IMG/VR virus record: IMGVR_UViG_3300029448_000001
Span: 45,957 to 109,956 of that record
Origin: a virus
Reading direction: 5' to 3' (one strand)
Length of the DNA stretch: 64,000 bases
Shown here: piece after piece, positions 1 through 64,000 of the stretch
Layout of the letters: every line of letters begins with the position of its first letter
How positions within the stretch are numbered: position 1 is the first letter of the stretch
The notes under the pieces: model-generated
Told to the model about the DNA's origin: nothing
Databases searched by the model: none
The model's input: only the letters and a program-made list of their open reading frames with translations
Translations under genes and position numbers: made by a program

Positions 1-22
1 AGTCTAAAATGTCGTGTTTATT

Positions 23-30
23 TATAAATA
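23..30 (+). promoter_or_regulatory. T4-type late promoter upstream of gp13
   Basis: An exact TATAAATA lies 27 bases before the gp13 start. This is the T4 late-promoter -10 element recognised by the gp55 late sigma factor, which is encoded in this window. The first 27 bases also read as an open frame ending at TAA 25-27, which may be the tail of an upstream gene; it is too short to call. Confidence 0.75.
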
Positions 31-56
31 AAAAAGTATACTCTGGAGAAAAATAA

Positions 57-809
57 ATGGCTAAACCTACAACAAGAGAAGATTTTAAAGAATATTGTCT
101 GCGTAAACTTGGTAAACCTGTAATAGAAATTAATGTAGACGATACACAAATTGAAGATAGAATAGATCAAGCAATATTGTATTATCAAGATTATCATTTT
201 GATGGAACTCAAAAGGTCTATCTTGCCCATTCTATCACGGCAGATGATATAACGAATAAGTATTTAGATATATCTTCTATCTCATCTAAAGTAACTAGTA
301 TTGTTCGTGTACTAGATATCGGAGATAGTTATTCCACAAATAATTTATTTAATTTAAGGTATCAAATTTCTTTAAATGACCTATATGCTTTTCATTCAAC
401 GCAATTTTCTCCTTATTATATGGCATTACAAAACATAGCTTTAGCTGAAGAAATTTTTGTAGGAAAACAAGGAATACGTTTTAATCGTCATGTAAACAAA
501 TTACATATTGATATGGATTGGAATTCTAAAACTGTAGTGGGAGAGTTTATAATTATAGAAGCATATGAAATTTTAGACCCAGATACATTCACAGATGTTT
601 GGTCAGATTACTGGTTACAAAATTATACTACTCAACTAATAAAACAACAATGGGGAACAAACCTTAAAAAGTTTGAAGGTCTAAGTATGCCCGGTGGGTT
701 AACATTTAATGGTCAACAAATATATCAAGAAGCATCAGATGAAATACAAAAATTAGAACAAGAAATGATAACTTCATATTCTTTGCCTGTAAATGATATG
801 GTTGGTTAA
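57..809 (+). CDS. 13: Neck protein gp13 (head completion)
   Basis: T4 gp13-family neck protein of 250 residues. It joins the filled capsid at the portal vertex to the tail, together with gp14. The N-terminal stretch with KPVIEINVDD followed by EDRIDQAI is the recognisable signature shared with cyanophage gp13. The start is an ATG behind GGAGAAAAATAA. Order 13-14-15-16-17-18 is the canonical T4 structural order and supports the call. It is the first gene behind a TATAAATA late promoter, and gp14 follows two bases after its stop. Confidence 0.9.
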   Translation: MAKPTTREDFKEYCLRKLGKPVIEINVDDTQIEDRIDQAILYYQDYHFDGTQKVYLAHSITADDITNKYLDISSISSKVTSIVRVLDIGDSYSTNNLFNLRYQISLNDLYAFHSTQFSPYYMALQNIALAEEIFVGKQGIRFNRHVNKLHIDMDWNSKTVVGEFIIIEAYEILDPDTFTDVWSDYWLQNYTTQLIKQQWGTNLKKFEGLSMPGGLTFNGQQIYQEASDEIQKLEQEMITSYSLPVNDMVG

Positions 810-811
810 TT

Positions 812-1624
812 ATGAGAAATAGACATTTTAATCAATATAATACATCTTCAGAACAAAATTTAACTGAAGATTTAATTATTGAAGCACTAAAAATATATGG
901 GCACACAGTATATTATTTACCTAGAACTCATGTAAATTTAGATAGGCTGTATGGTGAAGATGGTTCTGTATTATATGATGATGCAATAGAACTTGAAATG
1001 TATATTAAAAATGTTGAAGGGTTTGATGGTCAACAAGATTTTATATCTAAATTTGGTTTACAAGTTGACGAGCAAATAACTTTTTCTTTGGCAATAAAAA
1101 GATTTACTCAAGCACTTAAAACAAGTTTAGCTACAGAATATTCATACAATCTTATAAATGAAGATGGTAATCAATTACTATTAGATGCTTCAGATACTTA
1201 CGACTATTCATCTATATTTAGGCCAAGAGATGGTGATTTAATTTGGTTGCCTATGGTTCAATCAATGTACGAAATAAAATATACACAAGACGAGGAATAT
1301 TTCTTTCAGTTAGGTAAATTATATACTTACGAATTGAGATGCGAAAGATTTGAATACTCCTCAGAAAGACTTGATACTGGAATTGCCAATGTTGATATTA
1401 TTGAAGATAATAGTAGCTTATCAACTTCAATTTCTGATGAAATATTGTTGGAAGATGAAAACAAAATGTTACTTGAAGATTCTTCAACTCTTATTATAGA
1501 AGGTAATGTTATACAAGCAAGAGCAAATACATCAGATAATGACTTTATAACTTCTGAAGTTAAAAACGAAGATGTATTAGACTTTAGTGAGCATAATCCA
1601 TTTGCACTTACAAGGGAGTATTAA
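812..1624 (+). CDS. 14: Neck protein gp14
   Basis: T4 gp14-family neck protein of 270 residues, partner of gp13 in the head-to-tail connector. The N-terminal region (ALKIYGHTVYYLPRT, around residues 26-40, then DRLYGED) matches the conserved start of this family in marine T4-like phages. The C-terminal third is acidic and variable, around residues 195-250. It is packed directly between gp13 and gp15, so it is probably translationally coupled. Function is by homology and position. Confidence 0.9.
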   Translation: MRNRHFNQYNTSSEQNLTEDLIIEALKIYGHTVYYLPRTHVNLDRLYGEDGSVLYDDAIELEMYIKNVEGFDGQQDFISKFGLQVDEQITFSLAIKRFTQALKTSLATEYSYNLINEDGNQLLLDASDTYDYSSIFRPRDGDLIWLPMVQSMYEIKYTQDEEYFFQLGKLYTYELRCERFEYSSERLDTGIANVDIIEDNSSLSTSISDEILLEDENKMLLEDSSTLIIEGNVIQARANTSDNDFITSEVKNEDVLDFSEHNPFALTREY

Positions 1625-1627
1625 ACT

Positions 1628-2389
1628 ATGATGTTCGGACACGATTTTTACAACGGAACTCTTAGAAGATATATTGTTATGTTTGGAAATATATTTAATG
1701 ACCTTCAAGTCGATAGATATGCTTCAGATGGAACTACGCCTATACAATCAGTTTATGTTCCAATTGAATATGGACCTAAACAAAAATTTATACAGAGAGT
1801 AACTAGAAATCCTGATTTGGAATCTGAAGAATTTTCTACTCAAGTTCCTAGATTAGGTTTTGAAATGACTGCTATGACTTATTCTCCTTTGAGAAAATTA
1901 AATAGTCTTCATAAAATGAAAAACGGAACATTTTCTAGTTCCATAGACTTTTCACAATCTTTTTCTCCTGTAGCTTATGATTTAAATTTTACTCTTCATG
2001 TTTTAGTTAAAAACGCAGAGGACGGAACTCAAATTGTTGAGCAGATTGTTCCTTTCTTTACACCTGACTTTACAGTCACTATGAAAGTCTTGCCTGATAT
2101 AGATTTAAAATTAGACATACCTATAGAATTAACTAATATAGCAATTGATGACCAATATGAAGGAGACTTTGAAACTAGAAGAATATTAACATATAGTTTA
2201 GATTTTATTGTAAAAGGATATCTGTTCGGTCCTATTATTCGCAATAAGTATATTGCTGATTTGACTGTAAGATTTAAAGACGATTCACAATCTTTTGTTG
2301 AACCTAGAACGGTTTCTTCTTTTAGAACCACAGGTAATAGTGAATTCATTGCAAACACTACATATACAAATAACACGCCGAGAGATTAA
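1628..2389 (+). CDS. 15: Tail sheath stabiliser gp15
   Basis: T4 gp15-family protein of 253 residues that caps the tube and sheath and forms the tail side of the head-tail joint. Recognisable features are the N-terminal FGHDFYNGTLRRYIVMFGN segment and the internal VPIEYGPKQKFIQRV motif. Two ATGs occur in tandem at the start (1628 and 1631). It sits three bases after gp14 and is followed at once by the small terminase gene, as in T4. No oddities seen. Confidence 0.9.
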   Translation: MMFGHDFYNGTLRRYIVMFGNIFNDLQVDRYASDGTTPIQSVYVPIEYGPKQKFIQRVTRNPDLESEEFSTQVPRLGFEMTAMTYSPLRKLNSLHKMKNGTFSSSIDFSQSFSPVAYDLNFTLHVLVKNAEDGTQIVEQIVPFFTPDFTVTMKVLPDIDLKLDIPIELTNIAIDDQYEGDFETRRILTYSLDFIVKGYLFGPIIRNKYIADLTVRFKDDSQSFVEPRTVSSFRTTGNSEFIANTTYTNNTPRD

Positions 2390-2391
2390 TA

Positions 2392-2763
2392 ATGAAAGAT
2401 GTAGATAAAAAACTTAATCAAATATTAGACATAGATATTCTTCCAAAAAAGAATGAAATTGTTGTGCCTAAAAATGATGTCGAAGATGATTATGAATATG
2501 CTAGAGGAAATTTAAGAGATTTAATAGACCAAGGCAAAGAGACTTTACATAATTTAACATACTTAGCTAATGAGGGAGAATCTCCTAGAGCATATGAAGT
2601 TGTAGGTCAAATGATTAAAACTCTTACAGACACAAATAAAGAATTGTTAGATTTAGCAAAAAAGGCAAAAGAACTTAACGGAGAATCTAATCCTACAAAC
2701 GTAACAAACGCTTTGTTCGTAGGTAGCACAGCAGAGTTACAAAAACTACTAAAAGAAAAATGA
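2392..2763 (+). CDS. 16: Small terminase subunit gp16
   Basis: Small 123-residue protein in the gp16 position, directly before and overlapping the large terminase (ATGA, stop 2761-2763). It is rich in helix-forming and charged residues, and the central YARGNLRDLIDQGKETL segment is typical of marine T4-like small terminases. It would recognise concatemeric DNA and regulate gp17 cleavage and ATPase. The call rests on position, size and family resemblance. Confidence 0.85.
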   Translation: MKDVDKKLNQILDIDILPKKNEIVVPKNDVEDDYEYARGNLRDLIDQGKETLHNLTYLANEGESPRAYEVVGQMIKTLTDTNKELLDLAKKAKELNGESNPTNVTNALFVGSTAELQKLLKEK

Positions 2764-4382
2764 GCGGATATTTAGGAAAATCTACATTAAAGTCGGCTGA
2801 AACTACATTACAATATACTAAGGAACAACTTGAAGAATATATAAAATGTTTAAAAAATCCTGTATATTTTATTGATACTTATTGTAAAATAGTAACGCTT
2901 GATAAAGGATTACAACCTTTTAAGTTATATGATTGTCAGATAGAAAAAATTAAATTAATTCATGAAAATAGAAAAGTTATTCTCATGGAAGGAAGACAGC
3001 AAGGTAAAACTACAACTTCGGCCGCATACATTCTTTGGTATACTATTTTTCAAGAAAGTAAAACAGTTGCAATATTGGCCAACAAAGCTACGGCGGCCAG
3101 AGAAGTTTTAAATAGGTATCAGATAATGTTTGAAAGTTTACCTACTTGGTTACAGCAAGGAGTAACTACTTGGAACAAAGGAGATATTTATCTAGAAAAT
3201 GGGTCTATAGTATTTACATCAGCAACAGCCGCCTCAGGTATTCGAGGAAAATCTGTAAACATGCTATACGTTGATGAAACTGCAATTATCCCTAATCAAA
3301 TAGCAGATGATTTCTTCACTTCTGTTTATCCTACAATATCTGCTGGCGAAACAACTAAAATTTTATTAAGTTCAACTCCTTTGGGGTATAATCATTTTTG
3401 GAAATTTTGGAATGATGCTCAAGAAGGTAGAAATGGATTTGTTCCTTTGTTCATACCTTATACTGAAATACCTGGGAGAAATGAAGAGTGGGCAAATGAG
3501 CAACTTAAACTTTTGGGTGAATTAAAATATAATCAAGAAGTATTGTGTGAGTTTTTAGGTTCAAGTGATACTTTGATAAGACCAGATATAATTAGAAATC
3601 AATCGGCATCAACTCCTGTTTGGACAAAAGATAATTTAGATGTATATGAAGATGCTCAAAAAGATAGAGCGTATGTTTTGGTCGCAGATACTTCTAGAGG
3701 AGTAGGTCAAGATTACTCAGCCTTTATTATATTTGATGCTACAGAATTGCCTTATAAAATTGTGGCAAAATATAGAAGTAATGAAATAGAACCACTAGTT
3801 TTTCCATCAATTATTCAGAAAGCTGGAAAAGAATTTAATAATGCTTATGTGCTAATTGAGATTAATTCTCATGAACAAGTAGCACAAATTTTATATCATG
3901 AATATGAATATGAAAATGTAGTTTTTGTAAATAGAAATACAGACGGACAAGTTGTTTCTGGAGGATTTGGCGGAGGAAAGACACAGCTTGGAGTTTATAC
4001 TGATGTGAAAACAAAAAGAATTGGTTGCTCAAATTTAAAGTCTTTAATTGAAGAGCAAAAACTAATTATACCTGATGCTGACGTTATATCAGAAATGTCA
4101 ACTTTTATACGAAAAAGAACTAGTTATGCCGCCGACGACGGATATCATGATGATTTAATGATGTGTTTGGTGTTATTTTCTTGGTTATCAACAAATCCGT
4201 ATTTTAAAGAACTAACAAACGTAGACATAAGAACTGAGTTATATCACGACAGAATTAAAAAAATTGAAAGTGAAATGGTACCCTTTGGCATTGTAGATGA
4301 CGGAATGCATGAACCAGATGCTACTTTTATAGACAATCAGGGTCAATCATGGCAGACAGCAAACACTTTTGAAAAGTATTGA
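2760..4382 (+). CDS. 17: Large terminase subunit gp17 (ATPase and nuclease)
   Basis: DNA-packaging motor of 540 residues. The N-terminal ATPase domain has a Walker A motif GRQQGKT (78-84), a Walker B MLYVDE (168-173, catalytic E173) and a coupling motif SSTP near 204-207. The C-terminal RNase H-like nuclease domain shows D310 in VADTSRG, E368 in LIEIN, and H463-D464-D465 in YHDDLMM. Length is normal for the marine T4-like group. The start overlaps the small subunit stop by four bases. All catalytic residues are present, so the protein should be active. Confidence 0.97.
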   Translation: MSGYLGKSTLKSAETTLQYTKEQLEEYIKCLKNPVYFIDTYCKIVTLDKGLQPFKLYDCQIEKIKLIHENRKVILMEGRQQGKTTTSAAYILWYTIFQESKTVAILANKATAAREVLNRYQIMFESLPTWLQQGVTTWNKGDIYLENGSIVFTSATAASGIRGKSVNMLYVDETAIIPNQIADDFFTSVYPTISAGETTKILLSSTPLGYNHFWKFWNDAQEGRNGFVPLFIPYTEIPGRNEEWANEQLKLLGELKYNQEVLCEFLGSSDTLIRPDIIRNQSASTPVWTKDNLDVYEDAQKDRAYVLVADTSRGVGQDYSAFIIFDATELPYKIVAKYRSNEIEPLVFPSIIQKAGKEFNNAYVLIEINSHEQVAQILYHEYEYENVVFVNRNTDGQVVSGGFGGGKTQLGVYTDVKTKRIGCSNLKSLIEEQKLIIPDADVISEMSTFIRKRTSYAADDGYHDDLMMCLVLFSWLSTNPYFKELTNVDIRTELYHDRIKKIESEMVPFGIVDDGMHEPDATFIDNQGQSWQTANTFEKY

Positions 4383-4385
4383 AAT

Positions 4386-4393
4386 TATAAATA
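4386..4393 (+). promoter_or_regulatory. Late promoter upstream of tail sheath gene
   Basis: Exact TATAAATA just after the terminase stop and 57 bases before the gp18 ATG, which has its own AGGAG ribosome site. It would give a separate strong late transcript for sheath protein, needed in many copies. Confidence 0.8.
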
Positions 4394-4450
4394 AATTGAA
4401 AATAATAACAAAGTTCTTAGACAAATATTATTAGGACAAGGAGAAAATAA

Positions 4451-6355
4451 ATGGCAATCAGTCTCATATCACCTGGAGTAAAGATTACTGAACAAGATTT
4501 AGTATCGTCTACTCCTAGTTTAGCAACCACTTCTGGAGGATTCTCTGGACAGTTCAGATGGGGTCCGATAGATGAATCGACAATAGTAAATAATGAATCA
4601 GATTTAGTTGAGCAATTTGGGAAGCCAAATTCAACTAATATAGTAGATTTTTTGTGTGCGGCTAACTTTTTAGGTTATACTTCACCTCTTTATATGGTTC
4701 GTGTTGCAAATACGGCACTTAATTCAACTGCTGAGAATACTACTGGCGGAGGAGGAGCAGGAACAGGACTTCTCATAAAAAATTCAACAGTTTATACAGA
4801 GACTTATCAAGGTGGTTCTGCAAACGTAGGTCCTTGGGCAGGAAGATTTGCTGGTGCTTTAGGTAATTCACTTAAAGTTTCAACATGTCCTAGTGCGACT
4901 GCATTCTCAGCCTCATTAACTGGTACTGTAACTGTAGCTGTAGGCTCAACAACTGTTGTGGGAAGTGGCACAGATTTCGCTAATAATGTAATTGCAGGAG
5001 ATGTCGTAGTTGTAAATAACAGGGCAATTAAAGTTTCGGCAGTTACAAATGCAACATTCTTGACTTTAGAGTCTGCTCACTTAACAGGAGCATCAGCAGG
5101 TAGTAGTGCTGTTCGTAGATGGGAATTTCATAGCGAGTTTAGTGGAGCACCAGGCACATCAACAGATGCTTCAAATCATAGTGCTTCTGGAGACGAAATG
5201 CACGTTGTGGTTATAGACGAAGACGGGCAAATATCTGGAGTACCTGGAACAGTATTAGAAAAATTTGAAGGTCTTTCAAAAGGTTCAGATGCAAGAGCAG
5301 ATAACGGAGGTTCAAACTTTTATAAAGATGTTATAAACGAACAATCAGAATATATTTGGTGGACAGACCATGATAACTCAGGAACTAATTGGGGAAATAC
5401 TTTATTAGCTGGAACAACATTTACTTCAGTAACAAGTGTTAAAAATTATAGTTTAGCAGGTGGTTCTGATGGAACCACATTAACAAATGGAGATAAAATA
5501 GCTGGATATTCTTTACTTGCAAACAAGAGCGAAGTTCCTATTTCAATAGTTGTAGCAGGAAGTTCCGATGCAACAGTAACAAATACACTTACTGCTGATT
5601 TAGGAGAAGCTAGAAAAGATTGTGTTGTTTGTGCATCACCATCTAGAGCCTCAGTTGTAAATAATGCAGGTTCAGAATTATCTTCTATTGAAAGTTACAT
5701 AGCAGGATTAACACGTTCAACATATCTTGTAATGGATAGTGGTTGGAAATATCAATATGACAGATATAATGACGTATATGTTTACGTCCCATTAAACGCT
5801 GATACGGCAGGTATCATGGCAAGAAATGATACAAACAGAGACCCATGGTTATCGCCTGCTGGATATGTAAATGGTCAAGTACAAAATCTAGTTAAACTTG
5901 CATATAATCCTACCTTAGCTGATAGGGATATTCTTTACAAAACATCTGTAAATCCTGTAATTACAACAACAGGAAGAGGAACAGTTTTATTTGGTGATAA
6001 AACATTCTCTTTGAAAAATACTTCTTTGAACAGAATAAATGTTCGTAGATTGTTCATTACACTTGAGCAAACTATAGGAGAAGTTGCAGATAATATTTTA
6101 TTTGAACAAAATGATGCCGCTACTAGATCAAACTTTGTAAATCTAGTTACGCCATATCTTAGACAAGTTCAAGCAAGAAGAGGAGTAACAGCATTTAGAG
6201 TTGTTTGTGATGTATCAAATAATTCTGAATCAGTCGTTAATGCAAATGAATTTGTTTGTGATATATTTGTTCAACCAGTTCGTTCTATAAACTTTATTCA
6301 ACTTAATTTTGTTTCTGTACGAGGCACCGCCACATTTACTGAAATAGCCGCATAA
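4451..6355 (+). CDS. 18: Tail sheath protein gp18
   Basis: Contractile sheath subunit of 634 residues. The N-terminus (ISLISPGVKITEQDL) and the C-terminal third (VRRLFITLEQTIGE, DIFVQPVRSINFIQLNF) are the conserved sheath core that packs around the tube. Around residues 155-215 there is an inserted beta-rich domain (GTVTVAVGSTTVVGSG, then VTNATFLTLES) that resembles the N-terminal domain of the small virion protein at 48776-49252. Such insertions usually sit on the outer face of the sheath. The gene has its own late promoter and AGGAG site. Confidence 0.95.
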   Translation: MAISLISPGVKITEQDLVSSTPSLATTSGGFSGQFRWGPIDESTIVNNESDLVEQFGKPNSTNIVDFLCAANFLGYTSPLYMVRVANTALNSTAENTTGGGGAGTGLLIKNSTVYTETYQGGSANVGPWAGRFAGALGNSLKVSTCPSATAFSASLTGTVTVAVGSTTVVGSGTDFANNVIAGDVVVVNNRAIKVSAVTNATFLTLESAHLTGASAGSSAVRRWEFHSEFSGAPGTSTDASNHSASGDEMHVVVIDEDGQISGVPGTVLEKFEGLSKGSDARADNGGSNFYKDVINEQSEYIWWTDHDNSGTNWGNTLLAGTTFTSVTSVKNYSLAGGSDGTTLTNGDKIAGYSLLANKSEVPISIVVAGSSDATVTNTLTADLGEARKDCVVCASPSRASVVNNAGSELSSIESYIAGLTRSTYLVMDSGWKYQYDRYNDVYVYVPLNADTAGIMARNDTNRDPWLSPAGYVNGQVQNLVKLAYNPTLADRDILYKTSVNPVITTTGRGTVLFGDKTFSLKNTSLNRINVRRLFITLEQTIGEVADNILFEQNDAATRSNFVNLVTPYLRQVQARRGVTAFRVVCDVSNNSESVVNANEFVCDIFVQPVRSINFIQLNFVSVRGTATFTEIAA

Positions 6356-6358
6356 ATA
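6351..6358 (+). promoter_or_regulatory. Possible late promoter upstream of first tube gene
   Basis: CATAAATA, one base off the TATAAATA late consensus, overlaps the stop codon of the sheath gene and lies 26 bases before the gp19 start. It is weaker than the exact matches elsewhere. Confidence 0.45.
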
Positions 6359-6383
6359 CTGAAACAAACTAAGGAGAAAAGAG

Positions 6384-6932
6384 ATGTCATTTAATGTAAA
6401 CGATTTTAGAGTAAAACTTGGAACAGGGTCAAGGGGTAATCTTTTTAAAGTAAAGATTACTCACCCAACTTTAGATTTTAGTAATTTTGATATTCTTTGC
6501 AGAGCATCAAGTTTACCTAGTTCCTCTTTAGGTATTGTAGAGGTTCCAATGGCAGGAGGCAGAAGATTAAAAATAGGTGGCGATAGAGTTTTTGCCGAAT
6601 GGTCAACAACAGTATTGAATGATGAAAATTTTAGCGTAAGAGGTGCAATAGAATCTTGGCAAAACACAATTGTAAAGACTAATTATGAATTAGGAGAACT
6701 CGGTAACAGAGATATAACAAGTACAAGTGTAACAAATGATGTGCAAGTATTTCAATTAAATTCTGAAGGATTAGTAATTGATAATTCTGCATATAGACTT
6801 GTAAATTGTTTTCCTAGCGATATATCAACGATAGATTTGTCTTATGATTCTACTGATACCCTAGAGGAATTCACAGTAACTTGGGTCTACGATTATTATG
6901 TCGTCGGTGAAACTGTAGATTCGACAATTTAA
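6384..6932 (+). CDS. 19: Tail tube protein gp19 (copy 1)
   Basis: Tail tube subunit of 182 residues, stacked as hexamers inside the sheath. The family signs are RGNLFKVKI near the start, RASSLPSSSLGIVEVPMAGRRLKIGGDRVF-like spacing in the middle, and a C-terminal FPSDISTIDLSYDSTDTLEE block. It is followed ten bases later by a second tube gene with the same layout. Both have strong AAGGAG-type ribosome sites. Which copy forms the main tube cannot be told from sequence. Confidence 0.93.
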   Translation: MSFNVNDFRVKLGTGSRGNLFKVKITHPTLDFSNFDILCRASSLPSSSLGIVEVPMAGGRRLKIGGDRVFAEWSTTVLNDENFSVRGAIESWQNTIVKTNYELGELGNRDITSTSVTNDVQVFQLNSEGLVIDNSAYRLVNCFPSDISTIDLSYDSTDTLEEFTVTWVYDYYVVGETVDSTI

Positions 6933-6942
6933 GGAGATATAA

Positions 6943-7533
6943 ATGGCTGTAACATTAATTTCAGATTTGAAAAGTGCTATTTCAAATTCTGCACGACCTA
7001 ATCTATTTGAGTGTGAAATACAGTTTCCTAATTTAGCGGCCGCTGGAATTTCTTCAGTTGATGCAAATGAATCATTTAAATTTTTATGCAAAGCCGCGGC
7101 AATACCATCTATGACTATAGGAGTTGTCGAAATTCCTTTTAGAGGAAGAAGAGTTAAAGTACCTGGAGATCGTGTATTTGATACTTGGACAGCTACAATA
7201 ATGGTAGATGAAGAGCATTTTGTAAGAAGATCATTTAAAGAATGGGTAAACACAATATCAACATTTAACTATGAACAATCAGGAAACAGACCTGTAGGCG
7301 GAACTTTAGACGATTATATGGCTGATATTATTATCAGACATTTTAAGCAAGACGGTTCAACAGCTAGAACATACAAGTTATTTGATGCATTTCCTACAGA
7401 TGTAGATGCTTTAGATTTATCTTTTGATGCAGGAGATACTTTGAGCGAATTTGGAGTAACATTTCAATATCACTATCTTACAGCTAAAAGTGGTGTTGAT
7501 GATGTAACTTCTGATGACGATTTGAGTGCTTAA
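6943..7533 (+). CDS. Tail tube protein gp19 (copy 2)
   Basis: Second tube-family protein of 196 residues, a tandem paralogue of the previous gene. Shared blocks are RPNLFECEI (compare RGNLFKVKI), AAAIPSMTIGVVEIPFRGR with VPGDRVFDTW, and FPTDVDALDLSFDAGDTLSEF at the C-terminus. It also has an acidic Ser/Asp tail. It could be the main tube protein, a specialised ring such as the tube initiator or terminator, or an alternative subunit. A hairpin terminator lies downstream at 7570-7601. Confidence 0.9.
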   Translation: MAVTLISDLKSAISNSARPNLFECEIQFPNLAAAGISSVDANESFKFLCKAAAIPSMTIGVVEIPFRGRRVKVPGDRVFDTWTATIMVDEEHFVRRSFKEWVNTISTFNYEQSGNRPVGGTLDDYMADIIIRHFKQDGSTARTYKLFDAFPTDVDALDLSFDAGDTLSEFGVTFQYHYLTAKSGVDDVTSDDDLSA

Positions 7534-7539
7534 AAGTGT

Positions 7540-7547
7540 TATAAATA
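7540..7547 (+). promoter_or_regulatory. Late promoter upstream of portal gene
   Basis: Exact TATAAATA seven bases after the tube gene stop. Unusually, a strong hairpin (7570-7601) lies between this promoter and the portal gene at 7619, so the hairpin would form in the 5' leader of the late transcript. Confidence 0.7.
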
Positions 7548-7569
7548 AACTTGTAATAGTTTCACAAAG

Positions 7570-7601
7570 AAAAAGGAGAGAACTATTACTCTCCTTTTTT
7601 T
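7570..7601 (+). terminator. Rho-independent terminator after tail tube genes
   Basis: A perfect 11-bp stem (AAAAAGGAGAG pairing with CTCTCCTTTTT) with an eight-base loop and a T run. It closes the sheath/tube unit. Because a late promoter lies just upstream, it may also act as a 5' leader structure that stabilises or attenuates the portal transcript. Confidence 0.85.
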
Positions 7602-7618
7602 ATACATAGGATATTAAT

Positions 7619-9244
7619 ATGGCTATCAAGTTATTCGGTTTTAAAATAGGAAAAGATGTTCCTGAAGAAGAGTTTAAATCTTTTGTCCCAAAAGATGATG
7701 ACGACGGCTCAGTTGCTATTGCTTCTGGTGGTGTCTACGGAACATATGTAGACCTTGAAGGTTCTTTAAGAACAGATTATCAACTAGTAAATAAGTATCG
7801 TGAAATGGCAATGCAACCAGAATGTGATGTTGCAGTAGATGACATTGTAAATGAAGCGATAGTTTATGACGAGGAAGGTAAACCTGTAGAAATTGTATTA
7901 GAACATTTAAATCAACCTCAAAAAATAAAAAATCTTATTCGTGATGAATTTCAATATGTACTTCAACTTTTAGATTTTGGAAATACAGCGTATGATACAT
8001 TTCGTAGGTGGTATGTTGACGGAAGAATTTACTATCATTTAATTGTAGATGAAAAAAATCCTAGACTAGGTCTTCAAGAGATTAGATATATTGACCCTAG
8101 AAAAATAAGAAAAGTAAAAGTCAATAAAAAACAAAAAGATAAAAATACTACTGTACAAATTTATAAAGGTCAAGATGAATATTACGTTTATTCGGACAAA
8201 GGATTCTTGCGTGATAATACTCAAGGAATAAAGATTGCACCAGATTCAGTCTGTTATGCAAGTTCAGGTCTTTTAGATAAAGACGGTAAAATCGTAATAT
8301 CTCATTTACATAAAGCAATCAAACCTTTAAATCAATTGAGAATGTTAGAAGATGCCACAGTCATTTACAGAATATCTAGGGCGCCTGAAAGAAGAATATT
8401 TTACATTGACGTAGGAAACTTACCTAAGATAAAAGCAGAACAATATTTGCGTGATGTAATGACAAAGTACAAAAATAAACTTGTCTATGATGCACAAACA
8501 GGTGAGATAAGAGATGACAGAAGGTTCCAAACAATGCTTGAAGATTTTTGGTTGCCTAGAAGAGAAGGTGGTAGAAGTACAGAAATATCTACCCTTCCTG
8601 GCGGTCAAAACTTAGGAGAAATGGAAGATGTATTATATTTTCAAAAGAAAGTTTACAAAGCACTAAATGTTCCGTCTTCTAGATTAGAACAAGATAATGG
8701 GTTTTCTTTAGGAAGAACTTCAGAAATTACAAGAGATGAATTAAAATTTCAAAAGTTTATTGACAGACTAAGATTAAGATTTACAATTATGTTTGACCAA
8801 CTCATGGAAACTCAATTAGTTTTAAAAGGTATATGTACAAAAAATGAGTGGAATCAAATGAAAGAAAAAATAAATTATGATTTCATTTCAGATACACATT
8901 TTACAGAATTAAAAGAATCTGAAATTATGAGAGAAAGATTAGCAGTTTTAAGTGATGCTGATAATTATGTTGGAAAATATTTTTCTGTTGAATATATTCG
9001 TAAGCATGTATTACATCAGAGTGAAGATGAAATGAAACAAATGGACCAACAAATGAAAGGTGAAGAACCTTCTGAAGAACCTGCTAAACAATCAGAACCA
9101 GAGCCAGAATCTGAACCAGAATCTGAACCCGAGAACAATCCTGAAGAGAGTAATGCTACTCAACAAATTGAACAAACAAAAGAGTCCACTAAATTAGCGG
9201 AATCTATGACAAAATTTTATGACGATATTTTGAAGGAAAAATAA
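7619..9244 (+). CDS. 20: Portal vertex protein gp20
   Basis: Portal protein of 541 residues, the dodecameric ring through which DNA is packed and to which the neck binds. Typical blocks are YREMAMQPECDVAVDDIVNE near residues 60-80, IRYIDPRKIRKVK, and RLEQDNGFSLGRTSEITRDE in the second half. After about residue 475 there is a low-complexity Pro/Glu/Ser tail of repeated EPESEPESEPE type followed by Gln/Asn-rich sequence. This extension is outside the conserved core and probably flexible. The start is an ATG behind AGGATATTA. Confidence 0.95.
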   Translation: MAIKLFGFKIGKDVPEEEFKSFVPKDDDDGSVAIASGGVYGTYVDLEGSLRTDYQLVNKYREMAMQPECDVAVDDIVNEAIVYDEEGKPVEIVLEHLNQPQKIKNLIRDEFQYVLQLLDFGNTAYDTFRRWYVDGRIYYHLIVDEKNPRLGLQEIRYIDPRKIRKVKVNKKQKDKNTTVQIYKGQDEYYVYSDKGFLRDNTQGIKIAPDSVCYASSGLLDKDGKIVISHLHKAIKPLNQLRMLEDATVIYRISRAPERRIFYIDVGNLPKIKAEQYLRDVMTKYKNKLVYDAQTGEIRDDRRFQTMLEDFWLPRREGGRSTEISTLPGGQNLGEMEDVLYFQKKVYKALNVPSSRLEQDNGFSLGRTSEITRDELKFQKFIDRLRLRFTIMFDQLMETQLVLKGICTKNEWNQMKEKINYDFISDTHFTELKESEIMRERLAVLSDADNYVGKYFSVEYIRKHVLHQSEDEMKQMDQQMKGEEPSEEPAKQSEPEPESEPESEPENNPEESNATQQIEQTKESTKLAESMTKFYDDILKEK

Positions 9245-9245
9245 A

Positions 9246-11030
9246 TTGAAAAAGTTCAAGCGTTACTCAAACTTAGTTAAAGAAGACGTTGTAACTAAAG
9301 AAAATGACGAACTATCTTTACAAGAGTTAATAGAACAGCTTAAAAGTAAACCTTTAACTAAAGATTCCATCAAGGAGTCTTTATATCTAGCAACGTCTGT
9401 AAAATATACAGATAAAGAAATTTCAACACTAAAAAAATATCTAGAATCCAAAATCCCCGTAGCAGAAGAACTACAAGGCCCTAGAGGAGTACAAGGTCTT
9501 CAAGGAAGTAGAGGTGAAAGAGGAGACCGCGGTCTACAAGGTCTACAAGGAATACAAGGAACAAAAGGAGACAAAGGAGAAGCTGGTGACCCAGGTGGTC
9601 CAGCAGGTCCTCAAGGAGAAGCAGGTCTGCAAGGTCCAGCAGGTCCTCAAGGTCAAAAAGGGGAACAAGGAGACAAAGGCGAAAAGGGAGACAAAGGAGA
9701 TACAGGTTCTCAAGGACTGCCAGGTGTAGATGGAAAAGATGGGCTTACTGGAGAAAAAGGAGAACGTGGTCAAACAGGAGCAAGAGGACTTAGAGGACTT
9801 AGAGGATTAAAAGGATTAACAGGACTTGCAGGTAAAGATGGATTAGATGGAAAAGATGGAAAAGATGGGCTAAATGGTGAAGACGGAAAAGATGGGGAAA
9901 AAGGAGAAAAAGGAGATGTAGGACCAGCAGGACTTCAAGGGGAAAAAGGTCTTCAAGGAGAAAAAGGAGACAAAGGAGATGCAGGTCAAGATGCTGATTT
10001 AACTAAAGCACAAGAAGAATTTTCTAAATTTAAAAAAGTTTTACAAAATGATTTAAGTAAATATAAAACTAGAGTGAATGCCCAAATTGCAAGAACTATA
10101 GGCGGAGGTAATGCAGGCTCTGGTGAAGTTAATTTAAGATTTTTAGATGATGTAGATACTACAAACTTAGCTAATAATAAAATTTTAAAATACAATTCAA
10201 GCACATCAAAATTTGAGTTTGGTGATGATGCTACAGGAGGTGCATCAGTAAATTTAAGTAATCTTATTTTAACTGGAAACGCTACAGTACAACATTTAAT
10301 ACCTTCAGCGAATGTTACTTTTGACTTAGGTTCTCCCACTAGATTTTTTAGAGATTTATATTTAAGTGGAAACACTCTTGTATTGGGTGGACAAACTATT
10401 TCGATTGGTGCGAATAACGAACTTTCTTTACCTTCAGGAACTAAGTTTAGAGGAACTGGAGGATTTAAAATTGGCGATCAAACTATTGAGTTAGATCAAA
10501 ATGGTGCTTTAAAAATGCCTGCTGGCACTAAATTTGGAACTTCAAATATAAAACCTGAAGACACAGATACAAAAGCACAAGCCGCTAGAGATGAATCGAA
10601 CACAGTAAATTTATTAGCACAGTCTTCACATGATTTAGCTAACACTAATACAGTCTTGGCTCAAGCCGCTAGAGATGAATCGAATACTGTTAATGTATTA
10701 GCAACAGCAACAAGAAATGAATCAAATACAGTAAACTTAATTGCTACAGCGGCCAGAAGCGAATCAAATACTGTGAGTGTTATAGCAACAGCGGCTAGAA
10801 ACGAGTCTAATACAGTTAATGTATTAGCACAAGCGGCCAGAGATGAGTCTAATACTGTGAGTGTTATAGCAACAGCGGCTAGAAACGAGTCTAATACAGT
10901 CAACGTAATTGCAACAGCGGCTAGAAATGAATCAAACACAGTTAGCGTAATTGCACAAGCTGGTAGAGACACAGCTAACACAAGAGTAACAACAGGAAAA
11001 TCTATCGCAATGGCAATCGTATTCGGATAA
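9246..11030 (+). CDS. Collagen-like fibre protein with C-terminal 14-residue repeats
   Basis: Fibrous virion protein of 594 residues starting at a TTG one base after the portal stop; no nearby ATG fits. Order of parts: a charged helical N-terminus (1-77); Gly-X-Y collagen-like repeats from about 78 to 249, expected to form a triple helix; a short coiled coil; a beta-rich segment with LGSPTRFFRDLYLSGNTLVLG (about 360-380), a motif seen in marine phage fibres; and seven or more 14-residue repeats of the ARNESNTVSVIATA type (about 443-580). It is probably a trimeric tail or capsid fibre. The position between portal and prohead genes is unlike T4. Confidence 0.8.
   Translation: MKKFKRYSNLVKEDVVTKENDELSLQELIEQLKSKPLTKDSIKESLYLATSVKYTDKEISTLKKYLESKIPVAEELQGPRGVQGLQGSRGERGDRGLQGLQGIQGTKGDKGEAGDPGGPAGPQGEAGLQGPAGPQGQKGEQGDKGEKGDKGDTGSQGLPGVDGKDGLTGEKGERGQTGARGLRGLRGLKGLTGLAGKDGLDGKDGKDGLNGEDGKDGEKGEKGDVGPAGLQGEKGLQGEKGDKGDAGQDADLTKAQEEFSKFKKVLQNDLSKYKTRVNAQIARTIGGGNAGSGEVNLRFLDDVDTTNLANNKILKYNSSTSKFEFGDDATGGASVNLSNLILTGNATVQHLIPSANVTFDLGSPTRFFRDLYLSGNTLVLGGQTISIGANNELSLPSGTKFRGTGGFKIGDQTIELDQNGALKMPAGTKFGTSNIKPEDTDTKAQAARDESNTVNLLAQSSHDLANTNTVLAQAARDESNTVNVLATATRNESNTVNLIATAARSESNTVSVIATAARNESNTVNVLAQAARDESNTVSVIATAARNESNTVNVIATAARNESNTVSVIAQAGRDTANTRVTTGKSIAMAIVFG
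10558..10990 (+). repeat. 42-bp tandem repeats in fibre gene
   Basis: Tandem units of 42 bases (14 codons) encode the C-terminal repeats of the collagen-like fibre. Alternate units are nearly identical at DNA level, for example gcggctagaaacgagtctaa recurs, giving a higher-order 84-base period. Such repeats can expand or contract by slippage or recombination. Confidence 0.85.
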
Positions 11031-11041
11031 AGGAAAATTAA

Positions 11042-11410
11042 ATGGCAAACCCAAACATTGTAAATGTAACAAGCATCTTAGGAAAAAATGCATTCTTAGC
11101 CTTAACAACAAGTTTTCAAACTATAGTAACGAATGCTAATAGTTCAGATAAAATTTTAAAAATTAATAGTTTAATTATTAATAATATAGATGGAACTAAT
11201 GCCGCCTCTGTTAGTTCTGTCATAGCCAATGCTACAAGTTTAGCACTTTCAGGTTACTTAGCTAATACAATTAGTGTTCCTGCTGATTCATCATTAGTTT
11301 TAATTTCAAAAGATACTTCAATCTATCTTTTAGAAAATCAAGTATTAAGATTGAGTGCAAGTGCTAATTCTGATCTTCACGCAACTATATCATACGAAGA
11401 AATAAGTTGA
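11042..11410 (+). CDS. Small virion protein, probable fibre-associated
   Basis: A 122-residue protein rich in Ser, Ala and Asn, with alternating hydrophobic residues typical of beta-structured phage head or tail parts. It has no recognised domain and no cysteines. It sits between the collagen-like fibre and the first glycine-rich adhesin, has an AAAGGAAAA ribosome site, and ends two bases before the next ATG. Location suggests an accessory piece of the fibre or adhesin complex; no function is assigned. Confidence 0.65.
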   Translation: MANPNIVNVTSILGKNAFLALTTSFQTIVTNANSSDKILKINSLIINNIDGTNAASVSSVIANATSLALSGYLANTISVPADSSLVLISKDTSIYLLENQVLRLSASANSDLHATISYEEIS

Positions 11411-11411
11411 G

Positions 11412-12620
11412 ATGGCTTTTAACTACACTAGATATGGTAGCTACATAGGTAGTACAGTTAATTTAAAAGCAAGTGAATCTACAAAGATAGGTGTTTTTCA
11501 AAACGCTCCTTATAAACCGTCTTTATTTGCAATGGAAAGATTAAGTTTTACATCATCTAAAGAAGGACTTTACGGTCCTAACTTAGGAACCGCAAGAGTT
11601 GGAATCAGTTTGTTTGTAGATGGAATACAGAGTGCCTTTACAGATACGTCTTGGAAATTTTTTCTTAGTAATTTTAACGTAATTGATAACGGAATAATGC
11701 AGTTTACTGTTCCAGAAACAGCGAAATATATTATAAGAGCCGAAGGTGCAGGTCATAGTAGTGCTAGTACTAGTAATACGCATGGTGGTGGAGCAAGAAT
11801 ACAAGCATCATTCAACTTAGAGATAGGAAAGTTTTTATGGATTTTAGTTGGTCAAACCAACAATCAACCTGACAGTAGTAGAGCATTTGCCGGAGGTGCA
11901 GGAGGGTCATTCGTTACATATGGAGATGTTTTTGCTACTAGCGTTCCTTTAGTAATAGCAGGAGGCGGAGGTTTTCTCAGAAGCGGTATTGCTTCTCAAA
12001 CAAATAACGGAAAAATTCCAAACGATCACATCAACGGACAAACAAGTACTCAAAGTGGAGAAGGGCGTACTAATGGTAGTTCAAATTTTGGACAGAGAGG
12101 TCTTGGAGGACATAATCAATCAACTGGTGGAACAGCGGCTGGTTTTGTTCAAGATGGTTCAACACATACAGACTTGAGAAGTGTCCCTACTTCTTTTACT
12201 TTTGACAATGGGGGTGGTGCAGTAACTTACAATTATAGTGGAAGTTATGACGAAGCAAAAAGATTTCACAACGGAGGTGCTGGAGGACAATTTAGAACTC
12301 TTTTTGATCTTCAGTATATAGGTGACGGAGGATTTGGAGGAGGTGGTCCAGGTGGTTGGGGAGGCGAAGGTGGTGGTGGAGGATATTCTGGAGGTGGAAA
12401 TGGAGATAATAATAATGCCTCATTTTCAGGTGGCGGTGGAAGTTTTATCTCTGAAAACATAGCAGATGCAAATGATTTAGCAACAAGCACAGGAACATGG
12501 ACTCTTGCTGGAAGTGTAAGTAGTCATGGTACTTATGTTCCATTAGCAAGTGCTTCTGGTCTAACTAATTTTGGAAATTATAGAAGTAACAATGGACAAG
12601 TTAGTCTAATAAAAGTATAA
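11412..12620 (+). CDS. Glycine-rich adhesin-like protein 1
   Basis: A 402-residue protein whose C-terminal half is dominated by glycine tracts (GGFGGGGPGGWGGEGGGGGYSGGG region around residues 298-340, written here only in outline) and a GGGGSF block. The N-terminal about 130 residues are beta-rich. Glycine-rich loops of this kind form the receptor-binding polyglycine sandwich in T2-type gp38 adhesins and related phage proteins. It is followed by a second glycine-rich protein with similar AGGGG blocks. A receptor-binding or fibre-tip role is likely but inferred. Confidence 0.7.
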   Translation: MAFNYTRYGSYIGSTVNLKASESTKIGVFQNAPYKPSLFAMERLSFTSSKEGLYGPNLGTARVGISLFVDGIQSAFTDTSWKFFLSNFNVIDNGIMQFTVPETAKYIIRAEGAGHSSASTSNTHGGGARIQASFNLEIGKFLWILVGQTNNQPDSSRAFAGGAGGSFVTYGDVFATSVPLVIAGGGGFLRSGIASQTNNGKIPNDHINGQTSTQSGEGRTNGSSNFGQRGLGGHNQSTGGTAAGFVQDGSTHTDLRSVPTSFTFDNGGGAVTYNYSGSYDEAKRFHNGGAGGQFRTLFDLQYIGDGGFGGGGPGGWGGEGGGGGYSGGGNGDNNNASFSGGGGSFISENIADANDLATSTGTWTLAGSVSSHGTYVPLASASGLTNFGNYRSNNGQVSLIKV

Positions 12621-12624
12621 AATT

Positions 12625-14250
12625 ATGAAAAGAAATAAAGGACTAATAAAAGAAATTACGGGCGAACTCATTAGTGATACTGTTTCAGGTGTGTTTGATA
12701 CATTTGATGTATATCAACAAAAGTTAATAGGTGAATGGCCTGAAACTCCTGTGGGGCAAGTACTCTTTGATGTGCCAGGCGCAAATACTTTTACTGTTCC
12801 AACTGGCGTAACTTCTATCAATATCGTTCTTGTAGGCGGAGGTGGTAGTGGACGAGGACAGACAGTTTATGGCGGTGGAGGCGGTGGTGGAGGACTGTGT
12901 TGGATAAACAACTTTCCAGTAACTTCAGGAACAACTTTGAATTTAAATGTAGGAGCAGGTGGTATAGGAGGTCATAATGGAGTATCAAATCCAGGTTCAA
13001 ATACTTGGTTCTCAGCTTCTTCAGGACCAGGAAGAATAGTTGCTTCAGGTGGTGAAGGTGGTAAATCAAATCCTAATTCACAAAATGCTCAAGGTGGTTA
13101 TCCAGATATAGGTTCTAATTTTTCTAGTCTTTCAAATGGAGGTGGTAATGGCGGGCTAGGTGGAGTACACAATCAAGGTGGCGGTGGTGGAGGAGCAGGC
13201 GGATATTCTGGAAATGGTGGAAATGGTCAGGGTTGGACTAATGAATTCAATAATAATAATCAGGCTCAAACTGCTGGACAAGGTGGTGGAGGTGGAGGTG
13301 GCGGAAGAACAAATCAAGATTTACATGGAGCAGGAGGTGGCGTAAATGTTTTTGGTCAAGGAGAAAACGGAGCGGCCGCAAATGCTACAGTCGGTAATAT
13401 AGCATCTTCAGGTTACGGAGGTTCTGGAGGAAGTAGAGGACATAATCCTCCACAATCATATCGTCCAGACCAAGACTTTACTGGAGGAAATAATACTTTA
13501 ACTGAATATGGTGGACCTTTTAGTACTCATACTGGAAATGCTGGAGGAACTACAGATAATGTAAGTTTTACTATTAATTCAATAGCCAGGTCAAGAACAG
13601 GACGTTTAATATGGCATTATGTTAATGGAAGTAGTTTTAGAGGTGATATTCAAATTGATACTGTAGTATTAAGTGGAGGTGCTACTGCTACATTCAATTT
13701 TGATTCTAATGCTGATAACTTTCTTACAAGTCCAGACTCAAACGTATCTTTTGGAACTTGGAGTGCTGACCCATCAACTGAATTAGGAAATTTAGTTGCC
13801 GTTAGTAATAGTAGCACTAGCACTAGAGGAAGATGGAATAGAGATTCTAATGGCACTCCATCTAGTAGTACAGGTGTAAATGTCGTAGATAATGGTTTTT
13901 ATCTTTACGCTGAAGTTAGTGGCAGAAACAATAGAAATTTTTGGTTAGCATCTCCAGAAATTACAATTGCGGCTAATCAAAATCTATCTGTAACTTACAA
14001 ACAAGTTAGAAATGGCTCAAACATAGGCGAAATTAAATCGTATTTTTTGGAAAATGCAAATACTGTTCCTGTAGCAGTTGCAAACGGAACATATGGAGGA
14101 TTTTACGGAGGTGGCGGAGGAGGAGCAGAGGGAAGCGGTGGAAGTACAGGAGATTATCGAGGCGGAAATGGAGCCAACGGAGCAATCAGAATTATATTTG
14201 GACCTAATAGAGTGTTTCCAAATACAAACACAATAGACTTATCGAACTAA
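12625..14250 (+). CDS. Glycine-rich adhesin-like protein 2
   Basis: A 541-residue protein with an early block DVPGANTFTVPTGVTSINIV followed by LVGGGGSG, the characteristic entry to a phage glycine-rich fibre-tip domain. Long Gly tracts continue to about residue 290. A non-glycine beta region (about 300-490) interrupts, and a final Gly-rich GGGGGGAEGSGG block with GANGAIRIIFG closes the domain. This open-and-close arrangement suggests one Gly-rich domain with an inserted carbohydrate-binding-like module. Probable host-range determinant. It follows the first adhesin by four bases. Confidence 0.7.
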   Translation: MKRNKGLIKEITGELISDTVSGVFDTFDVYQQKLIGEWPETPVGQVLFDVPGANTFTVPTGVTSINIVLVGGGGSGRGQTVYGGGGGGGGLCWINNFPVTSGTTLNLNVGAGGIGGHNGVSNPGSNTWFSASSGPGRIVASGGEGGKSNPNSQNAQGGYPDIGSNFSSLSNGGGNGGLGGVHNQGGGGGGAGGYSGNGGNGQGWTNEFNNNNQAQTAGQGGGGGGGGRTNQDLHGAGGGVNVFGQGENGAAANATVGNIASSGYGGSGGSRGHNPPQSYRPDQDFTGGNNTLTEYGGPFSTHTGNAGGTTDNVSFTINSIARSRTGRLIWHYVNGSSFRGDIQIDTVVLSGGATATFNFDSNADNFLTSPDSNVSFGTWSADPSTELGNLVAVSNSSTSTRGRWNRDSNGTPSSSTGVNVVDNGFYLYAEVSGRNNRNFWLASPEITIAANQNLSVTYKQVRNGSNIGEIKSYFLENANTVPVAVANGTYGGFYGGGGGGAEGSGGSTGDYRGGNGANGAIRIIFGPNRVFPNTNTIDLSN

Positions 14251-14260
14251 GGAGATATGA

Positions 14261-14704
14261 ATGTATTCACATAAACAACAATATCCTATAGAAAATTTAC
14301 CAGAAAGAATAAGACTTTCTGATGGCTCAGTACGAACTGATTCTTCAACTTTTACTGCTGATGAAATAGCTGATGCAGGATATGTGAGTGTAAGTAATCC
14401 GCCTTCAATTACAGAAAAGCAACTTTTAAACTGGACAGGAACAGAATGGAGCATAGTTGATAATACAGCAAATGCAACTTCAAAAAAATGGAAAGAAATT
14501 AGGACTGAAAGAAATAGAAGAATAACTGAAGCAGATGCTAGAGTTATGAGATATCACGCATTTGCAAGACTTGGCAAAGAACAGATTGACGAAATTGATA
14601 CTTTAGACACATACATTCAGGAATTGAGAGACATAACGACACAATCTGACCCATTTAACATAAATTGGCCTACAGATATTACGGACGAAGGTGCTACTGA
14701 ATAG
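14261..14704 (+). CDS. Phage tail assembly chaperone-like protein
   Basis: A 147-residue protein. The C-terminal half has the pattern WKEIRTERNRRITEADARVM, which matches the Phage_tail_APC type of assembly chaperone found next to fibre genes in many tailed phages. The N-terminal half is a small beta-rich region with LSDGSVRTD. It is the last gene of the fibre island and probably helps fold or attach the adhesins. An upstream ATG at 14257 is immediately stopped, so 14261 is the start. Confidence 0.7.
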   Translation: MYSHKQQYPIENLPERIRLSDGSVRTDSSTFTADEIADAGYVSVSNPPSITEKQLLNWTGTEWSIVDNTANATSKKWKEIRTERNRRITEADARVMRYHAFARLGKEQIDEIDTLDTYIQELRDITTQSDPFNINWPTDITDEGATE

Positions 14705-14712
14705 CATTTTTT

Positions 14713-14720
14713 TATAAATA
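14713..14720 (+). promoter_or_regulatory. Late promoter upstream of prohead core genes
   Basis: Exact TATAAATA nine bases after the fibre-island chaperone stop and 38 bases before the first prohead core gene. It separates expression of the inserted fibre island from that of the head-assembly genes. Confidence 0.8.
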
Positions 14721-14757
14721 AATAAAAAATAAAATATATTAATAGGAGATTAACACA

Positions 14758-14940
14758 ATGAGCGACAGAGACAATCTTTTTAACATGCAATATTCGGCCG
14801 CTGAAGGTTCACCTAAAGACTTCAAAACAGCGTTGTCGCAAGAACTTGAAAGTAGAATAAATAATATGCGAGAGAAAGAAAGAGTCTCACTAAGTAATGA
14901 AATTTTTAAATCTCAAGACGAAAAGGAAGCAGGAGAATGA
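14758..14940 (+). CDS. Prohead core protein candidate (gp67/68 position)
   Basis: A 60-residue charged helical protein beginning SDRDNLFNMQYSAAEGSP. It has the size and position of the small T4 prohead core proteins, between portal and the gp21 protease. In T4 these internal proteins shape the scaffold and are cut into peptides by gp21. The call rests on synteny and composition. It overlaps the next gene by four bases (ATGA). Confidence 0.65.
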   Translation: MSDRDNLFNMQYSAAEGSPKDFKTALSQELESRINNMREKERVSLSNEIFKSQDEKEAGE

Positions 14941-15227
14941 TACATTTTAAAGACTTCATATTAGAAGAGAAACCAAATGCGAAACCTAAAGCTAAAGGGG
15001 AAGCAGACTTTGTTGCACAGCATGAAGTAGAAATGACAGACAAAGAAGACCAAGCAAAAAATTCAGCGAAAGTGGTCACAAAGAAATTTAAGAATAAAGC
15101 AGATAAAGAAAATGCTGTAAAAATGGGAGAAGAGGCGATAGATGAAAAAGAACTTTCTCCTCAAGAAAAGAAAAAGAAAAGTATACAGCAAATGAGAAAA
15201 TTTGTTAGACAAAAAAAAGGTCATTAA
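14937..15227 (+). CDS. Prohead core protein candidate, basic
   Basis: A 96-residue Lys/Glu-rich protein that begins IHFKDFILEEKPNAKPKAKG. FILEE has the pattern of the gp21 cleavage consensus (Leu/Ile-x-Glu) near the N-terminus, so processing is possible. The C-terminus is strongly basic (QQMRKFVRQKKGH). It sits in the gp67/gp68 position just before the protease gene. Probably an internal scaffold or DNA-associated head peptide; assignment is by position. Confidence 0.6.
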   Translation: MIHFKDFILEEKPNAKPKAKGEADFVAQHEVEMTDKEDQAKNSAKVVTKKFKNKADKENAVKMGEEAIDEKELSPQEKKKKSIQQMRKFVRQKKGH

Positions 15228-15237
15228 GGAGTAATAA

Positions 15238-15885
15238 ATGAAACTCATAACCGAAGTAAACGAAGCAATAAAAGTTTTGACTGAAGAAGATAAAGGTGGT
15301 AAAAAGCATTATTTTATTGAGGGCATCTTTATGCAGGCAGAACAAAAAAATCGAAACGGTAGAATGTACCCAAGAGAAATTTTACAAAAAGAATCTGAAA
15401 GATACTCTAAAGAATATGTTGATAAAAATCGTGCATATGGTGAATTGGGTCACCCAGAAGGTCCTACTATCAATCTTGAAAGAGTATCACACTTAATTAA
15501 AGAACTCAAAGAAGACGGAAATAATTTTATCGGAAAAGCTAAAATTATGGACACACCTTACGGAAATATTGTAAAAAATTTAATGAGTGAAGGTGCTACA
15601 TTAGGAGTTTCTACAAGAGGTATGGGTTCTTTAGAAGAGAAAAATGGAGTAAAAGTTGTAAAAGATGATTTTTATCTTGCTACGGCGGCTGATATAGTAG
15701 CTGACCCATCGGCACCTGATGCTTTTGTAAAAGGCGTTATGGAAAGTAAAGAATGGGTTTGGGATAATGGAATTATTAAAGAAGTTGAAGTTGCTCAAAT
15801 GAAAAAGCAAATTGAAAAAACATCTAAAAAATTATTACCTGAAGAAAAAGTTCGTATCTTTAGTGAGTTTATATCTAAACTCTAA
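15238..15885 (+). CDS. 21: Prohead core protease gp21
   Basis: Serine protease of 215 residues that matures the T4-type prohead by cutting scaffold and capsid proteins after Leu/Ile-x-Glu. Catalytic residues are visible as H72 in AYGELGHPEG and S125 in TLGVSTRGMG. The typical NRNGRMYP segment lies at 38-45. Length is normal. It has an AAGGAG ribosome site and is followed by the scaffold gene with its own late promoter. Confidence 0.95.
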   Translation: MKLITEVNEAIKVLTEEDKGGKKHYFIEGIFMQAEQKNRNGRMYPREILQKESERYSKEYVDKNRAYGELGHPEGPTINLERVSHLIKELKEDGNNFIGKAKIMDTPYGNIVKNLMSEGATLGVSTRGMGSLEEKNGVKVVKDDFYLATAADIVADPSAPDAFVKGVMESKEWVWDNGIIKEVEVAQMKKQIEKTSKKLLPEEKVRIFSEFISKL

Positions 15886-15889
15886 AAAT

Positions 15890-15897
15890 TATAAATA
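15890..15897 (+). promoter_or_regulatory. Late promoter upstream of scaffold gene
   Basis: Exact TATAAATA four bases after the protease stop and 35 bases before the gp22 ATG, which has an AGGAG site. Confidence 0.8.
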
Positions 15898-15931
15898 AAA
15901 GACAAATAGATTACTTTCATAGGAGAACAAG

Positions 15932-16930
15932 ATGTCAGATTTAGAAAAAACCCCAATAGCTGAAGAAGAAGTTCTTGATACTGCTGTTGCTGAAGAAGAA
16001 GTAGAACCAGTTTCAGAAGACGAGATTGTTGCCGAACAAACTTCTGAGAAAGAGGTAGAAGAAGTAGTAGAGAAAGAAATGCCTCCAGCTTTGAAAAAGT
16101 TCATGGATAAGAAAAAGAAAAATGGCGATGCGAAAAAAGATGACGATTCTGATGATGATGAAGAAGAAGAGGATTCTAAAGAAGAAATGTATGGTGCTAA
16201 GAAGAAAAAAATGAAAGAAGATATTGATGCCATCTTTTCTGGTGAAGATTTAGACGAAGAGTTTAAATCAAAAGCTAAAGTTATTTTTGAAGCCGCTGTT
16301 GATACTAAAGTAGACAGTCAGATGGAAGAAGTTATTGAATATTACGAACACAAAGCAGAGCAAGAAGCCACAGAACTTACTCACGTTCTCGCAGATAAAT
16401 TAGATGAGTATCTTGATTATTTCATCAAAGAGTGGAAAGAAGAAAATAAAGTGGCAATTACAGCAAGTATTAAAACTGAAATAGCTGAAGACTTTTTAGT
16501 AGGCTTAAAGAATCTTTTCGCAGAGCATTATGTTGACATACCTCAAGAAAAGGTAGACTTAGTTAATGAGTTTTCTGAAAAAGTTGAAGGGTTAGAAAAA
16601 GAATACGATAAAGCTATCCAAGAGAATAAAAAATTATCTCTTGAAATAACAGAGTACAAGAAAGAAATGGTTATCGCTGAACATACTCATGACTTAACAG
16701 AAGTTCAAGCTGAAAAACTAAAAACTCTTTCTGAAAAAATAGAATATGTTAGTGATGAAGATTATACAGAGAAAGTTTCTATGGTTCGTTCAAAGTATTT
16801 TGATGGCGAACAAGAAATAGTTAAAGCTGATGTGAATGATGAAAATGAAACTTCATTACAGACAGAAGAATATAATCCAACAATGCAACATTATGTAAAT
16901 AACATTGCAAAGGGTTTAAAGAAAGTTTAA
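15932..16930 (+). CDS. 22: Prohead scaffolding core protein gp22
   Basis: Major internal scaffold of 332 residues. The N-terminal 90 residues are extremely acidic with runs of Glu and Asp. The remainder is helical and coiled-coil-like, ending in YVNNIAKGLKKV, a C-terminal basic end typical of gp22 in marine T4-like phages. It would be degraded by gp21 during maturation. It is located between protease and major capsid protein as in T4. Confidence 0.9.
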   Translation: MSDLEKTPIAEEEVLDTAVAEEEVEPVSEDEIVAEQTSEKEVEEVVEKEMPPALKKFMDKKKKNGDAKKDDDSDDDEEEEDSKEEMYGAKKKKMKEDIDAIFSGEDLDEEFKSKAKVIFEAAVDTKVDSQMEEVIEYYEHKAEQEATELTHVLADKLDEYLDYFIKEWKEENKVAITASIKTEIAEDFLVGLKNLFAEHYVDIPQEKVDLVNEFSEKVEGLEKEYDKAIQENKKLSLEITEYKKEMVIAEHTHDLTEVQAEKLKTLSEKIEYVSDEDYTEKVSMVRSKYFDGEQEIVKADVNDENETSLQTEEYNPTMQHYVNNIAKGLKKV

Positions 16931-16946
16931 TGTAAATTTAATTTTT

Positions 16947-16954
16947 TATAAATA
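16947..16954 (+). promoter_or_regulatory. Late promoter upstream of major capsid gene
   Basis: Exact TATAAATA 41 bases before the gp23 ATG, followed by an AAGGAG ribosome site. It gives the most abundant virion protein its own promoter. Confidence 0.85.
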
Positions 16955-16995
16955 AATCAAGAGTAAATAACTACAAAGTTAAGGAGAAAAGAAAG

Positions 16996-18324
16996 ATGAA
17001 CATTGAATCACTTGTTAAGAAATGGCAACCGGTTCTTGAACACCCAGACCTAAGTGAGATTAAAGATAGTTTGCGTAAAACAACTGTCGCTCAGTTACTG
17101 GAGAATCAAGAAGTTGCTTGTCGTGAAGGACAGTCAGGAGGTTATACTGCCCCTCAATCACTTTTAGAGGCAGCCCCAGTAAACTCGATGGGTACTTCAG
17201 CAAGTCCATCTACAGTGGCCGCTGGAAACGTGGATATTTATGACCCAGTATTGATTAGCTTAGTTCGTAGGGCTATGCCTAATTTAATTGCTTATGACAT
17301 TTGCGGCGTACAGCCAATGACAGGTCCTACAGGACTTATCTTTGCTATGCGTTCTAGATTCTCATCACAAGGTGGTACTGAGGCTCTATTCAACGAAGCA
17401 AACACAGCCTTCCCTAATACAGTTCAAGCACAGACAGGCTCTTCACCAGCAGACTTATCAGGTGGTACAGAGTATACAGTAGGTACTGGATTAACAACAG
17501 CCGCCGCTGAAGCATTAGGAGACGGAGCAGGACAAGACTTTCAGCAAATGGCATTCTCAATCGAGCGTGTTTCAGTTACAGCTAGAAGTCGTGCCTTAAA
17601 AGCAGAGTACACAATGGAACTCGCACAAGATTTGAAAGCAGTACACGGTCTTGATGCCGAGCAAGAATTAGCGAACATTCTTTCTACAGAGATTTTATCA
17701 GAAATCAATCGTGAAGTTGTTCGTCAAATTAACATTTCTGCTACAATTGGTGCCCAAGAAAACGTAGCATCAGCAGGAACATTTAACCTTGACGTAGATG
17801 CTAACGGACGTTGGTCAGTAGAGAAATTTAAAGGCTTAATGTTCCAGTTAGAAAGAGAATCCAATGCGATTGCAAAAGCAACTCGTAGAGGAAAAGGTAA
17901 TCTTATGATTTGTTCTTCTGACGTAGCATCAGCACTTCAGATGGCAGGCGTTCTAGATTACACACCAGCTCTTGCTTCTAACAACTTAGAAGTTGATGAC
18001 ACAGGAAATACTTTTGCAGGTGTTCTAAACGGACGTATTCGTGTATATATCGACCCATACTTCTCAGCAACATCAGGAGTTCACTATGCTACAATAGGAT
18101 ATAAGGGTACATCAGCCTTTGATGCTGGATTGTTCTATTGCCCATATGTACCATTGCAGATGGTCAGAGCAGTTGGTCAAGATACATTCCAACCAAAGAT
18201 TGGTTTCAAGACACGTTATGGAATGGTAGCTAACCCATTCGCTACATCAAGTGCAGACGGTGTAATTGCATTTGCTAAGAAGAATAGCTATTACAGAAGG
18301 ATTGCTATTAGCAACATAATGTAA
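16996..18324 (+). CDS. 23: Major capsid protein gp23
   Basis: HK97-fold capsid subunit of 442 residues. The N-terminal delta region ends with LLEAAP: a gp21-type site predicts cleavage after E58. Conserved blocks include DPVLISLVRRAMPNLIAYDICGVQPM (about 76-101, given in outline), GQDFQQMAFSIERVSVTA and RYGMVANPFA. Codon choice shifts toward C-ending codons compared with neighbours, as expected for a very highly expressed gene. No separate gp24 vertex gene is seen in this window. A strong terminator follows. Confidence 0.97.
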   Translation: MNIESLVKKWQPVLEHPDLSEIKDSLRKTTVAQLLENQEVACREGQSGGYTAPQSLLEAAPVNSMGTSASPSTVAAGNVDIYDPVLISLVRRAMPNLIAYDICGVQPMTGPTGLIFAMRSRFSSQGGTEALFNEANTAFPNTVQAQTGSSPADLSGGTEYTVGTGLTTAAAEALGDGAGQDFQQMAFSIERVSVTARSRALKAEYTMELAQDLKAVHGLDAEQELANILSTEILSEINREVVRQINISATIGAQENVASAGTFNLDVDANGRWSVEKFKGLMFQLERESNAIAKATRRGKGNLMICSSDVASALQMAGVLDYTPALASNNLEVDDTGNTFAGVLNGRIRVYIDPYFSATSGVHYATIGYKGTSAFDAGLFYCPYVPLQMVRAVGQDTFQPKIGFKTRYGMVANPFATSSADGVIAFAKKNSYYRRIAISNIM

Positions 18325-18344
18325 ACCAGCATAGATTGGTAATT

Positions 18345-18376
18345 AAGGGGTAACTATTTAGTTGCCCCTTTTTTTT
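18345..18376 (+). terminator. Rho-independent terminator after major capsid gene
   Basis: Stem AAGGGGTAACT pairs with AGTTGCCCCTT (one G-T pair), with loop ATTT, followed by TTTTTT. It ends the capsid transcript. A late promoter for the next gene begins only four bases downstream. Confidence 0.9.
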
Positions 18377-18379
18377 GCT

Positions 18380-18387
18380 TATAAATA
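18380..18387 (+). promoter_or_regulatory. Late promoter upstream of third tube-fold gene
   Basis: Exact TATAAATA directly after the gp23 terminator. It lies only five bases before the ATG at 18393, so the transcript would be leaderless or nearly so. An in-frame TTG at 18375 lies upstream of the promoter and is an unlikely start. Confidence 0.7.
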
Positions 18388-18392
18388 ATAGT

Positions 18393-18917
18393 ATGTCAGA
18401 ACTAGATATACAACCATCAAATAATAGTTTTTTATCAAATAACAAATATCAATTTGTTATTGATAGACTCCCTCACTTCACATTTTTTGTACAAACAATT
18501 AGTTTGCCTTCTATGGCTTTAAATTCTACTTTAGTTACTAATCCTACAGTTGCAATTCCAGTACCAGGAAATCAATTATCATTCGGACCTTTAGTCTTAT
18601 CTTTTATTGTAGATGAAGACTTGCAAGGTTGGTTTGAAATTTACAATTGGATGGTACAACTAGGAAATCCAGAATCATTTGATAAGTTAGGAACATTAAC
18701 AAAAGTAGCAGGACAAAATAATAGCGTAACTTCTGATGCTACATTATTAGTAAAAACTAATTCAAATTTAGACAACTGGAATTTTGTATTTAAAGATATC
18801 TTTCCTACAGACTTGGCTGAATTAGCATTTTCTTCTATTGAAGGCCAAGACTTTCAATCATCTCAAGTTACATTTTCATACTCTCATTTTCAAGCAAAAC
18901 GGGCTACAAGTATTTGA
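18393..18917 (+). CDS. Tail-tube-fold virion protein (third paralogue)
   Basis: About 174 residues from ATG 18393; an in-frame TTG at 18375 lies inside the T tract of the terminator and before the promoter. The C-terminus (FKDIFPTDLAELAFSS and QVTFSYSHFQ) matches the FPTD-L-LSF block of the two gp19 copies, and SLPSMAL-type sequence matches their VxIPSM segment. In T4 the gene 54 tube initiator and gene 3 tube terminator share related folds, so this may be a terminal ring or tail completion protein. No obvious ribosome site, in line with a short or absent leader. Confidence 0.7.
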   Translation: MSELDIQPSNNSFLSNNKYQFVIDRLPHFTFFVQTISLPSMALNSTLVTNPTVAIPVPGNQLSFGPLVLSFIVDEDLQGWFEIYNWMVQLGNPESFDKLGTLTKVAGQNNSVTSDATLLVKTNSNLDNWNFVFKDIFPTDLAELAFSSIEGQDFQSSQVTFSYSHFQAKRATSI

Positions 18918-18943
18918 CATCATTGAATAATATATGATATACT
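18914..18943 (+). promoter_or_regulatory. Sigma-70-like early promoter of uvsY operon
   Basis: A perfect -35 TTGACA (18914-18919), an 18-base spacer and an extended -10 TGATATACT (TATACT at 18938-18943). It overlaps the stop of the preceding late gene and starts the recombination operon. Host RNA polymerase should read it without phage factors. Confidence 0.75.
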
Positions 18944-18971
18944 GAAACTTTATACTATTGGAGAATTGTAA

Positions 18972-19151
18972 GTGGAAAAAGATAGAAAGTGGATTTTAGA
19001 ATTAAAAAAACATCATGAAGTTCTTAACGAAAAAATAGAACGCATAGAAAGAAATCCTAATCTTCATGCAAGACCTGAAGAGTTAAGTGAATTAAAAAAA
19101 CAAAAATTATCCATAAAAGACATATTAGTAGATAATGGAGAACTGCATTGA
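18972..19151 (+). CDS. Small DUF465/YdcH-like helical protein
   Basis: A 59-residue protein from a GTG start behind TTGGAGAATTGTAA. The pattern ELKKHHEVLNEKI, then NPNLHARPEELSEL, then KKQKLSIKDIL resembles the bacterial DUF465 (YdcH) antiparallel hairpin family, which has no agreed function. It is the first gene of the uvsY-uvsW-55-47-46 operon. Its TGA overlaps the TTG start of uvsY, so the two are probably translationally coupled. Confidence 0.7.
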   Translation: MEKDRKWILELKKHHEVLNEKIERIERNPNLHARPEELSELKKQKLSIKDILVDNGELH

Positions 19152-19582
19152 CATTAGACCAAATTCTTGAAGAGTGGAGAAAAGATTCAAAAATAGACAC
19201 CACAAATTTTGATAATGAGTCTACTAAAATTCCAGTACTTCATAGTAAATATTTAAAAATATATTATGAAGAAAGAAAAAGATTAAAAGGTTATGAATTT
19301 CAATATAAAGAAATGCATAGAAAAAAATATGAATATTATAATGGTAGACTTTCCCAACAAGAGTTAGAAGACTTAGAATGGGAACCTTTTGTTAAAAGAT
19401 TAATGAAAAATGAAATAGATACATATATTCAGAGTGATAAAGATATTTTACAATTAAATGCCAGAATAGCAAATCAATTAGAGAAAAATAGTTGCGTAGA
19501 AGATATTATAAAAAATATCAATCAAAGGAACTTTCAAATAAAAAATGCAATCGAATGGAAAAAATTTACTCAGGGATTATAA
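19148..19582 (+). CDS. uvsY: Recombination mediator UvsY
   Basis: UvsY of 144 residues loads the UvsX recombinase onto gp32-coated single-stranded DNA. The N-terminal LDQILEEWRKDSKID followed by IPVLHSKYLKIYYEERKRLK is the family signature in marine T4-like phages. The start is TTG at 19148, overlapping the preceding stop (TTGA). It overlaps the uvsW start. Length is close to T4 UvsY (137 residues). Confidence 0.9.
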   Translation: MTLDQILEEWRKDSKIDTTNFDNESTKIPVLHSKYLKIYYEERKRLKGYEFQYKEMHRKKYEYYNGRLSQQELEDLEWEPFVKRLMKNEIDTYIQSDKDILQLNARIANQLEKNSCVEDIIKNINQRNFQIKNAIEWKKFTQGL

Positions 19583-21041
19583 CAACATTTTAATATCAAA
19601 AATAAATGATGTTTATGCTCACATACATTGTGAGTCTTCCATGGCCAGGGAATTGAATGAGTATTTTACTTTTTATGTTCCTGGTTATAAATTTATGCCT
19701 CAATTTAGAAATAAAATATGGGACGGAAAAATTAGACTATTTGATTTAAGGACTAATCAACTATATTATGGATTAATATCACATCTTGAAAAATTTTCAA
19801 AAGAAAGAAATTACAATATTATTTACAACGATAATATTGAAGCGAATGATGAATTCTCTTTGGCTGAAGCAGAAGATTTTATTTTAGATACAAAACTACC
19901 TATTAAACCTAGAGATTATCAAGTAAATGCGTTTACTTATGCAATAAGAAATAGAAGAGCGTTGCTTGTTTCTCCTACTGCATCAGGCAAATCTCTTATC
20001 ATATATTTAATCGCAAGATATTATTCTCTTAAAACTCTAGTCATTGTTCCTACAATTTCATTAGTTGCTCAGTTGTATAAAGATTTTGAAGATTATGGAT
20101 TTGATAGTAATAAACATGTTCATCAAATTATGGCTGGAGCAGATAAACAAACTAATCATATGATTACTATTTCTACATGGCAATCAATTTATAAGTTACC
20201 TAAAAAATGGTTTTCGCAATTTGATTTAGTAATAGGTGATGAAGCACATTTATTTAAAGCAAAATCTTTAATCAGCATTTTAACAAAATTAGAAACTTGC
20301 AAATATAGGTTTGGATTAACTGGAACATTAGATGGTACTCAAACACATAGATTAGTATTAGAAGGTCTTTTTGGTAAAGTTAAAAAAATTACAACAACAA
20401 AAGAACTTATAGATGCAGGCAAATTAGCAAAATTCAAAATAAAATGTTTAATTTTATCTTATGAAGATTCTATAAGAAATTCTTGTAAAAATTATAAGTA
20501 TCAAGATGAAATAGGATTTTTGATTTCTTGCCACGAGAGAAATATTTTTATTAGAAATTTAGCAAATAGTTTGGAAGGAAATACATTAATATTATATCAA
20601 TTGGTAGAAAAGCACGGTAAAATATTATATAATATAATAAAAGAAAAAGCAATTCAAAGAGAAGTATTTTTTGTGCATGGTGGAGTAAATGTTGAAGAAA
20701 GAGAAAGTGTAAGAAAAATTACCGAAGAAGAAAACAATGCGATTATAGTTGCTTCATACGGTACGTTTTCAACAGGAATAAATATAAGAAACTTACATAA
20801 TATTATTTTTGCCTCTCCTAGTAAAAGTAAAATCAGAACATTACAATCAATAGGAAGAGGACTTAGAATAGGAGATAATAAAGAGATTGCTACTTTATAT
20901 GATATATCTGATGATCTTACATATAAAAGCAGAAAAAATTTTACTATTCAACACTTTTCAGAGAGAATGAAATTTTACAATGAAGAAAAGTTTGATTATA
21001 AAATTTACACAATCAAACTAAGGAAAAAAAATGGAAGATAG
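19545..21041 (+). CDS. uvsW: Recombination DNA-RNA helicase UvsW
   Basis: Superfamily 2 helicase of 498 residues that unwinds branched DNA and R-loops and helps switch from origin- to recombination-dependent replication. Visible motifs are SPTASGKSL (motif I, about 143-151), GDEAHLFKA (motif II DEAH) and GLTGTLDG (motif III region), with QSIGRGLRIGD (motif VI) in the C-terminal domain. The N-terminal YVPGYKFMPQFRNKIWDGKIRLFD matches the UvsW DNA-binding domain (20-residue limit not exceeded when split at FRN). It overlaps uvsY by 38 bases. Confidence 0.93.
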   Translation: MQSNGKNLLRDYNNILISKINDVYAHIHCESSMARELNEYFTFYVPGYKFMPQFRNKIWDGKIRLFDLRTNQLYYGLISHLEKFSKERNYNIIYNDNIEANDEFSLAEAEDFILDTKLPIKPRDYQVNAFTYAIRNRRALLVSPTASGKSLIIYLIARYYSLKTLVIVPTISLVAQLYKDFEDYGFDSNKHVHQIMAGADKQTNHMITISTWQSIYKLPKKWFSQFDLVIGDEAHLFKAKSLISILTKLETCKYRFGLTGTLDGTQTHRLVLEGLFGKVKKITTTKELIDAGKLAKFKIKCLILSYEDSIRNSCKNYKYQDEIGFLISCHERNIFIRNLANSLEGNTLILYQLVEKHGKILYNIIKEKAIQREVFFVHGGVNVEERESVRKITEEENNAIIVASYGTFSTGINIRNLHNIIFASPSKSKIRTLQSIGRGLRIGDNKEIATLYDISDDLTYKSRKNFTIQHFSERMKFYNEEKFDYKIYTIKLRKKNGR

Positions 21042-21405
21042 TATACAACTTATAAAATTAACGACAAACGAAACTATTGTATGCCAAATTATAGAGGAAA
21101 ATGAATTTACAATTGTTGTTCGTTTACCTTACAAAGTAACAGCTATAGGTGCCGAAACTAATAAACCTAAGATGGCTCTAATTAGATGGGACCATTTGAT
21201 AGAAGCAACAGAAGATATTGTATTAAATAAAAATACAATAGTTGCTACTTGTATGCCTATAGAAGAATTGTATAACGTGTATGAAGAACTTTTAGTAAAA
21301 CATGATTTGCCCCCCGAGGCTGAAGCAAAACTAAAAGATGATTTAGAAACTATTGAAAGATTATTATTAGAACAAATCAATGCTAAAGATTCAACTACAC
21401 ACTAA
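21031..21405 (+). CDS. Conserved phage protein, Sm-like fold suggested
   Basis: A 124-residue protein overlapping the end of uvsW by 11 bases. The N-terminal 70 residues (SIQLIKLTTNETIVCQIIEE, then VVRLPYKVTAI) have the short beta-strand pattern of Sm/LSm-like domains. Similar proteins lie beside uvsW in other marine T4-like phages. The C-terminal part is a charged helix. An RNA- or protein-binding role is possible, but no function is known to me. Confidence 0.6.
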   Translation: MEDSIQLIKLTTNETIVCQIIEENEFTIVVRLPYKVTAIGAETNKPKMALIRWDHLIEATEDIVLNKNTIVATCMPIEELYNVYEELLVKHDLPPEAEAKLKDDLETIERLLLEQINAKDSTTH

Positions 21406-21462
21406 GGACACAACTATTATACGAAGATTTAAAACTGACTGTCAAGACAAAAAGGAAATATT

Positions 21463-21990
21463 ATGGCGAACCAGCATTATGTAGATAATAAAAAATTTCT
21501 AGAAGAAATGAAAATATTTAGGAATAGTGTTATAGAAGCTAAAGAAAAAAATTTGGCTAGACCTATTGTTTCTAATTATATAGGCGAATGTATTTTTAAG
21601 ATAGCTACTCATTTAGTTAGAAAACCTAATTTTAATAATTACACATTTAAAGAAGATATGATTTCTGATGGTGTTGAAAATTGTTTGCTTTACATTGATA
21701 ACTTTAATCCGGCAAAATCAGAAAATCCATTTGCATATTTTACTCAAATAATATATTATGCATTTTTAAGAAGAATACAAAAAGAAAAAAAACATTTATA
21801 TGTAAAGTATAAAGCTATGGAAAATGAAGTTATTGTTTCTTTAATTGAAAACAACGGAGAAGATGTAGTTGTTAATCAACTAAGCGGTGTTCTTCATGAC
21901 AGTTACAGTCAAGACTTTATCAATGACTTTATTAACACTTTTGAAAAAAGTAAAAGAAAGAAAACTAAAAAGAAAGAAAATGTTCAATGA
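21463..21990 (+). CDS. 55: Late-transcription sigma factor gp55
   Basis: Reduced sigma-70-family factor of 175 residues that directs RNA polymerase to TATAAATA late promoters, usually with gp33 and the gp45 clamp. Region-2-like sequence is visible in EDMISDGVENCLLYIDNFNP and NPFAYFTQIIYYAFLRRIQKEK (the -10 recognition helix, split here). The start has an AAAGGAAA site. Late promoters throughout the window support its activity. It overlaps gene 47 by four bases. Confidence 0.92.
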   Translation: MANQHYVDNKKFLEEMKIFRNSVIEAKEKNLARPIVSNYIGECIFKIATHLVRKPNFNNYTFKEDMISDGVENCLLYIDNFNPAKSENPFAYFTQIIYYAFLRRIQKEKKHLYVKYKAMENEVIVSLIENNGEDVVVNQLSGVLHDSYSQDFINDFINTFEKSKRKKTKKKENVQ

Positions 21991-23075
21991 GAGTTTGTTT
22001 ATTAGGTGATACTCATTTTGGTGTAAGAAATGATTCAAAGGTTTTTCATTCTTTTTTTGAAAAATTTTATAAAGAAACATTTTTTCCATTTTTAAAAAAA
22101 AATAAAATTGATACTGTAATTCAATTAGGCGACCTATTTGATAGAAGAAAATATATTAACTACTTATCTTTATCAGAGTGTTTAAGATATTTTTTTAAGC
22201 CTCTTGAAGAAAATAATATTACTATGCATACCTTGATTGGCAATCATGATATCTTTTGGAAAGAAAAGTTAGCTGTCAATTCTCCCGACTTACTACTAAA
22301 AGATTTTGATAATATTCATATACACCAATCTCCTACAAAAATAAAACTAGGTGAATTAAATATTGATATTATACCTTGGATTTGTAAAGAGAATGAAAAA
22401 GAAGTTTTAGATTTTGTTAAAAAAAGTAAAAACAGATTATGTATAGGTCACTTTGAACTTGATGGGTTTTTATTAAATCCAGGCACTTTAAATGTTGGAG
22501 GTAGAAGTGCTAAATTTTTAAAAAAATATGAAAAAGTTTTTAGTGGGCACTTTCATACTAAATCAAAAAAAGATAATGTAGAATATCTAGGAACTCCGTA
22601 TGAACTTTTTTGGAATGATTATAAAGATGCAAAAGGATTTTATGTTTTTGATACAGAGACTTTAGATACTGAATTTATAAGAAACGAAAATAGAATTTTC
22701 TATAAATTTAAATATAATGATTCAAAAGAAGATTTTGATTTAAACGAGTTTACAAAAACAATTAACAAGCTAAAAGATTTTTATAGAGATACATATGTAA
22801 AGGTTATAGTTGTAAATAAATCTAACCCCAAAACATTTGATAAAATGATGGAAGAAATTTATAAATTGACTCCGCATGATGTCTCTGTCGTAGAAGACCA
22901 TACAATAGATTTTTTAGGTGATGATAGTGATATTATTACTCAAGCTGAAGATACTGTAACTATCATGACAAAATATGTTGATGACTTGAAAATTAATACA
23001 AATAAAGATAAAATAAAGAACTTAGTAAGAGAATTATATATTGAGGCACTATCTACAAATACTATAAATGAATGA
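21987..23075 (+). CDS. 47: Recombination nuclease subunit gp47 (Mre11/SbcD-like)
   Basis: Metallophosphoesterase of 362 residues forming the nuclease half of the gp46/47 complex that processes DNA ends and degrades host DNA. Metal ligands are visible as D8/H10 (LGDTHFG), D49 (QLGDLFDRR), N86-H87-D88 (IGNHD), and the later histidines in CIGHFELDG and FSGHFHTKS. Starts at the ATGA overlap with gene 55 and overlaps gene 46 by four bases, giving near-equal translation with its partner. Confidence 0.95.
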   Translation: MRVCLLGDTHFGVRNDSKVFHSFFEKFYKETFFPFLKKNKIDTVIQLGDLFDRRKYINYLSLSECLRYFFKPLEENNITMHTLIGNHDIFWKEKLAVNSPDLLLKDFDNIHIHQSPTKIKLGELNIDIIPWICKENEKEVLDFVKKSKNRLCIGHFELDGFLLNPGTLNVGGRSAKFLKKYEKVFSGHFHTKSKKDNVEYLGTPYELFWNDYKDAKGFYVFDTETLDTEFIRNENRIFYKFKYNDSKEDFDLNEFTKTINKLKDFYRDTYVKVIVVNKSNPKTFDKMMEEIYKLTPHDVSVVEDHTIDFLGDDSDIITQAEDTVTIMTKYVDDLKINTNKDKIKNLVRELYIEALSTNTINE

Positions 23076-24787
23076 TAATATTTAAAACTTTAAAATGGAA
23101 AAATTTTCTTTCAACTGGTAATTATTTTACAAAGATAAATTTAAATTCTAATGTAAATACTTTAGTTGTCGGTGAAAATGGTTCAGGCAAATCTACAATG
23201 TTAGATGCATTGTGTTTTGGACTTTTTGGTAAAGCATTTAGAAGGATTAATAAATCTCAACTAATTAACAGTATCAATCTAAAAGATTGTGTTATAGAAA
23301 TAGACTTTTCAATATCTGAAAGAAAATTTAAAATAGTAAGAGGAATAAAACCTAATATTTTTGAAATATATTGTGATGGAAATCTAGTTTCACAAGATGC
23401 TTCAGTTAGAGATTACCAAGAACATTTAGAAAAATTTATATTAAAATTAAATTATAAATCTTTTACTCAAGTTGTAATTTTAGGTTCGGCATCTTTTACT
23501 CCTTTTATGCAGTTGTCCGCAAGTGACCGAAGAAATATTATTGAGAATATTTTAGACATTCAAATTTTTTCAGTAATGCATGATATCTTAAAAAAGAAAG
23601 TGAGTTCAAATAAAGAATCTATTACAGAAAATAAACACGAAATACAATTAGCAAATCAAGAACATGATTTGCATAAAAAATATCTTAAAGATTTAAAAGA
23701 AAATAATGAACAAAAAATAAAAGAGTTCAATAAAGAAATAACTAGTAGTGCAAAAATAGTAACAAGTTTATCAAAAAAAATTACTTTAGATAATAAAAAG
23801 ATTACGACATTATCTACTAAGGTTACTAAAAGAATAGAAACAGAAAGTAAAATTAAGAAGATTGAAAAACTTGAATCTAAAATAGAATCAAAAATATCTT
23901 CATTTGAACATGATATACATTTTTTACATTCTAATGATGATTGTCCTACTTGCAAACAATCTATTTCCAAAAAATTTAAAGAAAAAGAATTGAATGATTT
24001 ATCATCAAAAAAGATTGAATGTGAAAGTGGATTAGAAAAAATATCAAGTGAATTAACAAAGTATCAAACAAATTTGGGTGAAATACAAAATTTACAAAGT
24101 GATATTCATACCTTACAACTACAGGTCGCAGTTGATACAAATACAGTTTTAGAAAAGAAAAAGTATATAAAAAAGATACAAAAGGAAATCAAGGAAATAC
24201 AATCTTTAAAAAATAATAAGGATAGTGAAGAGAATAAATTAAAAAATGTAAAAGAAAAAATATCAAATTTAAATAAATCATTGGAAGATTTATTAGATGA
24301 AAAAACATATAATGAAGCTGTAGCATCTCTTTTAAAAGATGACGGTATAAAACGAAAGATTGTTAAACAATATTTACCTATTATAAACAAGTTGGTTAAC
24401 AAGTATCTTTCTACCTTAGATTTCTTTGTTAATTTTACTTTAGATGAAAGTTTTAAAGAAACAATTAAATCCAGACATAGAGATGATTTCAGTTACGATT
24501 CTTTTAGTGAGGGAGAAAAGCAAAGAATAGACATGGCTTTGATGCTTACTTGGAGAACAATAGCAAAAATGAAAAATTCCGCAAGTACAAATCTTCTTAT
24601 ACTTGATGAAATATTTGACTCTTCTCTAGACGTAAATGGAACTGATGAATTGATGGAAATATTAGGTTCTTTAGAAGATGTTAATTTGTTCGTAATTAGT
24701 CATAAAGGAGATATATTACAAGACAAATTTACTGAAGTCTTAAATTTTGAAAAAAGAGGGGATTTTTCTATAATCAAAAAAATATAA
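23072..24787 (+). CDS. 46: Recombination nuclease subunit gp46 (Rad50/SbcC-like)
   Basis: SMC-like ATPase of 571 residues, partner of gp47. Walker A is GENGSGKST (34-42). A long coiled coil carries a zinc-hook CPTC at 291-294, where two molecules dimerise. The C-terminal half has the signature FSEGEKQRIDMAL and Walker B LLILDEIFDSSLD. Length is close to T4 gp46 (560). The start overlaps gene 47. A late promoter sequence overlaps its stop codon, starting the next cassette. Confidence 0.96.
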   Translation: MIIFKTLKWKNFLSTGNYFTKINLNSNVNTLVVGENGSGKSTMLDALCFGLFGKAFRRINKSQLINSINLKDCVIEIDFSISERKFKIVRGIKPNIFEIYCDGNLVSQDASVRDYQEHLEKFILKLNYKSFTQVVILGSASFTPFMQLSASDRRNIIENILDIQIFSVMHDILKKKVSSNKESITENKHEIQLANQEHDLHKKYLKDLKENNEQKIKEFNKEITSSAKIVTSLSKKITLDNKKITTLSTKVTKRIETESKIKKIEKLESKIESKISSFEHDIHFLHSNDDCPTCKQSISKKFKEKELNDLSSKKIECESGLEKISSELTKYQTNLGEIQNLQSDIHTLQLQVAVDTNTVLEKKKYIKKIQKEIKEIQSLKNNKDSEENKLKNVKEKISNLNKSLEDLLDEKTYNEAVASLLKDDGIKRKIVKQYLPIINKLVNKYLSTLDFFVNFTLDESFKETIKSRHRDDFSYDSFSEGEKQRIDMALMLTWRTIAKMKNSASTNLLILDEIFDSSLDVNGTDELMEILGSLEDVNLFVISHKGDILQDKFTEVLNFEKRGDFSIIKKI

Positions 24788-24790
24788 ATA
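24783..24790 (+). promoter_or_regulatory. Late promoter for the Fe-S/cytochrome cassette
   Basis: Exact TATAAATA overlapping the gene 46 stop codon and six bases before the ATG at 24796. It places the following metabolic genes in the late expression class, together with virion genes. The site could be fortuitous because the region is very AT-rich. Confidence 0.6.
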
Positions 24791-24795
24791 ATGAT

Positions 24796-25110
24796 ATGAA
24801 AAAAATATTATTGTTACTACTTTTGTTTAGTTTTTCTACAAATGCTGTTCCACCTCCTAGAGGAATAGATCCAGTAGAAGCTAAACGACAAGAAAGAAAA
24901 GCTAAAGCAGAAAGAGAAAAGGCTCGTAAAGATTCTATAAACTGTTATATAACAGAAAGAAAAAGAAGAAGCGACGGAGGATATAATTGCATATACAGAT
25001 GTCCTTTAAAATTCAATCCTAAAACTCGTAAAAGAGAATATCGAGTAGAAAACAATAATGTAGGGCCCGGGTTTGGGTGTCCTTCAACAATGAATGTTTT
25101 AAGGAGATAA
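24796..25110 (+). CDS. Secreted basic protein with four cysteines
   Basis: A 104-residue protein with a clear signal peptide: MKK, then a run of leucines, then SFSTNA and a likely cut near residue 18. The mature part is Lys/Arg-rich with a charged helix (EAKRQERKAKAEREKARK) and four cysteines (NCY, NCIYRC, GCPS), which could form two disulphides in the periplasm. No family recognised. It is the first gene of the cassette and precedes iscU by one base. Confidence 0.65.
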   Translation: MKKILLLLLLFSFSTNAVPPPRGIDPVEAKRQERKAKAEREKARKDSINCYITERKRRSDGGYNCIYRCPLKFNPKTRKREYRVENNNVGPGFGCPSTMNVLRR

Positions 25111-25111
25111 C

Positions 25112-25513
25112 ATGGCTTACAGCGATAAAGTTATAGACCATTATGAAAACCCTAGAAATGTAGGGTCTATGGACAAGAGTGACCCTAGTGTTGGAACTGG
25201 TATGGTTGGGGCTCCAGCGTGTGGTGATGTAATGAAATTACAAATTAAAGTTAGTGATGAAGGTATCATAGAAGATGCTAAATTTAAAACTTATGGTTGT
25301 GGTAGTGCTATTGCAAGTAGCAGTTTAGTTACAGAGTGGATTAAAGGTAGAAGCATAGAACACGCAGAGGAAATAAAAAATACAGCGATAGCTAAAGAGT
25401 TGTGTTTACCTCCTGTAAAAATACATTGTAGTATATTAGCCGAAGATGCTGTTAGGTCCGCAATAGACGATTACAAGAAAAAAAAGATTGAAGTTAAACA
25501 GGAGATTCTATAA
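25112..25513 (+). CDS. iscU: Iron-sulphur cluster scaffold IscU
   Basis: IscU-type scaffold of 133 residues on which [2Fe-2S] clusters are assembled from IscS sulphur. All key residues are present: C37 with D39 ([11 protein letters not shown]), C63 ([11 protein letters not shown]) and H105-C106 ([11 protein letters not shown]). The LPPVK segment at 99-103, recognised by the HscA chaperone, is intact. Full length compared with bacterial IscU (about 128). The phage copy should therefore dock with the host Isc machinery. AAGGAG site; overlaps the next gene by one base. Confidence 0.93.
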
Positions 25514-25935
25514 TGTTTGATAAATTACTTTCAAGAAAAAATAAAGAAAAATCTGATGCAGATGAATTGTTAGATTTTTGTGATGAAGCTAGTACTACAG
25601 ATAAAATGCCTGACCTTTTTCACGTTACAAAGGCGGCCGCTAATAAAGTTTCATCACTAGTAAGCAATGAAAAGAATGCTAAAGGATTAAGAATATTTGT
25701 TCAAGGTGGAGGTTGTTCTGGTTTTCAATATGGATTTGCTTTTGCAGAGGAAATTGAGGAAGATGATACTGAGATAAAACAGCATGGAGTTTCAATAGTA
25801 GTTGATGCTATGAGTTATCAGTATGTAATGGGAGCAGAAGTAGATTATAAAGATGACTTACAAGGTGCATCATTTGTAATTCGTAATCCAAATGCAACCG
25901 CTACTTGTGGGTGTGGTTCTAGTTTTGCATATTAA
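25513..25935 (+). CDS. erpA: A-type Fe-S carrier (IscA/ErpA family)
   Basis: A-type carrier of 140 residues that moves Fe-S clusters from the scaffold to target enzymes. The three ligand cysteines are present: C68 ([11 protein letters not shown]) and C132/C134 (TCGCGSSF). Residues 1-34 are a charged extension not found in typical 107-115 residue IscA or ErpA; it may mediate a phage-specific contact. It cannot be decided between IscA and ErpA from sequence. Directly follows iscU. Confidence 0.88.
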
Positions 25936-25945
25936 AGGAGATAAA

Positions 25946-26254
25946 ATGAAAAAATTATTGTTAATAACATTACTTTGTTTTTCAAATTTTGCAATGGCAG
26001 GGAATTCTAAATTAGGTGAAGCTAAATTTAAAATGAATTGTAAACAATGTCATGGTCCAGCTGGAATGGGTATGGCAAGTTATCCTAAAGTATCTGGAAA
26101 TCCAGTAGAATACACAATTGATAAATTGAAAACTTATCGAAGCGGTCAAGAGGTGGGACCTAATTCAGCACTAATGATAATGATGGCTAAACCTTTAAGT
26201 GATACTGATATAGAAAATTTAGCTGAATATCTTAAAAATGCAAAGAGAGACTAA
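25946..26254 (+). CDS. Periplasmic class I cytochrome c
   Basis: A 102-residue protein from ATG 25946 behind AAAGGAGATAAA; an upstream in-frame extension inside erpA has no ribosome site. Signal peptide 1-18 ends AMA. Heme site C32-x-x-C35-H36 (CKQCHG), then YPKVSGN and a Met-rich segment (MIMMAKPLSD, 77-84) that can give the axial Met. The end LSDTDIENLAEYL is typical of short c553/c4/c5-like domains. It would carry electrons in the periplasm after host Ccm attaches heme. Phage cytochromes are rare. Confidence 0.92.
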   Translation: MKKLLLITLLCFSNFAMAGNSKLGEAKFKMNCKQCHGPAGMGMASYPKVSGNPVEYTIDKLKTYRSGQEVGPNSALMIMMAKPLSDTDIENLAEYLKNAKRD

Positions 26255-26257
26255 CAA

Positions 26258-26851
26258 ATGGAAATAAATGAATTTATAATATCTTTAGCAGTAGATTTTT
26301 GGCAGTGGACAGTTTTAATTCTTTTAATCATACTAGGATTTTTAATCAATTTGTTTGATAAAAAAATAGATAATAGAGTTAATTTTAAATACTCAGTATT
26401 TCCTCATATGAAACCTATACCTATTAAAACAAAAGGTAAAGGATTCTTTAAAATGATTCTTATGTGGATATTTGGAGTCAGGCATTGGGAAATAGTGAAA
26501 GATTTTACTTTTTCATTAAAAGGTAAAAGATATGTAATACCAGCAGGTTTTAAATTTGATGGTGCAAGTATACCAAAATTTTTACATACTTTTTTATCCC
26601 CTGTAGGAGTTCTTTTAATAGGAGGTTTAATTCATGATTATGCCTATAAATATGAAACCTTGTTAAAAGCAAATAAAAAAGATACAATGGGAATTGTAAC
26701 TCAAAAAAAAGCAGATGAAATTTTTAGAGATATTAATATAGAAATAAACGGATTCTTTTTAATGAACTACTTAGCATACTACTCTTTAAGATTGGCAGGT
26801 TTTGTTGCGTGGAATAAACATAGAAAAGTAAATGCTAAAATTGGTAAATAG
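26258..26851 (+). CDS. DUF1353 membrane-anchored protein
   Basis: A 197-residue protein with an N-terminal membrane segment (about 15-35, WTVLILLIILGFLINLF) and a DUF1353-like domain after about 85: IPAGFKFDGASIPKF, then LLIGGLIHDYAYKY with the conserved His-Asp. DUF1353 proteins occur in phages and prophages, and the function is not established. A possible second hydrophobic stretch lies at 165-185. It is next to the cytochrome gene, so it may act at the inner membrane. Confidence 0.75.
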   Translation: MEINEFIISLAVDFWQWTVLILLIILGFLINLFDKKIDNRVNFKYSVFPHMKPIPIKTKGKGFFKMILMWIFGVRHWEIVKDFTFSLKGKRYVIPAGFKFDGASIPKFLHTFLSPVGVLLIGGLIHDYAYKYETLLKANKKDTMGIVTQKKADEIFRDINIEINGFFLMNYLAYYSLRLAGFVAWNKHRKVNAKIGK

Positions 26852-26865
26852 ATAAAGGTTGCATT

Positions 26866-27372
26866 ATGAAATTAAATTTAGTGAAAGAAACAAATCCAAT
26901 ATTATTTAAAGAGTGTGAAGATTTTAATTTTGAAAATCCTCAAACTGACCCAATAGAATTAGCTAAAGATTTAAATGAGACAATGATTTACAATAAAGGA
27001 TTAGGTCTATCAGCTAATCAAGTAGGTCTATCATGTAAAGTATTTGTAGTGAGAGTTGAAGATGAAACTCCGTGTGCATTTTTTAATCCTAGAATTGTAG
27101 ACATATCTGAAAATAAAGTTTCAATGCAAGAAGGCTGTCTAAGTTTTCCTTTATTGTTTTTAAAAGTAAAAAGACCTGATGCTGTTAAGATTAGATACGA
27201 AGATGAAAATGGAAATACAATGACAAATACTTTTACAGGAATGACTGCTAGAGTAGTATTGCATGAGTATGACCATCTAAAAGGTCAAGTCTTTACGAAT
27301 GTTGCTCATAAGTTTGAAAGCGAAAGAGGTTTACGAAAACGCATGATTTTAAAGAGAAAACTTAAAAAATAG
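26866..27372 (+). CDS. def: Peptide deformylase
   Basis: Peptide deformylase of 168 residues that removes the formyl group from new proteins. The three motifs are present: GLSANQVG (47-54), EGCLS with metal ligand C91 (89-93), and HEYDH (133-137) with metal ligands H133/H137 and catalytic E134. Length is normal and the C-terminus is basic. Phage deformylases are known in cyanophages and pelagiphages and may speed maturation of short-lived host or phage proteins. It is the last gene before a 65-base spacer holding a promoter. Confidence 0.94.
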   Translation: MKLNLVKETNPILFKECEDFNFENPQTDPIELAKDLNETMIYNKGLGLSANQVGLSCKVFVVRVEDETPCAFFNPRIVDISENKVSMQEGCLSFPLLFLKVKRPDAVKIRYEDENGNTMTNTFTGMTARVVLHEYDHLKGQVFTNVAHKFESERGLRKRMILKRKLKK

Positions 27373-27403
27373 TGTTGTTTTTACGCAAATATGTAAAAAA
27401 CTG

Positions 27404-27431
27404 TTGCATTTTTCTGTAGGTTTGTTACCAT
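27404..27431 (+). promoter_or_regulatory. Sigma-70-like promoter of cobT-like gene
   Basis: -35 TTGCAT (27404-27409), 16-base spacer, -10 TACCAT (27426-27431). Spacer and -10 share CTGTAG, one variable base, then TTTGTTACCAT with the promoter before the cobS-like gene at 29823. Predicted transcription start is close to 27438, the first ATG of the gene. Confidence 0.7.
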
Positions 27432-27437
27432 TATTAT

Positions 27438-29807
27438 ATGACAACAACAAATGAGAAAAAAAACATTATGAATTTAGAACAAAAAAACTTGCTCTATAAA
27501 TTATATTCCGAAGAAGATGTCAACATAGTTCGTAAAAAAGTTGAGACCGCTTCTTTCAATATAAAGACTAGAACAATTACCATGCCTGTCTTTGAAGATA
27601 TGACTACCAGCATGGAAGATACTCTAGGCGGTCACGAAAGTGCCCACGCAAAATACACACCAACTGATTGGTCATTCGACCCTGCTCATAAAGATAATCC
27701 AGATTACATTTACGTTGATTCAAAACTAAAAAGTTTTGTGAATGTTGTTGAAGATGCGAGAATCGAAAGGTTGATGAAACAAGATTATCCTGGCCTTGCA
27801 AAAGTTATGATAAAAGGCTACAAAGATTTTATGAATAGAGACTTCTTTAAAATTAAAGGACAAGACCCTAATGATTTTCTTTTGATTGACAAAATAAATC
27901 TTAGATTTAAACTTGGTCTTGCCAATTTTAATATTGATTTCAATGAAGAGGAACAGTCCTTTGTTGACCGCGTTTCAAAATGTAATAAAGATGAGGTCAT
28001 TTCTCTATCCGAAGAAATTTATGATTACTGTAAAAAAGAGCAAGAAGAAAAACAGCAAGAGCAATTAGAAAATTCTCAAGAGTTAGAATTCGACCTTGAT
28101 GATATTGATGAAGATTCTGATTCTTCCGAGAGCGAGTCAACTTCAGAATCAGATTTTTCAGATGATGAAGATTTTGATGATGAAGATAGTGAGTTAGAAG
28201 ATGAGACATCTGAAGATTCAGAAAATGATTCAGAAAATGAAACAGAAAAATCTAAAATTAATTATGATTCTGATGAAGATGATTCTGATTCCGATGAGAA
28301 TAAAAAATCTGTAGAAACTAGTACTGGTTGGTCTGTTTGTAAAGTTGAAGCCATGACCGATACTAATTTTGCTGAGTCCTTAGCTAAGTCTGTTAGTGAT
28401 AAAAAAATTAATCAAACAACTTTACCAGAGTTTGATATTTCTCCTGTAGTTGTCAACTGGAAAGACGTTAGGGTGTTTAGAAGTGACTTTGCTAATAAGA
28501 AAAAGACAATTTGGGCTAATGATAAAACTCTTGTTAAATTTGAAAAAGAAAATAAGAGTGCGATTAACTACTTAGTAAAAGAGTTTGAGATGAGAAAACA
28601 AGCCGCTTCTCATAGAAGAACACAACTATCTGATACAGGCTCTATTGACCCTAATAAGTTACATAGCTATAAATTCAATGACAATATATTTCGCAAGATT
28701 GGTATTACACCAGATGGTAAGAATCACGGTGTTACTATGTTTGTTGATTTCTCTGGGTCTATGAATGACATACTAAAAGAAACAATTGACCAGGTAATTA
28801 CTGTTACTCACTTCTTAAAAAGAGTTGGTATTCCATTTGAAGTTTACTCTTTTACTAGTACTAACTATGGAAATGAACAAAGAACTTCTGACCAGTGGTT
28901 AAAACAATTAGAGAAAAGTAAGTTTGAGCAAAAAGAAAATGAGATGTATTTTACTAACGAGGAATTTTCAGACTTAACTATACTGAACCTACTATCTAGT
29001 AAAATGACTACTCCGCAATATAGACAAAGGTGTGATGATTTACTAGACTTTGGAGGATTGTCAAAAGATTGGTGGAAGTTAATTAGAAGAGGTAGAGTTG
29101 ATATTTCAGCTATTCCAGAAAAATGGAGAGAAAGTCTTTATTATCATTCTGATTCAATGATGAGTTTAGGTGGAACCCCATTAAACTTCACACTCATTGG
29201 TGCTGTTAAACTAATCAATGACTTTAAAGTCGCTAACAAAATTGAAAGGCATACTACATTATTTGTTACTGATGGCTGGGATAGTCCTCAAGAACACAAT
29301 TCAGAGTTAAGAACTCCTGATAAAGATGCAGAATGGGATCCATACTTTGTTAGAGGCGATACTGTCCAAGGTCAAACATTACAAGATACTAGTTTCCTTA
29401 AAGACAAGGCAACCCAAAAAGTTTATAAAACTTCTGAGTTGGGTCTTATACCTAGTTTAGTTGAGAGACTAAAAGACAGGACAGATACTAGTGCGTTTAG
29501 TTTCTTTATCTCTACTAATAAAACATATGACATACAGGACAACCTTAAAAGACATGGTCTAAATCCTTATGAAAATGGTATTATTAAAAAGTTTAAAGCC
29601 GAGAAGTCTATCTCAACTACGCAATACGGTTATGATGAGTTAGTTATTTTACCTAGCAATGCACTCAATATCGAAAATGACACGCTTGACGATTTAGTAG
29701 ATGATGATGCATCAGTTAGAAAAATAGCTACAGCATTTAAGAAAATGAATAAAAACAGACTCTTAAATAGACTGTTCTTGTCGAAATTGATAGAAAATGT
29801 AGCTTAA
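27438..29807 (+). CDS. CobT-like protein with HExxH and VWA domains
   Basis: A 789-residue protein. The N-terminal part has a metallopeptidase-like H66-E67-S-A-H70 (GGHESAHAKYTP). Residues about 200-290 are a low-complexity Asp/Glu/Ser stretch. The C-terminal VWA domain has a MIDAS motif D437-x-S439-x-S441 (VDFSGSMND). It resembles CobT, the partner of CobS in cobaltochelatase, and more generally VWA partners of MoxR ATPases. The ATPase follows as the next gene. An alternative start is ATG 27468, since the predicted transcript begins at about 27438. Confidence 0.8.
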   Translation: MTTTNEKKNIMNLEQKNLLYKLYSEEDVNIVRKKVETASFNIKTRTITMPVFEDMTTSMEDTLGGHESAHAKYTPTDWSFDPAHKDNPDYIYVDSKLKSFVNVVEDARIERLMKQDYPGLAKVMIKGYKDFMNRDFFKIKGQDPNDFLLIDKINLRFKLGLANFNIDFNEEEQSFVDRVSKCNKDEVISLSEEIYDYCKKEQEEKQQEQLENSQELEFDLDDIDEDSDSSESESTSESDFSDDEDFDDEDSELEDETSEDSENDSENETEKSKINYDSDEDDSDSDENKKSVETSTGWSVCKVEAMTDTNFAESLAKSVSDKKINQTTLPEFDISPVVVNWKDVRVFRSDFANKKKTIWANDKTLVKFEKENKSAINYLVKEFEMRKQAASHRRTQLSDTGSIDPNKLHSYKFNDNIFRKIGITPDGKNHGVTMFVDFSGSMNDILKETIDQVITVTHFLKRVGIPFEVYSFTSTNYGNEQRTSDQWLKQLEKSKFEQKENEMYFTNEEFSDLTILNLLSSKMTTPQYRQRCDDLLDFGGLSKDWWKLIRRGRVDISAIPEKWRESLYYHSDSMMSLGGTPLNFTLIGAVKLINDFKVANKIERHTTLFVTDGWDSPQEHNSELRTPDKDAEWDPYFVRGDTVQGQTLQDTSFLKDKATQKVYKTSELGLIPSLVERLKDRTDTSAFSFFISTNKTYDIQDNLKRHGLNPYENGIIKKFKAEKSISTTQYGYDELVILPSNALNIENDTLDDLVDDDASVRKIATAFKKMNKNRLLNRLFLSKLIENVA

Positions 29808-29819
29808 TCGCTACATTTT
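29794..29819 (+). terminator. Hairpin at the end of the cobT-like gene
   Basis: Perfect 10-bp stem AAAATGTAGC with GCTACATTTT, loop TTAATC. The stop codon lies in the loop. The T run is short (four), so it may act as a weak terminator or as mRNA 3' end protection. Confidence 0.65.
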
Positions 29820-29822
29820 CCA

Positions 29823-29850
29823 TTGACATTTTCTGTAGTTTTGTTACCAT
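29823..29850 (+). promoter_or_regulatory. Sigma-70-like promoter of cobS-like gene
   Basis: -35 TTGACA (29823-29828), 16-base spacer, -10 TACCAT (29845-29850). It is nearly the same as the promoter at 27404-27431 over the whole spacer and -10, which suggests common regulation or recent duplication. Confidence 0.75.
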
Positions 29851-29902
29851 AAAAGAGTAGTTTTTTAATTTGATGATTTAATTTTTGAGGAGAAATTTTG
29901 TT

Positions 29903-31072
29903 ATGAATGTAAATCTTGATTTAGTAAATCAACTAAATGCGAAATACGGTTCGGTCGTTACACGAAAACAAATTAAAGAAATGTTTCGTGCTAACGGTTC
30001 TTTATCTATTGCAAGGTCTGATTATCAGAACTTGATTTCTGATAATTTTAGAATCTCTAGGGGTAAGTATTCTTACGAGAAAGTTTTAAATCCTTCAGTA
30101 GTTGCCACTCAATCAAATGATACTGAATTGAATGCAATGGCCCAAGTTGTAGAAATGAAGCCTCTTGCCAAATCAGTTATTGATTCTGTATCGCATGTAG
30201 AGAGAAATATAATTCCAGATGTTGACCCTCTTTATGTTCCTTTTGGCTTTTCAGATGACATGGTTAAAGTAGTTGCTACTAAAAAGTTTTTCCCAGTTTT
30301 TGTTTCTGGACTATCTGGTAACGGTAAAACATTTATGGTAGAACAAGCCTGTGCTAAGGTTAAACGTGAATGTATTAGGGTTAACATTTCAAATGAGACT
30401 GATGAAGACGATTTGCTCGGCGGATTCAGATTAATTAATGGTGAAACAAAATGGTTTGATGGTCCAGTTGTTCAGGCCATGAAATCAGGTGCGATTCTTA
30501 TTCTTGATGAGATTGATAGAGGTTCTAATGCTCTACTCTGTATTCAAGGTGTTATGGAAGGTAAGGGCGTGATTATCAAAAAGACTGGTGAGTATGTTGA
30601 GCCTACATTAGGGTTTAATGTTGTTGCTACTGCGAATACCAAAGGTAAAGGTGATGAGAGCGGTAAGTACATGGCGGCCACAATTCTTGATGATGCTTTT
30701 CTTGAGAGATTCCCAATTACAGTTGAGCAAGATTATCCTGCCGAAAAACTTGAGAAAAAGATTCTTATGAAAAAAATGAGTTCACTAGGCATTGATGATG
30801 AGGGTTGGGTAGACAATCTAGTTAAGTGGGCAAATGTGATTCGTAAGACTTATCAAGAAGGTGGTGTTGATGAGATAATCTCTACTAGAAGGCTTGTTCA
30901 GATTCTTGATGCCAATATTATGTTTGATAAGGTTGGGTCTATTAAATACTGTATCAACAGATTTGATAACGAAACTAAGTCATCATTCTTTGACTTATAC
31001 ACCAAGATAGATTCTGGTGTTGATGTCGGAGAGACTTCTGATGAAGAGTCTGCCGTAGCTAGTACTGAGTAG
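29903..31072 (+). CDS. cobS: CobS/MoxR-like AAA ATPase
   Basis: AAA+ ATPase of 389 residues from ATG 29903, which has GAGGAGA nine bases upstream; a TTG at 29885 lies before that site and is rejected. Walker A is GLSGNGKT (136-143), Walker B LILDEID (199-205), followed by a sensor-1-type ATANTKGKGDE. Residues 1-60 form a small helix-rich domain. Family: CobS of cobaltochelatase and MoxR chaperone ATPases. With the upstream VWA protein it probably forms a remodelling or insertion complex. A strong terminator follows. Confidence 0.88.
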   Translation: MNVNLDLVNQLNAKYGSVVTRKQIKEMFRANGSLSIARSDYQNLISDNFRISRGKYSYEKVLNPSVVATQSNDTELNAMAQVVEMKPLAKSVIDSVSHVERNIIPDVDPLYVPFGFSDDMVKVVATKKFFPVFVSGLSGNGKTFMVEQACAKVKRECIRVNISNETDEDDLLGGFRLINGETKWFDGPVVQAMKSGAILILDEIDRGSNALLCIQGVMEGKGVIIKKTGEYVEPTLGFNVVATANTKGKGDESGKYMAATILDDAFLERFPITVEQDYPAEKLEKKILMKKMSSLGIDDEGWVDNLVKWANVIRKTYQEGGVDEIISTRRLVQILDANIMFDKVGSIKYCINRFDNETKSSFFDLYTKIDSGVDVGETSDEESAVASTE

Positions 31073-31084
31073 TAAACTTTTTGA

Positions 31085-31112
31085 AAAAGGCCTCACTAGT
31101 TGGGGTCTTTTC
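31085..31112 (+). terminator. Rho-independent terminator after cobS-like gene
   Basis: Stem AAAAGGCCTC with GGGGTCTTTT (two G-T pairs), loop ACTAGTT, then TCTTAT. The rest of the 80-base gap to 31153 holds a GGAG ribosome site for the next gene and nothing else recognised. Confidence 0.75.
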
Positions 31113-31152
31113 TTATATATAGAAAGTGTGTCATATTTAAAATGGAGTTATA

Positions 31153-31992
31153 ATGCAAATTGAAATGAATATCGAGTTGTTAAGAAATAAAAAATTATTC
31201 TTAGCGACTCCAATGTATGGCGGAATGTGTTCAGGTGTTTACACTAAATCTTTAAGTGACTTTATGGTTTTATGTACAAAGTATCAAATTGAATGTAAGT
31301 TGTTTTTTATATTTAACGAATCACTTATTACTAGAGCCAGAAATTATTTAGCTGATGAGTTTATAAGAAGCGGATATGATCATCTAATTTTTATTGATAG
31401 CGACATACATTTTGAGGCCCAAGATGTACTTTTATTATCTCACTATGCCGCAACTGAACCTGAAATGGAAATTGTTTGCGGGCCTTATCCTAAAAAAGCA
31501 ATCTCATGGGAAAAAATAAAACTAGCAGTAGATAAGGGTTACGCTGATAAAGACCCAAATTCTTTGGAAAACTTTGTAGGAGATTATGTATTTAATCCTG
31601 CTGATGGAATTACGTCATTTAGAATTGATGAGCCTGTTGAAGTTAAAGAAGGTGGAACAGGATTTATGTTAGTAACTAGAACAGCTTTTGATAAGTTTGC
31701 TGAAAAATATCCTCAACAATCTTATAAACCTGACCACGTTAGAACAAAAGCATTTGATGGTAGTAGAGAAATAATGGCATACTTTGATTGTGTTATCGAC
31801 CCCAAGACCAAAAGATATTTATCTGAAGATTATATGTTTTGTCAATGGGCAAGGGAAGCTGGAGTTAAAGTCTTTATGTTACCTTGGTTAAATTTAAAAC
31901 ATGCAGGTACTTATATATTCGGAGGTTCTTTACAGGCTTTAGCTACCATTGGTGCATCACCAACAGCAGATACTAGTGTGCCTAAAAAATGA
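31153..31992 (+). CDS. GT-A-like glycosyltransferase candidate
   Basis: A 279-residue protein with an ATG behind GGAG. LFLATPMYGGMCSG at 15-28 and the DSD motif in HLIFIDSDIHFE (about 76-87) fit a GT-A nucleotide-sugar-binding fold; EDYMFCQWAREAG later resembles a catalytic-region motif. Similar proteins occur in many T4-like marine phages. The substrate (DNA base, capsid or host envelope) is unknown. It overlaps the DUF3310 gene by four bases. Confidence 0.6.
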   Translation: MQIEMNIELLRNKKLFLATPMYGGMCSGVYTKSLSDFMVLCTKYQIECKLFFIFNESLITRARNYLADEFIRSGYDHLIFIDSDIHFEAQDVLLLSHYAATEPEMEIVCGPYPKKAISWEKIKLAVDKGYADKDPNSLENFVGDYVFNPADGITSFRIDEPVEVKEGGTGFMLVTRTAFDKFAEKYPQQSYKPDHVRTKAFDGSREIMAYFDCVIDPKTKRYLSEDYMFCQWAREAGVKVFMLPWLNLKHAGTYIFGGSLQALATIGASPTADTSVPKK

Positions 31993-32276
31993 TAGAATAC
32001 AAATATGATGAAAATAATTCTTTAAGTGAAATAAAAGAATATATTGATAAAACTTATGGGCAACATTATTCAAAAAATAATTTTCAGGCTACTGAATTTA
32101 TAATTGATGGTGGACATGGTGAAGGTTTTTGTATCGGCAACATTATGAAATACGCTCAACGATACGGAAAAAAGAATGGTAGGGATAAAAATGACTTACT
32201 AAAAGTGATTCATTATGCGATAATAATGTTACACGTTCATAACTTAGCGAAAGGAAATGATAATGAAATTAAGTGA
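31989..32276 (+). CDS. DUF3310 protein
   Basis: A 95-residue protein. GNIMKYAQRYGKKNG followed by DLLKVIHYAIIML is the DUF3310 signature found in many phages beside replication genes. Family members are sometimes called nucleotide-kinase-like, but activity is not shown. It precedes the sliding clamp gene and ends 13 bases after the clamp start at 32263, so the two are probably coupled. Confidence 0.8.
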   Translation: MIEYKYDENNSLSEIKEYIDKTYGQHYSKNNFQATEFIIDGGHGEGFCIGNIMKYAQRYGKKNGRDKNDLLKVIHYAIIMLHVHNLAKGNDNEIK

Positions 32277-32934
32277 AAACACAATTTCTATTTTGAAAAA
32301 TTGTGCCATGATAAATGAAGGCATACAAATAAAACCAGGGTCTACTATTAGAACCATTTCTAAGATGAAAAATGTCTTAGCTAAGGCTACTATTGATGAG
32401 ACCTTTGATAATGAGATAGTTCTTTATGACTTGAATAGATTTCTTGGGCTTGTAGGTATGCTAAAAGACCCTGAGATAGAAGTTAATTCAGGTGAAAAGA
32501 TTCTAAATGTAAAGTCTAGTTCTACTAATAGTAAAATAAGACTTTCTGATGTAAGTATGATTATTGCTCCTCCTGAAAAAGATATTGATTTAGTTTCTCC
32601 CGAAGTTGAGTTTGAATTGAAACAGAATGATTTGAATCAAGTTGTTAGGTCTTCCTCTGTTTTAGGTCTTCCAAATATAGCTGTAATAGGTGATAGGGAA
32701 AATATCTACTTGGCGACTCTAGACCAAAAAGATTCTAATAGTGATGAGTTTAAAATAAAAGTAGGAACAACTTCTTCTGAGTTTGTTTTTTATTTTGTAA
32801 CTGAAAACTTAAAATTAATATCAGGTGATTATAATGTTTCAGTCACAACAAAAGGCTTTTCACATTTTAAAAATGTAAATGGTAAAATTGAATATTGGCT
32901 TGCCAATGAGGCAGGTTCCGAGTTTAGTGAATAA
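32263..32934 (+). CDS. 45: Sliding clamp gp45
   Basis: Processivity clamp of 223 residues from ATG 32263, which is seven bases after AAGGA; an ATG at 32257 is too close to that site. The N-terminus KLSENTISILKNCAMINEGI and the block LYDLNRFLGLVGML are typical of T4-type clamps. It tethers gp43 polymerase and also activates gp55-dependent late transcription. It is followed by clamp loader genes 44 and 62, as in T4. Confidence 0.93.
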   Translation: MKLSENTISILKNCAMINEGIQIKPGSTIRTISKMKNVLAKATIDETFDNEIVLYDLNRFLGLVGMLKDPEIEVNSGEKILNVKSSSTNSKIRLSDVSMIIAPPEKDIDLVSPEVEFELKQNDLNQVVRSSSVLGLPNIAVIGDRENIYLATLDQKDSNSDEFKIKVGTTSSEFVFYFVTENLKLISGDYNVSVTTKGFSHFKNVNGKIEYWLANEAGSEFSE

Positions 32935-32951
32935 TATATTATGGAGTTTTT

Positions 32952-33896
32952 ATGCTACAAGATATTTTATGGGTCGAAAAATATCGACCTAAAAAAATTG
33001 ATGATGTAATTTTACCTAAAGAGTTAAAAAAAACTTTTGTTAAGTTTGTAGAGCAAAAAGAAATACCAAACTTAATTTTATCTGGTGGTTCTGGTGTAGG
33101 TAAAACTACTATAGCTAGAGCCATGCTGGAAGAGTTGAATGCAAATTATATTGTTATCAATGGTTCTTTACATGGGAATATTGATACGTTGCGTAATGAC
33201 ATTCAGAACTTTGCATCTACTATGTCTTTTACAGGCGATAGAAAGTATGTAATCTTAGATGAAGGCGATTATTTAAATGCTCAAAGCACTCAACCTGCAT
33301 TGAGAAATTTTATGGAAGAGTTTTCATCTAATTGCGGTTTTATTATTACTTGTAATTTTTTAAATAGAATTATAAAACCTCTTCATAGTAGATGTTCAGT
33401 TATAAATTTTACTATTCAATCTAAGCAAAAGGCAAAACTTGCTTTTAGTTTTTTAAATAGATTAAAAAATATTCTTTCATTAGAAAATATTTCTTATGAT
33501 GAAAAAGTTTTGGCACAACTAATCATGAAGTATTTTCCTGATTGGAGAAGAGTTTTAAATGAGTGCCAAAGACATTCTTACAGCGGTAGTATAAATGATG
33601 AAATTTTAAGTAATGTAAAAGATGTTTCATTGGATTCTTTAGTTAAGGCAATGAAAGAAAAAAATTTTTCGTCAATGAGAAAATGGGTTTCTGAAAATTT
33701 AGATAATGATGTAAACGAAATTTTTAAAAATTTATATGAAAGATTTATTAAGAATATAAAACCTAATTCCGTTCCTCAGTTTATTTTACATTTAGCAAAA
33801 TATCAATATCAATCTGCTTTTGTGGCAGACCAAGAAGTTAATATAGTTGCTTTATTGACTGAAGTTATGGCAGACTGTGAGGTTATTAATGAATAA
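32952..33896 (+). CDS. 44: Clamp loader large subunit gp44
   Basis: AAA+ ATPase of 314 residues. Walker A GGSGVGKT (45-52), Walker B YVILDEGDYL near 96-105, and an SRC arginine-finger motif in LHSRCSV. The N-terminal LWVEKYRPKKIDDVILP is the usual clamp-loader start. With gp62 it opens the gp45 ring onto DNA. The start has GGAG upstream. It overlaps the nuclease-like gene by eight bases. Confidence 0.95.
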   Translation: MLQDILWVEKYRPKKIDDVILPKELKKTFVKFVEQKEIPNLILSGGSGVGKTTIARAMLEELNANYIVINGSLHGNIDTLRNDIQNFASTMSFTGDRKYVILDEGDYLNAQSTQPALRNFMEEFSSNCGFIITCNFLNRIIKPLHSRCSVINFTIQSKQKAKLAFSFLNRLKNILSLENISYDEKVLAQLIMKYFPDWRRVLNECQRHSYSGSINDEILSNVKDVSLDSLVKAMKEKNFSSMRKWVSENLDNDVNEIFKNLYERFIKNIKPNSVPQFILHLAKYQYQSAFVADQEVNIVALLTEVMADCEVINE

Positions 33897-34350
33897 AGAC
33901 GTAAAGATGCAAATGTTAGGTCAGTTAGGTGAAGCCATAGTTCAAAATTATTTACAAGATATAGGACATAATGTAAGAAAGTCGGTAAATACTTTTGACC
34001 ATGAAAAAGATTTTACTGTAGACGGAAGACCAATAGAGGTAAAAACTCAAGTTCCTTTCTTCTCAGAAAGTGCATTTACAGTTAAGCCTAATCAATTACC
34101 AAAATGTCGTAATGTTGATATGTTATTTTTTGTGGCAGTACCAAATACAAAAGGTACGTATAAGGATTTTTATGGTGGTCGGGTTTATCAAGTTGATCCT
34201 AAAAAGGCGAGATGGAAAACAAGAACGGTATCTGGTACGAGAAGAATGAAAATTCTGCCTATTGAACAAGATGCAGTTCAGTTAGTACATACAATTTTAG
34301 ATAAAAGTATTTTAAGGCAAATGGAAGAACTATCCGTGAGTGAAATATAA
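33889..34350 (+). CDS. PD-(D/E)XK nuclease-like protein
   Basis: About 153 residues from ATG 33889, which overlaps the gp44 stop and has GAGG upstream; an earlier in-frame ATG at 33877 is less likely. LGQLGEAIVQNYLQDIGH, then DHEKDFTVDGRPIEVKTQ shows a helix with conserved Glu followed by D-x(n)-ExK, the PD-(D/E)XK nuclease core. It lies between the two clamp-loader subunits, where T4 has none. It may be a DNA repair or junction nuclease; specificity is unknown. Confidence 0.6.
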   Translation: MNKDVKMQMLGQLGEAIVQNYLQDIGHNVRKSVNTFDHEKDFTVDGRPIEVKTQVPFFSESAFTVKPNQLPKCRNVDMLFFVAVPNTKGTYKDFYGGRVYQVDPKKARWKTRTVSGTRRMKILPIEQDAVQLVHTILDKSILRQMEELSVSEI

Positions 34351-34712
34351 TGAATGTTTTTGATTATTTAAATTCTATCAATCATAATAAAACTGATTTG
34401 GTGAAAAGTGAAAAGTTTGATGAAAAAGAATATAATCCTTTTATAGTAAACAAAGGACTATCCTATTTTATTGATACCATAATATTCGCTAATGATATGA
34501 ATATGTCTTTTGATTTGAATAAAAAGGCACAATATTTGTATTTGCTAAATAGTGTTAGACCTAGAAAAAGATATTCTAAATGGTTTAAAAAAGATAAAGC
34601 GAAAGATGTTGAGTGGATTTCCGAACACTATGGTTATAGTCATAAAAAGTCAAAAGAAATCCTAGAAGTTTTAAACAAAAAACAAATTTCGCTAATAAAG
34701 GAACAACACTAA
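34350..34712 (+). CDS. 62: Clamp loader small subunit gp62
   Basis: A 120-residue protein in the gp62 position. The N-terminal NVFDYLNSINHNKTDL and the C-terminal helix-rich half with AKDVEWISEHYGYSHKKSKE are typical of marine T4-like gp62. It is shorter than T4 gp62 (187 residues), which is usual for this group. One-base overlap with the preceding gene. It would form the 4:1 loader with gp44. Confidence 0.85.
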   Translation: MNVFDYLNSINHNKTDLVKSEKFDEKEYNPFIVNKGLSYFIDTIIFANDMNMSFDLNKKAQYLYLLNSVRPRKRYSKWFKKDKAKDVEWISEHYGYSHKKSKEILEVLNKKQISLIKEQH

Positions 34713-34723
34713 GAAAGAATGCT

Positions 34724-35131
34724 ATGATTGGAGTAGAGAATTTACTAGAAGTTGAATTAGTTAAAGAAGATGATTTTTTAAAAGTACGGGAAACTCTTAC
34801 TAGAATAGGTGTGGCTTCCAGAAAAGATAAGACTCTTTATCAGTCTTGCCACATATTACATAAGAGAGGTAAATATTACATAGTACATTTTAAAGAGTTG
34901 TTTGGGTTAGATGGGAAATCTACAGATTTTACGGATAATGATTTATCTAGAAGAAATGCAATAACTAAATTACTAGCAGAGTGGAATCTAGTGCAAATTG
35001 TTAATGAAAATATAAAAGAGGAGCCTGTTGCACCTTTATCACAAATAAAGATTATATCTCATAAAGATAAAGATGAATGGAATTTGGTTGCTAAGTATAA
35101 TATAGGTAAAAAAAGAGAAAACTTGTCTTGA
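34724..35131 (+). CDS. regA: Translational repressor RegA
   Basis: RegA of 135 residues binds the start regions of early mRNAs and blocks translation. The N-terminal VENLLEVELVKEDDFLKVRE, then TLTRIGVAS and QSCHILHKRGKYYIVHFKEL (split at RGK) are the conserved parts, and FDL-like LFGLDG follows. Gene order 45-44-62-regA is the T4 order. Ends before a T-rich spacer leading to a small DNA-binding protein. Confidence 0.92.
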   Translation: MIGVENLLEVELVKEDDFLKVRETLTRIGVASRKDKTLYQSCHILHKRGKYYIVHFKELFGLDGKSTDFTDNDLSRRNAITKLLAEWNLVQIVNENIKEEPVAPLSQIKIISHKDKDEWNLVAKYNIGKKRENLS

Positions 35132-35162
35132 TTTTATAATATTTTTTTTGTAGAGTATAGTT

Positions 35163-35375
35163 ATGGCTAATAATAAAAAAGTTTATGATTGCGATTTGCA
35201 CTTGAGAATCACAAAAAAACAAAGAGATGCATTAGACTTTGTGGCTGACCAGAAAAATGTCAGGCCTTCTCAAGTTGTGAGAGAAATCTTGAATCAATCT
35301 CTTCCTAATTTAGAGAGAGATGTAAGAACCCAGAAGGGTGTAGTAGTTGATCCATTGAGTGGTATTTTTTCTTAA
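35163..35375 (+). CDS. Ribbon-helix-helix DNA-binding protein
   Basis: A 70-residue protein with the ribbon-helix-helix pattern: strand KVYDCDLHLRIT, then helix KKQRDALDFVADQKN, then RPSQVVREILNQSL. Such proteins dimerise and bind short inverted repeats. It is a candidate regulator of nearby promoters, including the palindrome between gene 43 and pqqA at 36303-36319. No partner toxin gene is present next to it. Confidence 0.75.
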   Translation: MANNKKVYDCDLHLRITKKQRDALDFVADQKNVRPSQVVREILNQSLPNLERDVRTQKGVVVDPLSGIFS

Positions 35376-35396
35376 TTTTATATCATAGGAGTCTTT

Positions 35397-35597
35397 ATGA
35401 AAAAGCTGTCCCAGTTTCAAAAAGTCCTCAGTTACTTGCGAGGCAAAAAACGTACTTTGACAAGGTCTCAAGCCATGCAAAGATTCAAGGTCAAAAATTT
35501 ACCTGCTAGAATTAGTGAAATAAGACAAGCTGGTTATAAGGTAAATAAAGTGAAAAATAGAGTAGGAACAACTGCATATTCTATAGTTTCACGCTAA
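35397..35597 (+). CDS. Small winged-helix-like DNA-binding protein
   Basis: A 66-residue basic protein. LSQFQKVLSYLRGKKRTLTR followed by SQAMQRFKVKNLPARISEIRQ is a helix-turn-helix pattern seen in small phage regulators, and a final GTTAYSIVSR strand completes a winged helix. It has an AGGAG site. It could regulate transcription or bind replication structures; nothing more specific can be said. Confidence 0.7.
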   Translation: MKKLSQFQKVLSYLRGKKRTLTRSQAMQRFKVKNLPARISEIRQAGYKVNKVKNRVGTTAYSIVSR

Positions 35598-35604
35598 TTT
35601 TTGT

Positions 35605-35612
35605 TATAAATA
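35605..35612 (+). promoter_or_regulatory. Late promoter upstream of hsp20
   Basis: Exact TATAAATA eight bases after the preceding stop. As at 7540, a hairpin begins immediately downstream (35612), so the hsp20 late transcript would start with or inside the hairpin. Confidence 0.65.
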
Positions 35613-35648
35613 AAAGCGATACGCCTACCAAGGGTATCGCTTTTTATT
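35612..35648 (+). terminator. Hairpin terminator between winged-helix gene and hsp20
   Basis: Perfect 11-bp stem AAAAGCGATAC with GTATCGCTTTT and a T-rich tail. It ends the clamp-loader/regA transcript. Because it abuts a late promoter, it may also form the 5' end of the hsp20 mRNA. Confidence 0.85.
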
Positions 35649-35679
35649 TTATTAACTCGCTTAATTTAAGGAGACTATT

Positions 35680-36165
35680 ATGACAAACCTAGCATTACAG
35701 CCTTTTGGCGATGTCTTTGACAAATTCTCAAAATCTTTTATTGGTAGTGATTCAGTTTATGATAATATGCATAAACTTCATGATGACTTAACCAAAAATA
35801 TTCCAAACTATCCCCCTTATAACATTCGTAAGGTTGAAGATAATAAGTATGTTATCGAACTTGCTTTGGCAGGATTCGCAAAACAAGACTTAGAAATTCT
35901 TCTAGAAGAGAATATGCTAAAGATTACAGGAAAAACTGTTGAAGATTCCTCGGAAAACTTCTTATTCAAAGGAATAGCAAATAGAACTTTCACTCGCTCC
36001 TTTGCTCTTGATGAACAAGTTGAAGTAAAAGATGCAGAGATGTTGAATGGGTTGCTTAAAGTTTTTCTGGAAAGAATTATTCCAGAACATAAGAAACCTA
36101 GAAAGATTGATGTTAAAGATGAAAATGGTGAGGTTGCAAGTTCTAAGAAAATAGAAAAGAAGTAG
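35680..36165 (+). CDS. hsp20: Small heat-shock protein Hsp20
   Basis: Alpha-crystallin-type holdase of 161 residues. The core runs from about 45 to 140: PPYNIRKVEDNKYVIELALA, then GFAKQDLEILLEENML, GKTVED, and FTRSFALDE. The C-terminal I-x-I-like anchor is weak (RKIDVKD). It should keep unfolded proteins soluble during infection or assist virion assembly. Hsp20 genes are common in cyanophages and pelagiphages. A late promoter and an AAGGAG site precede it; a perfect hairpin follows. Confidence 0.92.
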   Translation: MTNLALQPFGDVFDKFSKSFIGSDSVYDNMHKLHDDLTKNIPNYPPYNIRKVEDNKYVIELALAGFAKQDLEILLEENMLKITGKTVEDSSENFLFKGIANRTFTRSFALDEQVEVKDAEMLNGLLKVFLERIIPEHKKPRKIDVKDENGEVASSKKIEKK

Positions 36166-36167
36166 CC

Positions 36168-36198
36168 AAAAGGGGAACAACAATGTTCCCCTTTTTTA
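36168..36198. terminator. Bidirectional terminator between hsp20 and pqqA
   Basis: Perfect 12-bp stem AAAAGGGGAACA with TGTTCCCCTTTT and loop ACAA. T runs are present on both strands (longer on plus). It lies three bases past the hsp20 stop and two bases past the minus-strand pqqA stop, so it can end both convergent transcripts. Confidence 0.9.
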
Positions 36199-36200
36199 TT

Positions 36201-36272
36201 TTAAGTAGAAGCAATATACATAGTAACTTCAAACCCAAATCGCAAATCAGTAGCAGTAGGTTTTGTCCACAT
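36201..36272 (-). CDS. pqqA: PqqA, precursor peptide of the cofactor PQQ
   Basis: A 23-residue gene on the minus strand. It begins MWTKPTATDLR and continues FGFEVTMYIAST. This matches the bacterial PqqA pattern W-x-KP-x3-DLR-x-GFEVTMY almost residue by residue. E15 and Y19, the pair that PqqE crosslinks to build PQQ, have the required E-x3-Y spacing. The 23-residue length equals that of typical PqqA. An AAAAGGA site lies six bases upstream, a promoter-like element at 36298-36326 and a terminator downstream. No pqqB, C, D or E is in the window, so maturation would need host enzymes. Confidence 0.87.
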   Translation of the reverse strand: MWTKPTATDLRFGFEVTMYIAST

Positions 36273-36297
36273 GTTTTTTCCTTTTAAAAAGTTAGTA

Positions 36298-36325
36298 TTG
36301 ATATGAGTAATAGACTCATGTACAA
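36298..36325 (-). promoter_or_regulatory. Overlapping minus-strand promoter for pqqA
   Basis: Read on the minus strand, the same block gives TTGTAC as -35 and TATCAA as -10 with a 16-base spacer holding the same inverted repeat. Transcription would begin near 36291, leaving a leader of about 18 bases with the AAAAGGA ribosome site. Match to consensus is moderate. Confidence 0.5.
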
Positions 36326-36326
36326 T
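36298..36326 (+). promoter_or_regulatory. Sigma-70-like promoter of DNA polymerase gene 43
   Basis: -35 TTGATA (36298-36303), spacer of exactly 17 bases, -10 TACAAT (36321-36326). The spacer contains an inverted repeat ATGAGT-AATAG-ACTCAT (36303-36319), a candidate operator. The leader to the gene 43 ATG is about 64 bases and lacks a clear ribosome site next to the start. Confidence 0.7.
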
Positions 36327-36396
36327 ATGTATATGACTTTTTAAAATAATCGTCTAATGAAAAGTATGAGTTTTAACAAAATAAGTATAAACACTA

Positions 36397-38877
36397 ATGA
36401 AATTTTACACTAACTTTTTAAGATATGGTAATCGAATTTTTATTCGAGGCTATAGTAATGGAAAACAATTCAGCGATAAAGTTGAATATAATCCTGTCCT
36501 ATACTTTCCTACAAAAGAAAAAACTAAATTCAAAACCTTACAAGGTGAATATGTAAAACCTGTTCCTCAAGCAAATATTAAAAGTGCATTAGAAGTTATT
36601 AAGAATTATAATGAGATAGAAAATTATCAAGTCTACGGTTCTACTAATTTTCCTTATGTTTATATAAATGAAACGTATACAGGAAAAGTAAATTATGATG
36701 TATCTCAAATAAAAATAGCTAATATAGATATTGAAGTTGCTTCCGAAAATGGATTTCCTGATGTTGACTTTGCTTGTGAAGAGGTAACAGCAATTACAAT
36801 TAAACTGAAAGATATTTTTTATGTATTTGGTTGTGATGAATATTCTAACAATAAAGATAATGTAAAATATTATAAATGTGATTCGGAATCTGATTTATTA
36901 AAAAAGTTTTTAAAATTATGGTGTCAACATAGTCCTGATGTAATTACAGGTTGGAATGTAAGATTTTTTGATATTCCTTATTTGCACAATCGTATGTGTA
37001 AAATTTTAGGAGAATCCGAAACTAAAAATTTATCACCATGGAAAATAGTTGAAGCTGATAATATATTCATTAGAGGTAGTGAGCAAAAATCATATAACAT
37101 TTATGGCGTAACAACTTTAGATTATTATGAACTTTATAAAAAGTTTACATATACTCAACAAGAAAGTTATAAATTAGACCATATTGCTTTTGTAGAGTTA
37201 GGTGAAAAAAAATTAGATTATTCTGAATATGAATCCTTACATACTTTGTATAAAAATGATTATCAGAAATTTATTGATTATAATATAAAAGATGTAGAGT
37301 TGGTTGATAAGCTAGAATCAAAAATGAAACTTTTAGAACTTGCTTTTGCTTTGGCTTATGATGCTAAAACTAATTTTGTTGATGTGTTTACTCAAGTAAG
37401 AATGTGGGATTGCCTAATTCATAATTATTTAATTAATAAAAATATTGTTGTTCCTCAAAAAAGAGTTACAAGAAAAGACGTACAGTATGCAGGTGCGTAT
37501 GTAAAAGATCCTATAGTTGGTATGCACGATTGGATTGCTTCTTTTGATTTGAATAGTTTGTACCCTCATTTAATTATGCAATATAATATTTCACCTGAAA
37601 CAATCATGTCTAATACGGATATGCCTACAGATATTGAGTATTATCTAAAAGAATCTAATGAAATAAAAAAAAGTAAATATTGTGTTGCGGCAAATGGTAC
37701 TTGTTTTTCCAAAACAAAACAAGGATTCTTACCTGAGATGATGGAAAGTATGTATGGTGAAAGGTCTGAGTATAAAAAGAAAATGATTTTAGCTGAAAAA
37801 GAATATGAAAAAACTAAAGATAAAAGTTTAGTTAATGATATCTCTAGATACAAGAATATTCAAATGGCAAAAAAGATTCAACTAAATTCAGCTTATGGTG
37901 CCTTAGGTAATGAGTATTTTAGATTTTTTGATGTTAGACAAGCTGAAGCAATTACGTTGTCAGGTCAGTTAAGTATTAGATGGATTGCTAATGATTTAAA
38001 TAGATATTTAAATAATTTATTAAAGACAGAGGATAACGATTATGTTATAGCCTCTGATACTGATTCCGTTTATATAAACTTTGGACCATTAGTTTCAAAA
38101 GTTTTTAAGAATGAAACTGATAAAAATAAAATTGTAGATTTTTTAGATAAAGCATGTTCCGAAAAAATAGAACCATTCATTGACAACTCTTATGAAAAAT
38201 TAGCGAAAAGACAAAATGCTTTTTCGCAAAAGATGATTATGAAAAGAGAAGTTATATGCGATAAAGGAATATGGACAGCTAAGAAAAGATATATTTTAAA
38301 TGTTTGGGATAGTGAAGGTGTAAGATATGGCTCTGCAAAATTAAAAATGTCGGGTATAGAGGCCGTTAAGTCGTCAACGCCTTATGCATGTAGAGAGAAG
38401 ATTAAAGATGCTCTCAATGTTGTTATGAATGGTAATGAAAATGAATTTCATTCTTTTGTTGAAAAAACTAAAAACGAATTTAAAAAGTTATCTTTTGAAG
38501 ATATTGCCTTTCCTAGAAGTGTATCTAATATTAATAAATTTAAAGACAAAGCACACATTTATGGTAAAGGTACTCCTATTCATGTTAGAGGTGCATTATT
38601 ATTCAACACATTAGTAAACAAGAATAAATTAGAAAAGAAATATGAACTTATACGAAATGGGAATAAAGTTAAATTTTGTTATTTAAAACTTCCTAATCCT
38701 ATTCAAGAAAATGTTTTAGCTATAAATAACATATTACCTAAAGAATTTAAACTTGAAGAATATATTGATTATCAACTACAATTTGAAAAGGCATTTTTAG
38801 AGCCTTTAAATATCATTGTGGATAAGATTGATTGGACAACAGAAAAAGTAAATACACTAGAGGGGTTTTTCTCATGA
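36397..38877 (+). CDS. 43: DNA polymerase gp43 (family B)
   Basis: Replicative polymerase of 826 residues. The exonuclease domain has D111-I-E113 (ANIDIEVAS) and later NVRFFDIPYL. Polymerase motif A is SFDLNSLYPHL near 384, motif B KKIQLNSAYGALGN near 490, and motif C ASDTDSVY near 553. Length is slightly below T4 gp43 (898), normal for marine relatives. The start region lacks a strong ribosome site, which would suit regulation at the mRNA leader as in T4. It ends at an ATGA overlap. Confidence 0.97.
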   Translation: MKFYTNFLRYGNRIFIRGYSNGKQFSDKVEYNPVLYFPTKEKTKFKTLQGEYVKPVPQANIKSALEVIKNYNEIENYQVYGSTNFPYVYINETYTGKVNYDVSQIKIANIDIEVASENGFPDVDFACEEVTAITIKLKDIFYVFGCDEYSNNKDNVKYYKCDSESDLLKKFLKLWCQHSPDVITGWNVRFFDIPYLHNRMCKILGESETKNLSPWKIVEADNIFIRGSEQKSYNIYGVTTLDYYELYKKFTYTQQESYKLDHIAFVELGEKKLDYSEYESLHTLYKNDYQKFIDYNIKDVELVDKLESKMKLLELAFALAYDAKTNFVDVFTQVRMWDCLIHNYLINKNIVVPQKRVTRKDVQYAGAYVKDPIVGMHDWIASFDLNSLYPHLIMQYNISPETIMSNTDMPTDIEYYLKESNEIKKSKYCVAANGTCFSKTKQGFLPEMMESMYGERSEYKKKMILAEKEYEKTKDKSLVNDISRYKNIQMAKKIQLNSAYGALGNEYFRFFDVRQAEAITLSGQLSIRWIANDLNRYLNNLLKTEDNDYVIASDTDSVYINFGPLVSKVFKNETDKNKIVDFLDKACSEKIEPFIDNSYEKLAKRQNAFSQKMIMKREVICDKGIWTAKKRYILNVWDSEGVRYGSAKLKMSGIEAVKSSTPYACREKIKDALNVVMNGNENEFHSFVEKTKNEFKKLSFEDIAFPRSVSNINKFKDKAHIYGKGTPIHVRGALLFNTLVNKNKLEKKYELIRNGNKVKFCYLKLPNPIQENVLAINNILPKEFKLEEYIDYQLQFEKAFLEPLNIIVDKIDWTTEKVNTLEGFFS

Positions 38878-39281
38878 GCATAAGAAACATACCAGAAGAA
38901 TATTTAAAATTTAGAAAAGAAGATGATTATGGATTTAGTGCTGTAGATGAATCATCACTTCAGACTACAGTAAATCCTGATACATTGGAAACTGAAGTTA
39001 TTGCAAACTCGATTTCTACATCTAATGAAAACATATCAAAGTTAGAAAATAAAATAGATGGCATCATGAATCTTTATAATAAAAATAAATTAGGATTAGA
39101 TGCTGAAAGAAAACAAATGCAAGAGGAAGTTGCATCTAAACTTGTTAAGTTAGAACAGCTAATTATGCCTTTGTTAGTAAATTTAATGAAGAATCCTGAG
39201 AAAGAATATATTTACTGGCCTAACAGAATTGAAAAGTTGCAAGAACAAGTAGATAAAGTTTTAGAATTGACTAGAGATTAA
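38874..39281 (+). CDS. Conserved protein next to DNA polymerase
   Basis: About 135 residues from ATG 38874 (ATGA overlap with gene 43); an ORF extension upstream inside gene 43 is ignored. Begins SIRNIPEEYLKFRKEDDYGFS and then forms a helical, coiled-coil-like protein with IEKLQEQVDKVLELTRD at the end. Homologues follow the polymerase in other marine T4-like phages. Possibly a structural or replisome accessory protein; function unknown. Confidence 0.7.
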   Translation: MSIRNIPEEYLKFRKEDDYGFSAVDESSLQTTVNPDTLETEVIANSISTSNENISKLENKIDGIMNLYNKNKLGLDAERKQMQEEVASKLVKLEQLIMPLLVNLMKNPEKEYIYWPNRIEKLQEQVDKVLELTRD

Positions 39282-39284
39282 ATT

Positions 39285-40115
39285 ATGTTTTTTGTTATAT
39301 TGATGTTGCTTAGTGCATTATCAGTTTCGGCAGTTGCGGCATATTATTCTATTATAGGACTTATTGCAATATTTGCCGCTAGCCCTGGACCTATAGCTAT
39401 TATGGGAGCATCTTTAGAGGTAGCTAAACTCATAACCGCTAGTTGGTTATATAAGAACTGGGATAACGCACCTAGGATAATGAAATATTATTTTACATTA
39501 GCAGTGGTTATTCTAGTGTTTATAACATCAGTAGGAATATTTGGATTTCTTTCAAAGGCACACCTAGAGGCAAATTTAGATGTAGGAGAAACTTCAGTAC
39601 AATTAAAAATATTAAAAGAGCGTGAGTCAATGCTAAATGAGAGATTACAATATCTTTACAAAAAAGCAGGTGACGATCCTGAAAAAATAGCTAGAGCAAC
39701 AAATAAAGCCATCTTAGAAACTCAAGATGATTTGCAAAAAATTAAACTTGAACAGTTGCCTTTGATGAGAGAAGAAAATAAACAGATGGCAGAAGTAGGA
39801 CCTTTGAAGTACATAGCGGAATTAATTTATGGTGATGATGTGGAATCGCACTTTGATTCTGCTGTTAGATTTGTTATAATATTATTAGTATTTGTATTTG
39901 ACCCATTAGCAGTTTTACTAATTGTAGCATCAAATTATTCACTAAAACAGATAAGAGGAGAGTTGCCTCCACCAGTAAAAACACCATCAAATGCAGTAGT
40001 AAAAAAACAAACAACAAGGAAAAAAAGAGTAAGAAAAAAAATAGGTGCTTCTACACCATGGCCAGTACCTGTTGATAAAAATGAGTTGAAAGAGTTACGA
40101 GATAAAATTTCTTAA
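39285..40115 (+). CDS. Multi-pass membrane protein with coiled coil
   Basis: A 276-residue protein with about four membrane segments: three in residues 1-90 (including [18 protein letters not shown] and [19 protein letters not shown]) and one near 195-220. Between them is a long charged helix ([19 protein letters not shown]). The C-terminus is basic ([13 protein letters not shown]) and cytoplasmic by charge. Related proteins lie between 43 and uvsX in marine T4-like phages. No known function. Confidence 0.7.
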
Positions 40116-40125
40116 AAGGATAGTT

Positions 40126-41172
40126 ATGAATTTTTTTACAAATTTAGTTGAGCAGTTAAAAGATGAAGATACCACAATTGCCAGTTTAGAAAACTCTTCT
40201 TCAGAGTTTAGTGGATATATTGATACAGGTTCGTATGCACTTAATGCCTTGCTGTCGGGAACAATTCACGGGGGAGTTCCTAATAATAAAGTTACAACAT
40301 TTGCAGGCGAATCAGCTACGGGTAAAACATTTTTTGTTTTAGGCGTAGCAAAAAGATTTTTAGAAGATAATCCTGAAGGTGGTGTGGTTTATTTTGATAC
40401 CGAAGCCGCAGTTACAAATAAAATGATGACTCAACGAGGTATTGATACGAGCAGAGTTGTTATATCTGAACCAGATACAATTCAAAAATTTAGGCATACA
40501 GCACTTCAAATTATACAAAAATATTCTGAGCAACCTGAAGATAAAAGAAAACCTATGATTATGATTTTAGATTCTTTGGGTCAGTTGTCTTCCACAAAAG
40601 AAATGGAAGATACTTCTGAGGGGAAAGAAACCAGAGATATGACTAAATCACAAACTCTTAAGGCTACATTTAGAGTTTTAAACTTAAAGTTAGCTAAAGT
40701 AAATGTTCCGTTGATGGTTACTAATCATGTATATGATGTTGTAGGTTCTTATATCCCAATGAAAGAAATGTCAGGTGGTAGTGGTCTTAAATATACAGCT
40801 AGTACTATTGTATATTTGACTAAGAAAAAAGAAAAAGACGGAACTGAAATAATAGGAAATATTGTGAAAGCAAAACTCCACAAAAGCAGAATCACAAAAG
40901 AAAATAAAATAATAGAAACTAAACTTACTTACGATAAAGGTTTAGATAGGTATTATGGTTTACTAGATATAGCTGAAAAGTATGACATAATAAAAAAAGT
41001 TTCTACACGATATGAATTGCCTGATGGAACAAAAGTATTCGGAAAAGCAATAAATCAATCACCTGAAAAATATTTTACTGAAGATATTTTACAAAAAATA
41101 GATGATGTTTGTAAACAAGAATTTTTGTATGGGCATGAAACTGTAGGAGAAGAAGATGAAGCCATTGTTTAA
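40126..41172 (+). CDS. uvsX: RecA-like recombinase UvsX
   Basis: Strand-exchange protein of 348 residues. Walker A GESATGKT (61-68), Walker [10 protein letters not shown] (about 144-152), and DNA-binding loops with [12 protein letters not shown] around 222-233. It forms filaments on single-stranded DNA loaded by UvsY and drives recombination-dependent replication. Length is slightly below T4 UvsX (391). It overlaps the next small gene by 17 bases and lies before helicase gene 41, the usual order. Confidence 0.95.
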
Positions 41173-41470
41173 ATTAACTGAGTTTGATTCAAAAAGAAAT
41201 ACGACTATCATAAAAATAGAAGAGCCTGAGTTTAAAGATATAGATTTTTATTTTAATGCTATCAAACCTGCTAAAGAACCTAATGAAGATGGTACATATA
41301 CTATTTCTTTTGAATATGAAACAATAAATCAAAATGAAAATGTTGAAGCTACTTTTGATGATGAAAAGAAAAAAAGATTTGAAAATGTATTGGGAAATAT
41401 ATTAAACTCTATATTAGAAGAAAATTTACTAGAAATAAATTCAAAGGAAACGAATGGACTTAGAACATAA
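41156..41470 (+). CDS. Conserved small acidic protein between uvsX and 41
   Basis: A 104-residue acidic protein that overlaps both uvsX (17 bases) and gene 41 (17 bases), so expression is tightly linked to both. It reads [20 protein letters not shown] at the start, with a beta-strand-rich middle and a helical end. The location suggests an accessory role in recombination-coupled replication, as for small UvsX-linked genes in cyanophages. No domain recognised. Confidence 0.65.
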
Positions 41471-42821
41471 AATATTGAAACATTTAGTTTATGATAAAAA
41501 GTACACTAGAACTGTTTTACCTTTTTTAAAAAAAGAATACTTTACTCAAAATGCTGAAATAGTTTTGTTTGAAGAAATTTGTAAATACATTCATGAATAT
41601 AAATCTAATCCAACCAAAGAAACTCTTTTAATACAGGTTGATAAAAATGCATCTTTATCAGAAAATTTACATAAAGAAACTCAAAATCTTGTAGAAGAGG
41701 TTACTGCTAATTCTGATATTCAAGATTCAGATTGGTTGATAGATACGACCGAAAAGTTTTGTAAACAAAAAGCAATATACAATGGTTTAATGCAAAGCAT
41801 TCAGATTGTAGATGAAAATGATAAAGAAAGAAATAAATTAGATTTAGGTGCTATACCTAAAATATTGACTGATGCGTTAGCTGTTTCTTTTGATAATCAT
41901 ATTGGTCATGACCTTGTAGAAGATGCAGAGCAAAGACATGAGTATTATCATTTGGTTGAAAAAAGAGTTCCATTTGATATTGAGATGTTAAACAAAATAA
42001 CCAAGGGTGGTGTTCCTGAAAAGTCTTTGAATGTTATTCTTGCAGGTACTGGTGTTGGTAAATCTTTGTTTATGTGTCATTGTGCCTCTGCTAATATGGC
42101 TATGGGTAAAAATGTTCTTTACATAACTTTAGAAATGTCTGAAGAGAGAATTGCTGAAAGAGTTGATGCAAATTTGATGAATGTTAAGTTAGATGATTTA
42201 GTTGCTTTACCTAAAGATAGTTATATGAAAAAGATAGAAAGAATAAGGGAAAAAACTGCCGGTAAATTAATTATCAAAGAATATCCTACTGCAACAGCAA
42301 ATCCTCTGCATTTTAAGAGATTACTAGATGAATTAAGATTAAAAAAGCAATTTATCCCAGATATCATATACGTTGATTACATAAACATATGTACGTCTTC
42401 AAGAATCAAGCCTGGGTCCAATGCCAACTCATACACTTATGTCAAAGCTATAGCAGAGGAACTCAGAGGACTAGCGGTCGAATATAGCGTTCCTATAATA
42501 TCTGCAACTCAATCTACAAGGTCAGGTTATACAAATACTGATGTAGGATTAGAAGATACTTCAGAATCTTTTGGGTTACCTGCGACTGCTGACTTTATGT
42601 TTGCAATAATTTCTAGCGACCAATTATCAGAATTAAATCAAGTTTTGATAAAGCAACTTAAAAATAGATATAGTGACCCAAACAAAAATAAAAGATTTAT
42701 TGTGGGCATAGATAAGCCTAAGATGAGAATTTATGATGTAGAGCAGACTGCTCAAGGAGATGTTTTAGATAGCGGTCAAACTGAAACCAAGCAAGATAAA
42801 TTTAAGGGGTTTAAGGTATGA
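41454..42821 (+). CDS. 41: Replicative helicase gp41 (DnaB family)
   Basis: Hexameric helicase of 455 residues that unwinds DNA ahead of the leading-strand polymerase and stimulates gp61 primase. Walker A AGTGVGKSL is near 197-205, Walker B IIYVDYINIC near 302-311, and QLKNRYSDPNKNKRF near the end matches the DnaB arginine-finger region. The N-terminal domain (1-150) is helical. It overlaps neighbours on both sides. Confidence 0.95.
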   Translation: MDLEHKILKHLVYDKKYTRTVLPFLKKEYFTQNAEIVLFEEICKYIHEYKSNPTKETLLIQVDKNASLSENLHKETQNLVEEVTANSDIQDSDWLIDTTEKFCKQKAIYNGLMQSIQIVDENDKERNKLDLGAIPKILTDALAVSFDNHIGHDLVEDAEQRHEYYHLVEKRVPFDIEMLNKITKGGVPEKSLNVILAGTGVGKSLFMCHCASANMAMGKNVLYITLEMSEERIAERVDANLMNVKLDDLVALPKDSYMKKIERIREKTAGKLIIKEYPTATANPLHFKRLLDELRLKKQFIPDIIYVDYINICTSSRIKPGSNANSYTYVKAIAEELRGLAVEYSVPIISATQSTRSGYTNTDVGLEDTSESFGLPATADFMFAIISSDQLSELNQVLIKQLKNRYSDPNKNKRFIVGIDKPKMRIYDVEQTAQGDVLDSGQTETKQDKFKGFKV

Positions 42822-43189
42822 TAAACGAAAGAAATTTAGATGACTTAAAAAATACATTAAACGGATTAAAAAAATCAATTAAAGAACTTGAGAAAGTGGT
42901 TGATAGAATAGAATGCCCTAGAGATTGGAGCCAATCAATTTACACTACAACTGTTAATTTAGATAATGAGGTTCGTGAAACTTACGATTTATATGAAAAC
43001 GTAAAGGAAACTTCTATATACGATTCAGGTTCAGGTGCAACAGAAACATCTTTAGTCATGAATGAAGACGAAATGAACGACTTACAATTTAAATTTGATT
43101 TTGACGAGGAAAACTTGCAATCACACGAAATAGAGGACGAAGTGAAAAACGTAGTCCAATTTCCATTCCCAAAACAAAACAGACCTTAA
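42818..43189 (+). CDS. Hypothetical acidic protein after helicase
   Basis: A 123-residue protein starting at an ATGA overlap with gene 41. The N-terminal 35 residues are coiled-coil-like (LDDLKNTLNGLKKSIKELEK), followed by IECPRDWSQ and a Thr/Tyr-rich middle, and the C-terminus is acidic. No family recognised. Coupling to the helicase suggests a replication-time role. Confidence 0.6.
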   Translation: MINERNLDDLKNTLNGLKKSIKELEKVVDRIECPRDWSQSIYTTTVNLDNEVRETYDLYENVKETSIYDSGSGATETSLVMNEDEMNDLQFKFDFDEENLQSHEIEDEVKNVVQFPFPKQNRP

Positions 43190-43197
43190 CAGTAGAT

Positions 43198-43350
43198 ATG
43201 TTTAATCCTATTGAACTAGTTGAAGAAAGTAGTTTAACTAGGATTAAAATATATAAAAAAAGTGGTATGTACTACTTGGTTAGAAATTCTGTAATAATAT
43301 ACTCAACATCTTCTAAATTAGTAGCAGTATCGAGAATGGTGACATATTAA
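43198..43350 (+). CDS. Small hypothetical protein (50 residues)
   Basis: ATG 43198 to TAA 43348-43350. The protein begins FNPIELVEESSLTRIKI and continues with a beta-rich stretch including GMYYLVRNSVIIYS. No strong ribosome site upstream; it fills the gap between the helicase-linked gene and the late promoter at 43355. Coding is supported by the intact frame across nearly the full gap, but this is modest evidence. Confidence 0.5.
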   Translation: MFNPIELVEESSLTRIKIYKKSGMYYLVRNSVIIYSTSSKLVAVSRMVTY

Positions 43351-43354
43351 AAAT

Positions 43355-43362
43355 TATAAATA
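43355..43362 (+). promoter_or_regulatory. Late promoter for virion gene block
   Basis: Exact TATAAATA five bases after the small ORF stop and 36 bases before the ATG at 43398, which has a TAGGAG site. It opens the late block that runs to about 52.6 kb. Confidence 0.8.
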
Positions 43363-43397
43363 CTCCTATAGAAAAACGAACAATATAGGAGATTTTA

Positions 43398-43748
43398 ATG
43401 TCAAAAGATGTTCTCAAAAATACTGATACTGAGGTAGTTGTTAGAGTTACCTCAGAGTCTACGGCAAACGTGGCTTTTGCCGACAGTACAAAAGATACTG
43501 TGACACCTACTGAATATCATATCAAAGAAATTCATTATTCTAATGATGCCTCTCATATAACTCAAATCTTTCGTGCAAATACACTTCTATATAATTTAGG
43601 AGGTTCAGGCAGTTTCAAATATGATTCTTGGGTTGATAGTGCAAATTCAACTTCTCCTATACGAGTTACTCCCACTAATAGTTCTCATAAGTATACGGTA
43701 GTGCTTCATTTAAGAAAAACTGCATCTTATGACTCTAGCGAGTATTAA
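43398..43748 (+). CDS. Probable small virion protein
   Basis: A 116-residue beta-rich protein, rich in Ser and Thr, directly behind a late promoter. Examples are EVVVRVTSESTANVAFADST and KYTVVLHLRKTASYDSSEY. No cysteine and no recognised domain. Composition and late promoter suggest a head or tail decoration protein. A near-consensus TTAATAAATA follows its stop. Confidence 0.6.
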   Translation: MSKDVLKNTDTEVVVRVTSESTANVAFADSTKDTVTPTEYHIKEIHYSNDASHITQIFRANTLLYNLGGSGSFKYDSWVDSANSTSPIRVTPTNSSHKYTVVLHLRKTASYDSSEY

Positions 43749-43770
43749 TAAATAAGACGAAAGGATTTTT

Positions 43771-44094
43771 ATGGAAAATCAAAACGAAGTATTAGATATG
43801 GCTCAAAGAAGACAAAGAGCAATGAGATTCAAAAGACTTCAAAAAAGAGTACAGAGAGCAAGAACTTTGCAAATGAGAAGATTTGCAGATAGAAGTCGAT
43901 TAACTAAAAGAGCAACTAGGACAGCTAGAGGATTTTTCAAAAAAAGACTTGCAGGAGGTAAATCATACTCTCAATTAGGAACATCTGCAAAAATGCAAAT
44001 TGACAGAAGATTGGGTAAGTTTAAAGGTGCTGTAAAGAAGCTGGCAACAAGACTAATGCCTACAGTTAGAAAGAAAGAATTAGCTAGGAGATAA
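43771..44094 (+). CDS. Highly basic protein, probable virion DNA-associated
   Basis: A 107-residue protein with an exceptional content of Arg and Lys along its whole length (AQRRQRAMRFKRLQKRVQRA, RLTKRATRTARGFFKKRLAG) and almost no acidic residues after residue 10. It is helical and looks like a nucleic-acid-binding or internal head protein. Similar basic proteins occur beside late genes in marine T4-like phages. No catalytic motif. Confidence 0.7.
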   Translation: MENQNEVLDMAQRRQRAMRFKRLQKRVQRARTLQMRRFADRSRLTKRATRTARGFFKKRLAGGKSYSQLGTSAKMQIDRRLGKFKGAVKKLATRLMPTVRKKELARR

Positions 44095-44097
44095 AAA

Positions 44098-44958
44098 TTG
44101 ATTTATGATTATTGTATGTTTTTGAATGAGAATGATTTATTTGAAGTTAAATTAAATGCTCATTGGAATGTAGTTGATAAGTTTATAGTATGTGAAGCAG
44201 GACAAACACATACAGGATTAAAAAAGTCTTTTAATTTTGATGTAAATAGATTTGAAAAGTATAAGGATAAAATTGTTTACATAAGAATAAATGACTTTGA
44301 GGAAGAGATGAAAAAGTTTCCTAATTTTTTCAATGCTAAAGTTTTAGAAGAAGTAGTGCAGTCTCATCAAAATATTGATGATTGGAAAAGAGAAGCGTTT
44401 CAAGTGAATTATGTTTGTATAATATTAGATTATTTAAAAGCTAGTGATAATGATTTAGTTTTAGGTCATTGTGTAGATGAAATACTAAAAGAAAAAAGTA
44501 TTACAGAGGCTACACAGTTTTGTGGAAAAGATGAAATAGTTAGATTTAATACAGATTTGTATGTTTATAAATTAAATTTACTTCACAAAACAAATGTTAC
44601 GGCCGCAGGTTGTATGACAACTTTTAAAAAACTAAAGGAGTTATCTCCAGCAGTTATTAGACAAATGAATTTAGGAGACAAATATATTGAAAATGCAGGT
44701 TGGCATTACACATTTTTAGATAGTACAGATGGAGAAAACGTATTATTAAAACAAAAGAGTTGGGCACATTCTAAAGATGTTTATGCAAATAAGAAAACTA
44801 AGTTTGATTTTGATACGAAAGAAGAAGCAGTAGAAAGATTGTATTCAGATTATGAACCTACATTAGTAGAGTCAGCGTATTTAAGTTACCCTACTTTTGT
44901 TCAGAATAATCTAGATAAGTTTAAAAATTACATATACAAAGAGGAATCAGAGGCATGA
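44098..44958 (+). CDS. Family 17-like glycosyltransferase
   Basis: A 286-residue protein from a TTG start (no closer ATG before residue 7). The opening IYDYCMFLNENDLFEVKLNA followed by WNVVDKFIVCEAGQTHTG is the family GT17 pattern (N-acetylglucosaminyltransferase-type proteins), including the FVI-EA and TH-G elements. LGHCVDEIL supplies the usual acidic D-E pair. Substrate unknown; virion glycosylation or host surface change are both possible. It lies inside the late virion block and ends in an ATGA overlap. Confidence 0.72.
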   Translation: MIYDYCMFLNENDLFEVKLNAHWNVVDKFIVCEAGQTHTGLKKSFNFDVNRFEKYKDKIVYIRINDFEEEMKKFPNFFNAKVLEEVVQSHQNIDDWKREAFQVNYVCIILDYLKASDNDLVLGHCVDEILKEKSITEATQFCGKDEIVRFNTDLYVYKLNLLHKTNVTAAGCMTTFKKLKELSPAVIRQMNLGDKYIENAGWHYTFLDSTDGENVLLKQKSWAHSKDVYANKKTKFDFDTKEEAVERLYSDYEPTLVESAYLSYPTFVQNNLDKFKNYIYKEESEA

Positions 44959-46796
44959 TGTTATTTAAAAAATATACAAATTATCTTTTAGAAAAAAAAG
45001 AGGTAGAACAAGATCCTCACGTTTCTAAGAGAGATGGTAGTCAGCCTAAAAAATATTATAAAGGTCTATCTAAAGATAAAAAGACATCTAGAGCCTCGCA
45101 CTTTGAAAAGCATGGGAAAAAATCGGATTCAGACCCTGATGCTTACAAAGATGCACCTGGAGATAAAAAAGCTAGAGAAAAAGGAAAACTTAAAACATCA
45201 AAGCATACAGAAAAATATAAAAAAATGTATGGAGAAAAAAGCGATCCTTGTTGGGACACACATATACAAAAAGGAATGAAAAAGAAAGGTAATAGAATGG
45301 TTCCTAATTGTGTTCCTAGAGAGCAAACTAATGAAGCTAGTTCTCCTGAACAACAAGTTCAAATGAGTAGATTGGACCAGTTAGTTCGTATGGGATTAGC
45401 TGATAAAAAAGAATTAGCGTTATTAAGAAGAGCAGTTACAAAATTAAGAAGTGGTTCAGATTTAGCACAAAATGAAAGAGGAGCCGCTTATGATTTACTA
45501 ACTACTTTGTTAGACATGGTTTTATCAACAAATAGTATGTTTAATTTAACAAAGAAAAAATTAAAAGAAGAAGAAGTTCAAGAAACTCCTATGGGAAATC
45601 TTGGTAAAAAAATTGGAAGTTTAATTCACAAAGGACAATATAAATCTGCGTTAAAAGATTTAAAAGATGTATTAAAAAGAAAACCAAAAGGAAGAAATTT
45701 ATATTATGCATCTAGAGTGGCTCAAAGTTATAAAGATGTAGATGCTAAACTTTTAACTAAAATGTTAGTTACTGAAGATTATAATGAAGGAGTTACTACT
45801 GATGGTATAGGTATGGCGAAAATTGAACTTGCTAATTTAGAACAAGATGTAGAAGATTTGCAAGAGATGTTTATGAATATGCAAGAAGAACCTGAGCAAT
45901 GGGTTCTTTCAAAAATAGCTAAAGCCACTGATTACATAGAGTCAGCGAGAGATTATTTGGAGTTTGAAGGTTTAAATAAGTCTGAGGATATGGAAGAAGG
46001 TTTAGAAGAACTAGAACTTGATCCTGAACTAGAAGAAGAAGTTGAACAAATTTTTCAAGAAATGCTTGAAGAAGAAGAGTTTGACCAAGATTTTTATGAT
46101 GTATTAGAAGAAGAAAAGATTACAGGTTTAGTTAATAAAGCTGAGAAGTCAGGAATATCATATAGTATTTTAAAACAAGTTTACAATAGAGGAATGGCCG
46201 CTTGGAAAACAGGGCATAGACCCGGAGCATCTCAGCAACAATGGGCTTTTGCAAGAGTTAATTCTTTTATAACAAAAGGTAAAGGTACTTGGGGAGGTGC
46301 TGATAAAGATTTAGCCGCTAAGGCTAGAGGTAGTGAAAAGAAAGAGTCTGTAGAATTAGGAACTGATGCTTCTAGAGTAGCTTACGCTAGAGAAACGCCG
46401 GGACAAAACCCTGACTTAGTAACTGCAAAGTATTCGGCAGATACAGTATTAAACGTATTAAATGATATTCGTACTCAAAGAGCAAAAAAGATATATGAGG
46501 AAGAAGAAGAAATAACCGAAGCAGAATATCAAGGAAAAAAAGTAAAACTAAACGACCCTTTCAGAACATCTGAAGGTCCTAAAAAGTTTTCTGTATATAC
46601 AATGGGTCCGAAAGGTAAAGTTGTAAAAGTTAATTTTGGTGACCCAAACATGGAAATTAAAAGAGATGACCCAGAAAGAAGAAAAAGTTTTAGAGCAAGA
46701 CATGGTTGCGATACAGATCCGGGACCAAAGTGGAAAGCAAAGTATTGGTCTTGTAGAATGTGGGAAAAAGGCAAATCAGTTTCAGAATTAGACTAA
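44955..46796 (+). CDS. Modular virion protein with DUF5872- and DUF5824-like domains
   Basis: A 613-residue mosaic protein. Residues about 30-120 (KYYKGLSKDKKTSRASHFEK, ending NCVPRE) resemble DUF5872. Then come helical domains, a very acidic linker (about 335-390), a DUF5824-like domain at about 395-440 (GISYSILKQVYNRGMAAWKT, GHRPGASQQQWAFARVNSF) and a C-terminal Cys domain (RARHGCDTDPGPKWKAKYWS, CRMW). An early LLEKKE and several Leu/Val-x-Glu linkers could be prohead-protease sites. Probably packed in the head or on the virion; roles of the modules are unknown. Confidence 0.7.
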   Translation: MMLFKKYTNYLLEKKEVEQDPHVSKRDGSQPKKYYKGLSKDKKTSRASHFEKHGKKSDSDPDAYKDAPGDKKAREKGKLKTSKHTEKYKKMYGEKSDPCWDTHIQKGMKKKGNRMVPNCVPREQTNEASSPEQQVQMSRLDQLVRMGLADKKELALLRRAVTKLRSGSDLAQNERGAAYDLLTTLLDMVLSTNSMFNLTKKKLKEEEVQETPMGNLGKKIGSLIHKGQYKSALKDLKDVLKRKPKGRNLYYASRVAQSYKDVDAKLLTKMLVTEDYNEGVTTDGIGMAKIELANLEQDVEDLQEMFMNMQEEPEQWVLSKIAKATDYIESARDYLEFEGLNKSEDMEEGLEELELDPELEEEVEQIFQEMLEEEEFDQDFYDVLEEEKITGLVNKAEKSGISYSILKQVYNRGMAAWKTGHRPGASQQQWAFARVNSFITKGKGTWGGADKDLAAKARGSEKKESVELGTDASRVAYARETPGQNPDLVTAKYSADTVLNVLNDIRTQRAKKIYEEEEEITEAEYQGKKVKLNDPFRTSEGPKKFSVYTMGPKGKVVKVNFGDPNMEIKRDDPERRKSFRARHGCDTDPGPKWKAKYWSCRMWEKGKSVSELD

Positions 46797-46807
46797 GGAG
46801 AAAAAAA

Positions 46808-47833
46808 GTGTTTTCAAAAAGAAATTTTGGATTAACGGATAGCATTATAGAAACTAGTAAAAAAGTTTCTGAAGACTATCAAGAAAAAGTAAAAGGCTTA
46901 ATGGCAAAGATGGGAATAAAATCTTTGAAAGACTTGTCGCCTGAAGAAAAGAAAAAATTCTTCAATAAATTAGATACTATGCACAAAGCTAAACATGAAG
47001 AAGTTGAACTTGATGAAGCTAAAAGCAATTTTCGTGGGAAAAAATACGCCTACGATAGCGACAAACATTTTGGAGGTAAAGGAACACCAGAACAAAGAGT
47101 ACAACTTCTTAAACTTAGTAATAAAGCATTGAAAGCCGTTCCTAATTCACCTGCACAAAAGAAAATTCAAAAAGAAATACAGGCTCTCAGAAAAGAAATG
47201 GGAATGAGTTTTAAAGAAGAAGTTGAACAAGTAGATGAACTCAAGGTAAGAACATTAAGAAGTTATAAAGATAAAGCAATGGACGATTATGAAGATAAAG
47301 TTGATCCTAGAAAAGGTAGAAAATTAACAAGTCCAGAAGCAAAAAAACGAATGCAAGGTATTCACAGAGCCTCTGATAAGATACAAACTGCAAAGATAAA
47401 GCAACGTCAAAGAATGGGTGTAAATGAAATATCTAAAGACTTGGCAAAAAGTTATGCAAAAAAATCTATGAAAGATATTGCGAAGAAGCAACATTCTACA
47501 GGAACAGTAAATACATCTAAAAGATTTGCAGGTCTTGATAGAGCGAAAAAAAGAATTGTAAAAGATGATTTAGATTTAGAAAAAATGGCTGGTGAATTAG
47601 ATGGTGCTTCAAAAATGCACAAAGGTCAATCTGATAGAATTAAAAAGCACTTGAATAAAATGGATAGCGGAAAGACTAAATCTGAAAGAACTCTTACACC
47701 AGGAGAAGAAAATAAAAAAGAAAAGATAGTAATGTCTTTAAAAGACAAAGCGGCAGATTTTGAAAAGAGATATCCTGGTAAAGGCAAACAAGTTATGTAT
47801 GCAGTCGCTACTAAAATGGCTAAAAAGGATTAA
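46808..47833 (+). CDS. Modular basic virion protein with EVEQVDE linkers
   Basis: About 341 residues from GTG 46808, seven bases after AAGGAG; an upstream in-frame ATG at 46760 lies inside the previous gene and lacks such a site. Modules are separated by acidic linkers: EEVELDEAK near 60-70, then EEVEQVDELK near 137-147, and VNEISKDLAKSYAKKSMKD. The modules themselves are Lys/Arg-rich. The same linker recurs in the next gene. Likely internal head protein cut at the linkers; inferred. Confidence 0.65.
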   Translation: MFSKRNFGLTDSIIETSKKVSEDYQEKVKGLMAKMGIKSLKDLSPEEKKKFFNKLDTMHKAKHEEVELDEAKSNFRGKKYAYDSDKHFGGKGTPEQRVQLLKLSNKALKAVPNSPAQKKIQKEIQALRKEMGMSFKEEVEQVDELKVRTLRSYKDKAMDDYEDKVDPRKGRKLTSPEAKKRMQGIHRASDKIQTAKIKQRQRMGVNEISKDLAKSYAKKSMKDIAKKQHSTGTVNTSKRFAGLDRAKKRIVKDDLDLEKMAGELDGASKMHKGQSDRIKKHLNKMDSGKTKSERTLTPGEENKKEKIVMSLKDKAADFEKRYPGKGKQVMYAVATKMAKKD

Positions 47834-47835
47834 AA

Positions 47836-48741
47836 ATGGATTTCGACTTAAATTCTTATTTAAAAGAACTAGATGTTATTTTTGAAAAGGCAAAGAAAAA
47901 CATCAGTAAAAAAATTACAAAACCTCAACCTGCCGAAGATCATTTTGGTTTCAAAAAAACTAAACTTAGGTCTTTAAGATATGAACTAGGAGTTATGGAA
48001 ATAAACATGAAAAAGATGACCGAAAGAGAGTTTAGAAAATTAAAAGAGGAAGTAGACCTAGAAGAGAGTAAATCTAGTACAGGTTATGAACTTTATCATA
48101 AAGATTTTTCTTCGGCCATGCAACATGCTTATGATTTTGCAAAAAAGAAATATAGAGTTGAAATTGATCCTAGAGATATTGATAAAAAAGTTGCGACAGG
48201 ACCTAAAAGACCTTCTTCAGGTAAAGCAAATGCTTATAGATTATTGGATAAAACTGGTAAAAAAGCAATTCAAGTGCAAGTTACAAATCTTGATAATAAA
48301 AGATATGAACTTAACATGTATAAAGAAGACGTTGAACAAGTAGATGAGATATCTAAAAGTATGATGGGTAGATATCTTAAAAAATCTGCTACTAGTTTGA
48401 GCCATACTTCATATAAGCATGGTGCAAAAAGTATGAGCAAAAATAATTATGACGATAAAAAAGATTATAGAAAACTTTCAAACCGTCAAAGTGGAATTCA
48501 AAGAGTGGCTTCAAGATTATCAAAAAAAGAAGAAGTCAAAGTTGATGAAGATTCTGTTAAAAAAGCTAGAGTAAATTTGCGTATTAAACAAACACAAGCA
48601 AGACAGCAAAAAGTTTTAGATAGACTGAAAAGAAGAAAAACTAGAATTAAAACAGAAAAGATGATGAGAGATGGGGATAAATTAAGTGGTAAAAAAGAAC
48701 CTATAAATTTAGAACCTGAGTTAAAAACTGATAAAAGATAA
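47836..48741 (+). CDS. Modular basic virion protein, second copy type
   Basis: A 301-residue Lys-rich protein, two bases after its relative. Modules are joined by EEVDLEESKSS (near 72-82), EDVEQVDEISKSMMGRYLKK (near 169-188) and EEVKVDEDSVKKARVNL (near 233). The DEISK...YLKKSA segment is the same family seen as DEISKKTLGSYVKKA in cyanophage structural proteins. Basic modules between acidic linkers suggest DNA-binding beads released by proteolysis. Function otherwise unknown. Confidence 0.65.
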   Translation: MDFDLNSYLKELDVIFEKAKKNISKKITKPQPAEDHFGFKKTKLRSLRYELGVMEINMKKMTEREFRKLKEEVDLEESKSSTGYELYHKDFSSAMQHAYDFAKKKYRVEIDPRDIDKKVATGPKRPSSGKANAYRLLDKTGKKAIQVQVTNLDNKRYELNMYKEDVEQVDEISKSMMGRYLKKSATSLSHTSYKHGAKSMSKNNYDDKKDYRKLSNRQSGIQRVASRLSKKEEVKVDEDSVKKARVNLRIKQTQARQQKVLDRLKRRKTRIKTEKMMRDGDKLSGKKEPINLEPELKTDKR

Positions 48742-48744
48742 ATA
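48737..48744 (+). promoter_or_regulatory. Possible late promoter for next virion gene
   Basis: GATAAATA, one base off consensus, overlaps the preceding stop and lies 31 bases before the ATG at 48776, which has an AAGGAG site. Confidence 0.4.
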
Positions 48745-48775
48745 TAGAAAATAAAAACAACAAGGAGATACAAAA

Positions 48776-49252
48776 ATGGCACTTTGGGGAACAACAGATA
48801 AAGTTGCAGGATTAGGAACAGTTTCAGTTAGTAATTCAGCAAATCCTACAATCGTAATTGGTAGTGGTACTGCTTTAAGTTCAAACGTAGAAGTTAAAGA
48901 CGTTATGCTTTTAGGGGCAGAAAGAAGACAAGTAGAATCAGTTACCAACGCTACAGCACTCGTAGTTGATACAGCGTATGACGGAATTAATCTATCAGGT
49001 CATGCTGTGTCTATTCAACCTGCACCAAAGTTTGTTGCAGGAGCAGACGTAGCCGCAAATAATATATATGGAGTATCAGATGCAGAAGCAGTTGTCTCTA
49101 ACAATATAGGTAGAGGACTAAACACTCCAGGTTGGAACAAGTATGTAAGTTATAGTGATATGCATGGAACAACTAGATATAAAGTAGAGCCATTGTGTGT
49201 TCTTAATGTATCTGGCGATGCTGAAGATGATGCAGTATTAGAAGATTCTTAA
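48776..49252 (+). CDS. Small virion protein sharing a domain with the sheath
   Basis: A 158-residue protein. Residues about 12-80 (GLGTVSVSNSANPTIVIGSG, then RRQVESVTNATALVVDTAY) resemble the domain inserted in the tail sheath protein at residues 155-215, with matching GSGT and VTNAT blocks. The second half (YGVSDAEAVVSNNIGRGLNT, PGWNKY) is conserved in cyanophage structural proteins. Probably an exposed decoration or tail protein. AAGGAG ribosome site. Confidence 0.65.
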   Translation: MALWGTTDKVAGLGTVSVSNSANPTIVIGSGTALSSNVEVKDVMLLGAERRQVESVTNATALVVDTAYDGINLSGHAVSIQPAPKFVAGADVAANNIYGVSDAEAVVSNNIGRGLNTPGWNKYVSYSDMHGTTRYKVEPLCVLNVSGDAEDDAVLEDS

Positions 49253-49323
49253 TTTTAATTTAGTGGCCTGAATCCCAGGATTAGCATTCCGATTAAATTC
49301 GGTTTATAGAATAGGAGAAGTAA

Positions 49324-49860
49324 ATGGCAGATAAAAAAGTAACTCAACTTTCGCAACTAACAGCAGTCGCTAACACCGATGTGCTGTTAGTTATTGATGA
49401 TCCAGGTGGAACTCCTGTAAGTAAAAAAATAGAACTAGAAGATATTTTTGGAGCAACTTCACAAACAAGTTTTTCTACTATGGACTTTGGTGCTACAGGA
49501 AATTCAACTATAGCATCTTCATATCTAACAGTAGATACATCAAACTTAATGATGGTTCAAACTGGAATGGTTGTAAATGAAGATGGTGGAGATTCTGATA
49601 CAAGAGTAGAATCAAACAATGATGAAAATATGATTTATGTTGATGCTGGTAATGATAGAGTAGGAATAAGAACAAATGCTCCTACTTCAGCGTTAGATAT
49701 AAATTCTAATTCTATTCGTGTTAGAACAGCACAAACCCCTGCAAATGGAGATAATTCAAGTATAGGTTTAGGAGTAGGAACAATAACTTGGGACACTAAT
49801 TACATTTATGTGGCAGTAAATTCTTCAGCAATATTAAGGGCAAGTTTAAGCACATTTTAA
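49324..49860 (+). CDS. Probable fibre or tail structural protein
   Basis: A 178-residue protein opening KKVTQLSQLTAVANTDVLLV followed by IDDPGGTPVSKKI, a short N-terminal anchoring motif that recurs at the start of marine phage fibre and structural proteins. A later DRVGIRTNAPTSALDINSNS segment has the GIGT-P-x-ALDV pattern of fibre repeats. Probably a small fibre or whisker-type protein. The 71-base gap before it holds two short hairpins (CCTGAATCCCAGG and CCGATTAAATTCGG) and a GGAG site. Confidence 0.6.
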   Translation: MADKKVTQLSQLTAVANTDVLLVIDDPGGTPVSKKIELEDIFGATSQTSFSTMDFGATGNSTIASSYLTVDTSNLMMVQTGMVVNEDGGDSDTRVESNNDENMIYVDAGNDRVGIRTNAPTSALDINSNSIRVRTAQTPANGDNSSIGLGVGTITWDTNYIYVAVNSSAILRASLSTF

Positions 49861-50217
49861 ATGATTGTTAATTTAAGTGATGAAAATTTTGAAGAGTATG
49901 TTGTAAGTAGTTATAAGAATCCTAATTGCGTTTCGATTCTTGAGTTTTTGGACGATTTAAAAAAAATACAATATATAAAAAGATTACTAAACAAATACTC
50001 AGACAAAGGAGAATTGAAAGAAAGATTGATATTAAATCATATAATATTACTTTCTAATGTTTTTGGAGTAGAGGCTACGGCTTCTATTTTAAATCATAAA
50101 GTTGGAGAAAAAGGTAAAATAATTATCAATTCTTTTTTAGTGTATTTAAAATATGTTACTGAAAATGATGTTCAATATGACGAAGAATTGTTAAAAAGGT
50201 TAAAGGAAAAAATATAG
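49861..50217 (+). CDS. Conserved hypothetical protein in virion block
   Basis: A 118-residue helical protein that starts at the base after the preceding stop. Pattern: VNLSDENFEEYVVSSYKNPN, then KKIQYIKRLLNKY and LNHIILLSNVFGVEATASIL. Homologues of this size lie in the same place in cyanophages. No known function; coupling suggests a virion or assembly role. Confidence 0.65.
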   Translation: MIVNLSDENFEEYVVSSYKNPNCVSILEFLDDLKKIQYIKRLLNKYSDKGELKERLILNHIILLSNVFGVEATASILNHKVGEKGKIIINSFLVYLKYVTENDVQYDEELLKRLKEKI

Positions 50218-51330
50218 ATGGCAAATTTAGTCGACCTTTATATAGTGTATAGAATCCTAAGAATGTTGACAACACCTTATGAGAATTGGGAAGCATATAA
50301 GACAGGTGTTATTGATAAAGACGGCAAAATTATTGTAAAACCTAACAATAGAAGTCCTGAACAAAAAGATTCCTACACAAAGTTTGATAACCTAATGCTA
50401 AAACTTAAAAATGTTTTGGGCACGATACCTTTTGGAAGAACAAAACTTGCATCATATGCCGCCGCTTTACTTCTTTTAAAAGAACAAGATACTCTTACAG
50501 AAGAAAATATTAAAGAAAGATTTTTAGATTTTTATAAAAAAAGATACTTAACTGAAAAGTGGTCAGACAAATATAAGATAAATGAAGAGATTGCAAATGT
50601 TGCCAGTTCTGGTCAAGTTGCAGGTTTAGGTGATGACCCTCCAGTAGGCAAAAAAGCACAAACATCTCTTATAAGAAGAGGTAAATTTGCAAACAACGAT
50701 ACTTTTATTGTTTCTAGTGATGTAATGAAAACAGCTAGAATGGGAAAAAAGAAGTTTGTAAAATATGAAAAGTATGTAGGAAATGGTGAAGTAGGTAAAG
50801 CTATAAGAGATTTCGGAAGAAAGAATCCTAAAAAACCTATCATACTTCAAGATGAAAAAACTGGCGGTATGATTTTTCTGAGATATGGGAAAAGTGGTAT
50901 GTTTGAAGAATCTAATCCTAGAATTCTTAAAAAAAAAGATAAAAAAGAAGTAAAGGAACAAATATTAGAAGATGTTACTAAATCAGATTTAGATAAAGTT
51001 GAATCTTATGCAGATAGGCTTTTCAAAGCTGTAGGTATTGATATAGAATTTACTAGGCATTTTTTAGATAGAGTAAATGATGCTAGAAATAAAAAAGAAA
51101 TAACTGTTCAAGAACTTGCATCTCTATTTAAAAAAACATTTGAGAAATACGGAAAGAAAATAGCATCTTTAGGTGATGATGCTGAAGCAGTTATTAATGA
51201 TATGAAATCAGATATAAATATGCCGTTCGTTCTAGATTTAAATAGAAGAACAAAAGAATTAGATTTGATTGCAAAAACAGTTATGAGAAAAAAGAATTTC
51301 ATGACTAGAAATTTAAAACTTAAAGTATAG
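50218..51330 (+). CDS. Conserved virion-associated protein
   Basis: A 370-residue protein starting right after the previous stop. The N-terminal half includes TPYENWEAYKTGVIDKDGKI and PFGRTKLASYAAALLLLKEQ. The middle is basic. The C-terminal domain (about 262-370) has FTRHFLDRVNDARNKKEITV, MPFVLDLNRR and LIAKTVMRKKNFMTR, a compact module that also occurs alone in other marine phages and looks enzyme- or toxin-like, though no motif can be assigned. Structural annotation is by context. Confidence 0.6.
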   Translation: MANLVDLYIVYRILRMLTTPYENWEAYKTGVIDKDGKIIVKPNNRSPEQKDSYTKFDNLMLKLKNVLGTIPFGRTKLASYAAALLLLKEQDTLTEENIKERFLDFYKKRYLTEKWSDKYKINEEIANVASSGQVAGLGDDPPVGKKAQTSLIRRGKFANNDTFIVSSDVMKTARMGKKKFVKYEKYVGNGEVGKAIRDFGRKNPKKPIILQDEKTGGMIFLRYGKSGMFEESNPRILKKKDKKEVKEQILEDVTKSDLDKVESYADRLFKAVGIDIEFTRHFLDRVNDARNKKEITVQELASLFKKTFEKYGKKIASLGDDAEAVINDMKSDINMPFVLDLNRRTKELDLIAKTVMRKKNFMTRNLKLKV

Positions 51331-51339
51331 GAGATAATA

Positions 51340-51492
51340 ATGGAATGGTTAGTGCCGCTTATAATAGGTATTATACTTGGTTGGTTTTTTCAACCTGAAT
51401 GGGCAGAAAAATTAGTAGAAAAAATAAAAAAATCTTTGAAAGATGACGGGCCACCTTCTTCACCTCCTAAAGATTATCACAGGCCTGATTGA
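51340..51492 (+). CDS. Small single-pass membrane protein, holin candidate
   Basis: A 50-residue protein from ATG 51340 behind TAGGAG. Residues 3-17 are a membrane segment (WLVPLIIGIILGWFF), followed by a charged helix and a Pro-rich tail (GPPSSPPKDYHRPD). It directly precedes and overlaps the spanin pair. Size, topology and place fit a small holin or lysis regulator; not proven. Confidence 0.55.
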   Translation: MEWLVPLIIGIILGWFFQPEWAEKLVEKIKKSLKDDGPPSSPPKDYHRPD

Positions 51493-51944
51493 TGTTATTT
51501 TTAATTACACATTGGAAAGCAATAGTATTTGGAATAATGATAGTAGGGTCTTTTGGTGCTGGTTGGAAATTCAATTCCGCTTTAGAGGCAGAAGCTAGAG
51601 CAAACCTTGCCGCAGAATATGAACTTGAATTAGATAAAGAGGAAGAAAGACGAGCCTTGATATCAATGGAATATGAAGAAAAGTTAAAAACACAAAAAAG
51701 AAAAGTTAAAGTCATCTATAAGACTGTCGAAAAAGAAGTAGAAAAAACAGTATATAAACAATGTGTAATTCCACCTTCAGGTATAAATTTAGTTAGAAAT
51801 ACTATAGAAGAGTTAAACTTTGATAGAGGATTAGAAACTTTGGATTTTGATGTTTTAAATGAGAAAGCGAAAGATATGAACAAAGATAGAAAGATAAATA
51901 TACTCAGACCTAAAGAATATTTGAAGAAGTTTAGAAAACAATGA
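51492..51944 (+). CDS. Inner-membrane spanin (Rz-like)
   Basis: A 150-residue protein from ATG 51492 (overlapping the preceding TGA). One N-terminal membrane segment (about 8-25) is followed by a long periplasmic helix (EAEARANLAAEYELELDKEE, EKLKTQKRKVKV) and the short block KQCVIPPSGINLVRNTI, typical of Rz proteins. It would pair with the lipoprotein encoded next to fuse inner and outer membranes at lysis. The four-base overlap with its partner supports the pairing. Confidence 0.78.
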   Translation: MLFLITHWKAIVFGIMIVGSFGAGWKFNSALEAEARANLAAEYELELDKEEERRALISMEYEEKLKTQKRKVKVIYKTVEKEVEKTVYKQCVIPPSGINLVRNTIEELNFDRGLETLDFDVLNEKAKDMNKDRKINILRPKEYLKKFRKQ

Positions 51945-52234
51945 ATAAAGAAAAACAAAGAAATATACTAGTTAAGTTTTTTTGGGTGTTAATACTAATA
52001 GGATTTTTTTTAGGAATAACTGGTTGTGGTATGATGCCAGTTCAAAAAGCATACGCTCCTAATATGAAGACTGCTAAAGTGCCTCAAAATTTAGCTACTA
52101 GATGTGATGCTATAGATTCAATATCTCAAGAATCCAACATGGGAGATTTAATTCGATATACTACAGACTTGATGGTTCAATATAATGAATGTGCAATTAG
52201 ACACGATAAACTTATAGAAACTATCAAGGAATAG
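51941..52234 (+). CDS. Outer-membrane spanin lipoprotein (Rz1-like)
   Basis: A 97-residue protein with a lipoprotein signal: basic N-terminus, hydrophobic segment FWVLILIGFFLGITG and lipobox ending at Cys29 (ITGC). The mature part has RCDAIDSISQESNMGDLIRY followed by NECAIRHDKLIETI, the usual Rz1/o-spanin layout. It overlaps the inner-membrane spanin by four bases. Confidence 0.78.
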   Translation: MNKEKQRNILVKFFWVLILIGFFLGITGCGMMPVQKAYAPNMKTAKVPQNLATRCDAIDSISQESNMGDLIRYTTDLMVQYNECAIRHDKLIETIKE

Positions 52235-52238
52235 GGAA

Positions 52239-52661
52239 ATGTCAGATGATTTAAAAACAGACTTAGAACTGTTAAAAAGGGACGTAAGTCAAATTTCAAG
52301 TATATTCACAAAGTTAGACACTACAATTGATAAGTTAGGAGAGGTTTCTACAAACTTATCAAAGATAGTTGCCGTACATGAAGCTAAACTAGAAAAACAA
52401 GATAATACAGACAAACAGTTACAGTCTTTAATTGATGTACTTTTTCAGAAATTGGAAGATTATAGAAAAATTACAGAAGATAATAAAGATGAGTTGAGAA
52501 AAGAAATTAGACAGGCTCATACTTGTGGAATGGACGAAATGAAAGAGATGAAAAAAGCACTAGTTAGTAGAGTTTCAGAACTTGAAAAATGGAAGTGGAT
52601 GGTAGTTGGTGGTGCTATATTATTTGGGTATTTAATCAGTATGGCACAAAAATACATTTGA
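52239..52661 (+). CDS. Coiled-coil protein with C-terminal membrane anchor (holin/XhlA-like)
   Basis: A 140-residue protein. Residues 1-112 are a helical, coiled-coil-like region (DLKTDLELLKRDVSQISSIF). Residues about 118-136 form a membrane segment (WMVVGGAILFGYLISMA). This tail-anchored layout matches XhlA-like lysis proteins and holin-associated proteins. It follows the spanin genes, which supports a lysis role. The endolysin is encoded separately at 60652. Confidence 0.6.
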   Translation: MSDDLKTDLELLKRDVSQISSIFTKLDTTIDKLGEVSTNLSKIVAVHEAKLEKQDNTDKQLQSLIDVLFQKLEDYRKITEDNKDELRKEIRQAHTCGMDEMKEMKKALVSRVSELEKWKWMVVGGAILFGYLISMAQKYI

Positions 52662-52687
52662 CAGACAGCTATAATATCTAGTATCAT
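52658..52687 (+). promoter_or_regulatory. Sigma-70-like promoter of gene 61 operon
   Basis: Perfect -35 TTGACA (52658-52663) overlapping the preceding stop, an 18-base spacer and -10 TATCAT (52682-52687). It starts the nucleotide metabolism operon from primase onward. Confidence 0.65.
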
Positions 52688-52712
52688 GTAATATGATTCT
52701 ATAGGAGTTTCC

Positions 52713-53732
52713 ATGAGTGCGATTTTAGATAGACAGTATGTACATGATATTGCTTTTAGATTAGATAAATTTAAGAGAAAATCAAACTGCTTATATAACT
52801 TTCGTTGCCCTATCTGTGGCGACAGCAAAAAACACAAAAATAAAGCTAGAGGTTACTTGTTTGAGAAAAAAAATGCATTTTTCTATAAATGTCATAATTG
52901 TCAAGCGAGTATGTCTTTTGGTAATCTCATAAAAATTTTAGACCCTATTCTATATCAAAAATATTGCGTTGACAGATACAAGTCTGGTGAAACAGGGGTA
53001 AAGCCCCATAAGAAGCATAACTTCACGTTCAGGCCCGTCAGATTTGAAGCTAAAGATACATATAACAAAGTTTTATTTCCTATATCTAAATTACCCAAAG
53101 ACCACGAAGCTGTTGTATATTTACGACTTAGAAAAATCCCTCAAGATAAAATTGACTCTTTATTTTTTGTAGATGATGCATCTAAACTTTCACAATTGTC
53201 TGACGATTACAAGGGTAAGATTCGCACAAATGAGCCTAGAATAGTATTTCCGTTTTATGATGAAAATAAAAATTTGGTAGGAGTTACTGCAAGAGCAATT
53301 AGAGGAGAGTCTTTACGATATATAATTGTAAGAATTAAAGATGATTCTCCTATGCTGTATAATTTAGACAACATCAATAAAGACAAAACAATTTATGTTA
53401 CTGAAGGTTGTTTTGATAGTATGTTTTTAGATAATTGTATTGCTGTGGGGAATGCAAATTTGAAAATCACGCAACAATATTTACCGAAAGAAAAACTAGT
53501 TCTCATTTATGATAATGAACGTAGAAATGCTAATATACGAGGTGAAATGAGATGGGCACTTTTAGGAAATTTCAAAATTTGTATTTGGCCTAAATCTATT
53601 AGAGAAAAAGATATAAATGAAATGATTATGCAGAATAAAACAAAAGAAGAAATTATTGATATAATAAATAAAAACACATTTTCCTCTCCTAGAGGTAATT
53701 TACAATTTCAAAGATGGGAGAGCAATTGTTGA
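52713..53732 (+). CDS. 61: DNA primase gp61
   Basis: Primase of 339 residues that makes RNA primers on the lagging strand with gp41. The N-terminal zinc-binding domain has CPICGDS (about 32-38) and CHNCQ (about 63-67). The central TOPRIM-like region has IYVTEGCFDSMFLDN and IYDNERRN acidic motifs. Length equals T4 gp61 (342). AGGAG site. Its end overlaps thyX. Confidence 0.93.
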   Translation: MSAILDRQYVHDIAFRLDKFKRKSNCLYNFRCPICGDSKKHKNKARGYLFEKKNAFFYKCHNCQASMSFGNLIKILDPILYQKYCVDRYKSGETGVKPHKKHNFTFRPVRFEAKDTYNKVLFPISKLPKDHEAVVYLRLRKIPQDKIDSLFFVDDASKLSQLSDDYKGKIRTNEPRIVFPFYDENKNLVGVTARAIRGESLRYIIVRIKDDSPMLYNLDNINKDKTIYVTEGCFDSMFLDNCIAVGNANLKITQQYLPKEKLVLIYDNERRNANIRGEMRWALLGNFKICIWPKSIREKDINEMIMQNKTKEEIIDIINKNTFSSPRGNLQFQRWESNC

Positions 53733-54397
53733 AAGTTAAATTAGTTTCATATACACAACCACATGAGGAATACAATGATAGATACAATTTCGACAAATCC
53801 AAACTTCTTTCAGAACTTATTGCGTTTTGTGCCAGGGTCAGCAATCCCACCAATCAAACGAATACCGAAACATCTGAAAGACTCATCAAATACCTCATCA
53901 AACACAAACACTGGTCGCCGCTTGAAATGGTCTCAGCGTGCCTTGAAATCGAAACAACAAGAGACATTGCCAGACAATTACTCAGACACAGAAGTTTTAG
54001 CTTTCAGGAATTTAGCCAAAGATATGCCAACCCAACTGAGGAACTCGATTTTGTACTTAGAGAGGCCAGACTTCAGGACGCCAAGAATAGACAAAACAGT
54101 TTAACTATAAATGATATAAATTTACAAATGAAGTGGAAGTTAAAACAAGAAGTAGTTTTAAATCATGCGAGAGATGCCTACAAGTGGGCAATAGATAATA
54201 ACATAGCAAAGGAACAAGCAAGAGCAGTATTGCCTGAAGGCCTGACAATATCAAGGTTATACGTCAATGGAACAATTAGGTCATGGGTGCATTACTTAGA
54301 TGTTAGATGTGGAAATGGAACACAAAAAGAACACATGGAATTAGCAAAAGCGTGTGCTGAAGTGATTGCTAATGTCTTCCCATTAGTTAAAGAATAA
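53714..54397 (+). CDS. thyX: Flavin-dependent thymidylate synthase ThyX
   Basis: ThyX of 227 residues that makes dTMP from dUMP using FAD and methylene-tetrahydrofolate. The signature RHRSFSFQEFSQRY (R-H-R-x3-S-x4-S-Q-R) is complete near 92-105. EVVLNHARDAYKWAIDN and the later ARAVLPEGLTIS are further family parts. The start is ATG 53714 or TTG 53729; the latter overlaps the gp61 stop as TTGA and has GGGAGAG upstream. It belongs to the nucleotide-supply operon with nrdA and nrdB. Confidence 0.95.
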   Translation: MGEQLLKVKLVSYTQPHEEYNDRYNFDKSKLLSELIAFCARVSNPTNQTNTETSERLIKYLIKHKHWSPLEMVSACLEIETTRDIARQLLRHRSFSFQEFSQRYANPTEELDFVLREARLQDAKNRQNSLTINDINLQMKWKLKQEVVLNHARDAYKWAIDNNIAKEQARAVLPEGLTISRLYVNGTIRSWVHYLDVRCGNGTQKEHMELAKACAEVIANVFPLVKE

Positions 54398-54406
54398 GGG
54401 TTTTAA

Positions 54407-56428
54407 ATGGAAATTAAGATTGATTTTAGTAGAGATAAATTATTTGATGAACTAGGAATGAAAAGATTAGCAGAATCTTATATGCGAGATGATGAAATAT
54501 CACCACAAGAGAGGTTTGCTTATGTTTCAAAAAGTTTTGGAAGTGATAGCGATCATGCACAGCGTTTGTATGATTACAGCAGTAGGCATTGGTTATCTTA
54601 TTCTACACCTATTTTATCTTTTGGGCGTAGTAAGCGTGGCTTGCCTATTTCTTGTTTTCTCCCTTATCTACATGATAGTGCAGAGGGACTCATAGAATGT
54701 TTAGCTGAAGTAAACTGGTTATCAATGTTAGGAGGTGGAGTAGGTATAGGTGTAGGTATTCGTTCAGCAGATGAAAAGTCTACAGGAGTTATGCCTCATT
54801 TAAGAACTTATGATGCGGCCTGTTTAGCGTATAGACAAGGAAGAACAAGAAGAGGTTCATACGCAACATATCTAGATATATCTCACCCAGACATTATGTT
54901 ATTTTTAGAAATGCGTAAACCTACTGGCGACCCTAACATGAGAACTCAAAATTTACATCATGGAATAAACATACCAGATTCATTTATGCAAATTATTGAA
55001 AAGTGTATGTTAGATGAAAATGCAAATGATGATTGGGAATTGAAAGACCCTAATACAATTGTAGTAAAAGAGATTGTATCAGCTAAAGACTTATGGCAAA
55101 GAATTTTAGAAATTCGTATGCAAACTGGAGAACCATATCTTCATTTCATAGATACGAGCAATAGAATGATGCCTGAGTTTCAAAAGAAAAAAGGTCTTAG
55201 TATAAAGCAGTCAAATCTTTGTTCAGAAATTATTTTGCCTACAGATAAAAATAGAACAGCCGTGTGTTGTTTATCATCTTTGAATTTAGAATACTATGAT
55301 GAATGGAAAGATAATCCATTGTTTTTAAGAGATGTGGCAGAAATGTTAGATAATGTTTTGCAATATTTTATAGACAATGCTCCTGATAGTGTATCAAGGG
55401 CAAAATATAGTGCTATGCAAGAAAGGTCAATTGGAATAGGTAGTCTTGGTTATCATGCTTATCTACAAAAAAATATGCTATCGTGGGAATCTACACAAGC
55501 AAGGTCTATAAATGTAGAAATGTTTAGGCATATAAGAAAAAGTTTAGATGAAGCAAATCTTGAACTCGGTAAACTTAGAGGAGAGGCTCCTGATGCTGTT
55601 GGTACTGGTCAAAGATTTTCTCACCTTATGGCTATTGCACCTAATGCCAGTAGTAGTATCATCATGGGTAATACATCTCCTAGTGTAGAACCTTATAGAG
55701 CGAATGCGTACAGACAAGATACTTTGTCTGGAGCCCATTTGAATAAAAATAAATTCTTAGATAAAATATTAAAAGAGGTGACAAATGATGATAAAAAATA
55801 TAATGAGTTATGGAGTTCAATTATCGCAAATGATGGTTCAATTCAACACATTCAATCCCTCAATGATTCAATTAAAGACGTTTTCAAAACTTCAATGGAA
55901 GTCGACCAAAGATGGATTGTACAACATGCCGCTGATAGGCAGAAATACATAGACCAAGCACAAAGTCTTAATTTATTCTTTAGACCAACTTCTGATGTAG
56001 CGTATATTCATGCTACACATTTTCAAGCATGGAAAGAAGGTCTTAAAACATTATATTACTGTAGGTCAGAAAAGATAGGTAAAGCTGATAAAGTAGCAAA
56101 AAGATTAGAAAGAGAAGTTATTAAAGAATTAGATATGAAAGCTATTGTTGAGGGAGATTCAAAGTTTAGAAATATTGTATATGGAACACCTACTTGCGGA
56201 TTCTGTAAAAGAGCAAAAGCAGAACTTACTCGCAGAGGGGTAATTTTTGATTATGTAGATTTAAATGAAATTAACAAAACGGCCGCTGAAGTTACAGGTC
56301 GTGCAGTTAAATCTGTTCCTCAAATATATCTAAATGGAGAGTATATAGGCGGATATACAGAAATGATGAATTATCTAAATAATCAGTCGAATTCAGATGA
56401 CGTAGAATGTTTAGCCTGCGAAGGCTAA
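54407..56428 (+). CDS. nrdA: Ribonucleotide reductase large subunit with built-in glutaredoxin
   Basis: Class I NrdA of 673 residues. The ten-stranded barrel region contains NLCSEIILPT and CCLSSLNLEYYD with active-site cysteines, and ATP-cone sequence is absent at the N-terminus, so dATP feedback at that site should be missing. Residues about 587-660 are a complete glutaredoxin: C597-G-F-C600 (GTPTCGFCKRAK), SVPQIYLNG and GGYTEM. The extreme C-terminus ECLACEG keeps the NrdA redox pair C668/C671. The glutaredoxin thus sits between barrel and redox tail. Confidence 0.93.
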   Translation: MEIKIDFSRDKLFDELGMKRLAESYMRDDEISPQERFAYVSKSFGSDSDHAQRLYDYSSRHWLSYSTPILSFGRSKRGLPISCFLPYLHDSAEGLIECLAEVNWLSMLGGGVGIGVGIRSADEKSTGVMPHLRTYDAACLAYRQGRTRRGSYATYLDISHPDIMLFLEMRKPTGDPNMRTQNLHHGINIPDSFMQIIEKCMLDENANDDWELKDPNTIVVKEIVSAKDLWQRILEIRMQTGEPYLHFIDTSNRMMPEFQKKKGLSIKQSNLCSEIILPTDKNRTAVCCLSSLNLEYYDEWKDNPLFLRDVAEMLDNVLQYFIDNAPDSVSRAKYSAMQERSIGIGSLGYHAYLQKNMLSWESTQARSINVEMFRHIRKSLDEANLELGKLRGEAPDAVGTGQRFSHLMAIAPNASSSIIMGNTSPSVEPYRANAYRQDTLSGAHLNKNKFLDKILKEVTNDDKKYNELWSSIIANDGSIQHIQSLNDSIKDVFKTSMEVDQRWIVQHAADRQKYIDQAQSLNLFFRPTSDVAYIHATHFQAWKEGLKTLYYCRSEKIGKADKVAKRLEREVIKELDMKAIVEGDSKFRNIVYGTPTCGFCKRAKAELTRRGVIFDYVDLNEINKTAAEVTGRAVKSVPQIYLNGEYIGGYTEMMNYLNNQSNSDDVECLACEG

Positions 56429-56430
56429 GA

Positions 56431-57207
56431 ATGATAAAAGAAATACATAAGATAAATGCGTCTAATTTTGTTTATGATAAACACTACTCTCCTGTTATGC
56501 CCAAACTTACAAAACATTTCTGTGGGTATTTTGTTGACGGAAAGTTAGTAGGAATAATTACTTTTGGTTGGGGAACTAGGCCTAAACATACAATACAGAA
56601 GTTATTTCCTCAGTTAGATACAAAAGATTATTTTGAAATAGGCAAAATGTGTATGGACGATAGTATGCCTAGAAATTCTGAAACTCAAATGTTATCATGT
56701 GCATTAAGGTGGTTGAAGCAAAATAAACCTGATGTAAAATTTTTATTTACATGGGCAGATGGATTAGTAGGAAAAGTTGGGTATGTGTATCAAGCGTTTA
56801 ATATGTTTTATGGTGGATATGCTTGGACAGATACATATGTTACAAAATCTGGAGAAAAAATTCACCCAAGAACTATACAAGAAAAAAAAGATGGGTTAAT
56901 TTGTGGAAGTAGACCTGATTTTGATAGAAGAATTGAGTTAGGGTTATCAAGAGTTAAGGGTAAGCAATTTAGATATATTATACCTACTCAGAGAAGATGG
57001 AAAAAACTTTTGAAAACAAGCACAGAAAATTGGACAAATTCTTATCCGAAAGATAAAGACTTGTTATGGAAAATTTTAAAACCTGGAGAGGAAAAATATA
57101 AAATTACAGAGAACATGCCATTCTCACTAAATTATGAAGCAATAAAACACAACACAAAAAACATTCGTAATTACAAATCTGAAAATTCTTTAGAAAAATT
57201 TTTTTAG
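56431..57207 (+). CDS. Mom-like DNA modification protein
   Basis: About 258 residues from ATG 56431 (AAGG seven bases upstream); an ATG at 56407 lies inside nrdA. The sequence KHYSPVMPKL, then GIITFGWG, EIGKMCMDD, PRNSETQMLSCALRWLK, LFTWADGLVGKVGYVYQAFN and MFYGGYAWTD follows the GNAT-related Mom family of phage Mu, which modifies adenines to evade restriction. It lies between nrdA and nrdB. Target base and chemistry are inferred from family. No com-like regulator was seen. Confidence 0.75.
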   Translation: MIKEIHKINASNFVYDKHYSPVMPKLTKHFCGYFVDGKLVGIITFGWGTRPKHTIQKLFPQLDTKDYFEIGKMCMDDSMPRNSETQMLSCALRWLKQNKPDVKFLFTWADGLVGKVGYVYQAFNMFYGGYAWTDTYVTKSGEKIHPRTIQEKKDGLICGSRPDFDRRIELGLSRVKGKQFRYIIPTQRRWKKLLKTSTENWTNSYPKDKDLLWKILKPGEEKYKITENMPFSLNYEAIKHNTKNIRNYKSENSLEKFF

Positions 57208-57215
57208 GAGCAAAA

Positions 57216-58196
57216 ATGAAATTAAAACTTCAAGACGAGAGAAATCACTTTAAACCATTTAACTACCCATGGGCTTATGACTATTGGTTAAAACATGAAC
57301 AGGCTCATTGGTTACACACAGAAGTTCCAATGTTAGAAGATGTAAAAGATTGGAAGAACAAACTATCAATACCTGAGAAGCATTTTTTAACAAACATTTT
57401 TAGATTTTTCACTCAAGGTGATGTTGATGTTGCAGGGGGTTATATAAACAATTATCTTCCACATTTTCCTCAACCTGAAGTTCGTATGATGTTAGCTGGA
57501 TTTGCCGCAAGAGAGGCATTACACATTGCCGCATATTCACATTTAATTGAAACTCTAGGTATGCCTGAAAAAACTTACAATGAATTTTTAGAGTATGAAG
57601 AGATGAGTGAAAAACACGATTATCTAGTAGAAATATCTTCAAAGAACAGTACACTAGAATCTACTGCAACTCACATAGCGGCCTTTAGTGCATTTACTGA
57701 AGGTATGCAATTATTTTCATCTTTCATAATGCTATTGAATTTTCCTAGACATGGAATGATGAAAGGTATGGGACAAATTGTAACATGGTCAATTGTTGAT
57801 GAAACAATGCATTCAGAGGCTATGATAAAATTATTTAGGACTTTTGTTGAAGAAAATCGTTCTATATGGAATGATACGCTAAAAGGTAAAATTTATACCA
57901 TAGCAACAAAAATGACGGAACTTGAAGATAAATTTATTGATTTAGCATTTAGTATGGGAGAAATGAAAGATTTAACTGCACAAGATGTAAAACAATATAT
58001 AAGATATATTTGTGATAGAAGATTGATTTCTATGGGTATGAAAGGTATTCATAAAGTTAAAAAGAATCCTTTACCTTGGGTTGAAGAAATGATTAATGCT
58101 CCTATACACACAAACTTTTTTGAAAATAGAGCAACAGATTATGCTAAAGGTTCTGTTTCAGGTACATGGGATAATGTATGGGGAAAGGCCGCCTAG
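57216..58196 (+). CDS. nrdB: Ribonucleotide reductase small subunit NrdB
   Basis: Class I NrdB of 326 residues providing the radical. Metal ligands follow the usual order: an Asp in QGDVDVAGGY, E-x-x-H in AAREALHIAAYSH, then a Glu in FTEGMQLF, and E-x-x-H in VDETMHSE. The radical Tyr is present seven residues after the first E (EALHIAAY). AGGAG site. It works with the NrdA encoded upstream, with a Mom-like gene inserted between the two. Confidence 0.95.
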   Translation: MKLKLQDERNHFKPFNYPWAYDYWLKHEQAHWLHTEVPMLEDVKDWKNKLSIPEKHFLTNIFRFFTQGDVDVAGGYINNYLPHFPQPEVRMMLAGFAAREALHIAAYSHLIETLGMPEKTYNEFLEYEEMSEKHDYLVEISSKNSTLESTATHIAAFSAFTEGMQLFSSFIMLLNFPRHGMMKGMGQIVTWSIVDETMHSEAMIKLFRTFVEENRSIWNDTLKGKIYTIATKMTELEDKFIDLAFSMGEMKDLTAQDVKQYIRYICDRRLISMGMKGIHKVKKNPLPWVEEMINAPIHTNFFENRATDYAKGSVSGTWDNVWGKAA

Positions 58197-58212
58197 ATAA
58201 GAAAAGGATTTT

Positions 58213-58374
58213 ATGTCACCGAATAGGACAAAAGTAGAATGCACATCATGTGGACATATATACATAGTAGAAACTGATGATAACAACGAGGAACTAATTG
58301 TTACTTGTTGTTTCTGCGGAGCTGAATTGGATAACGCAGAATTTGAACCTGAAGATGAAATGGAGGAAGAATGA
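58213..58374 (+). CDS. Small zinc-ribbon-like protein
   Basis: A 53-residue protein from ATG 58213 behind AAAAGGATTTT. Two Cys pairs, VECTSCGH and CCFCGAE, about 20 residues apart form a zinc ribbon; the C-terminus is acidic (FEPEDEMEEE). Its stop overlaps the next ATG (ATGA). Possibly a nucleic-acid or protein-binding accessory factor. Confidence 0.7.
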   Translation: MSPNRTKVECTSCGHIYIVETDDNNEELIVTCCFCGAELDNAEFEPEDEMEEE

Positions 58375-58643
58375 AAGGTCAATTAGTAAGGACGTTAAAA
58401 AGTCATTTTTTAGCAAAGATTGAAAATCATAGAACTAATATTCAAATCATGTTAGATAATCCACAGTCAATACCTGAACATAGTGATTGGATAGAAACTG
58501 TTGAAAAAGAAGTAGAAAAACTTGCACATTATAATGATTTACACTCATCTTTTTGTTTTTACTTTGGACAAGATGAGAGAGTTAAAACACAACTAAATGA
58601 AAATACTGATTATACAGTTGAACACGTTTATACGAATACATGA
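58371..58643 (+). CDS. Conserved small phage protein
   Basis: A 90-residue helical protein beginning KGQLVRTLKSHFLAKIENHR, with NPQSIPEHSDWIETVEKEVE. Similar proteins occur beside ruvC-like or nrd genes in cyanophages. Four-base overlaps at both ends show tight coupling. Function unknown. Confidence 0.65.
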   Translation: MKGQLVRTLKSHFLAKIENHRTNIQIMLDNPQSIPEHSDWIETVEKEVEKLAHYNDLHSSFCFYFGQDERVKTQLNENTDYTVEHVYTNT

Positions 58644-59197
58644 TTATAGCAGGCATTGATTATTCAATGACTACACCTGCGATATGTTTATATGATGATG
58701 AGAATGAGTTTAGTTTTGAAAACTGTGTATTTCATTATTTAACACAAAGTAAAAAGTATGAGGTTTCATTTAAAAATGTTTATGGGCATTATTTTGAATA
58801 CAATTGCAATGAAGAAAGATATGATATAATTTCAAGTTTTTTTATTGATAGAATACTAGAAAGAAATATGACAAGTCAAAAAGAAGTAAAAGTTTTTCTA
58901 GAAGATTATTCTTTAGGTTCAAAAGGTAGAGTTTTTAATATTGCTGAAAATACAGGAATATTGAAATATAGACTGTATCTTGTTGATGTTAAATTTGAAT
59001 GTGTTGCTCCTACTGTTATAAAAAAATATGCTACAGGAAAAGGAAATGCGGATAAACAAAAAATGCAAGATATTTTTGAACTACATAATGATATAAGACT
59101 CAAAGAAGAATTGAATATGACTGAAAAACAATGGAATCCATCATCGGATATTATAGACTCTTATTGGATATGCAAATATGGTTATGAAAACGTGTAG
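58640..59197 (+). CDS. RuvC-like Holliday junction nuclease
   Basis: RNase H-fold nuclease of 185 residues. The four acidic positions are visible: D7 (IAGIDYSMTTP), E88 (VFLEDYSLGSKG), D170 and D173 (SSDIIDSYW). GKGNADKQKM supplies the basic segment before the last motif. It could resolve recombination junctions before packaging, a role played by the unrelated gp49 in T4. Overlaps the ClpP-like gene by 20 bases. Confidence 0.85.
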   Translation: MIIAGIDYSMTTPAICLYDDENEFSFENCVFHYLTQSKKYEVSFKNVYGHYFEYNCNEERYDIISSFFIDRILERNMTSQKEVKVFLEDYSLGSKGRVFNIAENTGILKYRLYLVDVKFECVAPTVIKKYATGKGNADKQKMQDIFELHNDIRLKEELNMTEKQWNPSSDIIDSYWICKYGYENV

Positions 59198-59777
59198 CGA
59201 AACTGAAGAAGATATTCTTGAAGATAAAAAACATAAAAATGCTTATAAACATAAAAGTTTAGGTAATTTTCATACTTTTTATTTGTCAGGAGAAATAGGA
59301 GAATCTTCCGAATATATTGATTGGTTTGATATTATAAGAAACTCAAGTGAAACTGATGTAATTAGATTTCATATCAATAGTTATGGTGGAGACTTATTTA
59401 CTGCAATACAATTTATGAGATGTATGTCGGAATGTAAAAGTAAAATTATTGCATCAACAGAAGGTATGTGCATGTCTGCCGCTACTATAATTTTTTTATC
59501 AGCAGACATATTTGAAATATCAGAACACTCAATGTTTATGTTTCACAATTATTCAGGTATGATTTTGGGTAAAGGTGGAGAAATGTATGATAACATTTTT
59601 CATGAGAGAAAGTGGTCAGAAAAATTATTTACTCAAATATATAAAGATTTTTTAACAAAAGATGAAATTGATTCTATACTTGAAAATAAAGATATTTGGA
59701 TGGACTCCTCTGAAGTATTGAAAAGACTTACTAAAAAAGGAAAAATAGATAATGCTACTAAAACTACTAAAAAGTGA
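59178..59777 (+). CDS. ClpP-like serine protease
   Basis: A 199-residue protein of the ClpP/crotonase fold. SYGGDLFTAIQFM is the oxyanion-side helix, S100 (GMCMSAATII) the nucleophile, H123 (FMFHNYSG) and D172 (NKDIWMD) complete the triad. The N-terminal 25 residues are charged. No ClpX-like ATPase is near. It could work with host ClpA/ClpX, alter its specificity, or act in head maturation. Start ATG 59178 lies inside the preceding gene. Confidence 0.85.
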   Translation: MVMKTCSETEEDILEDKKHKNAYKHKSLGNFHTFYLSGEIGESSEYIDWFDIIRNSSETDVIRFHINSYGGDLFTAIQFMRCMSECKSKIIASTEGMCMSAATIIFLSADIFEISEHSMFMFHNYSGMILGKGGEMYDNIFHERKWSEKLFTQIYKDFLTKDEIDSILENKDIWMDSSEVLKRLTKKGKIDNATKTTKK

Positions 59778-60489
59778 AAACAAATACCTTTTTGTAACTT
59801 CATCAGCAGTTCATACCAGATTTGGAGTGTATGATTCAACTCAAAGAATTGAACAATCAATGGAGACATATCAATCAATAAGAGAATACTGTCCTAATTC
59901 AGATATAGCTATTTTAGACTCTGGACAAGAAACAATAAATGAAGAAACTTTAAAAAGATTTAAAAAGTATTCTGAATGTGTAATGGATTATACACAAGAT
60001 CCCCAAGTAAAAGAAATACAAAAAATAGAAAATTGGGATATCGTAAAAAACTGTATAGAAGTTTTAGTCTTTACTGATTACTTTAAAAAATTATTAGCAG
60101 AACCTCAACATAAAAAATATACTAGAATATTTAAATTAAGTTCACGGTATAAATTAACTGAGGAATTTGATATAAATCTTCATGAAGAAGCAAAAGATAA
60201 AATAGTAATAAAAGGTCCTTTCACATCACAATTCCCGCCAGAACTTACGAATGGAGTTAGACTTCAGTATATGTCTAGGCTATGGAGTTTTGATGCAAAT
60301 CTACTTTCCTATGTTTCAGATACATACGAAAGAATATATGCGAATATGATTGAGCGTATAAATAATCGTGGATATATTGACATAGAACATTCCCTATATC
60401 AATTTTTAGATGCTCAAAAAATTAAGTTTGCAAATAGAATGGGTGTTCAAGGAATGATAGCACCTATCGGAAAGGAAGTGGTAGAATGA
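59752..60489 (+). CDS. Conserved protein, glycosyltransferase-like
   Basis: A 245-residue protein overlapping clpP-like by 26 bases. YLFVTSSAVHTRFGVYDSTQR and the central RIFKLSSRYKLTEEFDI (similar to the KISGRYWL segment of some polysaccharide-synthesis proteins) hint at a GT-A-like fold, but no clear D-x-D is seen. Homologues exist in marine T4-like phages. Function uncertain. Ends with an ATGA overlap. Confidence 0.5.
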   Translation: MLLKLLKSENKYLFVTSSAVHTRFGVYDSTQRIEQSMETYQSIREYCPNSDIAILDSGQETINEETLKRFKKYSECVMDYTQDPQVKEIQKIENWDIVKNCIEVLVFTDYFKKLLAEPQHKKYTRIFKLSSRYKLTEEFDINLHEEAKDKIVIKGPFTSQFPPELTNGVRLQYMSRLWSFDANLLSYVSDTYERIYANMIERINNRGYIDIEHSLYQFLDAQKIKFANRMGVQGMIAPIGKEVVE

Positions 60490-60641
60490 TAGACAGAAAT
60501 GAAATTATCAATAGTATGAGTACTATAGAACTTTTAGCGTTTTATATAGACTTAAATATGGCTTTAGCTGAAAAAATAGATGAAGATGTTCATTATGCAG
60601 ATTTATCTCCATTAAGAGAATATCTAGAAGGATTCAAATAG
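60486..60641 (+). CDS. Small hypothetical protein (51 residues)
   Basis: ATG 60486 overlaps the preceding stop (ATGA) and is behind GGAAGTGG. A helical, acidic protein with MSTIELLAFYIDLNMALAEK. It is located just before the endolysin gene. No family recognised; coupling and intact frame support that it is translated. Confidence 0.6.
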   Translation: MIDRNEIINSMSTIELLAFYIDLNMALAEKIDEDVHYADLSPLREYLEGFK

Positions 60642-60651
60642 AGAGGATTTT

Positions 60652-61278
60652 ATGGACTTTTTAACAGAAGAAGTAGTTCACGAACTTTTACCTAGAGTAA
60701 AAGATAAAGACGAATGGTATAATCAACTAAACGAAATATTGCCTGGATGGGATATCAATACCGAAGAAAGAGTTGCCGCTTTTATTGCACAATGTGGTCA
60801 TGAGTCTATGGGATTTACTAGACTAATTGAAAACTTAAACTATTCAGCTAAGGCACTCAATGCAGTATTTCCAAAGTATTTTAAAAATGCAGGAAGAGAT
60901 GCAGAAGAGTATCATAGACAGCCTGAAAAAATTGCAAATGTAATATATGCAAATAGAATGGGAAATGGAGATACAGAATCAGGCGAAGGTTGGAAGTATA
61001 GAGGAAGAGGAATAATTCAGATTACTGGAAAAAATAATTATACAAATTGTTCTGAGCATCTTTTTAGTGATAATACATTAGTCGAAAATCCAGAGTTATT
61101 ATGTGAAGTATATTATGCGATACACTCTGCTTGTTGGTATTGGAAGACAACAAATTTAAATAAGTACGCTGACGAGGAAGATTTAAAGACTATGACTAGA
61201 AAGATAAATGGTGGATATATAGGACTAGAGGATAGAATAAAACACTATAACCACGCAATAGAAGTTATAAAGGAGTAG
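60652..61278 (+). CDS. Endolysin, glycoside hydrolase family 19
   Basis: Chitinase-class muramidase-like endolysin of 208 residues that cuts the peptidoglycan sugar chain. Catalytic Glu51 lies in QCGHESMGF, with a second Glu at 60. The family signs GWKYRGRGIIQITGKNNY and MTRKINGGYIGLEDR are present. No signal peptide, so a holin is required for release; candidates are at 51340 and 52239. GAGAGGA site. Confidence 0.93.
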   Translation: MDFLTEEVVHELLPRVKDKDEWYNQLNEILPGWDINTEERVAAFIAQCGHESMGFTRLIENLNYSAKALNAVFPKYFKNAGRDAEEYHRQPEKIANVIYANRMGNGDTESGEGWKYRGRGIIQITGKNNYTNCSEHLFSDNTLVENPELLCEVYYAIHSACWYWKTTNLNKYADEEDLKTMTRKINGGYIGLEDRIKHYNHAIEVIKE

Positions 61279-61281
61279 TAA

Positions 61282-61434
61282 ATGATTAAGAAAGCAATTG
61301 CAAATTTTTTGAGAAAAACTTTAGTGCTGTTTGAGGATAATGCAGGAACTCCAGTACAGAAGAAAAAAGCACCTGTAATGAATAAAAGAAGACCTTCTAG
61401 AAAAAGAAAGCCTAGAGCGAATTCAAAAACATAG
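61282..61434 (+). CDS. Small basic protein after endolysin
   Basis: A 50-residue protein from ATG 61282 behind AAGGAG. N-terminal amphipathic helix (IKKAIANFLRKTLVLFED), C-terminus very basic (NKRRPSRKRKPRANSKT). The last 23 bases overlap the end of the convergent minus-strand glycosyltransferase gene. Possibly membrane- or nucleic-acid-binding; no family recognised. Confidence 0.6.
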   Translation: MIKKAIANFLRKTLVLFEDNAGTPVQKKKAPVMNKRRPSRKRKPRANSKT

Positions 61435-62428
61435 AAGTGCATTTTTCCCATGTCCATTTTTTAGATGATTCATAAACTTTTTTTCGATCTAAAGAAATTG
61501 CATTATTAAAATCTTTTTGCAAATTATCAGTCATTATTCCATTGACACCTTGCTCTATTACTTCTTTAGGTCCTGGTTCATAGTATGTGAGAAGAGGAGT
61601 TCCACAAGCGATAGATTCTAAAAGAACAATTCCGAAAGTATCAGTTTTGCTAGGAAAAACAAATAAATCTGCGTTAGCATAAAATTCACCTAACTCATAG
61701 TTTTCTTTTTTACCTAAAAACAAAACATCTTTATATTTTTTTCGCAAAGTATTAAGATATGGACCATCTCCTATTAGTATTTTTTTATATGTTGATGTGT
61801 TAAGACTGCAAAAGTCATCTAATCCTTTTTCCCTTGAAGCCCTAGATACACACAACACACATTTTTCTGTATTACCTCTTTTTTTATAATTAAAATAGTT
61901 TGAATCTACACCTCTCGTCCACAGTTGCATATTAGAAAATCCATAGTTTTCCAGTTCATCTTTTATTGATCTTGTAGGAACTAATATTTTTTTTGATTTT
62001 TTATGAAAATATTTAAAATACCTGTAAGAAAGTTTTTTAGGTATTTTAAACATATTTTGTATATAATCTGGGAATTTCGTATGAAATGATGTCGTGTATG
62101 AAAATCCTTCTTCATCTAAAATTCTTTTTGCATAAAGACCGAGAGGACCTTCAGTTGCAATGTGTATCTTATCACCAAAGTTTGCTCTACCTAAAATGTA
62201 ATTTCTATAAATTTGTGGATTTAACATTAACTCTATTTCTTTATAGAATGGCAGTTTAATTGTTTTCCAATAATTTGTAGGATCACCGTTTGCAAAACAT
62301 AACCATTTTGGGTGATACACCATGACATCTATTTTTTGTTTTTTTAATTGATGTATGATATTTTTGTAAGTATTTACAACACCATTAATTTGTGGGTCCC
62401 AAGCATCAGTTATTATTAGTATTTTCAT
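61412..62428 (-). CDS. agt: GT4 glycosyltransferase, Agt-like (glycolipid synthesis)
   Basis: GT-B fold transferase of 338 residues. The opening KILIITDAWDPQINGVVNTY, then HIATEGPLGLYAKR and YTTSFHTKFPDYI follow the Agt type of diacylglycerol glycosyltransferase used by SAR11 and rhizobia in phosphate stress. The C-terminal E-x7-E region is DTFGIVLLESIACGTP. It would move a sugar from a nucleotide sugar to diacylglycerol. The gene lies at the end of a minus operon that also encodes a PlcP-like phosphoesterase, which makes diacylglycerol. Substrate is inferred. Confidence 0.78.
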   Translation of the reverse strand: MKILIITDAWDPQINGVVNTYKNIIHQLKKQKIDVMVYHPKWLCFANGDPTNYWKTIKLPFYKEIELMLNPQIYRNYILGRANFGDKIHIATEGPLGLYAKRILDEEGFSYTTSFHTKFPDYIQNMFKIPKKLSYRYFKYFHKKSKKILVPTRSIKDELENYGFSNMQLWTRGVDSNYFNYKKRGNTEKCVLCVSRASREKGLDDFCSLNTSTYKKILIGDGPYLNTLRKKYKDVLFLGKKENYELGEFYANADLFVFPSKTDTFGIVLLESIACGTPLLTYYEPGPKEVIEQGVNGIMTDNLQKDFNNAISLDRKKVYESSKKWTWEKCTSMFLNSL

Positions 62429-62624
62429 TATTTTTTATTATTATACTAAGTGCTTCTAATTGTTGAAGTATTTCTTTTTTGTTTGAAACATTTACAGCGT
62501 GGCATGATGTGTTTTTATATTGTTTTGAAATATATTTACACTCTTCTTTTGTTTGATAAACTCCTATTACATCTACTGGCTTAAACACATAAACTAATAC
62601 ACATGCCCATAGTATTTCGTTCAT
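62406..62624 (-). CDS. Small membrane or secreted protein
   Basis: A 72-residue protein with a hydrophobic N-terminus (EILWACVLVYVF) and YQTKEECKYISKQYKNTSCH, a Cys-containing segment that could be periplasmic. The tail is Asn-rich. It overlaps the glycosyltransferase gene by 23 bases and the upstream gene by four (ATGA). No family recognised. Confidence 0.6.
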   Translation of the reverse strand: MNEILWACVLVYVFKPVDVIGVYQTKEECKYISKQYKNTSCHAVNVSNKKEILQQLEALSIIIKNNENTNNN

Positions 62625-62926
62625 AATTTATCAATCTGATATTTTGTTTTGTATATGGTAGAATGTATTTTACAGCCTTTTTCATCAAATGTTCTTTCAA
62701 TCCATTCAAAATAATCATTTGGATCTTCACATATATATACGCAAGTAAACATTTCAGGATATTTTTCATTTTCATATTCATGAATCATATCTAAAACGCA
62801 ATCATAGATTTCAGGTTTATCAATTAAAAAAGGTTTTGCATGTAATCCTACGCTTGTTGTTAAACCAACTATCAGTATCGCAAACAATACTGATATTGAG
62901 ATTACTAATTTAATAATTCCGTCCAT
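62621..62926 (-). CDS. Small membrane-anchored Cys protein
   Basis: About 101 residues from ATG 62926 (62941 is an alternative; a longer frame runs into the neighbouring gene). N-terminal membrane segment (about 5-27, IIKLVISISVLFAILIVG), then a periplasmic domain with cysteines in DCVLDM, MFTCVYICED and EKGCKI. Related in style to its downstream neighbour. Overlaps the phosphoesterase gene by 22 bases. Function unknown. Confidence 0.6.
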   Translation of the reverse strand: MDGIIKLVISISVLFAILIVGLTTSVGLHAKPFLIDKPEIYDCVLDMIHEYENEKYPEMFTCVYICEDPNDYFEWIERTFDEKGCKIHSTIYKTKYQIDKL

Positions 62927-63663
62927 GTTACTAATTCCCATTTTCCATTGTGATGTTCGACTAAAGCTGAACAAGATTCTACCCAATCGCCGTCATTCAT
63001 ATAAATTATTCCTTCAGTTTCTTTTATTTCAGGAGTATGTATGTGTCCACAAATTACTCCGTCATAGCCTTTCTTTTTGCAGTAACGGGACAAGTTTTTT
63101 TCAAACTCGAAAATAAAGTCAACTGCCTTCTTAACACGGTGTTTAAGATAACGGCTGAGGCTCCAGTAATTAAAACCCAACTTCCTCCTAAAAGTATTAA
63201 ACTTAGTATTAAGATCAAGAATAAAATCATATGCTTTGTCTCCTAAAAATGTAAGCCACGGCGCAATTCTTGTGATACCATCGAAAATATCACCATGTAC
63301 GACCAAGTATCGTCTATCATCTTTCCCAACATGTACGGCGTGATTACATACTTGCACATTTCCAAAGCCAATATTGTAGGGTATGAGTGGGCGTAAAAAT
63401 TCATCGTGGTTTCCTGTTAAATAAACTACTTTAGTTCCTCTTTTTGCAAGACCTAATATTCTTCTTATAACATTTGTGTGTGATTGTTTCCAATGCCATT
63501 TATTTTGTTGTATTTTCCAACCATCTATAATGTCTCCAACCAAATATAAACTCTCGCAGTCATTATGTTTTAAAAAATTATTAAGTAATTCTGCTTGACA
63601 TCCTTTTGTGCCTAAATGTACATCAGATATAAAAATAGTTCTATATTTTTTTAAACGGGACAT
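62905..63663 (-). CDS. plcP: PlcP-like metallophosphoesterase (LpxH/PlcP superfamily)
   Basis: Calcineurin-type phosphoesterase of about 252 residues from ATG 63663 (a TTG two codons upstream is possible). Metal ligands: D14/H16 (ISDVHLGTKG), D44 (VGDIIDGW), N85-H86 (TGNHDEF), H123 (VVHGDIFD) and H207/H209 (CGHIHTPE). NDGDWVES near the end is typical. This group is often named UDP-diacylglucosamine hydrolase. It also includes PlcP, which splits phospholipids to diacylglycerol under phosphate stress. Its operon partner is an Agt-like transferase, which favours PlcP. Confidence 0.82.
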   Translation of the reverse strand: MSRLKKYRTIFISDVHLGTKGCQAELLNNFLKHNDCESLYLVGDIIDGWKIQQNKWHWKQSHTNVIRRILGLAKRGTKVVYLTGNHDEFLRPLIPYNIGFGNVQVCNHAVHVGKDDRRYLVVHGDIFDGITRIAPWLTFLGDKAYDFILDLNTKFNTFRRKLGFNYWSLSRYLKHRVKKAVDFIFEFEKNLSRYCKKKGYDGVICGHIHTPEIKETEGIIYMNDGDWVESCSALVEHHNGKWELVTWTELLN

Positions 63664-63838
63664 CTTCAAAACTCACATTAATTTTTTCGTCAATACTTAT
63701 TTTTGTGTTACGTTTACGCTGTCTTTTATTATATATGTTTTGGTACCATGATGCCAAAAATCTTGAGGAAGTTGTCAATAATATTGTTCCCCAACTATCA
63801 TATACTTTAAATATTTCTTGTTGTTTTCCTGGTATCAT
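63641..63838 (-). CDS. Small basic hypothetical protein
   Basis: A 65-residue protein with KVYDSWGTILLTTSSRFLAS followed by WYQNIYNKRQRKRN. It overlaps the PlcP-like gene by 23 bases downstream and the preceding gene by four bases (ATGA), as elsewhere in this minus operon. No family recognised. Confidence 0.6.
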   Translation of the reverse strand: MIPGKQQEIFKVYDSWGTILLTTSSRFLASWYQNIYNKRQRKRNTKISIDEKINVSFEDVPFKKI

Positions 63839-64000
63839 GGCCTCTTTACTGTAGGTTTACTTGGTGATGCATTTCTTTTTGATTCAGACCAAGCAGAAAT
63901 TCCCATAAACGCACCCGCAATACCAGCGGCGGCTATAAAATACGTTGGGGCCAAATCTGCAAGTAATTTAGCAGATTGATTTAATCCTACAAACTCGCAA
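63835..64000 (-). CDS. Partial membrane protein at window edge
   Basis: The C-terminal 54 residues of a minus-strand gene that continues past the window. They include GLNQSAKLLADLAPTYFIAA and AGIAGAFMGISAWSESKR, giving one membrane segment, and end in a basic Pro/Ser tail with PTVKRP. Cyanophage virion or membrane proteins with an ADIAPTYF segment are similar. The start is outside the window. Confidence 0.6.
   Translation of the reverse strand, partial: CEFVGLNQSAKLLADLAPTYFIAAAGIAGAFMGISAWSESKRNASPSKPTVKRP

What the first reader, a model, noticed from the sequence alone, without database searches (positions are those of the whole stretch)
36201..36272. A phage-encoded pqqA: the precursor peptide of the redox cofactor PQQ
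Seen: a 23-codon minus-strand gene, too short for usual gene callers, with a good ribosome site, a promoter-like element and a terminator. Its product starts MWTKPTATDLR and contains GFEVTMY. Known: PqqA peptides have W-x-KP...DLR-x-GFEVTMY, are 22-24 residues long, and supply Glu and Tyr (E-x3-Y, here E15 and Y19) for PQQ. Inferred: the phage boosts PQQ in a host that already has pqqBCDE, for example a methylotroph using PQQ-dependent methanol dehydrogenase. The motif match is far beyond chance for a random 23-codon frame. I cannot say whether phage pqqA has been reported.
Basis: partly seen in the sequence, partly recalled or inferred. Interest (0 to 1): 0.93.

Follow-up and report, generated by a model that had tools for sequence, protein, structure and literature searches.

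The report
Phage gene for PQQ precursor peptide
This marine bacterial virus carries a tiny gene for PqqA, the peptide that bacteria consume to make the redox cofactor PQQ, and the same usually un-annotated gene sits in every cultured virus of methanol-eating bacteria whose record I could find, so these viruses probably top up their host's cofactor supply.

Summary
Observation confirmed. Window 36201-36272 (-) encodes MWTKPTATDLRFGFEVTMYIAST. It passes both curated PqqA models at about twice the cut-off (Pfam PF08042 41.6 vs 21.1 bits; NCBIfam equivalog TIGR02107 39.4 vs 20), with the PqqE cross-link pair Glu15/Tyr19 intact. The genome, a 144-kb T4-like phage record, has no pqqBCDE or PQQ dehydrogenase that I could detect.

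Phage pqqA is not new: Coutinho et al. 2020 reported it in a Baikal methylophage. New here:
(1) an un-annotated pqqA in all nine Methylophilaceae-phage records found in INPHARED, including one stated to lack such genes;
(3) in T4-like phages pqqA recurs in the regA-hsp20-gp43 interval, as here;
(4) about 90% identical sibling phages lack the 92-bp cassette;
(5) the phage also carries a c-type cytochrome, 68% identical to one beside a glucose/sorbosone-dehydrogenase gene in an OM43 methylotroph;
(6) hosts carry about four pqqA copies each.

Best explanation: the phage resupplies the consumed substrate of the host's PQQ pathway. Function and transcription are untested. The host is probably OM43-like, but 187 Methylophilaceae genomes lack this peptide subtype.

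The parts
36201..36272 (-). pqqA: MWTKPTATDLRFGFEVTMYIAST, PQQ precursor peptide; Glu15 and Tyr19 are the pair joined by PqqE in PqqA peptides
   Evidence: PF08042 41.6 bits (cut-off 21.1); TIGR02107 equivalog 39.4 bits (cut-off 20)
36279..36282 (-). ribosome-binding site AGGA, 6 nt before the ATG of pqqA
   Evidence: sequence; all 127 sampled viral and cultured-phage pqqA copies have a Shine-Dalgarno-like motif within 20 nt
36168..36195 (.). stem-loop terminator that can serve both convergent genes hsp20 (+) and pqqA (-)
   Evidence: kept in siblings L262/L263
36198..36289 (.). 92-bp presence/absence cassette (pqqA plus its ribosome site) absent from two sibling phages
   Evidence: alignment with L262 and L263; no PqqA in their held records
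36298..36326 (+). promoter-like TTGATA-17-TACAAT pointing to gene 43, not to pqqA
   Evidence: conserved in siblings lacking pqqA
35680..36165 (+). hsp20 small heat-shock protein, convergent neighbour
   Evidence: PF00011; PHROG 432
36397..38877 (+). T4-type DNA polymerase gp43, divergent neighbour
   Evidence: PF00136/PF03104; 55% identity to cyanophages
34724..35131 (+). RegA translational repressor; marks the replication block in which pqqA recurs in T4-like phages
   Evidence: PHROG 242; synteny
32257..34712 (+). sliding clamp gp45 and clamp loader gp44/gp62, same block (another ORF at 33877-34350 lies inside it)
25940..26254 (+). soluble class I cytochrome c with signal peptide (CKQCH haem site); nearest cellular relative found (OM43, 68%) is next to a GSDH-family dehydrogenase gene
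25513..25935 (+). A-type Fe-S carrier (HesB/IscA); in other phages it lies between the cytochrome c and pqqA
   Evidence: PF01521
25112..25513 (+). IscU/NifU-N Fe-S scaffold
   Evidence: PF01592; PHROG 8429 (AMG category)

Best explanation
The gene is a functional phage pqqA, an auxiliary metabolic gene. SHOWN: it encodes a PqqA peptide with the Glu/Tyr pair intact and a good ribosome site; the phage has no detected pqqB, C, D, E or PQQ dehydrogenase; the gene recurs in many unrelated phages under purifying selection and at a favoured place in the T4-like replication block. INFERRED: during infection the peptide is bound by host PqqD, cross-linked by host PqqE, trimmed, and turned into PQQ by host PqqB and PqqC. 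One small gene is thus enough to keep PQQ-dependent periplasmic dehydrogenases (methanol dehydrogenase, and possibly a glucose/sorbosone-type enzyme) loaded and electrons flowing to cytochrome c, feeding ATP to phage replication. The phage's own OM43-like cytochrome c would act on the same electron route.
For: PqqA identity. No pqqB-E, GSDH or PQQ-domain protein in the phage. Present in all nine Methylophilaceae-phage records found (Venkman, P19250A, MEP301, MEP401, MEP402, four Melnitz). 234 pqqA+ viral loci (L004-L123 and L412-L525); none has pqqB-E in the fetched stretches against 21 of 120 comparable host loci; hallmark phage genes around them. Purifying selection pN/pS 0.17, or 0.25 outside the search pattern. 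Recurrent site: pqqA within 600 bp of RegA in 23 and of Hsp20 in 18 of 234 loci. Host side: 149 of 150 Methylophilaceae genomes have pqqA, median 4 copies, 140 with two or more, PqqE in 7 of 8 and methanol dehydrogenase in 8 of 8 planktonic ones. A methylotroph with five pqqA copies, three outside operons, is described in PMC9851590, which also cites conversion of added PqqA to PQQ by cell extract. Cytochrome c; it clusters with pqqA in four phage contigs.
Against: No expression, peptide or PQQ data. No promoter found on the pqqA strand. About 90% identical siblings lack the cassette in the records held, so it is dispensable in this lineage. The peptide subtype DLRFGFE[VI]TMY is in 0 of 187 Methylophilaceae genomes, so either the host lies outside those sampled or the phage peptide has diverged, and its fit to host PqqE/PqqD is unproven.
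Confidence: 0.74

Rival explanations
1. Neutral passenger: stand-alone pqqA copies are abundant and mobile in methylotroph genomes, so phages pick up this short cassette often and lose it again; it is transcribed but does nothing useful.
For: Hosts carry about four copies, mostly unlinked to pqqB-E. Presence/absence between sibling phages.
Against: pN/pS 0.17-0.25 over 106 distinct phage copies; W2, P5 and R11, which were not fixed by the search, are invariant in 100 copies while their codons vary (W has one codon); shared position in diverged T4-like phages; present in all cultured methylophage lineages found.
Confidence: 0.12
2. Interference rather than support: the phage peptide competes for PqqE/PqqD or is a poor substrate, throttling host PQQ synthesis or acting as a decoy.
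For: In this phage the C-terminus (IAST) and the DL pair differ from the host EMRFGFEVTMYVMNK type.
Against: The catalytic Glu/Tyr and the TIGR02107 equivalog match are intact; most phage peptides are near or fully identical to host PqqA, which does not suit an inhibitor.
Confidence: 0.05
3. The peptide feeds another host radical-SAM or RiPP route or has a regulatory role unrelated to PQQ.
For: PQQ production was not measured; only the precursor gene is present.
Against: Full-length match to the PqqA equivalog; association with hosts rich in PQQ enzymes; co-carriage with a c-type cytochrome.
Confidence: 0.04
4. Assembly chimera or bacterial contamination of the virus record.
For: Two 'Acinetobacter phage' records with pqqA are in fact bacterial contigs, so such errors occur.
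Against: The gene lies between phage hsp20 and gp43 and the same junctions recur in a second contig from another data set (L261); the same gene is in isolated, cultured phages.
Confidence: 0.02

Closest known systems
PqqA (Pfam PF08042; NCBIfam TIGR02107), the PQQ precursor peptide
   Same: Length 23, W-x-KP...D-L-R-x-GFEVTMY core, Glu and Tyr at positions 15 and 19, scores about twice the cut-offs
   Different: Encoded alone in a phage; C-terminus IAST; subtype DLRFGFE not found in 187 Methylophilaceae genomes
pqqA of Lake Baikal methylophage VP_266 (Coutinho et al. 2020, PMC7678222)
   Same: T4-like phage with PqqA and peptide deformylase, predicted methylotroph host
   Different: VP_266 also encodes methanol dehydrogenase; this record has none. 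Marine data-set relatives here. I could not compare the sequences directly
Un-annotated pqqA of cultured methylophages Venkman, P19250A, MEP301, MEP401/402, Melnitz
   Same: All are short, lone PqqA genes
   Different: Unrelated phage families and genome positions; EMRFGFEVTMY subtype
Cyanophage psbA (D1 photosystem protein) as a mode of action
   Same: Proposed logic: the phage supplies the short-lived or consumed component of a host energy pathway (from general knowledge)
   Different: PqqA is a consumed peptide substrate of a cofactor, not an enzyme subunit

Membership tests
PqqA precursor peptide (PF08042 / TIGR02107) | Match to curated profile above cut-off | tested here: met
   41.6 vs 21.1 bits; 39.4 vs 20 bits
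PqqA precursor peptide (PF08042 / TIGR02107) | Glu and Tyr spaced E-x3-Y for cross-linking | tested here: met
   E15 and Y19 in the translation
PqqA precursor peptide (PF08042 / TIGR02107) | Length about 22-24 residues (a few longer) | tested here: met
   23 aa
PqqA precursor peptide (PF08042 / TIGR02107) | Cross-linked by PqqE with PqqD and converted to PQQ | not testable with these tools
   needs biochemistry
Complete PQQ biosynthesis operon | pqqB, C, D, E together with pqqA | tested here: not met
   none in the 144-kb record by tblastn with one set of query proteins; must come from the host
Viral auxiliary metabolic gene (pqqA) | Host-type metabolic gene within a phage genome, flanked by phage genes | tested here: met
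   hsp20 and gp43 flanks; recurrent in T4-like phages
Viral auxiliary metabolic gene (pqqA) | Under purifying selection in phages | tested here: met
   pN/pS 0.17-0.25; measured mainly on the EMRF subtype
Viral auxiliary metabolic gene (pqqA) | Expressed during infection and alters host metabolism | not testable with these tools
   no transcript data
Phage of OM43/Methylophilaceae | Gene-level similarity to that host | tested here: inconclusive
   cytochrome c 68% to OM43 vs 49% or less outside the family in 299 sampled genomes, but the PqqA subtype is absent from 187 Methylophilaceae genomes

The most novel reading that the evidence does not exclude
pqqA is a near-universal, overlooked core gene of phages that infect obligate methylotrophs, acquired many times, with a preferred seat beside regA/hsp20/gp43 in T4-like phages. 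By resupplying the consumed precursor, and in one phage clade also the c-type cytochrome, phages control PQQ-dependent respiration in infected cells. A second large phage group with the DMRFGFEITMYIANR subtype may do the same in other, unidentified PQQ-making hosts.
Probability: 0.5. Interest if true: 0.78.

Novelty: new member of a known kind. Interest (0 to 1): 0.62.

Why it matters
Phage pqqA was known from a metagenomic report, but gene callers skip a 23-codon gene, so its spread went unseen: it is in every cultured Methylophilaceae phage found here, including one stated in print to lack such genes. This gives cultured phage-host pairs in which viral control of PQQ-dependent methanol oxidation can be tested directly. 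It suggests that phages may target the consumed substrate of a cofactor pathway rather than its enzymes, and that auxiliary-gene surveys undercount genes below the usual length limits.

Tried and rejected
3) Promoter for pqqA: sigma-70 scan gives nothing above shuffles. 4) Rfam on the window: nothing. 5) tRNAs as host clues: none in the whole record. 6) gp23 as host clue: Melnitz 65.2%, a Stenotrophomonas phage 64.9% and a pelagiphage 63.8% are too close to tell apart. 7) 'Acinetobacter phage MD-2021a' hits rejected: bacterial contigs with pqqBCDE. 8) Contamination of the viral pqqA contigs by host pqq operons rejected within the fetched stretches. 9) Calling the host GSDH-family neighbour PQQ-dependent outright: not accepted; it matches Pfam GSDH strongly, but NCBIfam TIGR03606 only far below its cut-off. 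10) MEP431-434, EXVC038S and HIM624-A are in the taxonomy but I found no sequences to test, so 'all cultured' means all found.

Full report
THE OBSERVATION. The minus-strand ORF at 36201-36272 reads MWTKPTATDLRFGFEVTMYIAST. It is the only PF08042 hit in the 144-kb virus record that holds the window (39.4 bits, E 1.6e-10); as a protein it scores 41.6 bits against a cut-off of 21.1, and it passes the NCBIfam equivalog TIGR02107 with 39.4 bits against 20. An AGGA ribosome site lies 6 nt before the ATG. A strong stem-loop at 36168-36195 can end both hsp20 (+) and pqqA (-). A promoter on the pqqA strand was not found: the best minus-strand score equals shuffled sequence, and the good promoter-like site at 36298-36326 is on the plus strand.

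SURROUNDINGS. The flanks are phage genes: Hsp20 (PF00011) and a T4-type family B DNA polymerase, within a block of sliding clamp, clamp loader and RegA repressor followed by UvsX and the gp41-type helicase. The record has T4-type major head protein and terminase. No protein with the PQQ repeat family PF01011 is in the record, and tblastn found no PqqB, C, D, E or GSDH-type dehydrogenase.

A RECENT PRESENCE/ABSENCE CASSETTE. The nearest relatives by gp43 are L261 (100%, same pqqA), L262 (91%) and L263 (90%). In L262 and L263 the hsp20 end, terminator and gp43 upstream region align well, but 92 bp holding pqqA and its ribosome site (window 36198-36289) are missing. No PqqA was found elsewhere in their 56-kb and 21-kb records, which are incomplete. 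Whether this is gain or loss cannot be told.

PHAGE pqqA ELSEWHERE. tblastn against 50,697 phage records gave 12 (repeated with a host-type peptide): Venkman, P19250A, MEP301, MEP401, MEP402 and four Melnitz isolates (all Methylophilaceae phages), one uncultured podovirus from Manatee Spring, and two 'Acinetobacter phage' records that are bacterial contigs with pqqABCDE. In the seven phage loci inspected the gene is not annotated as pqqA; Melnitz and the Manatee podovirus carry instead a 'hypothetical' call on the opposite strand. The papers describing MEP301, MEP401/402 and Venkman do not mention pqq at all, and the Melnitz paper mentions PQQ only as a medium ingredient. Five of the cultured-phage peptides that I scanned pass TIGR02107.

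IN VIROMES. I analysed 234 loci. None has pqqB, C, D or E in the fetched stretch (1-15 kb), against 21 of 120 comparable host loci. Neighbours include terminase, DnaB-like helicase, UvsX and T4-type single-strand binding protein families, and 96 of 120 loci in the first set have more best hits to known methylophage genes and this window than to host loci. Among 106 distinct phage copies pN/pS is 0.17, or 0.25 over codons not fixed by the search pattern. All 127 copies examined have a Shine-Dalgarno-like motif, and W2, P5 and R11 are invariant in 100 distinct copies though they were not part of the pattern. A terminator follows 36% of the virome copies, against 1% in shuffles, and 82% of host copies.

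A PREFERRED SEAT. Among the 234 loci, pqqA lies within 600 bp of RegA in 23 and of Hsp20 in 18, usually on the same strand between regA and hsp20, in phages whose RegA is 63-76% identical to that of the window, and with both peptide subtypes. The window copy lies one step further, between hsp20 and gp43, on the opposite strand.

HOSTS. 149 of 150 Methylophilaceae genomes have pqqA, with a median of 4 copies and 140 with two or more. A described methylotroph has five copies, three outside operons (PMC9851590). PqqE passes its cut-off in 7 of 8 planktonic genomes (the exception is a 0.9-Mb single-cell genome), and methanol dehydrogenase in 8 of 8. An amplified substrate gene in hosts fits the idea that PqqA supply limits PQQ; this step is inference.

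THE CYTOCHROME LINK. The phage carries a soluble c-type cytochrome (25940-26254; PF00034). In 299 sampled Pseudomonadota genomes its best match by far is an OM43 single-cell genome (68%, E 4e-32; the best match outside it is at 49% or less); within Methylophilaceae only three planktonic genomes carry a close relative (68, 54 and 50%). In all three the cytochrome gene lies directly upstream of a gene of the glucose/sorbosone dehydrogenase family (PF07995). Its PQQ dependence is not shown: the NCBIfam PQQ subfamily is hit far below cut-off. Relatives of the cytochrome are in 14 viral contigs. Of 12 of these searched, four also hold pqqA, about 1.2-2 kb from the cytochrome with an A-type Fe-S carrier between. 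The cytochrome has no match in the phage records, and neither the peptide nor the cytochrome has a PHROG family.

HOST OF THIS PHAGE. The cytochrome and the low GC (0.33 for the phage, 0.35 for OM43 contigs) point to a planktonic methylotroph. Against this, the DLRFGFE[VI]TMY subtype occurs in 0 of 187 Methylophilaceae genomes and in 3 of 398 Pseudomonadota. I rate an OM43-like host at about 0.55.

MECHANISM. A phage that shuts down host transcription would leave the enzymes PqqB-E in place but cut the supply of this peptide. Supplying it would keep PQQ enzymes loaded and electrons flowing. Shown: peptide identity, absence of the other pathway genes from the phage, spread, selection, location. 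Inferred: expression, conversion by host enzymes, benefit.

WHAT IS KNOWN. Coutinho et al. 2020 (PMC7678222) reported PqqA together with methanol dehydrogenase in a T4-like Baikal virus and proposed the same benefit; they also wrote that P19250A has none of these genes, yet it carries a pqqA. A 2026 survey lists viral pqqA, pqqE and pqqD in reservoir sediments (PMC13188868). So this is a new member of a known kind; the wide, overlooked distribution, the recurrent seat, the sibling indel and the cytochrome link are what I found no report of in the papers searched.

Noticed in passing
window 25112-26254: IscU, A-type Fe-S carrier and c-type cytochrome form a three-gene phage cluster; the cytochrome has no relative among 50,697 phage records and no PHROG family.
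   Followed up: partly
L002 (Melnitz 76100-76195) and L125 (2067-2195): Annotated 'hypothetical' genes on the strand opposite to pqqA shadow the real gene; probably spurious gene calls.
   Followed up: yes
L412-L525: More than 110 viral contigs with a second PqqA subtype (DMRFGFEITMYIANR), some in contigs above 100 kb; their hosts are unidentified.
   Followed up: partly
L385 6874-7413: A peroxiredoxin-like gene (recognised by eye, not scanned) lies between the Fe-S carrier and pqqA in one phage contig, suggesting a redox cluster.
   Followed up: no
phage records CAKLQF020000010.1 and CAKLQH020000055.1 ('Acinetobacter phage MD-2021a'): The former is a bacterial contig with pqqABCDE filed as phage; the latter, and other contigs of that name with iscA/erpA, look the same.
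   Followed up: partly
window 9246-11030: Collagen-like G-x-y fibre protein followed by a long tandem 'ARNESNTV' repeat.
   Followed up: no
window 61412-62428 and 62905-63669 (-): A GT4-type glycosyltransferase and an LpxH-like metallophosphatase on the minus strand, possibly envelope-modifying; low similarity to named families.
   Followed up: partly
window 54407-56428: Ribonucleotide reductase with what looks like a glutaredoxin domain fused at its C-terminus (read from the translation only).
   Followed up: no
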